Shown in pieces: positions 1 to 44,099 of a DNA stretch of 44,099 bases. The position numbers and the translations under genes are program-made. Below the pieces are notes generated by a model that saw nothing but the letters and a program-made list of their open reading frames with translations, searched no databases and was not told the DNA's origin. Location of the stretch: positions 1 through 44,099 of the forward strand of contig CALULC010000004.1 in NCBI GenBank assembly GCA_944321385.1. The letters run 5' to 3'. Numbering within the stretch: position 1 is the stretch's first letter; each line of letters begins with the position of its first letter. Source of the stretch: an uncultured Atopobiaceae bacterium (GTDB taxonomy: Bacteria > Actinomycetota > Coriobacteriia > Coriobacteriales > Atopobiaceae).

Positions 1-197
1 ATGTCGATGGCCTCGGAGGCGATGGCTCCCATGTCGAGGGCCTTCTGCTTGATCCAGGAGAGGTCCTTCTCGTCCTGGCCCACGTTGCCGCAGATGGCGA
101 TGACGTCGAGGTTCTTCTCGATTTGCAGCCACTTGACGATGACGGACGTGTCAAGTCCGCCGGAGTACGCGAGTACGACCTTTTCCTTCTCTGCCAT
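1..197 (-). CDS. argG: argininosuccinate synthase, N-terminal part (cut by window edge)
   Basis: The enzyme joins citrulline and aspartate with ATP to make argininosuccinate, the penultimate step of arginine synthesis, in the cytosol. Only the first 65 or so residues are inside the window. They begin [19 protein letters not shown], which contains the P-loop of N-type ATP pyrophosphatases ([10 protein letters not shown]), followed by [10 protein letters not shown] typical of ArgG. The ATG at 197 is preceded by AAAGGAAG at good spacing. A 260-nt leader upstream holds a promoter, a short Arg-rich reading frame and a terminator-like hairpin, so expression is probably controlled by attenuation. 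Identity is sure; the 3' part lies outside. Confidence 0.95.
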
Positions 198-240
198 GAT
201 GCTTCCTTTCGATAACCGCATGAACGATGGGTGAAAAACG

Positions 241-273
241 ACTGCTCAAAACAATGCCCCGACGTCGCGGGGC
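241..273 (-). terminator. leader terminator (attenuator) of argG
   Basis: On the minus strand a six-base GC stem GCCCCG / CGGGGC with loop CGACGU (273 to 256) is followed by AUUGUUUUGAG. It lies between the leader peptide frame and argG, with the promoter well upstream, so it would stop transcription before argG unless disrupted. Two alternative pairings are visible: AUGUCGCG just after the leader stop codon (325-318) with CGCGACGU (269-262), and CCCGACG inside the Arg codons (357-351) with CGUCGGG (264-258). Which one forms under stalling is inference. Confidence 0.6.
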
Positions 274-325
274 GCTAGGCATGGTCAGACAATGGCGACC
301 GGCATGCAGAAGCGACACGCGACAT

Positions 326-403
326 CTAGGGCGTGATTCGTCGGTTCTGGCGTCGGGCGGCGAGGAGGGGCGCAGCGGTCACGCATGCGCTGTGAACGTT
401 CAT
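326..403 (-). CDS. argG leader peptide, Arg-rich (25 aa)
   Basis: A 25-codon frame starts ATG at 403 and stops TAG at 328-326. It is preceded by GAGGAGG nine bases upstream, one of the best Shine-Dalgarno sites in the window. The C-terminal half reads AARRQNRRITP, with four Arg codons (CGA CGC .. CGA CGA) just before the stop; CGA is rare in the neighbouring genes. It sits between the argG promoter and the leader hairpin at 256-273. This is the layout of a translation-coupled attenuator in which ribosome stalling at Arg codons reports arginine shortage. The peptide itself probably has no other role. No homologue was checked. Confidence 0.6.
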   Translation of the reverse strand: MNVHSACVTAAPLLAARRQNRRITP

Positions 404-433
404 CAACGTTGGCCTCCTCAGTAGTTGAGCGGG

Positions 434-498
434 CGCGGGCTATTGGCCCGCGGCTGTCTGACGAGGCTGACTATAGGACTATGCGCGACGCGCGGCAA
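434..498 (-). promoter_or_regulatory. argG promoter and 5' leader hairpin
   Basis: TTGCCG (498-493) and TATAGT (475-470) are separated by exactly 17 bases, a good sigma-70 type promoter reading toward argG. Transcription would start near 463. Right after it GCGGGC-CAATA-GCCCGC (451-435) forms a 5' hairpin that may stabilise the leader RNA. Confidence 0.65.
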
Positions 499-590
499 GG
501 CTCCACGTGAAACGATTCCTTATTGAAACATTGTGGGCACACCTCGGTCATGCGCGGCGTTCGCGGGACAGACTTCCCGTCCCCCTTGGC

Positions 591-2411
591 TCACCTCAGC
601 AGAATGAGCACGCCCGAGAGCGGGGCCAGATTGCAGACGAGCTCGCCTTCCCCCACGCTGCACGCCGTCTCGCCATCCGGCGTGGAGCCACCGTAGCGCT
701 GCCAGTCTGTGTCGAGAAGGACCTCCGCCCCGGACGCGCCCGCGGCATCCGCCGGCAGCGGCACCGCGTACTCGTGCGCAGCCGAGTCCAGGTTGAAGAG
801 CGCGGCGATTCGCTCCCCTCCGCCCCGTCGCAGGATGGCGGTGCAGCACGGCATCAGCTGCTCGCAGTCGAGCCACGCAAAGCCGTTCGCGCGGTAGTCG
901 CGCTCCCAGAGCGCCGGGTGCTCGCGGTACGCCGCGCCCATCTCGCGGCGGAAGCGCAAGAAGGCGTCGTGCACGGGGTACCCCAGCAGGCACCAGTCCT
1001 GCTCGCGCTTCTCGTCCCACTCGCGGAGCTGGGCAAACTCGTTGCCCATGAAGTCGAGCATCTTGCCCGGGTGCGTCGCCATATAGAGATAGAGCGCCCG
1101 CGCCTGCGGAAACTTGCCCTCGTAGCCGCCGTCCATCTTCTGCGCGATCGTGGCTTTGCCGTGCACCACCTCGTCGTGGCTCAGGGGCAGCAGGTAGCGC
1201 TCGTTGGGGAAGTACATCATCGAGAACGTGAGGCGGCCCTCGGCGTTTCGGCGCTCCTCCGGGGGCGCCTGGAAGTACGAGAGCGTGTCGTGCATCCAGC
1301 CGAGGTCCCACTTGTAGTCAAACCCCAGGCCGCCCTCGGCCGTGGGCCGCGTGACGCCGGGAAAGCCGCTCGAGTCCTCGGCGATGAGCATGCAGCCGGG
1401 GTGACGCGCGTGCAGGCCGTCACAGAGTCCGCGCAGGAAGTCCGCGCCCATGCCGTTGACGCCGCGCCGCTCGTCGCCCTGCCAGTAGACGATGCGGCTC
1501 ACGGCATCCAGGCGCAGGCCGTCGAAGTGGTACGCGCCAAGCCAGAGGTCCGCGGCGGAGGCAAGCAGGCTCCTCACCTCGCCGCGCGAGTGCATGAAGT
1601 TGTGGCTGCCCCACTCGGAGACGCCCACGGCGTCGTTGGGGTACTCGTAGAGCGGGGTGCCGTCAAAGTTGGCGAGCGCCCAGGCGTCGGTGGCAAAGTG
1701 CACGGGGACAAAGTCCAGGATCGCCCCAATACCCGCCTGGTGAATCCGGTCAACCAGGCCCATGAGCTGCTCGGGCGTGCCGTAGCGGCTGGTTGCCGAG
1801 AAGGGCGCGCAGCCCTGGTAGCCCCAGGAGCCGTCGAAGGGATGCTCCGCCAGCGGGAGAAACTCCACGTGCGTGCAGCCGAGCTCGGTCACGTACGGTA
1901 TGAGCAGGTCGGCGAGCTCGTCGTAGGTGTACCAGGCGTCCGGATCCGGCCCCGGCTTTTTCCATGAGCCCGCATGGAGCTCGTAGATGCTGAGCGGCCT
2001 GTCCTGGCAGGCCGTGCGGGAGCCCATCCACGCCGCGTCCGCAAACTCGCGGCGCCCGAGGTCGCGCACCAAGGAGCGATGCGAGGGACGCAGCTCCATC
2101 CCCAGGCCGTAGGGGTCGCAGTGGTCCTGGAAGCCGCCGCCGCGCAGGTAGATGCGGTACTCGTAGGCATCCCCCTCATGGACCCCGGGAACGTGCGCCT
2201 CCAGGAATGCCCCGTTGAGACAGCGTGTCATGGGAACCTCGCGCGCCTCACCGCCGGGCGTGCCGAGAAGGACGCTCGCGCCCGCCGCCGCAGGCGCCAG
2301 CACGCGAAAGTCCGCGCCGTCACCGGAGAGGCGAGCCCCCATCCAGCGCCACGCCTCAAAGTCGCGCCCCGCGTAGAACGCCGCCAGGTCAACGCCCTCC
2401 CACGTGCTCAT
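591..2411 (-). CDS. glgB: 1,4-alpha-glucan branching enzyme
   Basis: This GH13 enzyme cuts alpha-1,4 glucan chains and rejoins them through alpha-1,6 links, making glycogen branches. The 606-residue protein has an N-terminal CBM48-like sheet domain (about 20-115), then the TIM barrel with YHFDGLRLDAV (nucleophile D302), IAEDSSG (acid/base E345) and LSHDEVVHGK (D413), and a C-terminal sheet domain. WGYQG near 196 is typical of branching enzymes. ATG at 2411 follows GGGGGAG. No other glg gene is adjacent, so it stands alone here. It diverges from a TetR-type regulator across 47 bases holding an inverted repeat, which makes control by that regulator possible. Glycogen-type substrate is inferred from the family. 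Confidence 0.93.
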   Translation of the reverse strand: MSTWEGVDLAAFYAGRDFEAWRWMGARLSGDGADFRVLAPAAAGASVLLGTPGGEAREVPMTRCLNGAFLEAHVPGVHEGDAYEYRIYLRGGGFQDHCDPYGLGMELRPSHRSLVRDLGRREFADAAWMGSRTACQDRPLSIYELHAGSWKKPGPDPDAWYTYDELADLLIPYVTELGCTHVEFLPLAEHPFDGSWGYQGCAPFSATSRYGTPEQLMGLVDRIHQAGIGAILDFVPVHFATDAWALANFDGTPLYEYPNDAVGVSEWGSHNFMHSRGEVRSLLASAADLWLGAYHFDGLRLDAVSRIVYWQGDERRGVNGMGADFLRGLCDGLHARHPGCMLIAEDSSGFPGVTRPTAEGGLGFDYKWDLGWMHDTLSYFQAPPEERRNAEGRLTFSMMYFPNERYLLPLSHDEVVHGKATIAQKMDGGYEGKFPQARALYLYMATHPGKMLDFMGNEFAQLREWDEKREQDWCLLGYPVHDAFLRFRREMGAAYREHPALWERDYRANGFAWLDCEQLMPCCTAILRRGGGERIAALFNLDSAAHEYAVPLPADAAGASGAEVLLDTDWQRYGGSTPDGETACSVGEGELVCNLAPLSGVLILLR

Positions 2412-2450
2412 GGCTCCCCCGATCCAAAAGATTCAGTTCCTGTACTGGTG

Positions 2451-2467
2451 TCTAGTATTTGACTAGA
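2451..2467. promoter_or_regulatory. candidate TetR operator (inverted repeat)
   Basis: TCTAGT-ATTTG-ACTAGA is a perfect 6-bp inverted repeat with a five-base spacer, centred in the short gap between divergent glgB and the TetR-type gene. Size and place suit a dimeric TetR operator. No binding data. Confidence 0.45.
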
Positions 2468-3094
2468 ATCAATGTATACGGCGGCCGGGGAAATGGCCAC
2501 CAACACCTTTGTTCAATCGTCCATTACTGGACGTTTTTCGCAAGGAGGCAAGAAACGGACCTCAGGACGAGAAGAACCCTGCGGGCGCTGTGCGAGGCGT
2601 TTTTCGCCCTGCGCGAGGAGCGCGCGCTCGAGCGCATGACGGTCCGCGAGCTCTGTGAGCGCGCAGAGGTCAGCAAGGCCACGTTCTACCTGCACTATCA
2701 CAGCATCGTCGACCTGTCGTGCGAGCTCCAGGATGACCTCGTGCGCCGCGTGATCGACGAGCTGGCGGCACCCGACTCGTTTCTCGCCGACCCGCGGCGC
2801 TTTGCGAGCGAGCTCTTCTCGGCGTTCATCGCACACGCGGGCGAGGTGGACACCCTCTTTTCCCATGGGCAGGAGCACGTCCTTGTGGAGAGCGTCGAGC
2901 GCGAGCTGCGCGCCCGCATCCTTGACGAGCATCCCCTGCTCGCCGACGACCTCCGCTTCAACGTGCTGCTCACCTACCAGGTTCACGGGAGTCATGCCGC
3001 CTACATGTGTCACGCCCGGGGTGTGGGCGAGAAGGACCGGCAGGTCGTCATTGCCGCGATCGCGGATGCCGCCGAGGCCGTGGCTCATATCTGA
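2459..3094 (+). CDS. TetR/AcrR family transcriptional regulator
   Basis: The protein has a typical TetR N-terminal helix-turn-helix: MTVRELCERAEVSKATFYLHY, followed by an all-helical ligand/dimer domain with no recognisable ligand motif. The start is uncertain. The only usual start codon in frame is TTG at 2459, but it has no ribosome site, overlaps the inverted repeat at 2451-2467 and would add some 32 residues with little resemblance to the family. An excellent AGGAGG (2543-2548) sits six bases before an in-frame ACG at 2555, where the family-like sequence begins (TDLRTRRTLRALCEAFF). A 179-residue product from 2555 is therefore possible. Target is unknown; the divergent glgB is the obvious candidate. 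Confidence 0.8.
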   Translation: MTRINVYGGRGNGHQHLCSIVHYWTFFARRQETDLRTRRTLRALCEAFFALREERALERMTVRELCERAEVSKATFYLHYHSIVDLSCELQDDLVRRVIDELAAPDSFLADPRRFASELFSAFIAHAGEVDTLFSHGQEHVLVESVERELRARILDEHPLLADDLRFNVLLTYQVHGSHAAYMCHARGVGEKDRQVVIAAIADAAEAVAHI

Positions 3095-3158
3095 GAGTGC
3101 GTTTGGCGCCATTCCAGGGTCGGCGGCGTGACGGAGTCCGCGCGCGGCGCGCCGCGCT

Positions 3159-3196
3159 CAAAACAAAACAGGCCAGAAGCCCTAGGCCTCTGACCT
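3159..3196 (-). terminator. intrinsic terminator after tRNA-Lys
   Basis: On the minus strand a 13-bp stem (3196-3184 with 3180-3168, two G-U pairs, loop UAG) is followed by UUUUGUUUU. It starts 14 bases past the tRNA 3' end. Confidence 0.8.
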
Positions 3197-3209
3197 GCCA
3201 TGCCTTCAG

Positions 3210-3285
3210 TGGTGCGCCGTCAGGGTCTCGAACCCTGGACCTTGGGATTAAAAGTCCCCTGCTCTACCAACTGAGCTAACGGCGC
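3210..3285 (-). tRNA. tRNA-Lys (anticodon TTT)
   Basis: A 76-base cloverleaf with acceptor GCGCCGT / ACGGCGC, D arm GCTC..GAGC, anticodon loop CTTTTAA (TTT), T arm GGTTCGAGACC and encoded CCA. The outermost anticodon-stem pair (G/A) looks mismatched. A TAGAAT -10 element lies just upstream (3300-3295) without a clear -35, so it may be read from its own promoter or through from the aminopeptidase gene 47 bp before it. Confidence 0.95.
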
Positions 3286-3332
3286 GCAATGACGATTCTA
3301 TCACGCGTGGAGCGCGGCTCGCCGGGGTGCCC

Positions 3333-4613
3333 CTATTCCCAAGCCCACTGTCCGTTGACGAAAACCGGAACCTCGGTGCCGTCCTCGCAGATGCCCGTTA
3401 CGCAGAGGTCGTCCGTGCCAATCATGAAGTCAACATGGGCGGCACTCTGATTGACGCCGTGCTCGAGCAGGGCTTCCTTGCTCATGCTCACGCCGCCGGA
3501 GACGCACTCCGGAAAGCCCATGCCAAGCGCAAGGTGGCAGCTTGCGTTCTCGTCGTAGAGCGTGTCAAAGAAGAGCGTGTCGCTCTGGCGGATGGGCGTG
3601 TTCTTGGAAACGAGCGCGACCTCGCCAAGGCGGCTGGAGCCCTCGTCCGTCTCGATGATGTTGCGGAGCATCTCGCGACCCTGCTCCGCCCCAAAGTCGA
3701 CCACGCGACCGCCCTCAAAGCGCAGCCAGAAATCCCTCACCATCTGGCCGGCATGCACGAGCGGAAGTGCAGAGTGGACCACGCCTTCGGCGCGCAGACG
3801 GTCCGGAGAGGTGAAGACCTCCTCGGTGGGGATGTTGGGGAAGAACGTCACGCCGTCCTGCGTCCGTCCGGCACCACCGTCCCACACGTGACCTTCGGGC
3901 AGGCCGACCACAAGGTCGGTGCCGTTCTCGGCGGTATAGTGCAGCGCGTCAAAGCGATGGTTGTTGAGGAACCGCTTGGTCTTCTCGAAGGAGGCGTTGT
4001 GCGTCTCCCAGGCGCTCTCGGGGTCGTCTCCATCGGCGCGAGACACCTCCAAGATGAGAAGCCACAGACGATAGAGAGCCTCTGCCGCAGAGAGCTCCGG
4101 GAAGACCTCGTTTGCCCAGGCCTGCACGGGAACGCCGGCGATGCACCATGCGTTGCGGCCAAAGTCCATTCCGTCGCGGAAGGAGCGGCACTCGGTGTTG
4201 CGGGCCCGAGAGGCGGAAGCGGGCTTGGCGGGGTCGATGCCCCTGAGAATCGCCGGGTCCTGACCCTCGAGAAAGAGGAACGCCGCGCCGTCCTCGGCAA
4301 GCGAGTCCAGCTGCTCGACCTGCCATGAGGGCGTGTGCTCAAAGAACTCCAGCGGGCAGTTCTCGTACGTGAGGCGACTCACCACATCGTCGCCCCAGAT
4401 GACGGTAACGTGCCCCGCACCCGCACGATAGGCGGCGGCCACCACGCGCCGCGCGAAGTCGGCGCGCTCCACGGGCGCCTGCAGCACGAGCTCCTGCCCC
4501 CTGCGCAGAGACACCCCCTTGCGCACGAGCAGGTTTGCGTAAAGCTCGATCTGGTCCGAGAGCCCCTCGGTGGCGAGACGGCACTCCTCATCGGTCATGG
4601 GTAGAGCGGCCAC
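3333..4613 (-). CDS. M29 family metallo-aminopeptidase
   Basis: The 426-residue protein matches the M29 (AmpS/PepS/aminopeptidase T) family in length and layout. These cytosolic enzymes use two metal ions to remove N-terminal residues from peptides. Visible family features are NIPTEEVFTSPDRLRAEG (the PTEE segment supplies metal ligands), GQMVRDFWLRFEGGRVVDF, LGEVALVSKNTPI, FFDTLYDENASCHLALG and the C-terminal HVDFMIGTDDLCVTG. The GTG at 4613 follows AAAGGAT at correct spacing; the in-frame ATG five codons later has none. It lies between two tRNA genes on the same strand and probably feeds the amino acid pool. Exact specificity cannot be read from sequence. Confidence 0.9.
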   Translation of the reverse strand: MAALPMTDEECRLATEGLSDQIELYANLLVRKGVSLRRGQELVLQAPVERADFARRVVAAAYRAGAGHVTVIWGDDVVSRLTYENCPLEFFEHTPSWQVEQLDSLAEDGAAFLFLEGQDPAILRGIDPAKPASASRARNTECRSFRDGMDFGRNAWCIAGVPVQAWANEVFPELSAAEALYRLWLLILEVSRADGDDPESAWETHNASFEKTKRFLNNHRFDALHYTAENGTDLVVGLPEGHVWDGGAGRTQDGVTFFPNIPTEEVFTSPDRLRAEGVVHSALPLVHAGQMVRDFWLRFEGGRVVDFGAEQGREMLRNIIETDEGSSRLGEVALVSKNTPIRQSDTLFFDTLYDENASCHLALGMGFPECVSGGVSMSKEALLEHGVNQSAAHVDFMIGTDDLCVTGICEDGTEVPVFVNGQWAWE

Positions 4614-4664
4614 GTATCATCCTTTCGACCTGCTCAACCGGCGCGGGGGACGCGCTGGGAGCTG

Positions 4665-4691
4665 CAAAAATAAGGGCCCCGGCTGGGGCCC
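4665..4691 (-). terminator. intrinsic terminator after tRNA-Gly
   Basis: On the minus strand GGGGCCC... forms a 7-bp stem (4691-4685 with 4680-4674, loop AGCC) followed by TTATTTTTGC. It begins 11 bases past the tRNA-Gly CCA end. Confidence 0.85.
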
Positions 4692-4701
4692 AGGCTCGTT
4701 C

Positions 4702-4776
4702 TGGAGCGGGCAACGGGACTCGAACCCGCGAGTGTCAGCTTGGGAAGCTGATGCCTTACCACTTGGCGATGCCCGC
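4702..4776 (-). tRNA. tRNA-Gly (anticodon CCC)
   Basis: A 75-base cloverleaf with acceptor GCGGGCA / TGCCCGC, anticodon stem TCAGC / GCTGA around loop TTCCCAA (CCC), T arm GCGGGTTCGAGTCCCGT and encoded CCA. It has its own promoter at 4809-4838 and its own terminator at 4665-4691, so it is a single-gene unit. Confidence 0.95.
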
Positions 4777-4808
4777 AGATGTGCGCAGAGACAATCAGCG
4801 CATGGATG

Positions 4809-4838
4809 AGTATACCCTCTCGCCGCAAAGAGTGGCAA
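4809..4838 (-). promoter_or_regulatory. tRNA-Gly promoter
   Basis: TTGCCA (4838-4833) and TATACT (4814-4809), 18 bases apart, both five of six to consensus, read toward tRNA-Gly 33 bases downstream. Confidence 0.7.
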
Positions 4839-5298
4839 CAGGCTGAAGCTTAGAAACAGATGCGGTCGTGACGGTTTGCATCCCGGATTTGGGTCAAATT
4901 GGCCGTTGATGCGCCACATACAGACCAAGGATTCGTTTGCGCAGATACATCGTGTAAATCCTGTGGCGAGAAACACCGGTTGGGCCGCACCCAACACCGA
5001 GGCCTCTCACGTCGCGGCAGCCCCTGAATCAAAACGCGCGAATCTCCCTCTCCTCATGACAGCCCACGCACATCCTGTGTCAGGTAGGTGCGGACGTCGT
5101 TCCCTAACGTCTTGTGCAACGGGAACGGAGGGAAGCCATGCGGAAACAAATCAGGTCACCGAGAAGGACGCTCAACAAGCGACGGCACCAGGTGCGCGGG
5201 GCTCCGAGGGCGCGGCTTGTTGGTGGCGACCGCCTCGGCGGCGGGAATCCTCCCGCCATCGGGCACGCCGGGAGGGCACAAGGAGCGCTCATACGATA
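4839..5298. other. long gene-poor stretch between tRNA-Gly promoter and M28-like gene
   Basis: About 460 bases without a convincing gene. No 4.5S/SRP, RNase P, tmRNA or T-box signature was seen on either strand. One short frame, ATG 5138 to TAG 5299 (53 codons, very basic: MRKQIRSPRRTLNKRRHQV), has a strong CGGAGGGAAGCC ribosome site and ends exactly at a stable hairpin; it could be a small protein or an RNA, or neither. The GGCGGG/CCCGCC hairpin near 5236-5256 lies inside that frame. Confidence 0.4.
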
Positions 5299-5331
5299 GT
5301 GCCCCGCGTCCCAGTTAGGGGCGCGGGGCAC
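5299..5331. terminator. strong hairpin, likely bidirectional transcription stop
   Basis: GTGCCCCGCG / CGCGGGGCAC continues inward as TCCC / GGGG to give a 14-bp stem with a five-base loop AGTTA. It lies 27 bases past the stop of the M28-like gene. Neither side has a U-run, so efficiency as an intrinsic terminator is uncertain. Confidence 0.5.
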
Positions 5332-5358
5332 GCATCGACCAAATCGAACAATCCCTGG

Positions 5359-7605
5359 TTAGGACCTACGAATGACCTCGGTGACAAGAGCGGCGACCTG
5401 AGAGGCCTGGACGCCGTCGACGTTCTCCGCAACATCGGCGGGCGTGCCGGAAAGCGCCGGAAGGCCGCTCTCCTCGACGCCCATGATGGTGACGGAGCGC
5501 AGGGAGGAGCGCATCGCCGGGGTGGCGTCGGTGTCCGCCCAGTCATGGGCCTCGGAGCCAAGCTCAACGTGAAGGTCGGTGGCGGCAGTGCTCAGGAGTC
5601 GGCTGATTCGGCGGTCGGCGCGACGCGTCTCCTCGAGGCCCTCGTTCTTGAGCGTCACGAGCTGACCGGCTCCGATGGAGTCAAGGTTGATCACGAAGCA
5701 ACCGCGGATCTCGGAGCGGTGGTTTGCGAGGAACGCGCGCATGCCGGCGTGGTCGAGGGAGGATCCGCCAAGGGCAACGAACCAAATATCGTGGGCGATG
5801 AGGGCGTCGTCCCTGAGCGAGAGCACCTCGTCCCTGAGGTCTTCCGAGGTCGGCGTCTCGTCAGTCTCATCGAGCGCCTCATCGTCGTCTACGAGGGACA
5901 ACTCCTCAGACTCATCCTCCTGGGCCTCAGCGTCATCCTCTGCCCAGGCCTCGTCCTCCTCGAATGTTTCATCGACCACATTGTCGACCATCTGATCGTC
6001 AGCCTGGTCATCAACCTGGTTGACGCCCTCGTCGTCGCCCACGAGGCGCAGGCCGCTGCGGGTTGCCGCACCGCCCCTCCAGGCACTGTCATCGTCCTTG
6101 TCGGCGGAATCGTCCGCGGAGTCGTCCTCGGGCTCGGCCGTCTCGTCAGAGGAGGCGAGCTTGTCGCGCAGGCGCTCGATGAACGAGAGGAACGGGTTCT
6201 TCTTCTCGGCGGGATCTTTGACGGTGTCGTCGTCGTTATTCGCGGTGATGGTCTCGAGCGGCTCTATGGTCGGGGCGTCATCAGAGGAGCCCGCGACATC
6301 GTCGGCCGTGACGCGACGACCATTGGGGTCGGTGGCGAGAGGATCGACTTCGTTGCCAGAGGGATCGGGAAGATCAAAGAGCGAGGCGCGGCGAGCGAGG
6401 TTGGAAAGCTTGGGGATGAAGCCCGTCTTGCCCCAGCCCTTCTCTCCCGAGGACTCACCTCTCCTGGAAGTCCTAGAGGGAAGCGTTGCGTCAGCCTCCC
6501 CGTCCTCAGAGGCCGGCGGAGCGGCAATCGTCTTGTCGGGAGAGCTGGAGGCGGTGGCGTCCATGCTGCCGGTGGTTCCCGCCTCCTCGTCGCTCTCGGC
6601 ACCATCGATGCCGGAGACTCCCTCCGGCTGATAGCTCGGGTTGACGAGGTACTCGATCTCGCAGGTCTCGGGAAGGATGCCCAGAGACCTCAGGACCTCC
6701 TCGCCATGGCGCACGCCCTCGACCTCGGCTCCAAAGACGGGGACATCGGCAACATACTCGGTGGTGGCGGCGGTGGCGGGAGCCTCATCTGCAACGGGAG
6801 CCTCGGGCTCGACGTCCGCGGCATCCTCGCTCCCCTGAGGCTCGACAACGGGAACGACGCTGCGGTCCTTGGGCACGGCGCCGCTCGGTCGGACGTTCTC
6901 AAGAACGCCGAGCATCGCGGCAACGCCAGACTTGTTGTCGTTGGAACCGTCCGTGCAGGCGCCAAATCGGCTGCCGATGGTGCCGGCGGCAACTATGACG
7001 GCAGGGACGGCGGCCACAATGCCCACGATCCAGAGGATGGCGCGGAAGACGCCGGGCAGGAAGCCAAACACCTGAAGGAGGGCGCATACCGCAACCACGA
7101 GGGAGCAGGGGACACTCAGGCGGCCCAGCAGGGTGACGTACGGTGCAACAGGGGAGGTATACAGGAAGTTCTCCCGCGGGGTGTCATAGTGCGCGCACAC
7201 CACAATGGTGCGGCTGCCCTTGGTCACGAGGGGGCCGGCCGCCTTGTGCACCGCAATGACGTTCTGGCTCTGCGCGCGCGGGCCAAACGAGATCTTCGGC
7301 GAGCGGCCAAAGACTCGCATGAGCGAGAGGACCGCGGGGATGGCGGCGAGTATGAGGCCGACGATGGTCAGAGAGACAACGCCAACGCCAACGAGCACCA
7401 TTCCCAGCAGGCTGAGGACGGCAAGGACGGCCGGGACCAGCCCTGATAGCTTGGGCTCGCTGAAGTCCTCGATAACGGGCTCAACGTCGTGCTGAGCCAT
7501 AAGCTCGGAGATGACCTGTGCGGCCTGGAGCTCCTCCTCGCTGTTTGCGGGAGAAATGCCGATCTTCTCGTTGAGGTAGTCAAGGTAGTCGTGTGTCATG
7601 GCCAT
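5359..7605 (-). CDS. membrane protein with degenerate M28 peptidase domain and long acidic insert
   Basis: The 748-residue protein starts at ATG 7605 (MAMTHDYLDYLNEK) eight bases after AAAGGA. An N-terminal region is followed by two membrane segments (about 55-100), the M28-type motif VVCAHYDTPR (H139, D141), two or three more membrane segments (about 160-210), and TDGSNDNKSGVAAML (D223), another M28 zinc motif. A low-complexity Asp/Glu/Ser/Ala-rich stretch of over 300 residues then splits the domain before HDIWFVALGGSSLDHAGMRA (about 605), INLDSIGAG and SGTPADVAENVD. In active M28 enzymes the GGSS position carries a Glu-Glu pair and a His precedes the TP motif; both are missing. It is probably not a working peptidase. 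Divergent from the WYL pair. Confidence 0.75.
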   Translation of the reverse strand: MAMTHDYLDYLNEKIGISPANSEEELQAAQVISELMAQHDVEPVIEDFSEPKLSGLVPAVLAVLSLLGMVLVGVGVVSLTIVGLILAAIPAVLSLMRVFGRSPKISFGPRAQSQNVIAVHKAAGPLVTKGSRTIVVCAHYDTPRENFLYTSPVAPYVTLLGRLSVPCSLVVAVCALLQVFGFLPGVFRAILWIVGIVAAVPAVIVAAGTIGSRFGACTDGSNDNKSGVAAMLGVLENVRPSGAVPKDRSVVPVVEPQGSEDAADVEPEAPVADEAPATAATTEYVADVPVFGAEVEGVRHGEEVLRSLGILPETCEIEYLVNPSYQPEGVSGIDGAESDEEAGTTGSMDATASSSPDKTIAAPPASEDGEADATLPSRTSRRGESSGEKGWGKTGFIPKLSNLARRASLFDLPDPSGNEVDPLATDPNGRRVTADDVAGSSDDAPTIEPLETITANNDDDTVKDPAEKKNPFLSFIERLRDKLASSDETAEPEDDSADDSADKDDDSAWRGGAATRSGLRLVGDDEGVNQVDDQADDQMVDNVVDETFEEDEAWAEDDAEAQEDESEELSLVDDDEALDETDETPTSEDLRDEVLSLRDDALIAHDIWFVALGGSSLDHAGMRAFLANHRSEIRGCFVINLDSIGAGQLVTLKNEGLEETRRADRRISRLLSTAATDLHVELGSEAHDWADTDATPAMRSSLRSVTIMGVEESGLPALSGTPADVAENVDGVQASQVAALVTEVIRRS

Positions 7606-7745
7606 GCGAAGCGTCCTTTTCACGAGTGTCGCAAGCGTCGTCGCGCGTGGTGCATACAATCAAAAGAGTATACGTCTTGTGCACGCTTTCCGCGTTAGAG
7701 ACTGGGAAAGACTCAACGAAGGAACCACGAACGGTTGGAGGGGAC

Positions 7746-8714
7746 ATGAAGCTCACGCGAGATGACGAGAGGGCGAGAAGAATCTGCTCCCTCGCCCTCG
7801 AGTTCATGAACGCCTCGGCACCCATCACTTCTTCCGATATTGCACGCTCCCACTATCCCGAGCTCTCTCCCGACAGCTTTAGGAAGGCCTTCTCGCGCGA
7901 CCGGGAAATGCTCGCCGCATGCGGCGTCATCCTCGCAGGCCACAGGGCCGCCACTGGCGAGACCCTCTGGGAGGCGGACGCCGCGCGTTCGTTTGCGGGC
8001 GGCCCCGAGCTCGCCCCCGCCGACGCCGCGGCGCTCGAGCTCGCCTGCAGGCCGCTTGTTGACGACCCCTCGTTCCCCCTCGCAGACAACCTGCGCTTTG
8101 CACTCGGAAAGCTCGCCCGCTCTTTTTCGGAGTCGCTCTCCGCCGAGCTTGCCGCCGGCCCCTCCACGCCAAGGCAGGTCGCCGTACTCAGGCGATGCCT
8201 CACTGACCGAACCCCGGTCGAGGCTCACTACGTCAACGCACAAGGCTCCGAGTCGAGGCGCCTGCTGGCCCCCTATGCCTTCTTTGGTCTCAGGGGCGCC
8301 CTGTATCTGGTTGCCGCCAAGCTCGACGGGGACGGTCGGGTCGAGGAGGGGACGGAGCGCACGTATCGAGTCGACCGCTTTGCCTCGGTGGTTCCCCTCC
8401 CAGCATTCTCCTATGTCGTTCCTCAGGACTTTTCCGTGGATGACTACCGACGCCTTCCGTTCCAGATGGGCCCTTGTTCCTCAACGGCGGTATTCGAGGT
8501 GCCCAAGGGCCGTAAAGACGAGGTTCGGCGCCGTGCCGGAGCACAGGGGTCCTTTTCTCAAAGAGACGACAAGGACGTGTGGAGCGTTCCCTTCAGCGAC
8601 GTCTCCGCAGCGGCAAGCTGGGCAATCTATGCGGGGATAACCCCAATCGAGCCGCCTCAGCTCGTCTCGGCGTGGTGCAAGGCACTTGAGGGGGCAATCG
8701 CAGATGGCAACTAA
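7746..8714 (+). CDS. WYL domain transcriptional regulator, first of a pair
   Basis: The 322-residue protein begins MKLTRDDERARRICSLALEF, with an N-terminal winged-helix region (APITSSDIARSHYPELSPDSFRKAFSRDREML) and a central WYL domain: EAHYVNAQGSESRRLLAPYAFFGLRGALYLVAAKLDG....RTYRVDRFASV. WYL proteins bind nucleotides or nucleic acid and act as regulators. ATG 7746 follows GGAGGGG; the longer upstream frame lacks a site. The next WYL gene starts inside its last codons, so the two are translated together, as in the PafB/PafC pair that controls DNA-damage genes in actinobacteria. Assignment to PafB or PafC is not supported enough to name. Confidence 0.85.
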   Translation: MKLTRDDERARRICSLALEFMNASAPITSSDIARSHYPELSPDSFRKAFSRDREMLAACGVILAGHRAATGETLWEADAARSFAGGPELAPADAAALELACRPLVDDPSFPLADNLRFALGKLARSFSESLSAELAAGPSTPRQVAVLRRCLTDRTPVEAHYVNAQGSESRRLLAPYAFFGLRGALYLVAAKLDGDGRVEEGTERTYRVDRFASVVPLPAFSYVVPQDFSVDDYRRLPFQMGPCSSTAVFEVPKGRKDEVRRRAGAQGSFSQRDDKDVWSVPFSDVSAAASWAIYAGITPIEPPQLVSAWCKALEGAIADGN

Positions 8715-9624
8715 GAGACGGAGTGCCGGAAGGCCGGGCGCCCTGGACGAGGCACGTGCGCTCGTCACGCTCGTCTCGAGTCTCTCAGAGACCGGGGACA
8801 CCCTGGAGCCGAGCGCCGTCGCTCAGCGAATGGGAGTTGACCTGACGGAAGCCGAGAAGCTCGTCTCGCTGATTCTCTCCTCAACGCTTCTCGGAGACGT
8901 CGGGCTCCCCCTTGTTGAGGAGGATGGGTACGTCACCCTCATCAAGGGCGACGGGGTGCACGGAAGAAGACTCCGCCTCTCCCATGACGAGACGCTCGCC
9001 CTTGTTGCCGCGCTCGAGAGGATGGGGGCGCGCTCGGATGACCCCCTCAGAAGCCAACTCGAGCTCTCGCTCTCCTCAGAACCCGTTGACGAGCGCCTGG
9101 TTCGTCGCCTCATGGCAGGCGAGGAGGGAGAGGGGGAGCTCTCAGATGTTCTCGGCGCGATTGGCAGGGCCCTTTCTCGAAGTCTCGTCCTGGGCTTCAC
9201 CTATCAGAAGCCCCAAATGGACCCCGAGCCTCGACGCGTTGCGTGTCTCGAGCTCAGGCACGAAGACGACGCGTGGTTTCTTGACGCATACGACCTCGAC
9301 CGGGCAGGCGAGAGGACCTTCAGGGTGGACAGGATGACCCAAGCCTCCTGTGGCGAGAAGATCAAAGCGCCCGAGGCACGGGCGCCCGGCGCGGGGAGGA
9401 TGGTCTCGATCACCTTCACCGACCCTGCCTACCTCGATCTTCTCCCCTGGCACGACCTGCGCATAACCGAGCGCGCAGGTGGCGTCGTGGAGGCAGAGAC
9501 CCCCTATTTTGGTGGGGAGTGGCTCGTTCGGATGCTGGCGGCATGTGCCGGAACGGCACACGTTCACGATGAGGAGCTCTCCGGTCTCGTAAGGGAATAC
9601 GCGAGACGCGCGCTCGGCAACTGA
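8704..9624 (+). CDS. WYL domain transcriptional regulator, second of a pair
   Basis: The 306-residue protein (MATKRRSAGRPGALDEARAL) shows an N-terminal helical region with an HTH-like part (LEPSAVAQRMGVDLTEAEKLVSLI) and a WYL-like core: LSRSLVLGFTYQKPQMDPEPRRVACLELRHEDDAWFLDAYDL....RTFRVDRM. ATG 8704 overlaps the preceding WYL stop codon by 11 bases and has GAGGGGG upstream, so coupled translation and a heteromeric regulator are likely. It ends 27 bases before the convergent dinG gene with no clear terminator. In several actinobacteria such pairs respond to DNA damage; a link with the neighbouring DinG helicase is only suggestive. Confidence 0.83.
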   Translation: MATKRRSAGRPGALDEARALVTLVSSLSETGDTLEPSAVAQRMGVDLTEAEKLVSLILSSTLLGDVGLPLVEEDGYVTLIKGDGVHGRRLRLSHDETLALVAALERMGARSDDPLRSQLELSLSSEPVDERLVRRLMAGEEGEGELSDVLGAIGRALSRSLVLGFTYQKPQMDPEPRRVACLELRHEDDAWFLDAYDLDRAGERTFRVDRMTQASCGEKIKAPEARAPGAGRMVSITFTDPAYLDLLPWHDLRITERAGGVVEAETPYFGGEWLVRMLAACAGTAHVHDEELSGLVREYARRALGN

Positions 9625-9651
9625 GGCCGACCGCGCGCCCGGCGCCGCTGC

Positions 9652-12585
9652 TCATTCGTGCGATGCCCTCCACAGGCTGATGAAGCGCCCGACGTTTGCT
9701 CGCTCGAGCTCGGACACGCTGCGGGAGGGGAGCGACCCCACGAAGAGACGGCCGTAGCGCTTTGAGAAGACCCTCGAGTCCCCGAGCACAAGCACGCCGG
9801 TGTCGGAGGCGCTCCTGATAAGGCGCCCCGCGGCCTGCTTGACCGAGATGACCGCCTCCGGCAGCGAGTGCCGCCACCAGGAGCGATCCTCGCGCAGCTC
9901 GCGCTCGCGGACGAGCGGGTCGGTCGGGCTCGCAAAGGGCAGCTTGGGAATCACCACGCAGCGCAGCGTCTCCCCCGCGGCGTCAAACCCCTCCCAGAAG
10001 GAGCGCAGCGCCATGAGCGAGAGCGTCCTCTCCTCGAGGAAGCGCGTCCTCAGGCGGCGGGCGGACGACCCGCGCTCCTGACAGGCAACCTCAAGACCCG
10101 CGGCGGCGAGCCGCGGACGAAGGGCCTCGTAGGCGGTCTCCATGTCTCGCCGGTTGGTGAAGAGGGTGAGCACGGAGCCGCCCATCGCAACGTGCACGTC
10201 AAAGAGCAGGTCGACGAGGGCCGGGAGGTATTCACGCTCGTTTGGTGCCGGCATGTCTCGGGTCACAATGACGGACATGTTGGCGTCGTAGTCAAAGCTC
10301 GACTCCAGACGGACGTCACGATGGGAGCCGTCCCCGAGCTCCGAGAGCCCCACGGACTGGTCGAAGTGGGCAAAGTCGTCCTTTACCGCCATCGTTGCCG
10401 AGGTAAAGACCACGCTCTCCGTCTCGGAGAGCCAGCGCGCGGCTATCTCCGAACCCACGTCGATCTTCTCTGCGTTCAGGCGCTCCTCGGAGATCCTCCT
10501 GGCGGACCTCGAGAGCTGGGCGGAATAGACGTAGCTCGTGTCCGTGCCGTCACAGATGACCCGCAGGGAGTCGAGAAGGTCCTTGAGGTAGCGTGTCTGA
10601 GAGGAGAGCCGCTCCGCCGCCTGGGGAGCCACGACCGTGAGCGAGCTCACCGCCTCGGCGAGGTCGCGGCACGCCGCGTCGAGGGCGTCGTCCGCAGCGG
10701 ACGAGGCATCCATGACCGCCGCCCACTCAGAGGAAGAGCGCACCTGTTCGTCTATCCACAAGGAGACCACGTCGTAGCCCCCGCCGCCGCGTGCGACCCC
10801 AACAAGGCCATGGACGGCATCGAAGAGGTCCGCGGTCACGAGGGACGCTCGGGAGAGGGAGGAGGCCGCCTTGGAAAGAAGCCCCAGGGGCAGCGAATCC
10901 CCCTCAACGCCCATGAGGTCCACCATGGCCCCGTGGATTGCGCCCGACTTTGTGCCACCGAGCTGCTCGAATGCGTACCTCGCCCGCTCGCCGGACACCT
11001 CGAGCGCCCACTGCCTGCGCGCCTCGGACTCGAAGGCGTGTGCCTCGTCCACGACCCAATGCCTGATGGGTGGGAGGATGCGGCCCTCAACCTGAACGTC
11101 GCGCAGCAGCAGGGAGTGGTTCGTCACAACAACGTCCGAGCAGGCCGCCCTGCGGCGTGCGCCGTGGAGCATGCATCCCTCGGGAAAGAACGGGCAGCTC
11201 GGGCGCATGCAGGCGCCCGGAGACGTGGTGAGCATCTGTCTGGGGACGTAGCGCCACCTGATTCCCAACGTGTCGAGGTCCCCGTCTGGAGCCTGGCAGG
11301 CAAACGCGTACGTCACCGCGATCGCGGTGAGCATGTCGCAGGAGACCGCGTTCTCCGATCGCCCGTCGCGCGGGTCCTGCGCCACGGGCAGCGGGTCTCT
11401 TGCCGCCCGCTCGAGCCTCCTGAGGCAGGGGTAGTGGTCGTACCCCTTGAGGCTCGAGAAGGTGAGCCCGCCGGGGAGCGCCCCCGAGAGCGCGGGCAAC
11501 TCGTGAGAGACGAGCTGGTCCGTCAGAGCGTTCGTCTTGGTGGCAACACCGATGGTCACGTGGTTGCGCTGCGCGAAGAGAACCTCGGGGACAAGATAGG
11601 CCACAGACTTGCCAACACCCGTCCCGGCCTCTATCGCGCGATGCGTCGAGCTTGCCAGGGCATCCCTCACCTCGAGCGCCATGGCAAGCTGCTCGGGACG
11701 GTGCTCCATCTGAGCGTACATCCTGGAGACCACACCCGTTGGGGAGAATGCCTCCTCCACCTCGGCCTGCGTCGGGGCGTCAAGCCGCTCCGCCTCGCGA
11801 GCGTCCAAGCGCCGCTCGCAGGAAACCCCCTCGAGCAGCTGCCTTCTGTGCGCCGCGAGAGAGAAGGGAGGGAGGTCTCCCGCATCCTCAGAAAGATAGG
11901 AGAACACCGGCCTGAACGCCCAGCTCACCTCCGGGTGCATCTCAGCCAGGAGGGCGAGAAGCCCCATGGGGAGGTCGGAGAGTGCCAGCAGTATGATCCG
12001 CCACATTCCGCAGAGGGCGTCCACGTCGTCAGAGGCGCGGTGGGTGACCGACGCGCACCCAAAGGCAGACGCCATGTCCGCGAGCCGGTGGGTCGTGAGC
12101 ATCGGCAGGGCGATGCGTGAGAGCGAGAGCGTGTCTATCCAGGTGTCGCTCACGCCGGCGCCACCTGGGACGCCCTCAATGAAGGTCCGGTCGAACGTGG
12201 CGTTGTGAGCGAGGACCGGGCATCCTCCCACAAACTCGGCGAGCGCGGCAACCGCCTCGGGCGCGCTCGGCGCAAGGGCAACGTCCTTGTTGGTTATGCC
12301 GGTGAGCCGCTCTATCTGCTCGGGAATCGGGGCGTCGGGATGCACGAAGGTCTGAAAGCGCTCGACCACCTCGCGTCCCTCGAGGCGGGCGGCCGAGATC
12401 TCTATGAGGCTGCAGTCCTTGAACGAGAGTCCCGTCGTCTCGGTGTCCAAGACCACGACGTCCTCCTCGAGCGGGCCGAAGGAGACGTCCCCCGCGCGCT
12501 CGGCGAGCGTGAGGTAGCGCTGCCTCACCTCGTCGGGCGTATTCTGGGCTATGAGGTCCGCAAGGGAGCTGCCGGCACCCGTCAT
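9652..12585 (-). CDS. dinG: DinG-type helicase with N-terminal DEDDh exonuclease
   Basis: A 977-residue fusion. Residues about 40-200 form a DnaQ-like 3'-5' exonuclease: VVVLDTETTGLS (D47, E49), PVLAHNATFDRTF, THRASDDVDAL. The rest is an XPD-family superfamily 2 helicase: EAGTGVGKS (Walker A 321-327), four Cys (387, 459, 464, 471) likely holding an iron-sulphur cluster, VVDEAHAF (513-516), and a C-terminal QAAGRLIRSASDTG arginine-finger motif. This is the DinG layout of Gram-positive bacteria; such proteins unwind damaged or structured DNA such as R-loops. ATG 12585 begins three bases after the ddl stop codon, so the two genes share an mRNA. Exonuclease residues look intact. Confidence 0.9.
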   Translation of the reverse strand: MTGAGSSLADLIAQNTPDEVRQRYLTLAERAGDVSFGPLEEDVVVLDTETTGLSFKDCSLIEISAARLEGREVVERFQTFVHPDAPIPEQIERLTGITNKDVALAPSAPEAVAALAEFVGGCPVLAHNATFDRTFIEGVPGGAGVSDTWIDTLSLSRIALPMLTTHRLADMASAFGCASVTHRASDDVDALCGMWRIILLALSDLPMGLLALLAEMHPEVSWAFRPVFSYLSEDAGDLPPFSLAAHRRQLLEGVSCERRLDAREAERLDAPTQAEVEEAFSPTGVVSRMYAQMEHRPEQLAMALEVRDALASSTHRAIEAGTGVGKSVAYLVPEVLFAQRNHVTIGVATKTNALTDQLVSHELPALSGALPGGLTFSSLKGYDHYPCLRRLERAARDPLPVAQDPRDGRSENAVSCDMLTAIAVTYAFACQAPDGDLDTLGIRWRYVPRQMLTTSPGACMRPSCPFFPEGCMLHGARRRAACSDVVVTNHSLLLRDVQVEGRILPPIRHWVVDEAHAFESEARRQWALEVSGERARYAFEQLGGTKSGAIHGAMVDLMGVEGDSLPLGLLSKAASSLSRASLVTADLFDAVHGLVGVARGGGGYDVVSLWIDEQVRSSSEWAAVMDASSAADDALDAACRDLAEAVSSLTVVAPQAAERLSSQTRYLKDLLDSLRVICDGTDTSYVYSAQLSRSARRISEERLNAEKIDVGSEIAARWLSETESVVFTSATMAVKDDFAHFDQSVGLSELGDGSHRDVRLESSFDYDANMSVIVTRDMPAPNEREYLPALVDLLFDVHVAMGGSVLTLFTNRRDMETAYEALRPRLAAAGLEVACQERGSSARRLRTRFLEERTLSLMALRSFWEGFDAAGETLRCVVIPKLPFASPTDPLVRERELREDRSWWRHSLPEAVISVKQAAGRLIRSASDTGVLVLGDSRVFSKRYGRLFVGSLPSRSVSELERANVGRFISLWRASHE

Positions 12586-12588
12586 GGG

Positions 12589-13557
12589 CTAGTCGCGCTT
12601 CTCGGCGCCCTCGAGGGCGAGCTCGACGAACTTCGTGCAGAGCTCGGGGAACTCGATGCCACCGTGACGCGCGGAGTCCGGCAGGAGGCTCTCGGCGGTC
12701 ATGCCAGGGATGGTGTTGGTCTCAAGGATGACGGGCACGCCGTCTGCCGTGACGATGAAGTCGCTCCTCGAGCAGCCGCGGCAGCCGAGGGCGCGGTGGG
12801 CACGCTCGGCGAGGCCCTGCGCGCGGGCGTACACGCCCGGCTCAAGGCGCGCGGGGATGACGTGGTGCATCGAGGAGGGCTCGTACTTCACCTTGAGGTC
12901 GTAGAACTCGGCGCCCGTCACGACCTCCACGATCGGGAGCGCGTGGGGCTCCTCGTTGCCGAGCACCGGGACGGTGATCTCCGTACCGGTCACGCAGCTC
13001 TCAACGAGAACGCGTCCGCCCGCGGTGCCCGCATGGGCGATGGCCGCGTTGATCTGGGACCTCTCCGTGACCCTCGTGATACCAAAGCTCGAGCCGTTAG
13101 CGGCGGGCTTCACAAACATCGGGAAGCCGATGCGCTCAACGAGGCCATCGAGCTCGTCGTCGCTCAGCTGCACGCCGCTCGGGAGGTCAATGCCCTCCGG
13201 AACGGGGATCCCGGCGGCCTTGAAGATCGCCTTGGCCATCTGCTTCTCGGAGGCCGCGGCAGAGGCAGCAACGCCGGAGAAGGTGTAGGGGATGTGCAGT
13301 ATCTCGAGGAGACCCTGGATGCAGCCGTCCTCTCCGTACATGCCGTGAAGAGCCACGAAGGCCACGTCATAGCTGCCGCCCACGAGCTTGGCAACAAAGT
13401 CCCTTGCAGCAAGATCAAGCAGGTCAACCGTGGTAAATCCGGCTTCGACGAGCGCTCTGCGGCACTCCTCGGCAGACTTCATGGAAATCTCCCGCTCGTC
13501 CGACCAGCCTCCCCCGATGACCACGACGCGCTTGCTCATCAGCTGTTCTCTGTCCAT
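12589..13557 (-). CDS. ddl: D-alanine--D-alanine ligase
   Basis: This ATP-grasp ligase makes the D-Ala-D-Ala dipeptide for peptidoglycan. The 322-residue protein has GGWSDEREISMKSAEE, ALHGMYGEDGCIQGLLE, MFVKPAANGSSFGITRV (ATP-binding Lys and glycine loop), and LETNTIPGMTAESLLP (metal ligands). The active-site loop reads FYDLKVKYEPSS with Tyr where D-Ala-D-Lac ligases have Phe, so D-Ala is the expected second substrate and no vancomycin-type resistance is implied. ATG 13557 follows AAAGGGG; an ATG six codons later has a poor site. It is first in a unit with dinG and diverges from rlmN. Confidence 0.93.
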   Translation of the reverse strand: MDREQLMSKRVVVIGGGWSDEREISMKSAEECRRALVEAGFTTVDLLDLAARDFVAKLVGGSYDVAFVALHGMYGEDGCIQGLLEILHIPYTFSGVAASAAASEKQMAKAIFKAAGIPVPEGIDLPSGVQLSDDELDGLVERIGFPMFVKPAANGSSFGITRVTERSQINAAIAHAGTAGGRVLVESCVTGTEITVPVLGNEEPHALPIVEVVTGAEFYDLKVKYEPSSMHHVIPARLEPGVYARAQGLAERAHRALGCRGCSRSDFIVTADGVPVILETNTIPGMTAESLLPDSARHGGIEFPELCTKFVELALEGAEKRD

Positions 13558-13653
13558 CGATGCCCCTTTGCAACGGCACATATGCGCTAGACTCACCTTC
13601 GTGCTTCCTCGAAGAGGATACTCCAAAGAACCCATTCCACGACAGGGGTCCCT

Positions 13654-14724
13654 ATGACGTCTCAAAGCACCACGCTTTCCTCGCAGAACGCCGCTCCGCG
13701 CGACGTTCACGATCTCACCCGCGGCGAGCTGCTCGAACTTCTCGCCGAACTCAAGCAGCCCTCGTTCAGGGCAAAGCAGATCGAGGAGTGGGTGTGGGTG
13801 AGAAACGCCCGCTCGTTTGATGACATGACCAACCTCCCCAAGTCTCTGCGCGAGGAGCTCTCCAAGCGTCTTACGCTCGGAGGCGTCGAGGAGGTTGCCC
13901 GTCAGGGGTCGGTCGACGGCAGCCGCAAATACCTTCTTCGCTTCCCCGACGGCGTGAGCGTCGAGTGCGTGGGCATGCCGTCCAGGAATCGCCTCGCCGT
14001 CTGCGTCTCCACTCAGGCGGGCTGTGCGATGGGTTGCGCGTTCTGCGCGACCGGTGGGGCCGGCCTCACGCGCTCACTCACTTCGGCGGAGATATACGAG
14101 CAGGTCATGCACGTACGAGATGACTTCAACACGCGCGTGACGAGCGTGGTCATGATGGGCCAGGGAGAGCCCTTCATGAACTACGACGCCACGCTCGAGG
14201 CGCTGCGCAAGCTCAACTCGCCCGAGGGCGCGGGCATCGGCGCTCGTCACCTCACGGTCTCCACCTGCGGCGTCATTCCCCAGATCATGCGCTTTGCCAA
14301 CGAGCCCGAGCAGTTCACCCTTGCGGTGTCCCTCCACTCGGCCGTCCAGAAGACGAGAAACGCCCTCATGCCCGGCGTGCGCAAGTACTCCCTCGTGAAT
14401 CTCTACAACGCGATGGGCGAGTACGTGAACAAGACGGGTCGTCGCCCCACCTACGAGTACGCGCTCATCGGCGGGATCAATGACACGGAGTCCGAGCTCC
14501 AGGCCCTCTGTGACTTCTGCGAGGGAACGCTCGCCCATGTGAACCTCATCCAGCTCAACGAGGTCGAGGGGTCCAAGCTGCGCCCCTCAACCCCGGAGCG
14601 CGCTCAGGACTTCGTGCGTGCTCTCGCTCGAGTGGGTGTTGAGGCAACGGTCCGCGACTCCCGCGGCGCAGACATAGACGCTGCCTGCGGTCAGCTCAAG
14701 CAGCGTGTGACGCGCGGGCGTTAG
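13654..14724 (+). CDS. rlmN: 23S rRNA (adenine-2503-C2)-methyltransferase RlmN
   Basis: This radical-SAM enzyme methylates A2503 in 23S rRNA (and A37 in some tRNAs) to support accurate translation. The 356-residue protein has the cluster motif CAMGCAFC near 124-131, the upstream LAVCVSTQAG Cys, MGQGEPFMNYD for SAM binding, SLHSAVQKTRNALMP, and the C-terminal catalytic Cys in DIDAACGQLK. Length and motif order are normal. ATG 13654 is preceded by AGGGG. It is alone on the plus strand, diverging from ddl, and ends before a strong bidirectional terminator. Confidence 0.95.
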   Translation: MTSQSTTLSSQNAAPRDVHDLTRGELLELLAELKQPSFRAKQIEEWVWVRNARSFDDMTNLPKSLREELSKRLTLGGVEEVARQGSVDGSRKYLLRFPDGVSVECVGMPSRNRLAVCVSTQAGCAMGCAFCATGGAGLTRSLTSAEIYEQVMHVRDDFNTRVTSVVMMGQGEPFMNYDATLEALRKLNSPEGAGIGARHLTVSTCGVIPQIMRFANEPEQFTLAVSLHSAVQKTRNALMPGVRKYSLVNLYNAMGEYVNKTGRRPTYEYALIGGINDTESELQALCDFCEGTLAHVNLIQLNEVEGSKLRPSTPERAQDFVRALARVGVEATVRDSRGADIDAACGQLKQRVTRGR

Positions 14725-14787
14725 AAACGTCGTGACCGCCTCTGGTTAACACGCACAGTTTGCTTAAACTACATATATACGCTGTTG

Positions 14788-14823
14788 AAAATAACACGCA
14801 TGTCAAACCATGCGTGTTATTTT
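14788..14823. terminator. bidirectional terminator, 15-bp perfect stem
   Basis: AAAATAACACGCATG and its exact complement flank TCAAAC. The A-run before and T-run after the stem make it work both for rlmN (plus) and for the parAB-side operon (minus), whose genes converge here. Confidence 0.9.
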
Positions 14824-14833
14824 CTGAGCACGG

Positions 14834-15082
14834 CTAGTAACCGAGCTTCTCCCACTGCATCTGCGTGCGGCGGCGATTAATCTGCGCCGCTGCCCTCTCG
14901 TCGGGCTCGTCGCAAAGCGTCTTGTTGACGGTCTCAACGGTGTTTCTCACCTCAGTGACGCCACTGCGCAGAGACTCCCTGGCCTCGTCCGTCAAAAGAT
15001 ACCTGTAGACAAAGACCCCAACGGCTGCGACTGTTCCAATAGCTGCCGCTGCTCTCAGCACACCCTTTATCACTCTGACCAC
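14834..15082 (-). CDS. small membrane protein of unknown function, overlaps parB
   Basis: An 82-residue protein with one predicted membrane segment near the N-terminus (AAAAIGTVAAVGVFVYRYLL) and a charged C-terminal tail (LCDEPDERAAAQINRRRTQMQWEKLGY) that should lie in the cytosol. I do not recognise a family. GTG 15082 lies 13 bases inside the end of parB, so it is probably translated by coupling, last gene of the parA-parB unit, and is followed by the 14788-14823 terminator. Constant linkage with parB would suggest a role at the membrane in segregation or division, but that is guesswork. Confidence 0.65.
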   Translation of the reverse strand: MVRVIKGVLRAAAAIGTVAAVGVFVYRYLLTDEARESLRSGVTEVRNTVETVNKTLCDEPDERAAAQINRRRTQMQWEKLGY

Positions 15083-15939
15083 GTCCCCGGACCGGCGAGA
15101 AGGTCAACGATGTGTGCAAGCTGATTCTCGTCGGAAAACTCGATCTCTATCTTGTTCTTGCCCTTGACGGACCTCACCTTGACATTGGTGTCGAGCGCGA
15201 GCCTCATCTGCCTCGCGGCTCGCTTGTACGACGCTGGAAGCGGTGCCCTCGTTGGCCTGGGGGCGTCATCAGTGACAGAAAACAGCGGTGCAAGGCTTTC
15301 TGTCTGCCGTACCGACAGACGCTCATCAACCACCTTCTGTGCGAGCCTGATGCGCCCTTCCTCACTTGGGACCGCGAGAATCGCCCGTGCGTGGCCGGCA
15401 CTCAGACGCCCATCATCAACCAGTTCCTGCACCTCACTCGGAAGGTCGAGCAGGCGAATCGTATTGGTAATGGCCGAGCGGGACTTAGAGAGCACTCGGG
15501 CAAGCTCTTCCTGAGTCATGTCCTTCTCGGCAATGAGCTTCTTATAGCCCCGTGCTTCCTCGAGCGGTGTGAGGTCTGATCTCTGGAGGTTCTCTATAAG
15601 AGCGAGCTTGAACACGTCGTCATCGGAGATCTCTCTAATGACAACGGGGATCTCCTTGAGGCCAGCTGCCTTCGCCGCCTGATAGCGGCGCTCTCCGGCA
15701 ACAATCTCGTAGTCAGTCCCAACCTTGCGAACAAGAATGGGTTGAAGCACGCCGTTCTGCTTGATGGAATCTGTGAGCTCGGAAAGCTCGTGTTCGTCAA
15801 AGACTCTTCTTGGCTGGTTCTTATTCGGCCTGATCTGCCCGATGGGAAGCGTGGAGTCTGGGTGCATGCCGGCAGTCTCGCCGTCGGCCTCCCCAACAAG
15901 AAGCCCTAGGCCCCTTCCGAGTCCCGATTTCTTAGCCAC
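15070..15939 (-). CDS. parB: chromosome partitioning protein ParB
   Basis: ParB is a CTP-dependent DNA clamp that loads at parS sites and organises the origin region for segregation. The 289-residue protein has an N-terminal tail with KKSGLGRGLG (ParA-stimulating region), the CTP-binding domain with GERRYQAAKAAG and ENLQRSDLTPLEEARGY, an HTH domain (MTQEELARVLSKSRSAITNTIRLL) and a C-terminal dimerisation part. The GTG at 15939 has AGAGGTGG upstream and overlaps the end of parA by eight bases. Two parS sites lie within 1.1 kb upstream. Confidence 0.95.
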   Translation of the reverse strand: MAKKSGLGRGLGLLVGEADGETAGMHPDSTLPIGQIRPNKNQPRRVFDEHELSELTDSIKQNGVLQPILVRKVGTDYEIVAGERRYQAAKAAGLKEIPVVIREISDDDVFKLALIENLQRSDLTPLEEARGYKKLIAEKDMTQEELARVLSKSRSAITNTIRLLDLPSEVQELVDDGRLSAGHARAILAVPSEEGRIRLAQKVVDERLSVRQTESLAPLFSVTDDAPRPTRAPLPASYKRAARQMRLALDTNVKVRSVKGKNKIEIEFSDENQLAHIVDLLAGPGTWSE

Positions 15940-16732
15940 GGGTAACCACCTCTTTCGCAAGCTTCATATAGGCCAGGGAGCCCTTGCTGACGCGTGCGTA
16001 CTTGATCACGGGCAGCCCGTGACTCGGTGCCTCCGAGAGCTTCACGTTCCTGGGGACGATTGTCTTGAACATCGTCTTCCCAAAGTACCTACGCACCTCG
16101 TCAACAACCTGCTTGGAGAGAGTCGTGCGGCTGTCATACATCGTCATGAGCACACCAAAGATCTCAAGGTTGGGGTTCTTGTGGCGCTTGACCATCTCCA
16201 TGGACTCCAGAAGCTTTGCGACCCCCTCAAGGGCGTAGTACTCACACTGGATCGGAATGATGAGCGAGTTTGCGGCGATAAGAGCGTTGATCGTGAGAAG
16301 TCCGAGCGAGGGCGGGCAGTCAATGAGAACGTAGTCAAACTCATCCTTGACCCTGTTCACCGCTTCTTTGAGAACGGACTCTCGCTTCTCGAGCGAGACA
16401 AGCTCGATCTCTGCGGTTGCGAGCTGGATGGTTGCCGGCACTATGAAGACGTTTGGCTCACAGGTCTCAATGATGGCATCTTCAATAGGAAAGCCATCAA
16501 GAATGACGTCATACACGTCATGTTCTAGCTCATCCTTCTCGATTCCGTAGCCACTTGTCGAGTTTCCCTGAGGGTCAAAGTCGATTACGAGAACCTTCTT
16601 CTTGTTCTCGCCGAGACAGGCGGAGAGGTTGATGACGGAGGTTGACTTACCGACGCCACCCTTCTGATTGATGACAGCAATGACTTTGCTCTCTCGCTGT
16701 GGAAGGCCTCTCTTAACGTCTCTGTAGCTCAT
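15932..16732 (-). CDS. parA: chromosome partitioning ATPase ParA
   Basis: A deviant Walker ATPase that binds DNA non-specifically in the ATP state and moves ParB-parS complexes. The 266-residue protein contains VIAVINQKGGVGKSTS (signature Lys plus Walker A), VLVIDFDPQGN (Walker A'), and YVLIDCPPSLGLLTINAL (Walker B region). ATG 16732 is preceded by GGAGGA; the longer frame upstream runs through a parS site and has no ribosome site. It is first in parA-parB-small membrane protein, reading away from the origin. Confidence 0.95.
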   Translation of the reverse strand: MSYRDVKRGLPQRESKVIAVINQKGGVGKSTSVINLSACLGENKKKVLVIDFDPQGNSTSGYGIEKDELEHDVYDVILDGFPIEDAIIETCEPNVFIVPATIQLATAEIELVSLEKRESVLKEAVNRVKDEFDYVLIDCPPSLGLLTINALIAANSLIIPIQCEYYALEGVAKLLESMEMVKRHKNPNLEIFGVLMTMYDSRTTLSKQVVDEVRRYFGKTMFKTIVPRNVKLSEAPSHGLPVIKYARVSKGSLAYMKLAKEVVTRG

Positions 16733-16832
16733 ACATCCTCCGTTTCTGTTTCTTTCTCGCCTCAAAATCATACGCGATTGACCAGACGGAAACTCCCCGA
16801 AGGCCTTTGGGCAACGTATCTCTAAAGAGAGA

Positions 16833-16860
16833 GAGGGATGTTTCACGTGAAACATCCCTC
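16833..16860. other. parS site in a 28-bp perfect palindrome
   Basis: TGTTTCACGTGAAACA at 16839-16854 is an exact consensus parS. It is extended by GAGGGA on the left and its complement on the right, making 28 bases of perfect dyad symmetry. It lies between rsmG and parA. Confidence 0.95.
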
Positions 16861-16885
16861 AATGCACGAATCTGTCCGTCAGGTC

Positions 16886-17614
16886 CTAGGAGACACCCAG
16901 GGGGCTCGACTTCGCCATGCTGTTCCTTCGGGGGAGTTTGATCCTCGGCCTTCCCGTCTTCCTAAAGAGCAGGATCTCACGATGGCCAAGTTCCCGGGGC
17001 AACTCAAACGTTTCACGTGAAACATACTCGAGACCACAGATCTTCGCGGCGGCCTCTGCCTCGCGCAGCTCCTGATCGTCGGGTCTGCCCTTCTCAACGA
17101 TCAAGACGCCATCCTTCTTGAGAAAGGGCGTCGCATACTCGATCAGCACGTTCGTCTTGGCCACGGCACGAGCGATGACATGCGTCTGGGTGGAGGGCAT
17201 CCTCAAAGCAAGCTCCTCAAGACGAGCGTGTACCGCCTCCCCGCGCGTGAGAGAGAGCTCATGGAGAAACTCATTGACCGCAGTGACCTTCTTCCCCACG
17301 GAATCCACGAGCGTGGCCTTGGCACCCGTGTAAACCATGAGGGGAACACCGGGAAACCCAGCACCTGTTCCCATGTCGAGAAGGGAGCTGCCATCGGACA
17401 TCTCAATGCCCGCCATGCTCAGGGGCAGGAGGGAATCAACGAGATGCAAGGTAACGGCATCTCGCGGGGTGGTGATGCGAGTGAGATTCAGAACCTTGTT
17501 CTTCTCGATAACCAGCTCGAGGTACGAGACAAGCGCACTGGCCACATCCCTCTCACAAGCAATCTGATAGGCAGACAGCTCCTCACATAGTTGATCTACA
17601 AGTGTGTCGTGCAT
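16886..17614 (-). CDS. rsmG: 16S rRNA (guanine-527-N7)-methyltransferase
   Basis: RsmG uses SAM to methylate G527 of 16S rRNA. The 242-residue protein has the SAM motif LLDMGTGAGFPGVPL, TLVDSVGKKVTAVNEFL, and HVIARAVAKTNVLIEYATPFLKKDG, all typical. ATG 17614 follows GGGGAG. The codons for YVSRETF carry a near-perfect parS, so this coding segment is under double selection. A terminator separates it from jag upstream, so it probably has its own promoter, which I cannot assign. Confidence 0.93.
   Translation of the reverse strand: MHDTLVDQLCEELSAYQIACERDVASALVSYLELVIEKNKVLNLTRITTPRDAVTLHLVDSLLPLSMAGIEMSDGSSLLDMGTGAGFPGVPLMVYTGAKATLVDSVGKKVTAVNEFLHELSLTRGEAVHARLEELALRMPSTQTHVIARAVAKTNVLIEYATPFLKKDGVLIVEKGRPDDQELREAEAAAKICGLEYVSRETFELPRELGHREILLFRKTGRPRIKLPRRNSMAKSSPLGVS
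17009..17024. other. second parS site, inside rsmG
   Basis: CGTTTCACGTGAAACA matches the parS consensus at 15 of 16 positions. It is 170 bp from the perfect site and lies within rsmG coding sequence. Confidence 0.9.
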
Positions 17615-17649
17615 GCTGGGCTCCCCATTGACAAAAACATACGAGTCAA

Positions 17650-17695
17650 AAGAAATTGTCACAGAAAAGGGGGAGCTCACAACAAGCTCCCCCTT
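17650..17695 (-). terminator. intrinsic terminator after jag
   Basis: An 11-bp stem (17695-17685 with 17677-17667, seven-base loop) followed on the minus strand by TTTTCTGTGACAATTTC. It ends the rpmH-rnpA-yidD-yidC-jag transcript 23 bases past the jag stop codon. Confidence 0.85.
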
Positions 17696-17717
17696 GGAAA
17701 GGCAACGATCAGAGACG

Positions 17718-18308
17718 CTAGCGCACCGCGGTGATGACAACGCGACGCTCAGGGTCCTCACCCTCGGAATGCGTCACTACGCCAGCATCATCACGGAGCG
17801 TAAGGTGGACGATCCTGCGCTCGTAGGCGTTCATCGGGGAGAGGGTGACCTTTCCTCCGCGCTCCTTGGCACGTGCCGCCGAGCTTCTCGCGATGTTCTC
17901 GATCTTCTTGCGGCGGCGGGACTTGTAGCCCTCAATGTCTACGACGAGGGGATAGTAGAACTTGATGCGGCTGCTCATGAGGGAGTTCAGGACCATCTGA
18001 AGGGCATCGAGCGTCCTGCCATGCCGGCCGATCAGCACGGCAAGGTCACCACCGCTCACATCGAGGATGAGCTCGCCGTTCTCGCCGTCATACTCGTCAA
18101 TGCAGCAGTCATTCTCACCAAAGAGAGCCAGGATTCCCTTGAGATAGCCAACAGCGAGATCGGCAATCGCATCCATCTCCTCGTCGGTCAGCTCCTGACC
18201 ACCCTCAAAGTGAGCGCGGATCTCGGAGAAATCGTCAATCTCCCCAGCGGTTTGGTCGATCTGACCAGTCTCAGACGTGAGCTCCGCCTCTTCCAATTCT
18301 TCGGTCAT
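17718..18308 (-). CDS. jag: KH/R3H RNA-binding protein Jag (KhpB)
   Basis: Jag/KhpB binds RNA and in Gram-positive bacteria works with KhpA in control of division and envelope genes. The 196-residue protein has an acidic N-terminus (1-40), a KH domain (about 75-135, ILDVSGGDLAVLIGRHGRTLDALQ with the GRHG loop) and a C-terminal R3H domain (RSSAARAKERGG...LSPMNAYERRIVHLTLRD). The usual Jag_N domain is absent, as in many actinobacteria. ATG 18308 follows CGGAGG. It follows yidC in the conserved operon. Confidence 0.92.
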   Translation of the reverse strand: MTEELEEAELTSETGQIDQTAGEIDDFSEIRAHFEGGQELTDEEMDAIADLAVGYLKGILALFGENDCCIDEYDGENGELILDVSGGDLAVLIGRHGRTLDALQMVLNSLMSSRIKFYYPLVVDIEGYKSRRRKKIENIARSSAARAKERGGKVTLSPMNAYERRIVHLTLRDDAGVVTHSEGEDPERRVVITAVR

Positions 18309-18358
18309 GAAATCCTCCGAAATAAAACTTCAGACTGTTAACTAACGCCTAACAGCAT

Positions 18359-19126
18359 TTAGTTCTTCTTGTGCTGACGCTGCTTCTTCTCTCGGCGCAC
18401 CACGTTGACCTCAACGGGGCTGTTGGCCGCCTCCTCCTCGGCCTCAGCCTTGGCCTTGGCCATCACGCCCTTGGTGATGATTCGCTGCTGGACAACCTGC
18501 CAAAGGGAGGAGGTCACGTAATAGAGAAGGACGGCCGCGGGAACGCCCCAACCAAACATGAGCATCATCACGGCCATGACGGCACCCATGGTCATGGTCT
18601 GCGTCTTCTGCGAGGAGTCCTGCATGGACGAGTTCATAACCATGGGGATGAACGTGAGCACACCAAAGAGCAGGTTGAGAATGATATACGGCGCCGCAGC
18701 AATCCAGTCCCCGGCCTCAGCCATGTTTGCGCAGGAGGTTGAGATGGACGGGAGAATGTTAAAGAAGCTGGCGTTTGCGTCGAGCTGAGAGATGTCACGC
18801 GCCACCGAGAAGAGACCAAAGAAGATGGGCATCTGCAGGATGATGGGAAGGCACCCGCCAAGGGGGTTGAACTTCATGTCCGCGTAGACCTTACGGAGCT
18901 CCTCGGCCTGACGCTGGGGATCGTCTGCGTAGCGGTCCTGAATCTCACGAAGCTTGGGCTGCATGACCTGCATGCGCGCCGTAGACTTGGTGGAGTGGGC
19001 CATGAGGGGCGTAAGAATGAGTCGGATGATGATGGTCAGCACGATGACCGCAAGACCCCAGTCTCCAACAACTCCCTCGATGGCCGAGAGCACCGACGTC
19101 AGAAAATCAATAAACCATTCCCACAT
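18359..19126 (-). CDS. yidC: membrane protein insertase YidC
   Basis: YidC inserts and folds proteins into the cytoplasmic membrane, alone or with SecYEG. The 255-residue short form has five membrane segments. The first core segment holds the conserved Arg (LTIIIRLILTPL), followed by a charged hairpin loop (MQPKLREIQDRYADDPQRQAEELRKVYAD), NPLGGCLPIILQMPIFFGLF and a basic tail (REKKQRQHKKN) that can contact ribosomes. ATG 19126 follows GGAGGAACC. Part of the rpmH-to-jag operon. Confidence 0.95.
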   Translation of the reverse strand: MWEWFIDFLTSVLSAIEGVVGDWGLAVIVLTIIIRLILTPLMAHSTKSTARMQVMQPKLREIQDRYADDPQRQAEELRKVYADMKFNPLGGCLPIILQMPIFFGLFSVARDISQLDANASFFNILPSISTSCANMAEAGDWIAAAPYIILNLLFGVLTFIPMVMNSSMQDSSQKTQTMTMGAVMAVMMLMFGWGVPAAVLLYYVTSSLWQVVQQRIITKGVMAKAKAEAEEEAANSPVEVNVVRREKKQRQHKKN

Positions 19127-19150
19127 GGTTCCTCCATGGCCCGCGCCCTC

Positions 19151-19387
19151 CTAGGGAACGGGGTCATATCCTCCAGCGTGAAGGGGATGACACCTGCAGA
19201 TCCTACGAACCGAAAGCGACATGCCCCTGAGAAAACCGTACTTCTCGATGGCCCTGTACGCATATTGCGAACACGTAGGCACATATATGCAACGTGCGGG
19301 CAGAGCCGTTGAAATCCGCCTCTGGTAGAAGCGAATGAGAGATCGGGCGACCCTCGAGGGAATGCTACCTGGAGAGTCTAGGACCAT
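19151..19387 (-). CDS. yidD: membrane protein insertion efficiency factor YidD
   Basis: A small membrane-associated protein of the YidD family, thought to help YidC. The core is intact: [35 protein letters not shown]...[18 protein letters not shown], including the conserved Cys positions. Two in-frame ATGs are possible: 19396 has AGAAGG only one base away, while 19387 has it ten bases away, so 19387 (78 residues) is chosen. The start lies within the end of rnpA, so translation is coupled. Confidence 0.92.
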
Positions 19388-19707
19388 CTTGAACATGCCT
19401 TCTCAAGCATCCGTTCCAGAGAGGCCGCCACGTCCGCAGGTTTGCTGTCGTGCGTGGAGGCGGTGGCAAAGAGAATGACGTCGTATCCCTTGACGGGAAG
19501 ACCAAGTAGTCTTGAGGCTTCCCTCAATACGCGCTTGCAGCGGTTTCTGTAAACAGCACCGCCGATTCTCTTTCCGGCGACAAAGGCAATGCGCCCCTCG
19601 CCGTCTTCTCCTATGTCAAGCACACGAACGCGGAGGAGAGCGTCGTTGAGACGCCTCCCCCGCGAAAAGACACGCTCGAAGTCTCTCCTGGACTTAATGG
19701 TCCTCAT
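19378..19707 (-). CDS. rnpA: ribonuclease P protein component
   Basis: The protein subunit of RNase P, which trims tRNA 5' ends. The 109-residue product starts [19 protein letters not shown] and contains the RNR-type basic motif [24 protein letters not shown] 19707 begins nine bases after the rpmH stop, with a weak ribosome site, so translation is likely coupled to rpmH. The longer upstream frame runs antisense-like over rpmH and was discarded. Confidence 0.95.
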
Positions 19708-19715
19708 GGGAAGCG

Positions 19716-19850
19716 CTACACGGTGAGACGCTTGCGACCCTTCGCACGACGGCGAGCGAGGACAGCACGGCCGCCCTTCGTGGCCATGCGGGCACGGAAG
19801 CCGTGGGTGGTGGCGCGCTTGCGCTTGTTGGGCTGGTACGTACGCTTCAT
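19716..19850 (-). CDS. rpmH: 50S ribosomal protein L34
   Basis: A 44-residue, highly basic protein: starts [20 protein letters not shown] and ends [10 protein letters not shown], unmistakably L34. ATG 19850 follows GGGAGGAA. First gene of the rpmH-rnpA-yidD-yidC-jag operon, read from the strong promoter at 19904-19933, with a 5' leader of roughly 50 bases. Confidence 0.97.
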
Positions 19851-19903
19851 GTCTATTCCTCCCGGTTGGGTATGAACGTCCACATTGAGCAAATAGCCTA
19901 GAG

Positions 19904-19933
19904 ATTGTAAGGGTCAAAACGGCGGTCTGTCAA
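19904..19933 (-). promoter_or_regulatory. rpmH operon promoter
   Basis: TTGACA (19933-19928, exact consensus) and TACAAT (19909-19904, five of six), 18 bases apart, read toward rpmH. It lies in the origin-side intergenic segment. Confidence 0.85.
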
Positions 19934-20120
19934 TTTTTTGTGATGACAATCTTCACGATTACTTCGCAGGTAGCTGGCTGAAAGAGAGAATCCTTCCCGC
20001 TTGGGTCAGCCGCTCACCGTCTTGAGAAAGTTCCATACGGTTGGATTCATCCTTTCATACAACGAAATAGTTCTTCCCGCGTGTTATGATTTTTCAGCAC
20101 GAGAGACGCAGATTCTCTAG

Positions 20121-20213
20121 TTATCAACAAGTGTTTTACAGATGTTGAAAACTTTCGTTCAAATAGAATTCTCATTGAAATGTTTTCTACAAATGACGAA
20201 CGGATGTTGAAAG
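20121..20213. other. oriC segment 1: DnaA box cluster
   Basis: Within an AT-rich gap between rpmH and the GHKL-wHTH gene lie four DnaA-box-like 9-mers: TTATCAACA (20121-20129), TGTTGAAAA (20143-20151), TTTTCTACA (20183-20191) and TGTTGAAAG (20205-20213). All share A or T where the Escherichia coli box TTATCCACA has the second C. The last one overlaps the ribosome site of the next gene. The rest of this gap (19934-20120) holds nothing else I can name. Confidence 0.65.
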
Positions 20214-20221
20214 GGGAGCAC

Positions 20222-21199
20222 ATGGCCAGAGACTTCTATCCGTTCGTTGAGAAGGAAGGGGAAGAAAGCGGCTCGGAGAAGATAGAGGCGAGGCACCCGG
20301 CCAGAATCGCCGTATACGACGACGCCTCCGCCGCGCCCCGAGTTGTTGTCATCGAGCCGGGCGAGGTTCGCTCCTACCTCGAGGAGATCACCGCCACCGT
20401 GAGCAGGCTCTCCAAGGAACAGGGCGGGAACATCCCCTTCATGGTCATACGAGAGATCGTGGAGAACTTCATCCACGCGTACTTCCAAGCTCCAACCATC
20501 ACCATCCTCGACGACGGAAACACCATCCGCTTCTCGGACCAAGGTCCCGGAATCAAAGAGAAGTCCCTTGCGCTGGAGTTTGGAACGAGCTCCGCCACGG
20601 AGGAGATGAAGCGCTACATACGAGGCGTGGGAAGCGGGCTTCCCTACGTCCAGCAATACATGGCAGACAAGGGCGGAAGTCTTGAGGTGGAAGACAACAT
20701 CGCCGGCGGAACCGTCGTGACCATCTCCACCAGGCCAAAGGAGGGCGCACGGGCGGTGTCCGGGGCGAGCAGGGAAGACGCGCCGCCCGAGGTTTCGCAG
20801 CCCCCCGCATATGTTGGCTATTTCCAACAGCAGTGGCAGCAGCCATTTCCCCCAGCTTCTCCCCAAGCGCAGGCCTATCAGCAGATGCCCTACGGCACCC
20901 CACTCCAGCAGCCTCCCGCGCAGGGCGTCCCCGCCTGGCAGGCACCCATTCCCGCTCCCGTGCCCTCAGCCACAGCGACACCCGCCACGGCTCCCCACAT
21001 TGATTTCGACGAGCGCTCATCGCAGGTCATGGACTACCTCTCCACCCATGAGAGCACCGGCCCAACGGAGCTCGTAAGAACATACGGCTCCTCCGGTGCA
21101 ACGTGGTCAAGGACCCTCTCCTCCCTGGCGGCCCAGGGTGTGGTAACCAAGATTGGCCAGAAGTACCATCTGACGGGCATCGGCCGCGCGCTCGTCTAG
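20222..21199 (+). CDS. GHKL-type ATPase domain fused to winged-helix DNA-binding domain, origin-linked
   Basis: The 325-residue protein starts MARDFYPFVEKEG at ATG 20222 after AAAGGGGAG. Residues about 50-172 form a histidine-kinase-like ATP-binding fold: N box EIVENFIHA (78-86), DQGPGI (106-111), GVGSGLPYVQQYM (135-147), and NIAGGTVVTIST. There is no phosphorylatable-His domain or membrane segment. A Pro/Gln-rich linker (about 185-258) leads to a C-terminal winged helix (262-325: SSQVMDYLSTHESTGPTELVRTYG....LAAQGVVTKIGQKYHLTGIGRALV). It lies between two DnaA box clusters directly before dnaA. I do not know a named function; control of initiation or of dnaA is the obvious hypothesis. Confidence 0.85.
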   Translation: MARDFYPFVEKEGEESGSEKIEARHPARIAVYDDASAAPRVVVIEPGEVRSYLEEITATVSRLSKEQGGNIPFMVIREIVENFIHAYFQAPTITILDDGNTIRFSDQGPGIKEKSLALEFGTSSATEEMKRYIRGVGSGLPYVQQYMADKGGSLEVEDNIAGGTVVTISTRPKEGARAVSGASREDAPPEVSQPPAYVGYFQQQWQQPFPPASPQAQAYQQMPYGTPLQQPPAQGVPAWQAPIPAPVPSATATPATAPHIDFDERSSQVMDYLSTHESTGPTELVRTYGSSGATWSRTLSSLAAQGVVTKIGQKYHLTGIGRALV

Positions 21200-21213
21200 G
21201 ATTTCCCGAGAAG

Positions 21214-21254
21214 TTGTCAACAATCGCTATACTAGAGCCCCATAGTTTTCAACA
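21214..21254. other. oriC segment 2: DnaA boxes in the dnaA leader
   Basis: TTGTCAACA (21214-21222) and TTTTCAACA (21246-21254) flank a TATACT (21228-21233) in the 72-bp gap before dnaA. The layout fits DnaA autorepression. No clear -35 element is seen. Confidence 0.6.
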
Positions 21255-21271
21255 ATCGGGATGCGACATAG

Positions 21272-22828
21272 ATGGAACTCACTCTGGAATCGGACGCCGA
21301 GGCGCTCTGGCAGGACACCCTCGACCTTCTTGCCACCAAGAACCTGCCAGAATCGACGCTCGCCATGCTCAGGGGCTGCACCCCAAAGAGCATGTCGGAC
21401 TCGGTCATGACCATCGAGACTCCCATGAGGCTCGTCCTCAAGACCATCTCAAAGAACGCGGAGATCATCGAGGAGTGCCTCTCGCAGGCGGCGTTTGAGC
21501 CAATGACCCTGGACGTCAACTTTGTTCCAACAACGCAGCAAACGACGAGTCGCCCCTCCTCGACGATGTCACGCGAGGAGGTCAACAGCTGGACCGCTGC
21601 CACGACGTCTTCGAAGGTTTCGTGGGACGGACCCACTCCCAAGAAGATCGCCGAGGACACCTGGGAGGAAGATGGCATAGACGCCATCCGGGAGGAGGCG
21701 GCAAGACGGAGGAGAAACAACCCCCTCGTCGAAGAGATCTCTCCGACCACCTCAAAGCTGACCTTTGACCGATTCGTCCGAGGCGAGGAGAACGACATCG
21801 CCTATCAGGCGGCCCTCCAGGTTGCAAACGGCATGAACAGCACCTACAACCCCCTGTTCATCTACGGCAAGAGCGGTCTTGGAAAGACGCACCTGCTCCG
21901 CGCCATCCAGAACTACGTTGCGCACAACGACCCGTCTCGCCTGTGCGTCTATCGCGACGCCTCCTCCTTCATCACGGACTACACCGAGGCCATGCGCCAT
22001 TCGGAGCGCTCGGCGGCCTCGGTCCTTCGCCAGAACTACGCAGACATAGACGTCCTCATCATCGACGACATCCAGAAGATGACCGGAAAGATGGGAACCG
22101 TCGGGTTCTTCTTCGACACCTTCAACGAGCTCATCGCAAACGGCAAGCAGATCGTGCTCGCCGCAGACCGCACCCCCGCCCAGCTCGGGATGGGGAAGGA
22201 CGGCTTTGACGAGCGCATCACGAGCCGCCTCTCCGCGGGCTTCACCACGCCCATCCAGATTCCCAGCTACGAGCTCAAGCTCCGCCTCATAGAGACCTTC
22301 TGCGAGCGGATGCGCGAGGATGCGCTCCGCGAGAACGTGGCGGGCCTCACGGGAACAGTCTCCCCGGAGATAGAGAGCTACATGGCCGAGCGCGCGGGCA
22401 CCAACATCCGAGTGATCGAGGGCTTCTGCCAGCGGTGCCTCTATGCCGCCACGGCCGCCGAGAAGCGCGGAGAGAAGCTCGAGAAGGACGAGATAGAGTC
22501 CATCGCGCGCGAATGCTGGCCGAGCTCGGGCAGAACCGTCTCCATCGAGGACGTCCAGCGGGCCGTGGAGAAGTTCTATGACATCGACCATCTCACCCTG
22601 ATCGGCAACAAGCGCAACAAGGGCGTCATGGAGGCCCGACACGTGGGCATCTGGCTCTCCCGAGAGCTCTGCGACCGCACGCTGGCAGACATCGGCAAGC
22701 ACTTCGGAGGTCGCAGTCATGCCACCGTCATGCACAGCATCGGAGTCGTAGATGACGCCCGACGCGACGACAAGAGCTTCTATGATCGTCTTATGCAGTT
22801 GAGGGAGAGCATCACCGGCAATGTGTAG
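21272..22828 (+). CDS. dnaA: chromosomal replication initiator DnaA
   Basis: DnaA binds boxes at oriC, forms an ATP-dependent filament and opens the duplex. The 518-residue protein has domain I (1-85), a poorly conserved linker (86-150), the AAA+ domain with GKSGLGKT (199-206) and VLIIDDIQKM (261-270), and domain IV with EARHVGIWLSREL and GGRSHATVMHSI (479-490). In most DnaA proteins the recognition helix reads GGRDHTTV or a close variant; here Ser replaces Asp and Ala replaces Thr. The nearby boxes are correspondingly unusual. ATG 21272 has a weak ribosome site. Confidence 0.96.
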   Translation: MELTLESDAEALWQDTLDLLATKNLPESTLAMLRGCTPKSMSDSVMTIETPMRLVLKTISKNAEIIEECLSQAAFEPMTLDVNFVPTTQQTTSRPSSTMSREEVNSWTAATTSSKVSWDGPTPKKIAEDTWEEDGIDAIREEAARRRRNNPLVEEISPTTSKLTFDRFVRGEENDIAYQAALQVANGMNSTYNPLFIYGKSGLGKTHLLRAIQNYVAHNDPSRLCVYRDASSFITDYTEAMRHSERSAASVLRQNYADIDVLIIDDIQKMTGKMGTVGFFFDTFNELIANGKQIVLAADRTPAQLGMGKDGFDERITSRLSAGFTTPIQIPSYELKLRLIETFCERMREDALRENVAGLTGTVSPEIESYMAERAGTNIRVIEGFCQRCLYAATAAEKRGEKLEKDEIESIARECWPSSGRTVSIEDVQRAVEKFYDIDHLTLIGNKRNKGVMEARHVGIWLSRELCDRTLADIGKHFGGRSHATVMHSIGVVDDARRDDKSFYDRLMQLRESITGNV

Positions 22829-22833
22829 GACAA

Positions 22834-23050
22834 TGTAGAAAACCGCGTGGGAAGGTTGTTGAAAGGAGGAGAAAAGTCACGTTCTGGTGTTGAGAATTTT
22901 GGGACCCGCTCTTCCGCTGTTCATGGGTGTCAATTTTCAAGGGTCTCTCAGAAAGCTATCTTGAGGACTCTGAACTCAGTAAACACCGACTTGTCTTCTT
23001 TTCTACAACCCCTATTACTACTACTGTCTTTAATTCTTATTACTTACTAG
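22834..23050. other. oriC segment 3: DnaA boxes, DnaA-trio and AT-rich unwinding region
   Basis: The dnaA-dnaN gap contains TGTAGAAAA (22834-22842), TGTTGAAAG (22857-22865), TGTTGAGAA (22888-22896) and TTTTCTACA (22999-23007). The last box is followed by CCCC (23009-23012), which overlaps triplets that read on the minus strand TAG-TAA-TAG-TAG (23023 back to 23012), then the AT-rich tract to 23050. Box, short GC tract and T/A-A-G/A triplets is the arrangement described for the basal unwinding element of Bacillus subtilis oriC. This is the best candidate for the site of duplex opening. Confidence 0.65.
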
Positions 23051-23064
23051 AAGAAAGGGCCAAG

Positions 23065-24171
23065 ATGAAGTTCACCGTAAGCCAGTCCTCGCTCATGAAG
23101 GCCCTGTCCGTCGTGTCAAAGGGCATGGGGAACAACTCCACGCTCCCTATACTCTCCGGAATCTACCTCAAGGCGGAAAACGGAACCGTTGAGCTGCAAA
23201 CCAACAACCTCTCCATCTCCATTCGCCACGTCATAGCCGCAAACGTGGAGGAGTCTGGTGAGACGGTGGTCTCCGGCAAGATCCTCCTCAACATCGTTAA
23301 GACCCTCTCGGACTCCGCCGTCACCTTCGAGGAGACGGGAAGCATGGTCACCATCTCCTGCGATAAGTCAACGTTTAGGCTCAACACGCTCAGTGCCAGA
23401 GACTGGCCCGCATGGAGCGAGCTCGAGCCGGAGCGCACGATCGAGCTCCCGAGTGCCCTTCTCGCCAAGATGGTGGACAAGGTCTATCGCGTTACCTCCA
23501 AGGAGCCGACTCGTCAGTTCCTGCAGGGCATTCAGATTACCGTCGAGAACAACACCATTAGGCTCGTTGCCACGGACTCCTTCAGGCTTGCGGTGTGCGA
23601 CTCCACCGTCGCGGCCGCTCCCGACGAGCCCTTCTGCTCGGTCATCATGGGCTCCGTCTTCCATGACGTCCTCTCCATGCCAACGATGGAGGACACGGTC
23701 TCCATCTCCACGACGCAGAGCCAGGCCGTCTTCTCGTTTGGCACGACGACCTTCGTGACCAGGCTCCTCGAGGGCAACTTCCCCTCATACCGCCAGCTTC
23801 TTCCGTCCTCGTGTGCCACGGCCGTCACGCTGGGCGCCCAGGAGTTCTCCTCCGCGCTCAGGCGCGTCTCCGCAATCGCCCAGCAGAATGCGTCCATTCG
23901 TCTTGACGTGGACGCAGACGGCTCCCTCATGAGGCTCTCCTCCTCCTCGCCCGACCAGGGAGAGTCCTCCGAGATCATGTCCTGCAAGGTGGAGGGTCAG
24001 TCGCTCACGATCGGGTTCAACTACCACTACGTGCTCGACTGCATGAGCGCCGCTTCGGACTTTGGCGAGGTGCGCCTCGAGCTCCAGAGCCCCGCTCACC
24101 CGGGAATCTTCAAGTGCAACGGCAAGATTAACTACCTCTATCTCCTCATGCCGATGCGCCTGGGCGCCTAG
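23065..24171 (+). CDS. dnaN: DNA polymerase III beta subunit (sliding clamp)
   Basis: The beta clamp tethers polymerases to DNA. The 368-residue protein begins MKFTVSQSSLMKALSVVSKG and has the three-fold clamp repeat with KEPTRQFLQGIQITVENNTIRLVATDSFRLAVC in the middle and YLLMPMRLGA at the C-terminus, where other clamps end in a PVR/MPMR motif for partner binding. ATG 23065 follows AAAGGG; the longer in-frame extension back to 22927 runs through the AT-rich origin element and was rejected. recF starts three bases after its stop. Confidence 0.96.
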   Translation: MKFTVSQSSLMKALSVVSKGMGNNSTLPILSGIYLKAENGTVELQTNNLSISIRHVIAANVEESGETVVSGKILLNIVKTLSDSAVTFEETGSMVTISCDKSTFRLNTLSARDWPAWSELEPERTIELPSALLAKMVDKVYRVTSKEPTRQFLQGIQITVENNTIRLVATDSFRLAVCDSTVAAAPDEPFCSVIMGSVFHDVLSMPTMEDTVSISTTQSQAVFSFGTTTFVTRLLEGNFPSYRQLLPSSCATAVTLGAQEFSSALRRVSAIAQQNASIRLDVDADGSLMRLSSSSPDQGESSEIMSCKVEGQSLTIGFNYHYVLDCMSAASDFGEVRLELQSPAHPGIFKCNGKINYLYLLMPMRLGA

Positions 24172-24174
24172 AGG

Positions 24175-25269
24175 ATGGGCCTTGTCGTCAAAGAACTCAG
24201 GCTCGCGGACTTTCGCAGCTTTGAGAGGCTCGAGCTTCGACCCTCGGAGGGGGTCACCGTTCTGGTGGGACCCAACGCGGCGGGAAAGACCAATACCGTG
24301 GAGGCGCTCCAGCTTCTGACGGCTGGTTCCTCGTTTAGGAAGCCCACGCCAAGACAGCTCGTCCGCGACGGCGCCGAGTCCGCGCGCATCGATGCCCGCC
24401 TCGAGGGTGACGGTCGCGTCGTAGACGTTCGCTGTGACGTGACGACGACGCCGCCCGCGCGGCGCTTCTCGAGAAACGGAAAGCGCTGCCAGGCTTCCGA
24501 GGTGCCGGAGAGTCTGATGTCTGTGCTCTTCTCTCCAGACGACCTCGCGCTCGTCAAGCGCGGAGCGTCGGTGAGAAGAGACGAGCTCGACGGCTTTGGT
24601 CGTCAGGCCAGCAGTGGCTTCTCGAGGGTCCTCTCCGAGTATCAGAGGGCCGTGGAGCAGAGAAACCGTCTCCTCAAGGAGGAGAGGCCGGATCTCTCGC
24701 TGCTCGACGCCTGGGACGCCTCCGTCGCCCTGGGAGGGTCCGCCGTCCTGTCAGCGCGTCTGAGGCTCTTCTCCCGGCTTGCGGACAAGCTGAGGGAGGC
24801 CTACGCCTCCATCTCCTCGGGCGAGGAGCTTGAGTGCCGCTATGTGTGCAGTCTGGGAGAAGAGGCCCTCGTGAGCGACAGGGAGTCGCTCAGGGAGCTT
24901 TTTCTCGAGTGTCTTGCGAGCACCAGGGAGAACGACCTGAGGCGCCAGCAGACCTGTGTGGGTCCCCATAGGGATGACGTTCAGTTCCTCGTCTCCGGGC
25001 GTGACGCCCGCGCCTTTGCGTCGCAGGGGCAGCAGCGCTCCATAGCGCTCGCCCTGAAGATGGCGGAGGTCGAGCTTGCGGAGGAGATCTTGGGGGAGAG
25101 GCCGGTCCTTTTGCTCGACGACGTGATGAGCGAGTTGGACGAGCGCCGCCGAGCCGCCGTGGTCGACTTCGTGGGCAGGGGTATCCAAACGCTCATAACA
25201 ACGACCAACCTTGGTTACTTCTCGCATGACATTCTTGAATATGCCGAGGTGGTGAGCTTTGGTGGGTGA
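24175..25269 (+). CDS. recF: DNA replication and repair protein RecF
   Basis: RecF is an SMC-like ATPase that recognises gapped DNA and helps load RecA. The 364-residue protein has Walker A GPNAAGKT (32-39), RDELDGFGRQASSGFSRVL, CVGPHRDDVQFLVSGRDAR, the signature FASQGQQRSIALALK and Walker B/D-loop PVLLLDDVMSELDERRR. ATG 24175 lies three bases after dnaN, using AGAGG as ribosome site. Operon with dnaN and the DciA-type gene. Confidence 0.95.
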   Translation: MGLVVKELRLADFRSFERLELRPSEGVTVLVGPNAAGKTNTVEALQLLTAGSSFRKPTPRQLVRDGAESARIDARLEGDGRVVDVRCDVTTTPPARRFSRNGKRCQASEVPESLMSVLFSPDDLALVKRGASVRRDELDGFGRQASSGFSRVLSEYQRAVEQRNRLLKEERPDLSLLDAWDASVALGGSAVLSARLRLFSRLADKLREAYASISSGEELECRYVCSLGEEALVSDRESLRELFLECLASTRENDLRRQQTCVGPHRDDVQFLVSGRDARAFASQGQQRSIALALKMAEVELAEEILGERPVLLLDDVMSELDERRRAAVVDFVGRGIQTLITTTNLGYFSHDILEYAEVVSFGG

Positions 25270-25807
25270 CCAAATAGTCGACGAAGTTCGTCGTAGGGAA
25301 CAAAACACGACAAATGTCGGCGGTTTGATGGGCCTGGTTGTGGAGCACCTTGCGACTCCGTGCGCGCGTGACTCCCAAAACGAGGCCTGGTTGGCGTGGA
25401 ACAGGGTGAACGGAGATGTTGAGCGCACACACACCTCGGGTGTGTACGTGGGTGAGCCCCGACGGGGTGCGCGCGACCCCGAGCTCACGGTCTATGTTGA
25501 CTCTTCCTCGTTCATGACGGACTTCTCCGCAAACCACGAGGTGTATCTCGCGCGCCTAGAGAGCGTTGGGCTTCGATTCTCCAGAATCGAGTTTCGCCTC
25601 TCCAAGAGGTCTGCCCAGAAGAAGGACGCTGCTCCCGCGCGCTCCCGCGTTGAGAAGGCTGCGTTGCCAAGGGAGCTCCCCAGTCTCCTGCCGGACGAAG
25701 AGGAAGAGATAGAGAAGCTCTGCTCGGCGCTTCCCGCAAACCTGAGGGAAAGCGTTTCTCAGGCGATGAGAGTCTCCATCAGAGCACAAAAGCAAGAACA
25801 TAGCTAA
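25262..25807 (+). CDS. dciA: DciA-like (DUF721) helicase-loader protein
   Basis: The 181-residue protein carries the DUF721/DciA domain: NEAWLAWNRVNGDVERTHTSGVYVG...ELTVYVDSSSFMTDFSANHEVYLARLES. DciA proteins bind the replicative helicase DnaB and replace DnaC/DnaI in most bacteria. The position between recF and gyrB is the usual one in actinobacteria. The C-terminal third is Arg/Ser/Glu rich and likely disordered. GTG 25262 (nine bases after GAGGTGG) overlaps recF by eight bases; TTG 25259 is an alternative. Confidence 0.78.
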   Translation: MGDQIVDEVRRREQNTTNVGGLMGLVVEHLATPCARDSQNEAWLAWNRVNGDVERTHTSGVYVGEPRRGARDPELTVYVDSSSFMTDFSANHEVYLARLESVGLRFSRIEFRLSKRSAQKKDAAPARSRVEKAALPRELPSLLPDEEEEIEKLCSALPANLRESVSQAMRVSIRAQKQEHS

Positions 25808-25946
25808 TTTGTTGAGAGTGGCCTCAGAGCGCCTCTCACGGCCTCACAAGCGCTATCATCCTTTGGGCTATGCCGTTTTTAGGTTTGGCCCCTATGAGAA
25901 AGACGCCTTTGGGTTGAATACAAACCCTCGGTGAGAGGATGTGAGC

Positions 25947-27986
<2,040 letters not shown>

Positions 27987-27998
27987 CCAATTGCCGGG

Positions 27999-28067
27999 AT
28001 GATACGAGGGGACAGTCCCTTCGTATCATTTAGACCATGATACGAAGGGACTGTCCCCTCGTATCAT
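27999..28067. repeat. 69-bp perfect inverted repeat between gyrB and gyrA
   Basis: Two 31-base arms (27999-28029 and 28037-28067) are exact reverse complements around TTAGACC. Each arm is itself nearly palindromic: ATGATACGA at one end, TCGTATCAT at the other, with GGGAC-A-GTCCC at the centre. The element fills most of the gyrB-gyrA gap. There is no U-run, so it is not a standard terminator. It resembles REP/BIME-type intergenic elements. Confidence 0.9.
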
Positions 28068-28084
28068 CCAGAGAAAGGCCATAC

Positions 28085-30835
<2,751 letters not shown>

Positions 30836-30840
30836 CCAAC

Positions 30841-30872
30841 AAGGCCCCTCACTTAGGTGAGGGGCCTTTTTT
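30841..30872 (+). terminator. intrinsic terminator after gyrA
   Basis: A 12-bp stem AAGGCCCCTCAC / GTGAGGGGCCTT with loop TTAG followed by T6, five bases after the gyrA stop codon. Confidence 0.95.
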
Positions 30873-30945
30873 CTGTTTAGTTGGTTTGGTCGATTTGTTT
30901 GTTGACCAAACAACTTACTTAAATGCGAGCTAGATGAGGAGTTTC

Positions 30946-31482
30946 TTACTCCCCGTCTTGTTCCGCGTGGGGAACGTTGAAGTCCTCCGGAGAGAGGTTC
31001 TCCACAAAGTTGTGGAACTCCTCGAGCTCATGACGCCTCTCAGTCTCCTCGACGCCGCGGAAGTCAGGAAGGGCGGCCGTGGAGAGCACGGAGTCCTCTG
31101 CGAGGATGGTGACGTCCGTCCTCACCGCCAGAGCTATGGCATCGGAAGGACGGGAATCAACGAGGACATGCTGGCCGTCAGACGTGATCAGGTCAATTTG
31201 AGCGAAGAATGTCGTTCCCTCGACGGCGGTGATGCGGACGGAGTCCACCTTGGCGCCAAGCGCCTCGATTACAGACCTGAGCAGGTCATGCGTGAGGGGG
31301 CGATTTGTGGATCTGCCACCAACACCCATGGTGATGGCGGTGGCCTCCACGGAGCCGATGCGAATGGGCAGCTGGAGGGACTCGGTCGACCCAAGGGAAT
31401 CGGCCGTCCTCAAGATCACGAGCGACGCGATGGGTCCCTCTCCTACGATGACCCCCTCTATGTTCATCCGTCTTAACGCCAC
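30946..31482 (-). CDS. bifunctional nuclease family protein (DUF151)
   Basis: The 178-residue protein has the BFN/DUF151 core: SLQLPIRIGSVEATAITMG, RPLTHDLLRSVIEALGAKVDSVRITAVEGTTFFAQIDL and VDSRPSDAIALAVRTDVTILAEDSVL. Members have been reported with DNase and RNase activity; cellular role is not settled. A UVR-like C-terminus is not seen; the tail is simply acidic. GTG 31482 has AAAGGAGG four to five bases upstream; ATG 31467 (MNIEGVIVG) is a possible alternative. It converges with gyrA across a gap that also contains an inverted GTTTGGTC / GACCAAAC repeat (30884-30910). Confidence 0.88.
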   Translation of the reverse strand: MALRRMNIEGVIVGEGPIASLVILRTADSLGSTESLQLPIRIGSVEATAITMGVGGRSTNRPLTHDLLRSVIEALGAKVDSVRITAVEGTTFFAQIDLITSDGQHVLVDSRPSDAIALAVRTDVTILAEDSVLSTAALPDFRGVEETERRHELEEFHNFVENLSPEDFNVPHAEQDGE

Positions 31483-31585
31483 ACAACCTCCTTTACTCTG
31501 CCCGCATATCCTACCCGATAGGTATGGCGCTAAACCCCATGAGGGGCAAGAGAAACGAATTAGGACAGAATTTGTAAAAAAGTCG

Positions 31586-31614
31586 TTGACCCATGGCCCG
31601 GGGCTGTGTAATAT
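31586..31614 (+). promoter_or_regulatory. tRNA-Ile/tRNA-Ala promoter
   Basis: TTGACC (31586-31591) and TAATAT (31609-31614) are 17 bases apart, 14 bases before tRNA-Ile. Confidence 0.8.
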
Positions 31615-31627
31615 ATCTCCTTGCGTT

Positions 31628-31704
31628 GGGCCTGTAGCTCAGTTGGTCAGAGCGTCCGGCTGATAACCGGGAGGTCACAAGTTCGAACCTTGTCAGGCCC
31701 ACCA
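31628..31704 (+). tRNA. tRNA-Ile (anticodon GAT)
   Basis: A 77-base cloverleaf: acceptor GGGCCTG / CAGGCCC, anticodon loop CTGATAA (GAT), T arm ACAAGTTCGAACCTTGT, encoded CCA. tRNA-Ile(GAT) and tRNA-Ala(TGC) often lie inside rRNA operons; here both are free-standing neighbours. Confidence 0.97.
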
Positions 31705-31718
31705 CTTCCTGACAATAG

Positions 31719-31760
31719 TCGCCCCAGCGTTAGCCGAGTCGCCGCTGGGGCGATTATTAT
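31719..31760 (+). terminator. hairpin between tRNA-Ile and tRNA-Ala
   Basis: An 11-bp stem TCGCCCCAGCG / CGCTGGGGCGA (31719-31729 with 31743-31753, 13-base loop) followed by TTATTATATT. It could stop part of the transcription or act as a processing hairpin. Confidence 0.6.
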
Positions 31761-31785
31761 ATTCCGACGCACCGTCGGCCCATAC

Positions 31786-31861
31786 GGGGACGTAGCTCAG
31801 CTGGGAGAGCGCGGGCTTTGCAAGCCTGAGGTCGTGGGTTCGAACCCCATCGTCTCCACCA
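31786..31861 (+). tRNA. tRNA-Ala (anticodon TGC)
   Basis: A 76-base cloverleaf: acceptor GGGGACG / CGTCTCC (one G-U), anticodon loop TTTGCAA (TGC), T arm GTGGGTTCGAACCCCAT, encoded CCA. Confidence 0.97.
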
Positions 31862-31869
31862 GAGAACCG

Positions 31870-31898
31870 AACGCCGGGGCAAACTGCCCCGGCGTTTT
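31870..31898 (+). terminator. intrinsic terminator after tRNA-Ala
   Basis: A 12-bp stem AACGCCGGGGCA / TGCCCCGGCGTT with loop AAC followed by TTGC; short U-run but very stable stem. Confidence 0.8.
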
Positions 31899-31996
31899 GC
31901 GTGCCGGGCACTCCTTAGTGGTCGAGGACTCTCTGCCTACGGGACAGATGCGGGATTGGGGTATCATCTCGCCTGTAAGGGCATACGGGAGGAACC

Positions 31997-32419
31997 ATGG
32001 CTGATCAGACGGAATTGCAGGACGGCGTATCGCCAGAGACCGACGAGCTTGCGAGCACGCTCATGGGCGATGCCCTGGACCTGCTCGCCGCGGGAGAGCC
32101 GTTCGGAGTCCTTCTTGCTGTCCAGACCTCCTCTGGGGAGGTAAAGAGCTACGAGTTTGAGGATGACGGGCCCGAGGCCTGTCTGGAGGCCGCGCGTGTA
32201 CGCGTGGGCGAGGTGGTCGGCGCAAAGCGGTATGCGCTTGTGTACGAGGGTGCCGTTGAGCTCGGAGACGAAGGCTTTGCCGACGCCCTGCTGCTTGAGT
32301 TTGGAGAGCGCGGCTACCATAGCTACTCCGCCTACTCCCTTGTCGATGGCAAGGGCTCGGGAGACGGCTTCTCCTGGACGGATCCAGCCCCGGCGGGAGA
32401 GGTTGACCCCCTCCTGTAG
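31997..32419 (+). CDS. conserved-looking small acidic protein of unknown function
   Basis: A 140-residue soluble protein with no signal peptide or membrane segment (MADQTELQDGVSPETDELAS...). It has an alternating sheet-like pattern (FGVLLAVQTSSGEVKSYEFEDD, AKRYALVYEGAVELGDEGFADALLLEFGERG) and an acidic composition. I do not recognise a family. ATG 31997 follows GGGAGGAA and codon usage matches the neighbours, so it is a real gene. A TATCAT 34 bases upstream (31963-31968) may be a -10 element. bipA follows 133 bp later with its own -10 element. Confidence 0.8.
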   Translation: MADQTELQDGVSPETDELASTLMGDALDLLAAGEPFGVLLAVQTSSGEVKSYEFEDDGPEACLEAARVRVGEVVGAKRYALVYEGAVELGDEGFADALLLEFGERGYHSYSAYSLVDGKGSGDGFSWTDPAPAGEVDPLL

Positions 32420-32500
32420 AAGTGGTGTTGTGACCCGCGGCCGAGTTCTGGTCATTGCGATGAGCTGGGCAACAATCCCGCACGATCTCCGTTTGCGCTG

Positions 32501-32506
32501 TATAAT
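32501..32506 (+). promoter_or_regulatory. -10 element of bipA
   Basis: Exact TATAAT 46 bases before the bipA start; no good -35 hexamer at 16-18 bases, so only the -10 is called. Confidence 0.5.
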
Positions 32507-32552
32507 GCACCGGTTGCCGAATAGTGCGAACAGATGAGACCGAGAGGGACAC

Positions 32553-34391
32553 ATGCGCCAGGAGAACATCAGAAACATCGCGATCATCGCCCACGTTGAC
32601 CACGGAAAGACCACCTTGGTCGACCAAATGCTCAAAGCGACAGATGCCTTCCGAGAGAACCAGCAGGTACAGGAGCGTGTGCTCGACTCTAACGACCAAG
32701 AGCGTGAGCGTGGAATCACCATCTTGGCCAAGAATATCTCCATCGAATACAAGGGTGTGAAGATCAACGTCATCGACACCCCCGGCCACGCGGACTTTGG
32801 CGGCGAGGTCGAGCGCGTCCTGCGCATGGCCGATGGTGCCCTCCTCTTGGTCGATGCCGCCGAGGGCCCCATGCCACAGACGCGCTTCGTCCTGCGTCAC
32901 GCCATCGACGCCGGCCTTGCCATCATGATCGTGGTGAACAAGATCGACCGTGACGGTGCGCGCCCCGAGGAGGTCGTCAACGATTCTCTCGACCTCATGG
33001 CCGACCTGGGTGCCACGGACGGCCAACTCGAGTTTGCGATGGAGCACGTCATCTACGCCTCCGCCGTGAACGGCTTCGCTCGCCTGGAGCCCGAGGACGG
33101 CAACCAGGACATGTTCCCCATGCTCGATATGATCGTCGAGGAGCTTCCTGCGCCGGACGTTGACGTGGACGGTCCTTTGGCGATGCAGTGTGTGACCATC
33201 GACCACTCCGAATATGTTGGTCGAATCGGCATTGGTCGAATCTACTCCGGCACCATCCACGCCGGAGATAAGATTCTCGTGGTCAAGAACGATGGCAGCC
33301 GTGCCATGAGCCAGGTCAAGCAGTTGTTCACCTTCGACTATCTTGGTCGAAAGGAATGTTCGGAAGCACAAGCAGGAGACATCGCCGCCGTGGTGGGTGT
33401 TGACTCGACGGACATCGGCGACGTCTACACCGACCCCGAGAATCCCGTGGAGCTTGAGCCCATCGAGATTGACCCGCCCACGCTCTCTGTTGTCTTTGAG
33501 CCGTCGACCTCTCCCCTCGTTGGTCGCGAGGGTGACATCGTGGGTGGTCGCCAGCTCAAGGAGCGCCTCATGCAGGAGCGCGAAAACAACGTGACCATGC
33601 GCATCGAGGAACTCCCCGACAAGACCGGTGTGGAGGTCGCCGGTCGCGGCATCCTGCACCTCTCCGTTCTCATGGAGACCATGCGCCGCGAGGGCTTTGA
33701 GTTCCAGGTGGGTCGCCCGCGCGTGCTCTTCAAGAAGGATGCCAACGGTAACCTCACCGAACCCGTCGAGCAGGCCGTTGTGGAGTGCCCCGGCGAGTAC
33801 TCCGGCAAGGTCATCGAGGTCTTTGGCAATGCAGGTGGAACCATGACCAGCATGGATGCCGGACTCACGCAGACCCATCTTGAGTTCAAGATCCCCACGC
33901 GCGGCATCATGGGACTAAAGAACCGAATCCTCAACGTCACCCACGGCGAGGCCGTCTTCTACCATACGTTCCTCGAGTATGGTCCCTACGCGGGCGAGAT
34001 TGGCGTGCGTCAGAACGGCGCCATGATCTCAATGAGCACCGAGAAGGCCGTCGCCTACGCGCTCGGCACGCTCCAGGAGCGCGGTGCCCTGTTCGTGGGG
34101 CCCGGTGACGAGTGCTACGAGGGTATGCTCGTGGGCGAGCGGTCCAAGCCCGGTGACATGGTCGTCAACATCGCGCGCACCAAGAGTCTGGGCAACCAGC
34201 GCTCGAGCACGGCCGACATCGCGGTGCAGCTCACTCCTCCGCGCACCTTCACGCTTGAGGAGGCGCTCGAGTACATCATGGATGACGAGCTGGTGGAGGT
34301 CACCCCCAAGAGCATCCGCATGCGCAAGCGCCTGCTCTCAGAGATCGAACGCCGCAAGTGGGCCGTCCGCAACGGCAAGGTCAAGAAGTAG
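32553..34391 (+). CDS. typA: ribosome-associated GTPase BipA/TypA
   Basis: BipA is a translational GTPase related to EF-G/LepA that helps 50S assembly and stress growth. The 612-residue protein has G1 AHVDHGKTTL, G2 ERGITI, G3 DTPGHADF, G4 NKID, then domain II (VGRIGIGRIYSGTIHAGDK), EF-G III/V-like domains and the BipA-specific C-terminus (GDMVVNIARTKSLGNQRSS, LIRPPR replaced by LTPPRTFTLEEALEYI). ATG 32553 follows GAGAGGG. It carries six copies of the 8-mer TTGGTCGA, partly with otherwise rare TTG and CGA codons. Confidence 0.94.
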   Translation: MRQENIRNIAIIAHVDHGKTTLVDQMLKATDAFRENQQVQERVLDSNDQERERGITILAKNISIEYKGVKINVIDTPGHADFGGEVERVLRMADGALLLVDAAEGPMPQTRFVLRHAIDAGLAIMIVVNKIDRDGARPEEVVNDSLDLMADLGATDGQLEFAMEHVIYASAVNGFARLEPEDGNQDMFPMLDMIVEELPAPDVDVDGPLAMQCVTIDHSEYVGRIGIGRIYSGTIHAGDKILVVKNDGSRAMSQVKQLFTFDYLGRKECSEAQAGDIAAVVGVDSTDIGDVYTDPENPVELEPIEIDPPTLSVVFEPSTSPLVGREGDIVGGRQLKERLMQERENNVTMRIEELPDKTGVEVAGRGILHLSVLMETMRREGFEFQVGRPRVLFKKDANGNLTEPVEQAVVECPGEYSGKVIEVFGNAGGTMTSMDAGLTQTHLEFKIPTRGIMGLKNRILNVTHGEAVFYHTFLEYGPYAGEIGVRQNGAMISMSTEKAVAYALGTLQERGALFVGPGDECYEGMLVGERSKPGDMVVNIARTKSLGNQRSSTADIAVQLTPPRTFTLEEALEYIMDDELVEVTPKSIRMRKRLLSEIERRKWAVRNGKVKK

Positions 34392-34436
34392 CGAGAGGCG
34401 CCTCTTGTAGTCAGAAATAGCTAACAGTGATCTTCT

Positions 34437-34490
34437 AACGTTCCGCCTATCTGAGTGACGAGTAGTCCTCAGGAGGCGGGACGTTCTTTG
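34437..34490 (+). terminator. long hairpin terminator after bipA
   Basis: AACGTTCCGCCT (34437-34448) pairs with AGGCGGGACGTT (34474-34485, one G-U), with an inner CTGAG / CTCAG pairing, followed by CTTTGTGTT. It ends bipA transcription about 45 bp past the stop. Confidence 0.7.
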
Positions 34491-35080
34491 TGTTAGTAGG
34501 ATGGTTAGCTCATCGAACAAACGACCAAAGATTCGACCAAGCTGGATTACAACAAACAGCGCACCGTGTTCCCCGGCAAAAATGATGAACAAAACCAGAG
34601 CTCAAGATGAGTAAGTTCAAACACTCAAGAGCACAAGAGGCGTGTTCGAAGGACCAAACATAAGGATGCAGAGAGCAGGAGTTTGTCAGCAAAGAGAACC
34701 AAGATTACGTTGGGCGTCAGCGAAGTGCTCAAAATACCGTTCAGGAGGGATTCGCGTACGCTCGCCTAAAAGCCATCGCCGTCCGAATACATAAATTTGT
34801 GAAGTCAAATTGTGCTGCGACCAGATTTGGTCCATCAACGAACATAAGAAACAATGCATTCCACGTGCTCATTTGTCATAAGAACAGTCCCGTGGTCCCA
34901 AGGAATCGATACCACGACAGCTCCCTTTGAAATAGATGAACGTGCACGTAGAAACCTGAATTCAGACTGAGTTCCTGAAAATGAGGCGCTTCTCTCTCGG
35001 ATACAGTTACTCCGAATCAGGCTGTTTCGTGGGCACTGCTGTCTATCGGGACGCCAGGGTCCTTGGAGAAAGGGGTTCGA
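34491..35080. other. low-GC stretch without a clear gene
   Basis: About 590 bases with visibly lower GC than all neighbours. No tRNA, known RNA or complete known gene was found. On the minus strand an open frame ends TGA at 34837-34835 and a second one starts ATG at 34835 (TGATG overlap) and runs to 34686: 49 codons, MDQIWSQHNLTSQ...RIPPERYFEHFADAQRNLG. Both look more protein-like than the rest but match nothing I know. A decayed foreign gene, or a long 5' leader for the surface protein gene, are the likely readings. Confidence 0.4.
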
Positions 35081-38000
35081 ATGCACGAACGTATCAAGCA
35101 CAGAGGGGGTGTCTGGGCGCTTCTGGCCGTGATGGTCCTGGCCGTGATGGCGTTCGCATTCACCTTTACCTCGCCTAGGGAGGCCTCAGCAGCGGGCACT
35201 GAGCTCGTGAACCTTGCCCAGGGCAAGACTGCTGTTGCCAGCAATGAGGAAGCAGGCACCTCCTTCACTGCCGACAAGGCATTCGACGGTGTCACCGAGG
35301 GAAAGGCTTCCCACTGGGGGACCGATAAGAGCGAAGCCATCGAGCCGCGTTGGATTTACGTCGATCTGGGCGCCGTGAAGAAGGTTCATCAGGTGAACCT
35401 CTTCTGGGAGCGTCCCAATATCAAGGCGTATGAGATTCAGGTCTCCACTGCTGACGAGGCTCCTGCTGACGAGGATGGCTGGACCACCGTCTACGAGAAG
35501 ACGGGCGATGAGTTCAACCAGGCTACCGAGGAGATTGCCCTCGAGGACGCGCCTGTCGAGGCTCGCTTTGTTCGCGTATACGTGAGCGATTATGCTGGTA
35601 ACGGAACTGGCGAGACGGACATGAACTGGCCCAACGTGGGCTTCTATGAGATTCAGGTCATGGGCGAGGGCGACGGCTCCGAGCCCGAGGGCCCCACGCA
35701 GGACCCGCAGCAGAACGTGGCTCTTGGTAAGACCGCTGTGGCCGACTCCGCTGAGGCCAACACCCTCGGCGCCGACAAGGCCGTCGACGGTGACACCAGC
35801 AGCAAGAGCTCCCGCTGGGCCTCCGCCGTTGACGCAACCGAAAACGCCGATGGTGGCCCGCACTGGATCTACGTCGACCTTGGCGACGAGTACGATGTGA
35901 AGAACATCCGTATCTACTGGGAGATGCGCAAGGCCAACGGCTATCACGTTGACCTCGCCACGGGCGACACGGTCCCCGGCGTTGACAGCTCTGACTGGAA
36001 GACCGTCTACACCAACGACGGCCGTCCGGACTCCAAGACCCAGACCATCGAGCTCGAGACGGTGCAGAAGGCGCGCTACGTCCGTCTGTACGTCGAGCAC
36101 AACACCTACGACGACCCCGACGGAGGAACCTCCTGGGGCAACATGTCCATCTACGAGCTCGAGGTCTACGGCGGCGAGCCGCCCATGTCCCCGGCCGAGC
36201 TGGCGGACCAGATCGTCGTCACCGCCCCCGAGAAGGGCGACACCAAGCTTGAGGTCTCCCTGCCCAAGGTTGACGGCTACACCGTCGAGTACCGCGGCAC
36301 GGACTACGAGCAGATCGTTGACTCTGAGTACAACATCAACGCGCCACTCGTGAACAAGGACGTCAAGCTCGCCTTCAAGATCACCGACGACAAGACCGGT
36401 ACCTACGAGTTCGTCGAGAAGACCGTCACCATCCCGGGCACCCTGGGTGAGACCAACCAGGGCAACAAGGCCCCGACCATCCTCCCCGAGCTCTCCGAGT
36501 GGTTTGGCGGCGAGGGCTCCTTCACCCTCAACGAGAGCACCCAGATCATCTACACCACTGACGCTCTCAAGGAGGTCGTGGATCTCTTCGCCTCCGATCT
36601 CTCCGCTGTCACCGGCATGGAGTTCACTGCCAAGAGCGGCGCTGCCGGATCTGACAACGCCATCGTCTTCACGCAGGACGACTCCAACGAGATGATCGCC
36701 CTCGGCGAGGAGGGTTACAAGCTCTCCGTCACCGGCACCCGCGTGACCGTGACCGCTTCCAACAACGACGCCGAGTGGGACGGCACCACGAGCGCCAACT
36801 GGGGCGCCCAGACGCTGCTCCAGGCCTTCGAGCAGGGCAACGGCTCCATCGCCCAGGGCGAGGCCCGCGACTACCCGCTCTACTCGGTCCGTGGTCTCAT
36901 CCTTGACGTGGGTCGCAAGACCTTCACGATGGAGAGCCTCTACAAGCTCTGCCGTCAGATGACCTACTACAAGATGAACGACCTCAACATCCACCTCAAC
37001 GACAACTACATCCCCATCGAGCAGTACGTTGCCGACGGCATCGACCCGGCTGACCCCGATGAGGGTGCGTACTCCGGCTTCCGTATGGAGTCTGACGTCA
37101 AGGCCGGCAAGACCTACGAGCTTGCTGGCGTTGAGCACACCGCTCAGGCCGACCTCACGAGCACGGACCTCTACTACACCAAGGCCGAGTTCAAGGAGTT
37201 TGTCAGGTACTTTGGCGTTCTCGGCATGAACATCTCGCCCGAGATTGACCTCCCGGCCCACTCCCTGGCCATCACCAAGGTCTTCAATGATCTCTCCTAT
37301 GGCGTGATGCGGCACCGCAACCGCGACCACCTCGACATTCTCAACCGCTATGACGAGGTCCTCGCTCTTGCCGAGATGCTGTGGGGCGAGTACACCGGTG
37401 AGGGCGGCGCCTTCTCCGATGCCAAGTACATCAACATCGGCGCCGACGAGTTCAACGTGTCCGGCACCGGTGACCACGCGGTCAACGGTGAGAACCTCCA
37501 GGACACGGGCACTGCGTATCGTCGCTTTGTGAACGACCTCTCCAACTACATCCTGGAGAAAACGGATGCCATCCCGCGCGTCTGGGGCAGCCTCTCCAAC
37601 TACAGTGGCGACAACTCCATCGTGACGAGCGCGAAGAATGCCCAGGTCCTTCTCTGGAACACCGGCTACGCCAACATGAAGGAGATGTACAACCTCGGCT
37701 ACGACCTCATCTACTGCGATGACGGCCAGTACTACATCGTCCCGGGTGCCACGTACTACTACGACTACCTGAACGCCGGCACTATGTACAACGGCGCCGT
37801 CAACACGCAGGGCAGCGTCACCATCCCCGCGGGCGACCCGCAGATGGTCGGTGGCATGTACGCGGCCTGGAACGACATGATCGACCGCCAGGACATCGGC
37901 ATGTCCGAGTTCGACATCTACGATCGCATCTACCAGTCCATGGGCCTCTATGGCGCCAAGACCTGGGGCAAGCCCGCCGGTGCCATGAGCCTTGAGGAAG

Positions 38001-40414
38001 CCCAGGGCGTCATGGCCGACCTCGGCACCGCCCCCAACGCCAGCCAGGGTTACGAGCAGACCGCCAACGAGGACGGCACCTACGTCCAGCTTGGCCTTGA
38101 CGACCAGAACGACGCCTCCGGCATGGACCGCGGTGTGACCGAGCTCAAGAACGCCAGCGTCGAGGACCTCGAGTACACGAGCGCCCTCAAGCTCAACGGC
38201 GGCGAGTCCTACGCCAAGCTCGAGAACATCGAGACCCTCGGCCTGGGCTCCGACCTCCGCGTGAAGGTCATGCGCACCTCCGCCTCCGGTGAGGACCAGG
38301 TGCTCTTTGAGTCCGCGTACGGCCAGATCAAGGCCGTCCAGGGCAATACCGGCAAGGTCGGCATCTCCCGTGAGGGCTATAACTACAGCTTCGACTACAC
38401 CCTCCCCGTGGGCGAGTGGGTCGAGCTCGAGTTCAAGAACGTCCAGAACACCACTGCGCTCTTCGTGAACGGCGAGCTTGTTGGGACCATCGGCACCGGC
38501 ACTCGCGGCCAGGTGCACGCCACGAACATGTTCCCGCTGGCTTACGTTGGCTCCGCGACCGATGCCTTCGAGGGCTACGTCAACGACATCTACGTGACCA
38601 CGTCCAACACGGACAGCGTCTCCACCACGGCGTTCAACTCCACGATGGACCTCTACACGCAGGTCCAGGTTGCCTACTCGATCGACGAGGCGGATCGTCC
38701 CGCCAACTTCGACGAGGCCATGGCTGCCGCAAAGGCCGTCATCAACAAGATCAACCCCACGGCCGAGGAGATTTCCACCGCCCTCGCGCCCGTCAAGGAG
38801 ATCGTTGACAACGCCGGCTTTGACCCGGCCGACTACACGCTCGTTGACAAGTACCTCGAGTACGTGAACAACCTCGACAAGACCGCGTACACCGACGAGT
38901 CCATTGCCGCCCTCGACAAGGTAGTCGAGTCCATCGACCGCACGCTCCTCGCCCCGCAGCAGTCCGTCGTCGACGGCTACGCCGCCGCGCTCGAGGAGGC
39001 CATCAACGGCCTTGAGGTCGTCGAGTCCGTGAGCCTCGACTTCATCAACAATGCCCTGCTGACCGCCACTGCGTGCTCCGAGCAGTCCACGACGGGCAAT
39101 GAGGGTCCCGCGTCCAACGTTCTCGACGGCGATCCGAGCACCATGTGGCACACCACGTGGGCAGGCGACAGCCACGATGGCAACCACTGGATCCAGCTCT
39201 CCACCAAGGACGGCGAGACCATGACGGTTGCCGGCTTCGAGTACACTCCGCGCACCTCCGGCTCCAACGGCCTCATCACCGGTTACCAGATTCAGGTCCA
39301 GAAGATCGCTGACGGTGCCTGGGAGACGGTTGCCGAGGGTAGCTGGGCCAACAACAACCAGGTGAAGACCGTGGAGTTCAACGCGGTCGAGTGTGTTGCC
39401 GTGAGGCTTGTCGCCACCGAGAGCCAGCACGACGGCAACATCACCTTCGGCTCCGCCGCTGAGATTCGTCTCGTGAACGGCAACACCACTGCCGACACCG
39501 AGGGTCTCAAGGCGCTCGTCGACGTGTTTAACGAGATGAACGAGGACGACTTCACTCCGGAGACCTGGGCCGAGTACGCCAAGGCCATCGAGGACGCCAA
39601 GGCGCTCCTCGAGGGCGCGCCCGACAGCGAGTCCGTCGAGAAGGCCAAGATCGCCATCAACAAGGCCTACGCCGCGCTGCGCTTCGTTGAGACTGAGGTT
39701 CCTGAGCCCGGGCCCGGCGAGGACGTTGATACCTCCAAGCTCGAGGCCGCCATCGAGGCCGCCGAGGCCCTGAAGTCCGACGACTACACTCCCGAGAGCT
39801 GGGCCGCCGTCGAGGAGGCGCTCTCCGACGCGAAGGCCGCCCTCAAGTCCACTGACCAGAAGGTCGTCGACGGCGCCACCGACGCTTTGAACGCCGCCGT
39901 TGCGGCGCTCGAGAAGGCCGAGGAGCCCGAGCCCGTCAAGCCCGACTACGACGCCCTGAACGCCGCCATCAAGGCCGCCGAGGCCCTGAAGTCCGACGAC
40001 TACACGGCCGAGTCCTGGGCCGCAGTCGAGGAGGCGCTCGCCGACGCGAAGGCCGCCCTCGAGTCCACTGACCAGGATTCGATCGACGCCGCCGCCGCGG
40101 CCCTGAACGCCGCCGTCGATGCCCTCGTCGAGGTTGAGCCTTCTGACCCTGGCACCGACCCGGGCACCGATCCTGATCAGCCCGGCACCGATGAGCCTGG
40201 CACCGATGAGCCTGGCGACGTCACCGACCCGGATGACCAGAAGCCTGGCGACACCACCAAGCCCGGCGGCTCCACCTCCGGCGGGTCCACCACCGGTGGC
40301 TCCAGCTCTGGCGGCGGCCTCGCCCAGACGGGTGACCCGACCTCCATGGTCGCGGCCCTCGCCACGGCGCTCGCCGGCGCCGGCGCCCTCGTCGCTTCTC
40401 GCAAGCGTCGCTAG
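35081..40414 (+). CDS. cell-wall-anchored GH20 hexosaminidase, multidomain
   Basis: A 1777-residue surface enzyme. Signal peptide 1-38 (ALLAVMVLAVMAFAFTF...ASAA); two F5/8C (CBM32-like) sugar-binding domains (about 44-190, 207-365); GH20b and GH20 catalytic domains (about 460-990) with RGLILDVGRKTF, EIDLPAHS and the catalytic pair D789-E790 in INIGADEFN; a LamG-like domain (about 1010-1190); a third F5/8C domain (about 1322-1466); three helical FIVAR-type repeats (about 1473-1683); an Asp/Gly/Pro/Thr linker; and a sorting signal LAQTGD, hydrophobic stretch and RKRR end. Expected to remove hexosamine or lacto-N-biose type units from host glycans; exact substrate is open. ATG 35081 follows AGAAAGGGG. 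Confidence 0.9.
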   Translation: MHERIKHRGGVWALLAVMVLAVMAFAFTFTSPREASAAGTELVNLAQGKTAVASNEEAGTSFTADKAFDGVTEGKASHWGTDKSEAIEPRWIYVDLGAVKKVHQVNLFWERPNIKAYEIQVSTADEAPADEDGWTTVYEKTGDEFNQATEEIALEDAPVEARFVRVYVSDYAGNGTGETDMNWPNVGFYEIQVMGEGDGSEPEGPTQDPQQNVALGKTAVADSAEANTLGADKAVDGDTSSKSSRWASAVDATENADGGPHWIYVDLGDEYDVKNIRIYWEMRKANGYHVDLATGDTVPGVDSSDWKTVYTNDGRPDSKTQTIELETVQKARYVRLYVEHNTYDDPDGGTSWGNMSIYELEVYGGEPPMSPAELADQIVVTAPEKGDTKLEVSLPKVDGYTVEYRGTDYEQIVDSEYNINAPLVNKDVKLAFKITDDKTGTYEFVEKTVTIPGTLGETNQGNKAPTILPELSEWFGGEGSFTLNESTQIIYTTDALKEVVDLFASDLSAVTGMEFTAKSGAAGSDNAIVFTQDDSNEMIALGEEGYKLSVTGTRVTVTASNNDAEWDGTTSANWGAQTLLQAFEQGNGSIAQGEARDYPLYSVRGLILDVGRKTFTMESLYKLCRQMTYYKMNDLNIHLNDNYIPIEQYVADGIDPADPDEGAYSGFRMESDVKAGKTYELAGVEHTAQADLTSTDLYYTKAEFKEFVRYFGVLGMNISPEIDLPAHSLAITKVFNDLSYGVMRHRNRDHLDILNRYDEVLALAEMLWGEYTGEGGAFSDAKYINIGADEFNVSGTGDHAVNGENLQDTGTAYRRFVNDLSNYILEKTDAIPRVWGSLSNYSGDNSIVTSAKNAQVLLWNTGYANMKEMYNLGYDLIYCDDGQYYIVPGATYYYDYLNAGTMYNGAVNTQGSVTIPAGDPQMVGGMYAAWNDMIDRQDIGMSEFDIYDRIYQSMGLYGAKTWGKPAGAMSLEEAQGVMADLGTAPNASQGYEQTANEDGTYVQLGLDDQNDASGMDRGVTELKNASVEDLEYTSALKLNGGESYAKLENIETLGLGSDLRVKVMRTSASGEDQVLFESAYGQIKAVQGNTGKVGISREGYNYSFDYTLPVGEWVELEFKNVQNTTALFVNGELVGTIGTGTRGQVHATNMFPLAYVGSATDAFEGYVNDIYVTTSNTDSVSTTAFNSTMDLYTQVQVAYSIDEADRPANFDEAMAAAKAVINKINPTAEEISTALAPVKEIVDNAGFDPADYTLVDKYLEYVNNLDKTAYTDESIAALDKVVESIDRTLLAPQQSVVDGYAAALEEAINGLEVVESVSLDFINNALLTATACSEQSTTGNEGPASNVLDGDPSTMWHTTWAGDSHDGNHWIQLSTKDGETMTVAGFEYTPRTSGSNGLITGYQIQVQKIADGAWETVAEGSWANNNQVKTVEFNAVECVAVRLVATESQHDGNITFGSAAEIRLVNGNTTADTEGLKALVDVFNEMNEDDFTPETWAEYAKAIEDAKALLEGAPDSESVEKAKIAINKAYAALRFVETEVPEPGPGEDVDTSKLEAAIEAAEALKSDDYTPESWAAVEEALSDAKAALKSTDQKVVDGATDALNAAVAALEKAEEPEPVKPDYDALNAAIKAAEALKSDDYTAESWAAVEEALADAKAALESTDQDSIDAAAAALNAAVDALVEVEPSDPGTDPGTDPDQPGTDEPGTDEPGDVTDPDDQKPGDTTKPGGSTSGGSTTGGSSSGGGLAQTGDPTSMVAALATALAGAGALVASRKRR
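39755..40074 (+). repeat. near-identical tandem repeat in the surface protein gene
   Basis: Two copies of a roughly 104-base segment, offset by exactly 216 bases (72 codons), differ at only a few positions. They encode AAEALKSDDYT.ESWAAVEEAL repeats. Recent duplication or gene conversion is likely, and repeat number could vary between strains. Confidence 0.85.
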
Positions 40415-40449
40415 CGCCAACCCCGGCCCAGCCGGAACATAGCTCCAAG

Positions 40450-40486
40450 AAGGGGGCGCCCCGCAGCAGCGGGGCGCCCCCTTTCG
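40450..40486 (+). terminator. intrinsic terminator after the GH20 gene
   Basis: A 15-bp stem (40450-40464 with 40469-40483, loop AGCA) of nearly pure GC followed by TTTCGT. Confidence 0.85.
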
Positions 40487-40564
40487 TATGAGAGTTGCTG
40501 TTGTTCAATCGACTAACACGCTTGACCCATATGAGTTGGCGGCTCTGAGTCTTTCCCGCCAGCC

Positions 40565-41296
40565 CTACCGGCGCCTTGCGCGGCGACGGGATATTCGCAC
40601 CAGCGTGGCCGCTCGCTTGACCGGTTTGCTCACGCTCGGGCCAAGGTCAACGTCTGCAGGCGTCTGTACGTTGTATCGCAGCGACCAACGCCTCAGCCCG
40701 ATGGTGACCACGATGCACAGAAGTGCGCCCCAGAACTTGTTCATAGAGCCCAGCACCACCGCGCACCAATACGTTGCCGACCCAGCGAGCGCACACACGG
40801 CGTAGAGGTTGGAACGCAGAAAAATGTGCGGCACCTCGCCGAGAAACACATCCCTCAGCATTCCGCCACCAACACCAGTCATAACGCCCATGAGCAGGCA
40901 CGATGCGGGAAGTAGCCCACTGACCAAAGCTTTGTCGGTACCGACCAAGGCGAACAAAGCCACGGCTGTGATGTCCAGCCACTCCAGAAGCTTCCCGGCG
41001 CGGTCGAGCGGCTGCGGAAAGAGAAACGCCACGATGCCCGTTGCCACGCTCGCGGGAATCGCGAACGCTGAGTCAAGCATGTAGACGCCGCCGCGCTGCA
41101 TCATGATGTCGCGGATGAGGCCACCCCCAAGACCACAGAGAAGCGCCAGTCCCACAAAACCCACGGCATCGAGGTGTCGCCGCCGCGCCACGGCGATTCC
41201 CGTGGCCGATCCAACCACCACCGAGGCAAGGTCGACCCACGTGGGCAAAGACACGGCAACAAGCTCCGGACTAAGCGACGCAAAGATCTCTGGCAC
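40565..41296 (-). CDS. TRIC-type (UPF0126) cation channel family membrane protein
   Basis: The 243-residue protein has six to seven membrane segments arranged as two similar halves, each with a glycine-rich kink: GLGGGLIRDIMMQRG and GVGGGMLRDVFLGEVPHIF. These motifs define the UPF0126/TRIC family, whose prokaryotic members form trimeric channels for monovalent cations; amino-acid transport has also been suggested for some. The C-terminus is very basic (KRAATLVRISRRRARRR). GTG 41296 lies five bases after AAGGAG; longer upstream frames lack a ribosome site. Confidence 0.88.
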   Translation of the reverse strand: MPEIFASLSPELVAVSLPTWVDLASVVVGSATGIAVARRRHLDAVGFVGLALLCGLGGGLIRDIMMQRGGVYMLDSAFAIPASVATGIVAFLFPQPLDRAGKLLEWLDITAVALFALVGTDKALVSGLLPASCLLMGVMTGVGGGMLRDVFLGEVPHIFLRSNLYAVCALAGSATYWCAVVLGSMNKFWGALLCIVVTIGLRRWSLRYNVQTPADVDLGPSVSKPVKRAATLVRISRRRARRR

Positions 41297-41364
41297 GGCG
41301 ACTCCTTGGGTTTCTCGGCAGGGCCCGATTATTGTTGCACATCGGCAGTGCTCGGCAAGATGCT

Positions 41365-41484
41365 CCGACTTATGCACGAGCGGCCGCGCGCCTGTGATGG
41401 TCGATTATCGAATAAGCGCAGGTAAGTGAGACATAGACATACGCCTCACTGCAAGAAGACCCTTCCCGCTCGTGCAAAAGTCGG
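41365..41484. repeat. 120-bp element with 19-bp inverted ends (MITE-like or structured RNA)
   Basis: CCGACTTATGCACGAGCGG (41365-41383) and CCGCTCGTGCAAAAGTCGG (41466-41484) are reverse complements with one mismatch. The 82 bases between them contain further complementary pieces (CCTG/CAGG, AGTGAG/CTCACT). No clear target-site duplication flanks it. It sits upstream of the TRIC gene and of tRNA-Ser. Confidence 0.7.
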
Positions 41485-41529
41485 CAGTTGGATGGAGAGA
41501 AGAGGTCACACTCATCCTTGAATTCTGCC

Positions 41530-41558
41530 TTTCCAAACGAAGGCGCATACGCTATACT
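41530..41558 (+). promoter_or_regulatory. tRNA-Ser promoter
   Basis: TTTCCA (41530-41535) and TATACT (41553-41558), 17 bases apart, 19 bases before the first tRNA-Ser. Confidence 0.6.
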
Positions 41559-41577
41559 TGCCAACGCAGCATTACAA

Positions 41578-41668
41578 GGAGAGTTGTCCGAGTGGCCGAA
41601 GGAGCACGATTGGAAATCGTGTAGGCGCCTAAAGCGTCTCCAGGGTTCAAATCCCTGACTCTCCGCCA
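41578..41668 (+). tRNA. tRNA-Ser (anticodon GGA)
   Basis: A 91-base type II tRNA: acceptor GGAGAGT / ACTCTCC, anticodon loop TTGGAAA (GGA), long variable arm, T arm CAGGGTTCAAATCCCTG, encoded CCA. Confidence 0.96.
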
Positions 41669-41707
41669 GAACTTTCCGTGGCGCCTTCGGGCGCCACGTC
41701 ACCCTTC

Positions 41708-41797
41708 GGAGGGGTGGCAGAGTGGTTGAATGCGGCGGTCTCGAAAACCGTTTACCCCTTCGGGGGTACGAGGGTTCGAATCCCTCCTCCTCCGCCA
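41708..41797 (+). tRNA. tRNA-Ser (anticodon CGA)
   Basis: A 90-base type II tRNA: acceptor GGAGGGG / CTCCTCC, anticodon loop CTCGAAA (CGA), variable arm with a CCCC-TTC-GGGG hairpin, T arm GAGGGTTCGAATCCCTC, encoded CCA. It follows the other serine tRNA by 39 bases and is probably on the same transcript. Confidence 0.96.
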
Positions 41798-41809
41798 TCG
41801 CACCCAACG

Positions 41810-41834
41810 ACCGGTCCCGCGGGGCCGGTTTTTT
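41810..41834 (+). terminator. intrinsic terminator after the tRNA-Ser pair
   Basis: ACCGGTCCC / GGGGCCGGT hairpin (one G-U) followed by T6. Confidence 0.85.
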
Positions 41835-41921
41835 CATGCCTTGAAATCGGGCATTAGGCCAACGTCTGTCTCTCCCAAGATGGGGTACGCTACGAGAAGA
41901 ACGTGCCCGGAAGGAAACCCA

Positions 41922-42920
41922 ATGACTGACGCCGAACTACAGGGCTTCTGCCCAGATCGATATTTCGCTCGCTCCTGGGCGCTGCTCACTCGCGACAGGG
42001 GCTGGGTCAAGCCCGTGCTCGCCCTGTGCGCGGCACTGTTTGTGCCAATCGTTGGCCCCATCGGTGCGCTGGGCTATGTGCTCGAGTGGGCGCGTCTGAC
42101 GGCTTGGGGCGTGGCGTCCTCCCCAAAGCAGAAGCGCGTCAGAGTCGGCGAGTGCATCGTGAGTGGCTTCAGGGCGTTCGTCGTCTTGTTTGTCTGGTTG
42201 CTCTGCTGCTCTCTGGTGGGCGCCATTCTCGCGCTCGTTCCGCTGCTGGGCTCGCTCGCGGCGTTTGCGTGGTCGGTCTTCTCGATGTTTCTTGGCGTGC
42301 TCGCGATGATCGCCGCTCTGCGAGCAACCATCTATCAGAGCGTGACGGCGGGCCTTGACCCAAAGGCGATTTGGGAGATGGCCAAGCGCGACGTCTCCGG
42401 CCTTGTGAGGGTCTTTGGAATCCTTGCCGCCGGCACCGGGATTATGTTTTGCGCGACTGTGGCGGGGTCTGTCCTCATGGTTCTCTCGATTCTTCCGCAG
42501 GCAATCGCCTTTGGTGGGTATATCGAGCTCTACGACTCTCTCATGACGGACGCCGAGCGCATGCGCATCTTCTTTGAGATGATCGCCTCGTTTGTGGGCG
42601 TGCTGGGAGTCATCCTGGTGGTGCTCGTGCTTGTGGTCTCTGTGATTGCCATCGTGACGTCAATGCTTGGATATACCGCGCTCGGACTATGGCTTCGCCA
42701 GTTCAACGTTGCCGCATGGGGCGGCGAGAAGGACCCTCTGCCCGCTGCCGGGCCGAGCCTGCATCCAAACGGCCCCTCCCGTGCTTCGGATATGGGTGCC
42801 GAGAACGCTACATGGCATGACACGTGCCCCGCGTCCGGGCCTGATTGGGCAGACGACGGCGCGACCGGCCCGATAGGTGCTGGAGATGCACCGGACGGCC
42901 ACGCGCAAGAAGGGGTCTAG
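41922..42920 (+). CDS. DUF4013-like multi-pass membrane protein
   Basis: The 332-residue protein starts MTDAELQGFCPDRYFARSWALLTRDRGWVKPVLALCAALF; this layout (short N-terminus, RYF..SW.LL..D.GW, then glycine-rich membrane segments) recalls DUF4013 proteins. About six membrane segments occupy residues 30-270 (VPIVGPIGALGYVLEWARL, VVLFVWLLCCSLVGAILALV, LGVILVVLVLVVSVIAIV). The last 60 residues are a soluble Gly/Pro/Asp-rich tail. ATG 41922 follows AAGGAA. Function is unknown. A hairpin CCCTGCTC / GAGCAGGG (42933-42940, 42973-42980) followed by GTTTTGCGG may end its mRNA. Confidence 0.75.
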   Translation: MTDAELQGFCPDRYFARSWALLTRDRGWVKPVLALCAALFVPIVGPIGALGYVLEWARLTAWGVASSPKQKRVRVGECIVSGFRAFVVLFVWLLCCSLVGAILALVPLLGSLAAFAWSVFSMFLGVLAMIAALRATIYQSVTAGLDPKAIWEMAKRDVSGLVRVFGILAAGTGIMFCATVAGSVLMVLSILPQAIAFGGYIELYDSLMTDAERMRIFFEMIASFVGVLGVILVVLVLVVSVIAIVTSMLGYTALGLWLRQFNVAAWGGEKDPLPAAGPSLHPNGPSRASDMGAENATWHDTCPASGPDWADDGATGPIGAGDAPDGHAQEGV

Positions 42921-43104
42921 GCTGTGTGCGATACCCTGCTCGTGGAGATGTTGTGTGTGTCGTTTCTGACCCAGAGCAGGGGTTTTGCGGTTTTGAGCCG
43001 CTGACGTTGAGAAATGCAAGCGTGTGACAGCTGGAGACAATTCCGGAGCAATTCCGTGCAAGGTCTGCCGCCTACCATAGATTCAACGTGGGCGTGGAGG
43101 GTTT

Positions 43105-43131
43105 TTGCAGCTAGGCGTTATGTGGTATGAT
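43105..43131 (+). promoter_or_regulatory. candidate rpsF operon promoter
   Basis: TATGAT (43126-43131) is a good -10 element. TTGCAG (43105-43110) lies only 15 bases upstream; TTTTTG (43102-43107) gives 18 but is a poor match. Transcription would begin about 67 bases before rpsF. Confidence 0.45.
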
Positions 43132-43187
43132 GCTTCGCCGAACCTTTCCTGCTCCGGGCGCGCCTTCAGGTCCCGGAGCCACTAGCC
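43132..43187 (+). promoter_or_regulatory. rpsF leader hairpin, candidate S6:S18 autoregulatory element
   Basis: GCTCCGGG and CCCGGAGC form an 8-bp stem in the leader of rpsF, preceded by CCGAACC. Many bacteria control rpsF mRNAs by an S6:S18-binding leader with a conserved CCG bulge. The position is right, but I could not fold or align it, so this is a suggestion. Confidence 0.35.
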
Positions 43188-43204
43188 CAGAGGAGGTGAA
43201 ACAC

Positions 43205-43495
43205 ATGAAGGCCTATGAACTGCTCTATTTTGTTGACCCCACGTGCAACGAGGAGACTCGCGCCGCCGTCATGAAGCGCATCGAGGTTGCGCTCGGCGAG
43301 ACGGGCAAGGTCGACAGCGTCGAGGACTGGGGCAAGCGCAAGCTCGCCTTTGAGGTCGACGACCTTACCGAGGGTGACTACACCCTCATCAACTTCCACG
43401 CAGATCCCACGGTGATCGCCGAGCTCGATCGAGTTCTGCGCATCAACGATGCCGTCAAGCGCCACATGGTGGTGCGTCGCGCGGACAAGGACTAG
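43205..43495 (+). CDS. rpsF: 30S ribosomal protein S6
   Basis: The 96-residue protein MKAYELLYFVDPTCNEET....VDSVEDWGKRKLAFEVDDLTEGDYTLINF...LRINDAVKRHMVVRR is a typical S6, which pairs with S18 on the 30S platform. ATG 43205 follows the very strong AGAGGAGGTG. First gene of rpsF-ssb-rpsR. Confidence 0.96.
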   Translation: MKAYELLYFVDPTCNEETRAAVMKRIEVALGETGKVDSVEDWGKRKLAFEVDDLTEGDYTLINFHADPTVIAELDRVLRINDAVKRHMVVRRADKD

Positions 43496-43535
43496 TGGTG
43501 GAAGGCGGGCAGTGCCCGCAGGAGGGAGCGAGATC

Positions 43536-44006
43536 ATGAGCATCAACAGGGTCAACATCTCGGGTAACCTCACGAGGGATCCCGAGCTGCGCATGACGGG
43601 CGGCGGCACGCAGATTCTTTCTTTTGGCGTTGCCGTGAACGACCGTCGTCGTAACCCGCAGTCTGGCGAGTGGGAGGACTATCCCAACTACGTTGACTGC
43701 GTCGTGTTTGGCGCCCGCGCCGAACCGCTCTCCCGCTTCCTCGCCAAGGGCTCGAAGGTTGCCATCGAGGGCAAGCTTCGCTACAGCTCCTGGGAGACCA
43801 AGGAGGGGCAGAAGCGCAGCAAGCTCGAGGTCATCGTCGACGAGGTGGAGTTCCTCTCCTCGAGGAGCGGTGCTGCTCCCATGCAGCAGCAGGGGCCTGC
43901 GTTCAACGCCCCCGCGCCCGCCCCGGCGGCCCCGCAGCAGAGCTACGCCCAGCCCGTCCAGACCCCGCCGTCGACCGACGTCTACGACGAGGACATCCCG
44001 TTCTAA
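43536..44006 (+). CDS. ssb: single-stranded DNA-binding protein
   Basis: The 156-residue SSB has an N-terminal OB fold (MSINRVNISGNLTRDPELRM, VNDRRRNPQSGEWEDYPNYVDCVVFG, KGSKVAIEGKLRYSSWETKEGQKRSKLEV), a Pro/Ala/Gln-rich linker and the conserved acidic tip DVYDEDIPF that recruits partner proteins. ATG 43536 follows GGAGGGAG. It sits 40 bases after rpsF, the usual order. Confidence 0.96.
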   Translation: MSINRVNISGNLTRDPELRMTGGGTQILSFGVAVNDRRRNPQSGEWEDYPNYVDCVVFGARAEPLSRFLAKGSKVAIEGKLRYSSWETKEGQKRSKLEVIVDEVEFLSSRSGAAPMQQQGPAFNAPAPAPAAPQQSYAQPVQTPPSTDVYDEDIPF

Positions 44007-44048
44007 TCACCCGGCGGCCTTGCGCCGCCAACAGAAAGGCAAGAAGAC

Positions 44049-44099
44049 ATGGCTCAGCAGAAGCAGGATTTTCAGCGCCAGCCGCGTCGCAAGTACTGC
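44049..44099 (+). CDS. rpsR: 30S ribosomal protein S18, N-terminal part (cut by window edge)
   Basis: Seventeen codons, MAQQKQDFQRQPRRKYC, are visible at the window end. The RRKYC motif and the place after rpsF-ssb identify S18; the Cys may be part of a zinc-binding form. ATG 44049 follows AGAAAGGCAAG. Confidence 0.88.
   Translation, partial: MAQQKQDFQRQPRRKYC

Follow-up and report, generated by a model that had tools for sequence, protein, structure and literature searches.

A gene that encodes an ATPase domain of the GHKL type joined to a C-terminal winged helix directly precedes dnaA in most tested lineages from the older branches of the Actinomycetota. Constant adjacency, short distances between the two genes, their persistence as a pair at a rearranged locus and the co-divergence of the two proteins support a functional tie to dnaA or to the replication origin. 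Here, we analysed this gene in a stretch of 44,099 nucleotides from an uncultured, Olsenella-like gut bacterium of the Atopobiaceae (hereafter the window, meaning the whole stretch). We define the dnaA-linked GHKL-winged-helix family by position directly before dnaA, presence of both domains and the invariant residues E78, N82, H85 and D106; the window gene is a member.

Domain architecture and constraint

The open reading frame starts with an ATG preceded by AAAGGGGAGC and stops with TAG; an alternative in-frame ATG is located at 20180. The gene is single-copy in its genome. Its parts are:

20222..21199 (+): GHKL-winged-helix gene, 325 amino acids plus stop codon (open reading frame, Pfam, AlphaFold2, orthologues)
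20231..20248 (+): motif DFYPFV at the N terminus (residues 4-9), shared by most Atopobiaceae members; low model confidence
20294..20737 (+): GHKL ATPase domain, about residues 25-172 (Pfam, alignment, AlphaFold2, structure comparison, Ka/Ks)
20738..20992 (+): disordered Pro/Gln/Ala-rich linker, residues 173-257 (pLDDT mostly 41-75, linker lengths, Ka/Ks)
20993..21196 (+): C-terminal winged helix, residues 258-325, with the conserved Arg297 in its recognition helix (Pfam, AlphaFold2, structure comparison, alignment)

A preliminary description of this DNA, made from the letters alone, had claimed an intact ATP site, a C-terminal winged helix, a missing kinase phospho-acceptor domain and a Pro/Gln-rich linker. 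The first three claims were borne out. The N box (REIVENFIHA), DQGPGI and GVGSGL are all exact in the window protein, and Pfam HATPase_c matches residues 74-170 above its cut-off (E 7e-11). In numbered form, the ATPase motifs are E78-xxx-N82-xx-H85 (N box), D106-x-GPGI (G1), G135-V-G-S-G139 (G2) and G163-T. In an AlphaFold2 model built with an alignment of 54 rows, pLDDT exceeds 90 both for a GHKL fold that spans about residues 25-172 and for a winged helix at about 262-325, and the linker between them is of low confidence. When the model was compared with solved structures by VIA-align, its GHKL domain aligned with SpoIIAB, with histidine-kinase CA domains and with PDK/BCKDK at Z about 11, and its winged helix (258-325) with MarR-type wings at rmsd 1.1-2.8 and Z 11-12. 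By motifs and fold, the window protein thus belongs to the GHKL (Bergerat-fold) superfamily. The modelled C-terminal domain has a wHTH fold, for which DNA binding is predicted; winged-helix Pfam models match residues 264-324, each below its threshold (HVO_A0261_N 1.9e-7, HTH_IclR 8e-4). Across the family, HATPase_c was matched in all 54 members and winged-helix Pfam families in most. The approximately 70 residues before the N box gave no HisKA-type match and form two strands and one helix of the GHKL fold in the AlphaFold2 model; with no phospho-acceptor (DHp) domain before the ATPase, the protein is not a sensor histidine kinase, and this candidate was rejected.

The linker claim was borne out as well, with one refinement: the long Pro/Gln-rich form is a trait of Coriobacteriia members, and the linker spans 8-31 residues in most deep relatives, varying in length and sequence among members. 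A variable tail separates the DFYPFV motif from the ATPase domain; some deep members begin with MKDFLQRV or similar, which is predicted as a helix at locus L147. In one Atopobiaceae MAG (L063:3001-3914 and L030), a frameshift in the linker splits the two domains, reflecting either a sequencing error or decay.

Thirteen residues are invariant in 54 diverse members (E78, N82, H85, D106, G108, P109, G110, G121, G135, G137, G139, G152 and G163), most of them in ATP-site motifs; by their roles in the superfamily, Glu78 would be of the catalytic type and Asn82 would bind Mg. Of the 54 members, 49 retain Arg297 of the recognition helix. In close pairs, Ka/Ks of the ATPase domain (0.02-0.10) was below that of dnaA (0.04-0.23) in five of five comparisons, with 0.13-0.27 for the winged helix and 0.28-0.51 for the linker; these ratios are approximate, as the dnaA values cover the whole gene with its variable domain II and as synonymous distances approach saturation in some cases. 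Among close relatives, purifying selection is hence stronger on the ATPase domain than on DnaA.

Position within the origin region

That the gene lies between clusters of DnaA boxes, immediately before dnaA, had also been proposed in the preliminary description and was confirmed, with boxes at 20121-20213 upstream and 21214-21254 downstream of it. The surrounding features are:

20085..20090 (+): putative extended -10 element (TGtTATGAT) ahead of the four-box array; Atopobiaceae conserve it as ATGCTATGATTTT (alignment)
20121-20129 (+), 20143-20151 (-), 20183-20191 (+), 20205-20213 (-): four DnaA-like boxes forming a symmetric array (box scan)
21214..21254 (+): two DnaA boxes, TTGTCAACA and TTTTCAACA, starting at 21214 and 21246 in the 72-bp gap before dnaA (box scan)
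21272..22828 (+): dnaA, 518 amino acids (gene call, family match)
22834..23007 (no strand assigned): second origin cluster, with DnaA-like boxes in the dnaA-dnaN gap, starting at 22834, 22857, 22888 and 22999
23065..24171 (+): dnaN, the next gene after dnaA (gene call)

The strict box TTNTCMACA occurs seven times in the window compared to 1.03 expected, a number reached in none of 100 shuffles, and five of the seven fall within 20121-22896. A relaxed search, which allowed one mismatch to TTTTCAACA, gave the three box clusters listed above. Pooled box density per kb was 3.1 upstream of the gene, 7.6 in the gap before dnaA and 4.1 after dnaA, compared to 0.1-0.4 inside both genes. Boxes before the gene, before dnaA and after dnaA place the GHKL-winged-helix gene inside a bipartite origin region, where it occupies the place at which dnaA itself usually starts. 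The extended -10 element is tentative, as it has no good -35 and was not called by a consensus promoter scan. On the other strand, a near-consensus rpmH promoter (TTGACA-18-TACAAT, 19904-19933) is strongly conserved across Atopobiaceae.

The four-box array recurs with the same spacings (22, 40 and 22 bp) at 26 of 45 Atopobiaceae-type loci, where it carries 2 to 6 mismatches in total versus shuffled means near 18; some other loci, e.g. L046, keep the symmetry with shifted spacing. In deep relatives, a different triple-box element that is just as highly conserved, TTTTCCACA-nn-TGTGGAAA-nnnn-TGTGGATAA, is located about 60-310 bp before the gene (seen at L082 and L127-L163, deep Actinomycetota), and its convergent DnaA-box pair was found at 19 of 28 deep loci versus 0.01 expected. 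Three further observations concern individual origins. A perfect 31-bp inverted repeat with a 20-bp spacer and DnaA-like boxes lies just before the orthologous gene at L046:2878-2959, and imperfect 34-36-bp versions of it occur at L038, L052 and L054. At L131 and L132, the dnaA-dnaN gap holds 15-16 DnaA boxes, far above other lineages, which suggests that their main origin cluster lies there. In the window, a 182-amino-acid open reading frame without a Pfam match (25259-25807) sits between recF and gyrB and, judged by this position, may encode a diverged DciA (helicase loader).

Distribution and linkage to dnaA

Orthologues were found in 51 of the 60 nearest genomes, in 266 of 298 Coriobacteriia genomes (254 of the 270 good ones) and in 160 of 396 genomes sampled across the Actinomycetota, where a few of the weakest matches may be histidine kinases. 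Carriers include Olsenella, Thermophilibacter, Tractidigestivibacter, Parafannyhessea, Collinsella, Berryella wangjianweii and an Anaerosomatales MAG, and many other deep actinomycetotal families beyond Coriobacteriia have the gene as well. The preliminary description had framed the search by Coriobacteriia; the gene is indeed found there, but its family extends beyond this class and a few lineages have lost it. Large-genome lineages among the families without a match are taken to be Actinomycetes. A mobile or phage origin was rejected, with no match in 72,556 plasmids and none of 26 candidate stretches on viral contigs confirmed.

Sixteen genomes gave no convincing match. In ten of these dnaA was undetectable as well, which makes an assembly gap at the origin likely; frequent genuine loss was therefore rejected. 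In two others with dnaA present (G030 and G144), the contig breaks off close to where the gene would be expected. Four genomes from three families (G208, G267, G113 and G066) show an unbroken stretch from rnpA to dnaA without the gene, and their absence is taken as real loss. As these four origins are contiguous, the gene is not an absolute requirement for initiation; it is very stable, yet dispensable in some lineages.

Does the gene always precede dnaA, as the preliminary description had raised for Coriobacteriia? Among distinct genes whose flanks were long enough to check, dnaA came next on the same strand in 111 of 111 cases, which rules out a chance neighbourhood. Seven of seven further chromosomes give the same order when read across the join, as the contig stops just behind the gene and opens with dnaA. 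The distance between the two genes is 0-24 bp in most deep families, implying one transcript with dnaA; in Atopobiaceae, including the window, dnaA is set off from the gene by roughly 50-260 bp that contain DnaA boxes. At the Eggerthellaceae locus L080, dnaN is divergent upstream and rpmH/rnpA lie downstream of dnaA, and the gene still stands before dnaA. Protein distances of the GHKL-winged-helix protein and DnaA were correlated over 77 loci (Mantel r 0.87; none of 1000 permutations reached it, the best being 0.23), a value that is as expected for vertical co-inheritance, judged from these sequence distances.

In the genome of the window, domain I of DnaA has diverged so far that Pfam DnaA_N gave no match even at E 10, and the AAA+ and C-terminal domains match well. 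A special DnaA domain I as partner of the GHKL-winged-helix protein was considered and rejected, because domain I looks ordinary in deep carriers of the gene and there is thus no correlation.

Relation to known proteins

The order of a GHKL-like domain and then a winged helix already exists in DIP2311 of Corynebacterium diphtheriae (PDB 3lmm), which is the only solved structure among the matches listed that spans ATPase to winged helix (Z 15.1 over 222 residues against model residues 3-325, rmsd 9.3, 18% identity). The high rmsd and low identity indicate a domain arrangement different from that of the window protein. The match covers residues 197-496 of the 3lmm chain, the earlier part of which has no counterpart in the window protein. 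We take DIP2311 to belong with the COG2865-type AlbA_2/HATPase_c_4/winged-helix regulators; in the window protein, however, HATPase_c_4 was not reported by Pfam, and the AlbA_2 (Schlafen-like) domain is missing, the N terminus ahead of the GHKL domain being no more than disordered sequence or a short helix. The parts are thus already known, and the tie to dnaA together with the conservation deep in the phylum is the interesting part.

SpoIIAB and RsbW resemble the window protein as stand-alone GHKL domains without DHp and with E-xxx-N in the N box, and the SpoIIAB structure 1til aligns with the model at Z 11.6 over 127 residues. Unlike them, the window protein has an added winged helix and linkage to dnaA, with no STAS gene noted beside it; its histidine is at N+3 rather than at N+4, the latter position being known from the SpoIIAB/RsbW family, and it matches HATPase_c rather than HATPase_c_2. 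From proteins of the MutL/GyrB type, whose ENxxDA motif resembles the window N box E-xxx-N-xx-[H/D]-A, it differs by its much smaller size and the lack of a transducer domain, and its C-terminal half is nearer to histidine-kinase catalytic domains. With the latter, it shares Pfam HATPase_c and aligns at Z about 11 (CpxA and HK853), but it has no phospho-acceptor histidine, carries a glutamate in the N box and ends in a putative DNA-binding domain. A family profile searched against known chains matched BCKDK (1.2e-7), the N-terminal region of MutL (1.7e-5) and SpoIIAB (3.8e-4). Neither NCBIfam nor Pfam holds a family for the whole protein, and no description of such a dnaA-linked gene was found in the open-licence literature. 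To our knowledge, the established regulators SirA, YabA, Hda, DiaA and Soj share no domain with it; like them, it may act on DnaA or the origin.

Proposed role and alternatives

The conserved ATP site and the arginine of the recognition helix fit an ATP-dependent DNA-binding switch, as far as residue conservation can tell. We give about an even chance to the reading that the protein regulates the dnaA operon and the origin by binding DNA under the control of ATP. Within deep-branching Actinomycetota, it is an old constituent of the dnaA operon that has been passed on vertically. Its GHKL domain would bind ATP and, by analogy with related GHKL proteins, the ATP state may change dimerisation or contact with a partner. 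Through its winged helix, held on a flexible linker, the protein would bind the stretch rich in DnaA boxes that lies before its own gene, and might there tune transcription of the dnaA operon, loading of DnaA at oriC, or both. Against this reading stand the four contiguous origins that do without the gene, the lack of an operator among the enriched upstream motifs and the ordinary look of DnaA domain I in deep carriers, which hints at no special interaction. In addition, a place in the operon may stem from shared expression alone, with no direct effect at the origin.

Such a role could be confined to expression: as a pure autoregulator of its operon, the protein would sense ATP and set the level of dnaA (and dnaN) without touching the replication machinery. 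Its gene opens an operon-like unit that continues with dnaA, a promoter-like element and the box array lie directly before its start codon, and its winged helix is of the MarR/TrmB/IclR type. On the other hand, the separate gap with DnaA boxes in Atopobiaceae suggests a possible promoter of its own for dnaA in these bacteria, and a search for enriched 8-mers upstream of the gene yielded only DnaA boxes with their symmetric surroundings, the rpmH promoter and promoter-like elements, hence no operator for the winged helix. We regard this explanation as rather unlikely. Alternatively, the protein could be a kinase or an anti-sigma-type partner switch similar to SpoIIAB/RsbW or PDK/BCKDK, with E78 as general base, which phosphorylates or sequesters a partner, possibly DnaA, and uses the winged helix only for placement at the origin. 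We kept this explanation because a glutamate four residues before the N-box asparagine is known from the kinases SpoIIAB and PDK as well as from the ATPases MutL and GyrB, and because the profile matches BCKDK, MutL and SpoIIAB, the structures of the latter at Z about 11. Yet the alignment with histidine-kinase catalytic domains is just as good, so that the fold is no guide here, no gene for a STAS-domain or sigma partner adjoins and the conserved partner is dnaA; we consider this second alternative unlikely. It is quite improbable that the protein is a general regulator with no part in replication whose gene stays beside dnaA because the origin region rarely rearranges, as do the non-replication genes rpmH, rnpA and yidC, since unlike these the gene sits between origin boxes and dnaA, often abutting the latter, remains paired with dnaA at L080 despite rearranged dnaN and rpmH, and has no second copy in its genome.

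The ATP-controlled regulator of the dnaA operon and origin can also be conceived in a more far-reaching form, which we consider possible but doubtful: an ancestral actinobacterial initiation factor, switched by ATP and encoded in the same operon as DnaA, that would bind the origin, act as a gate for its firing or for the loading of DnaA, and have been lost towards Streptomyces and mycobacteria.

Significance

Most knowledge of DnaA regulators comes from E. coli, Bacillus and their relatives. YabA gave no match above its cut-off in 149 genomes of the class, so that one known DnaA regulator is missing there. For mycobacteria, the abstract of PMC5720831 states that no homologues of such DnaA regulators or of helicase loaders had been identified, and this gap together with the absence of YabA above its cut-off leaves initiation control in these lineages open. 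A protein locked to dnaA across much of the phylum is a specific candidate for the missing initiation control of deep-branching Actinomycetota, which include common gut bacteria, and the stricter conservation of its ATP-site domain compared to DnaA in close relatives adds to its candidacy as a replication regulator. If the ancestral initiation factor were real, its loss in the branch towards Streptomyces and mycobacteria would mean that an initiation factor has been missed by all work on model organisms.
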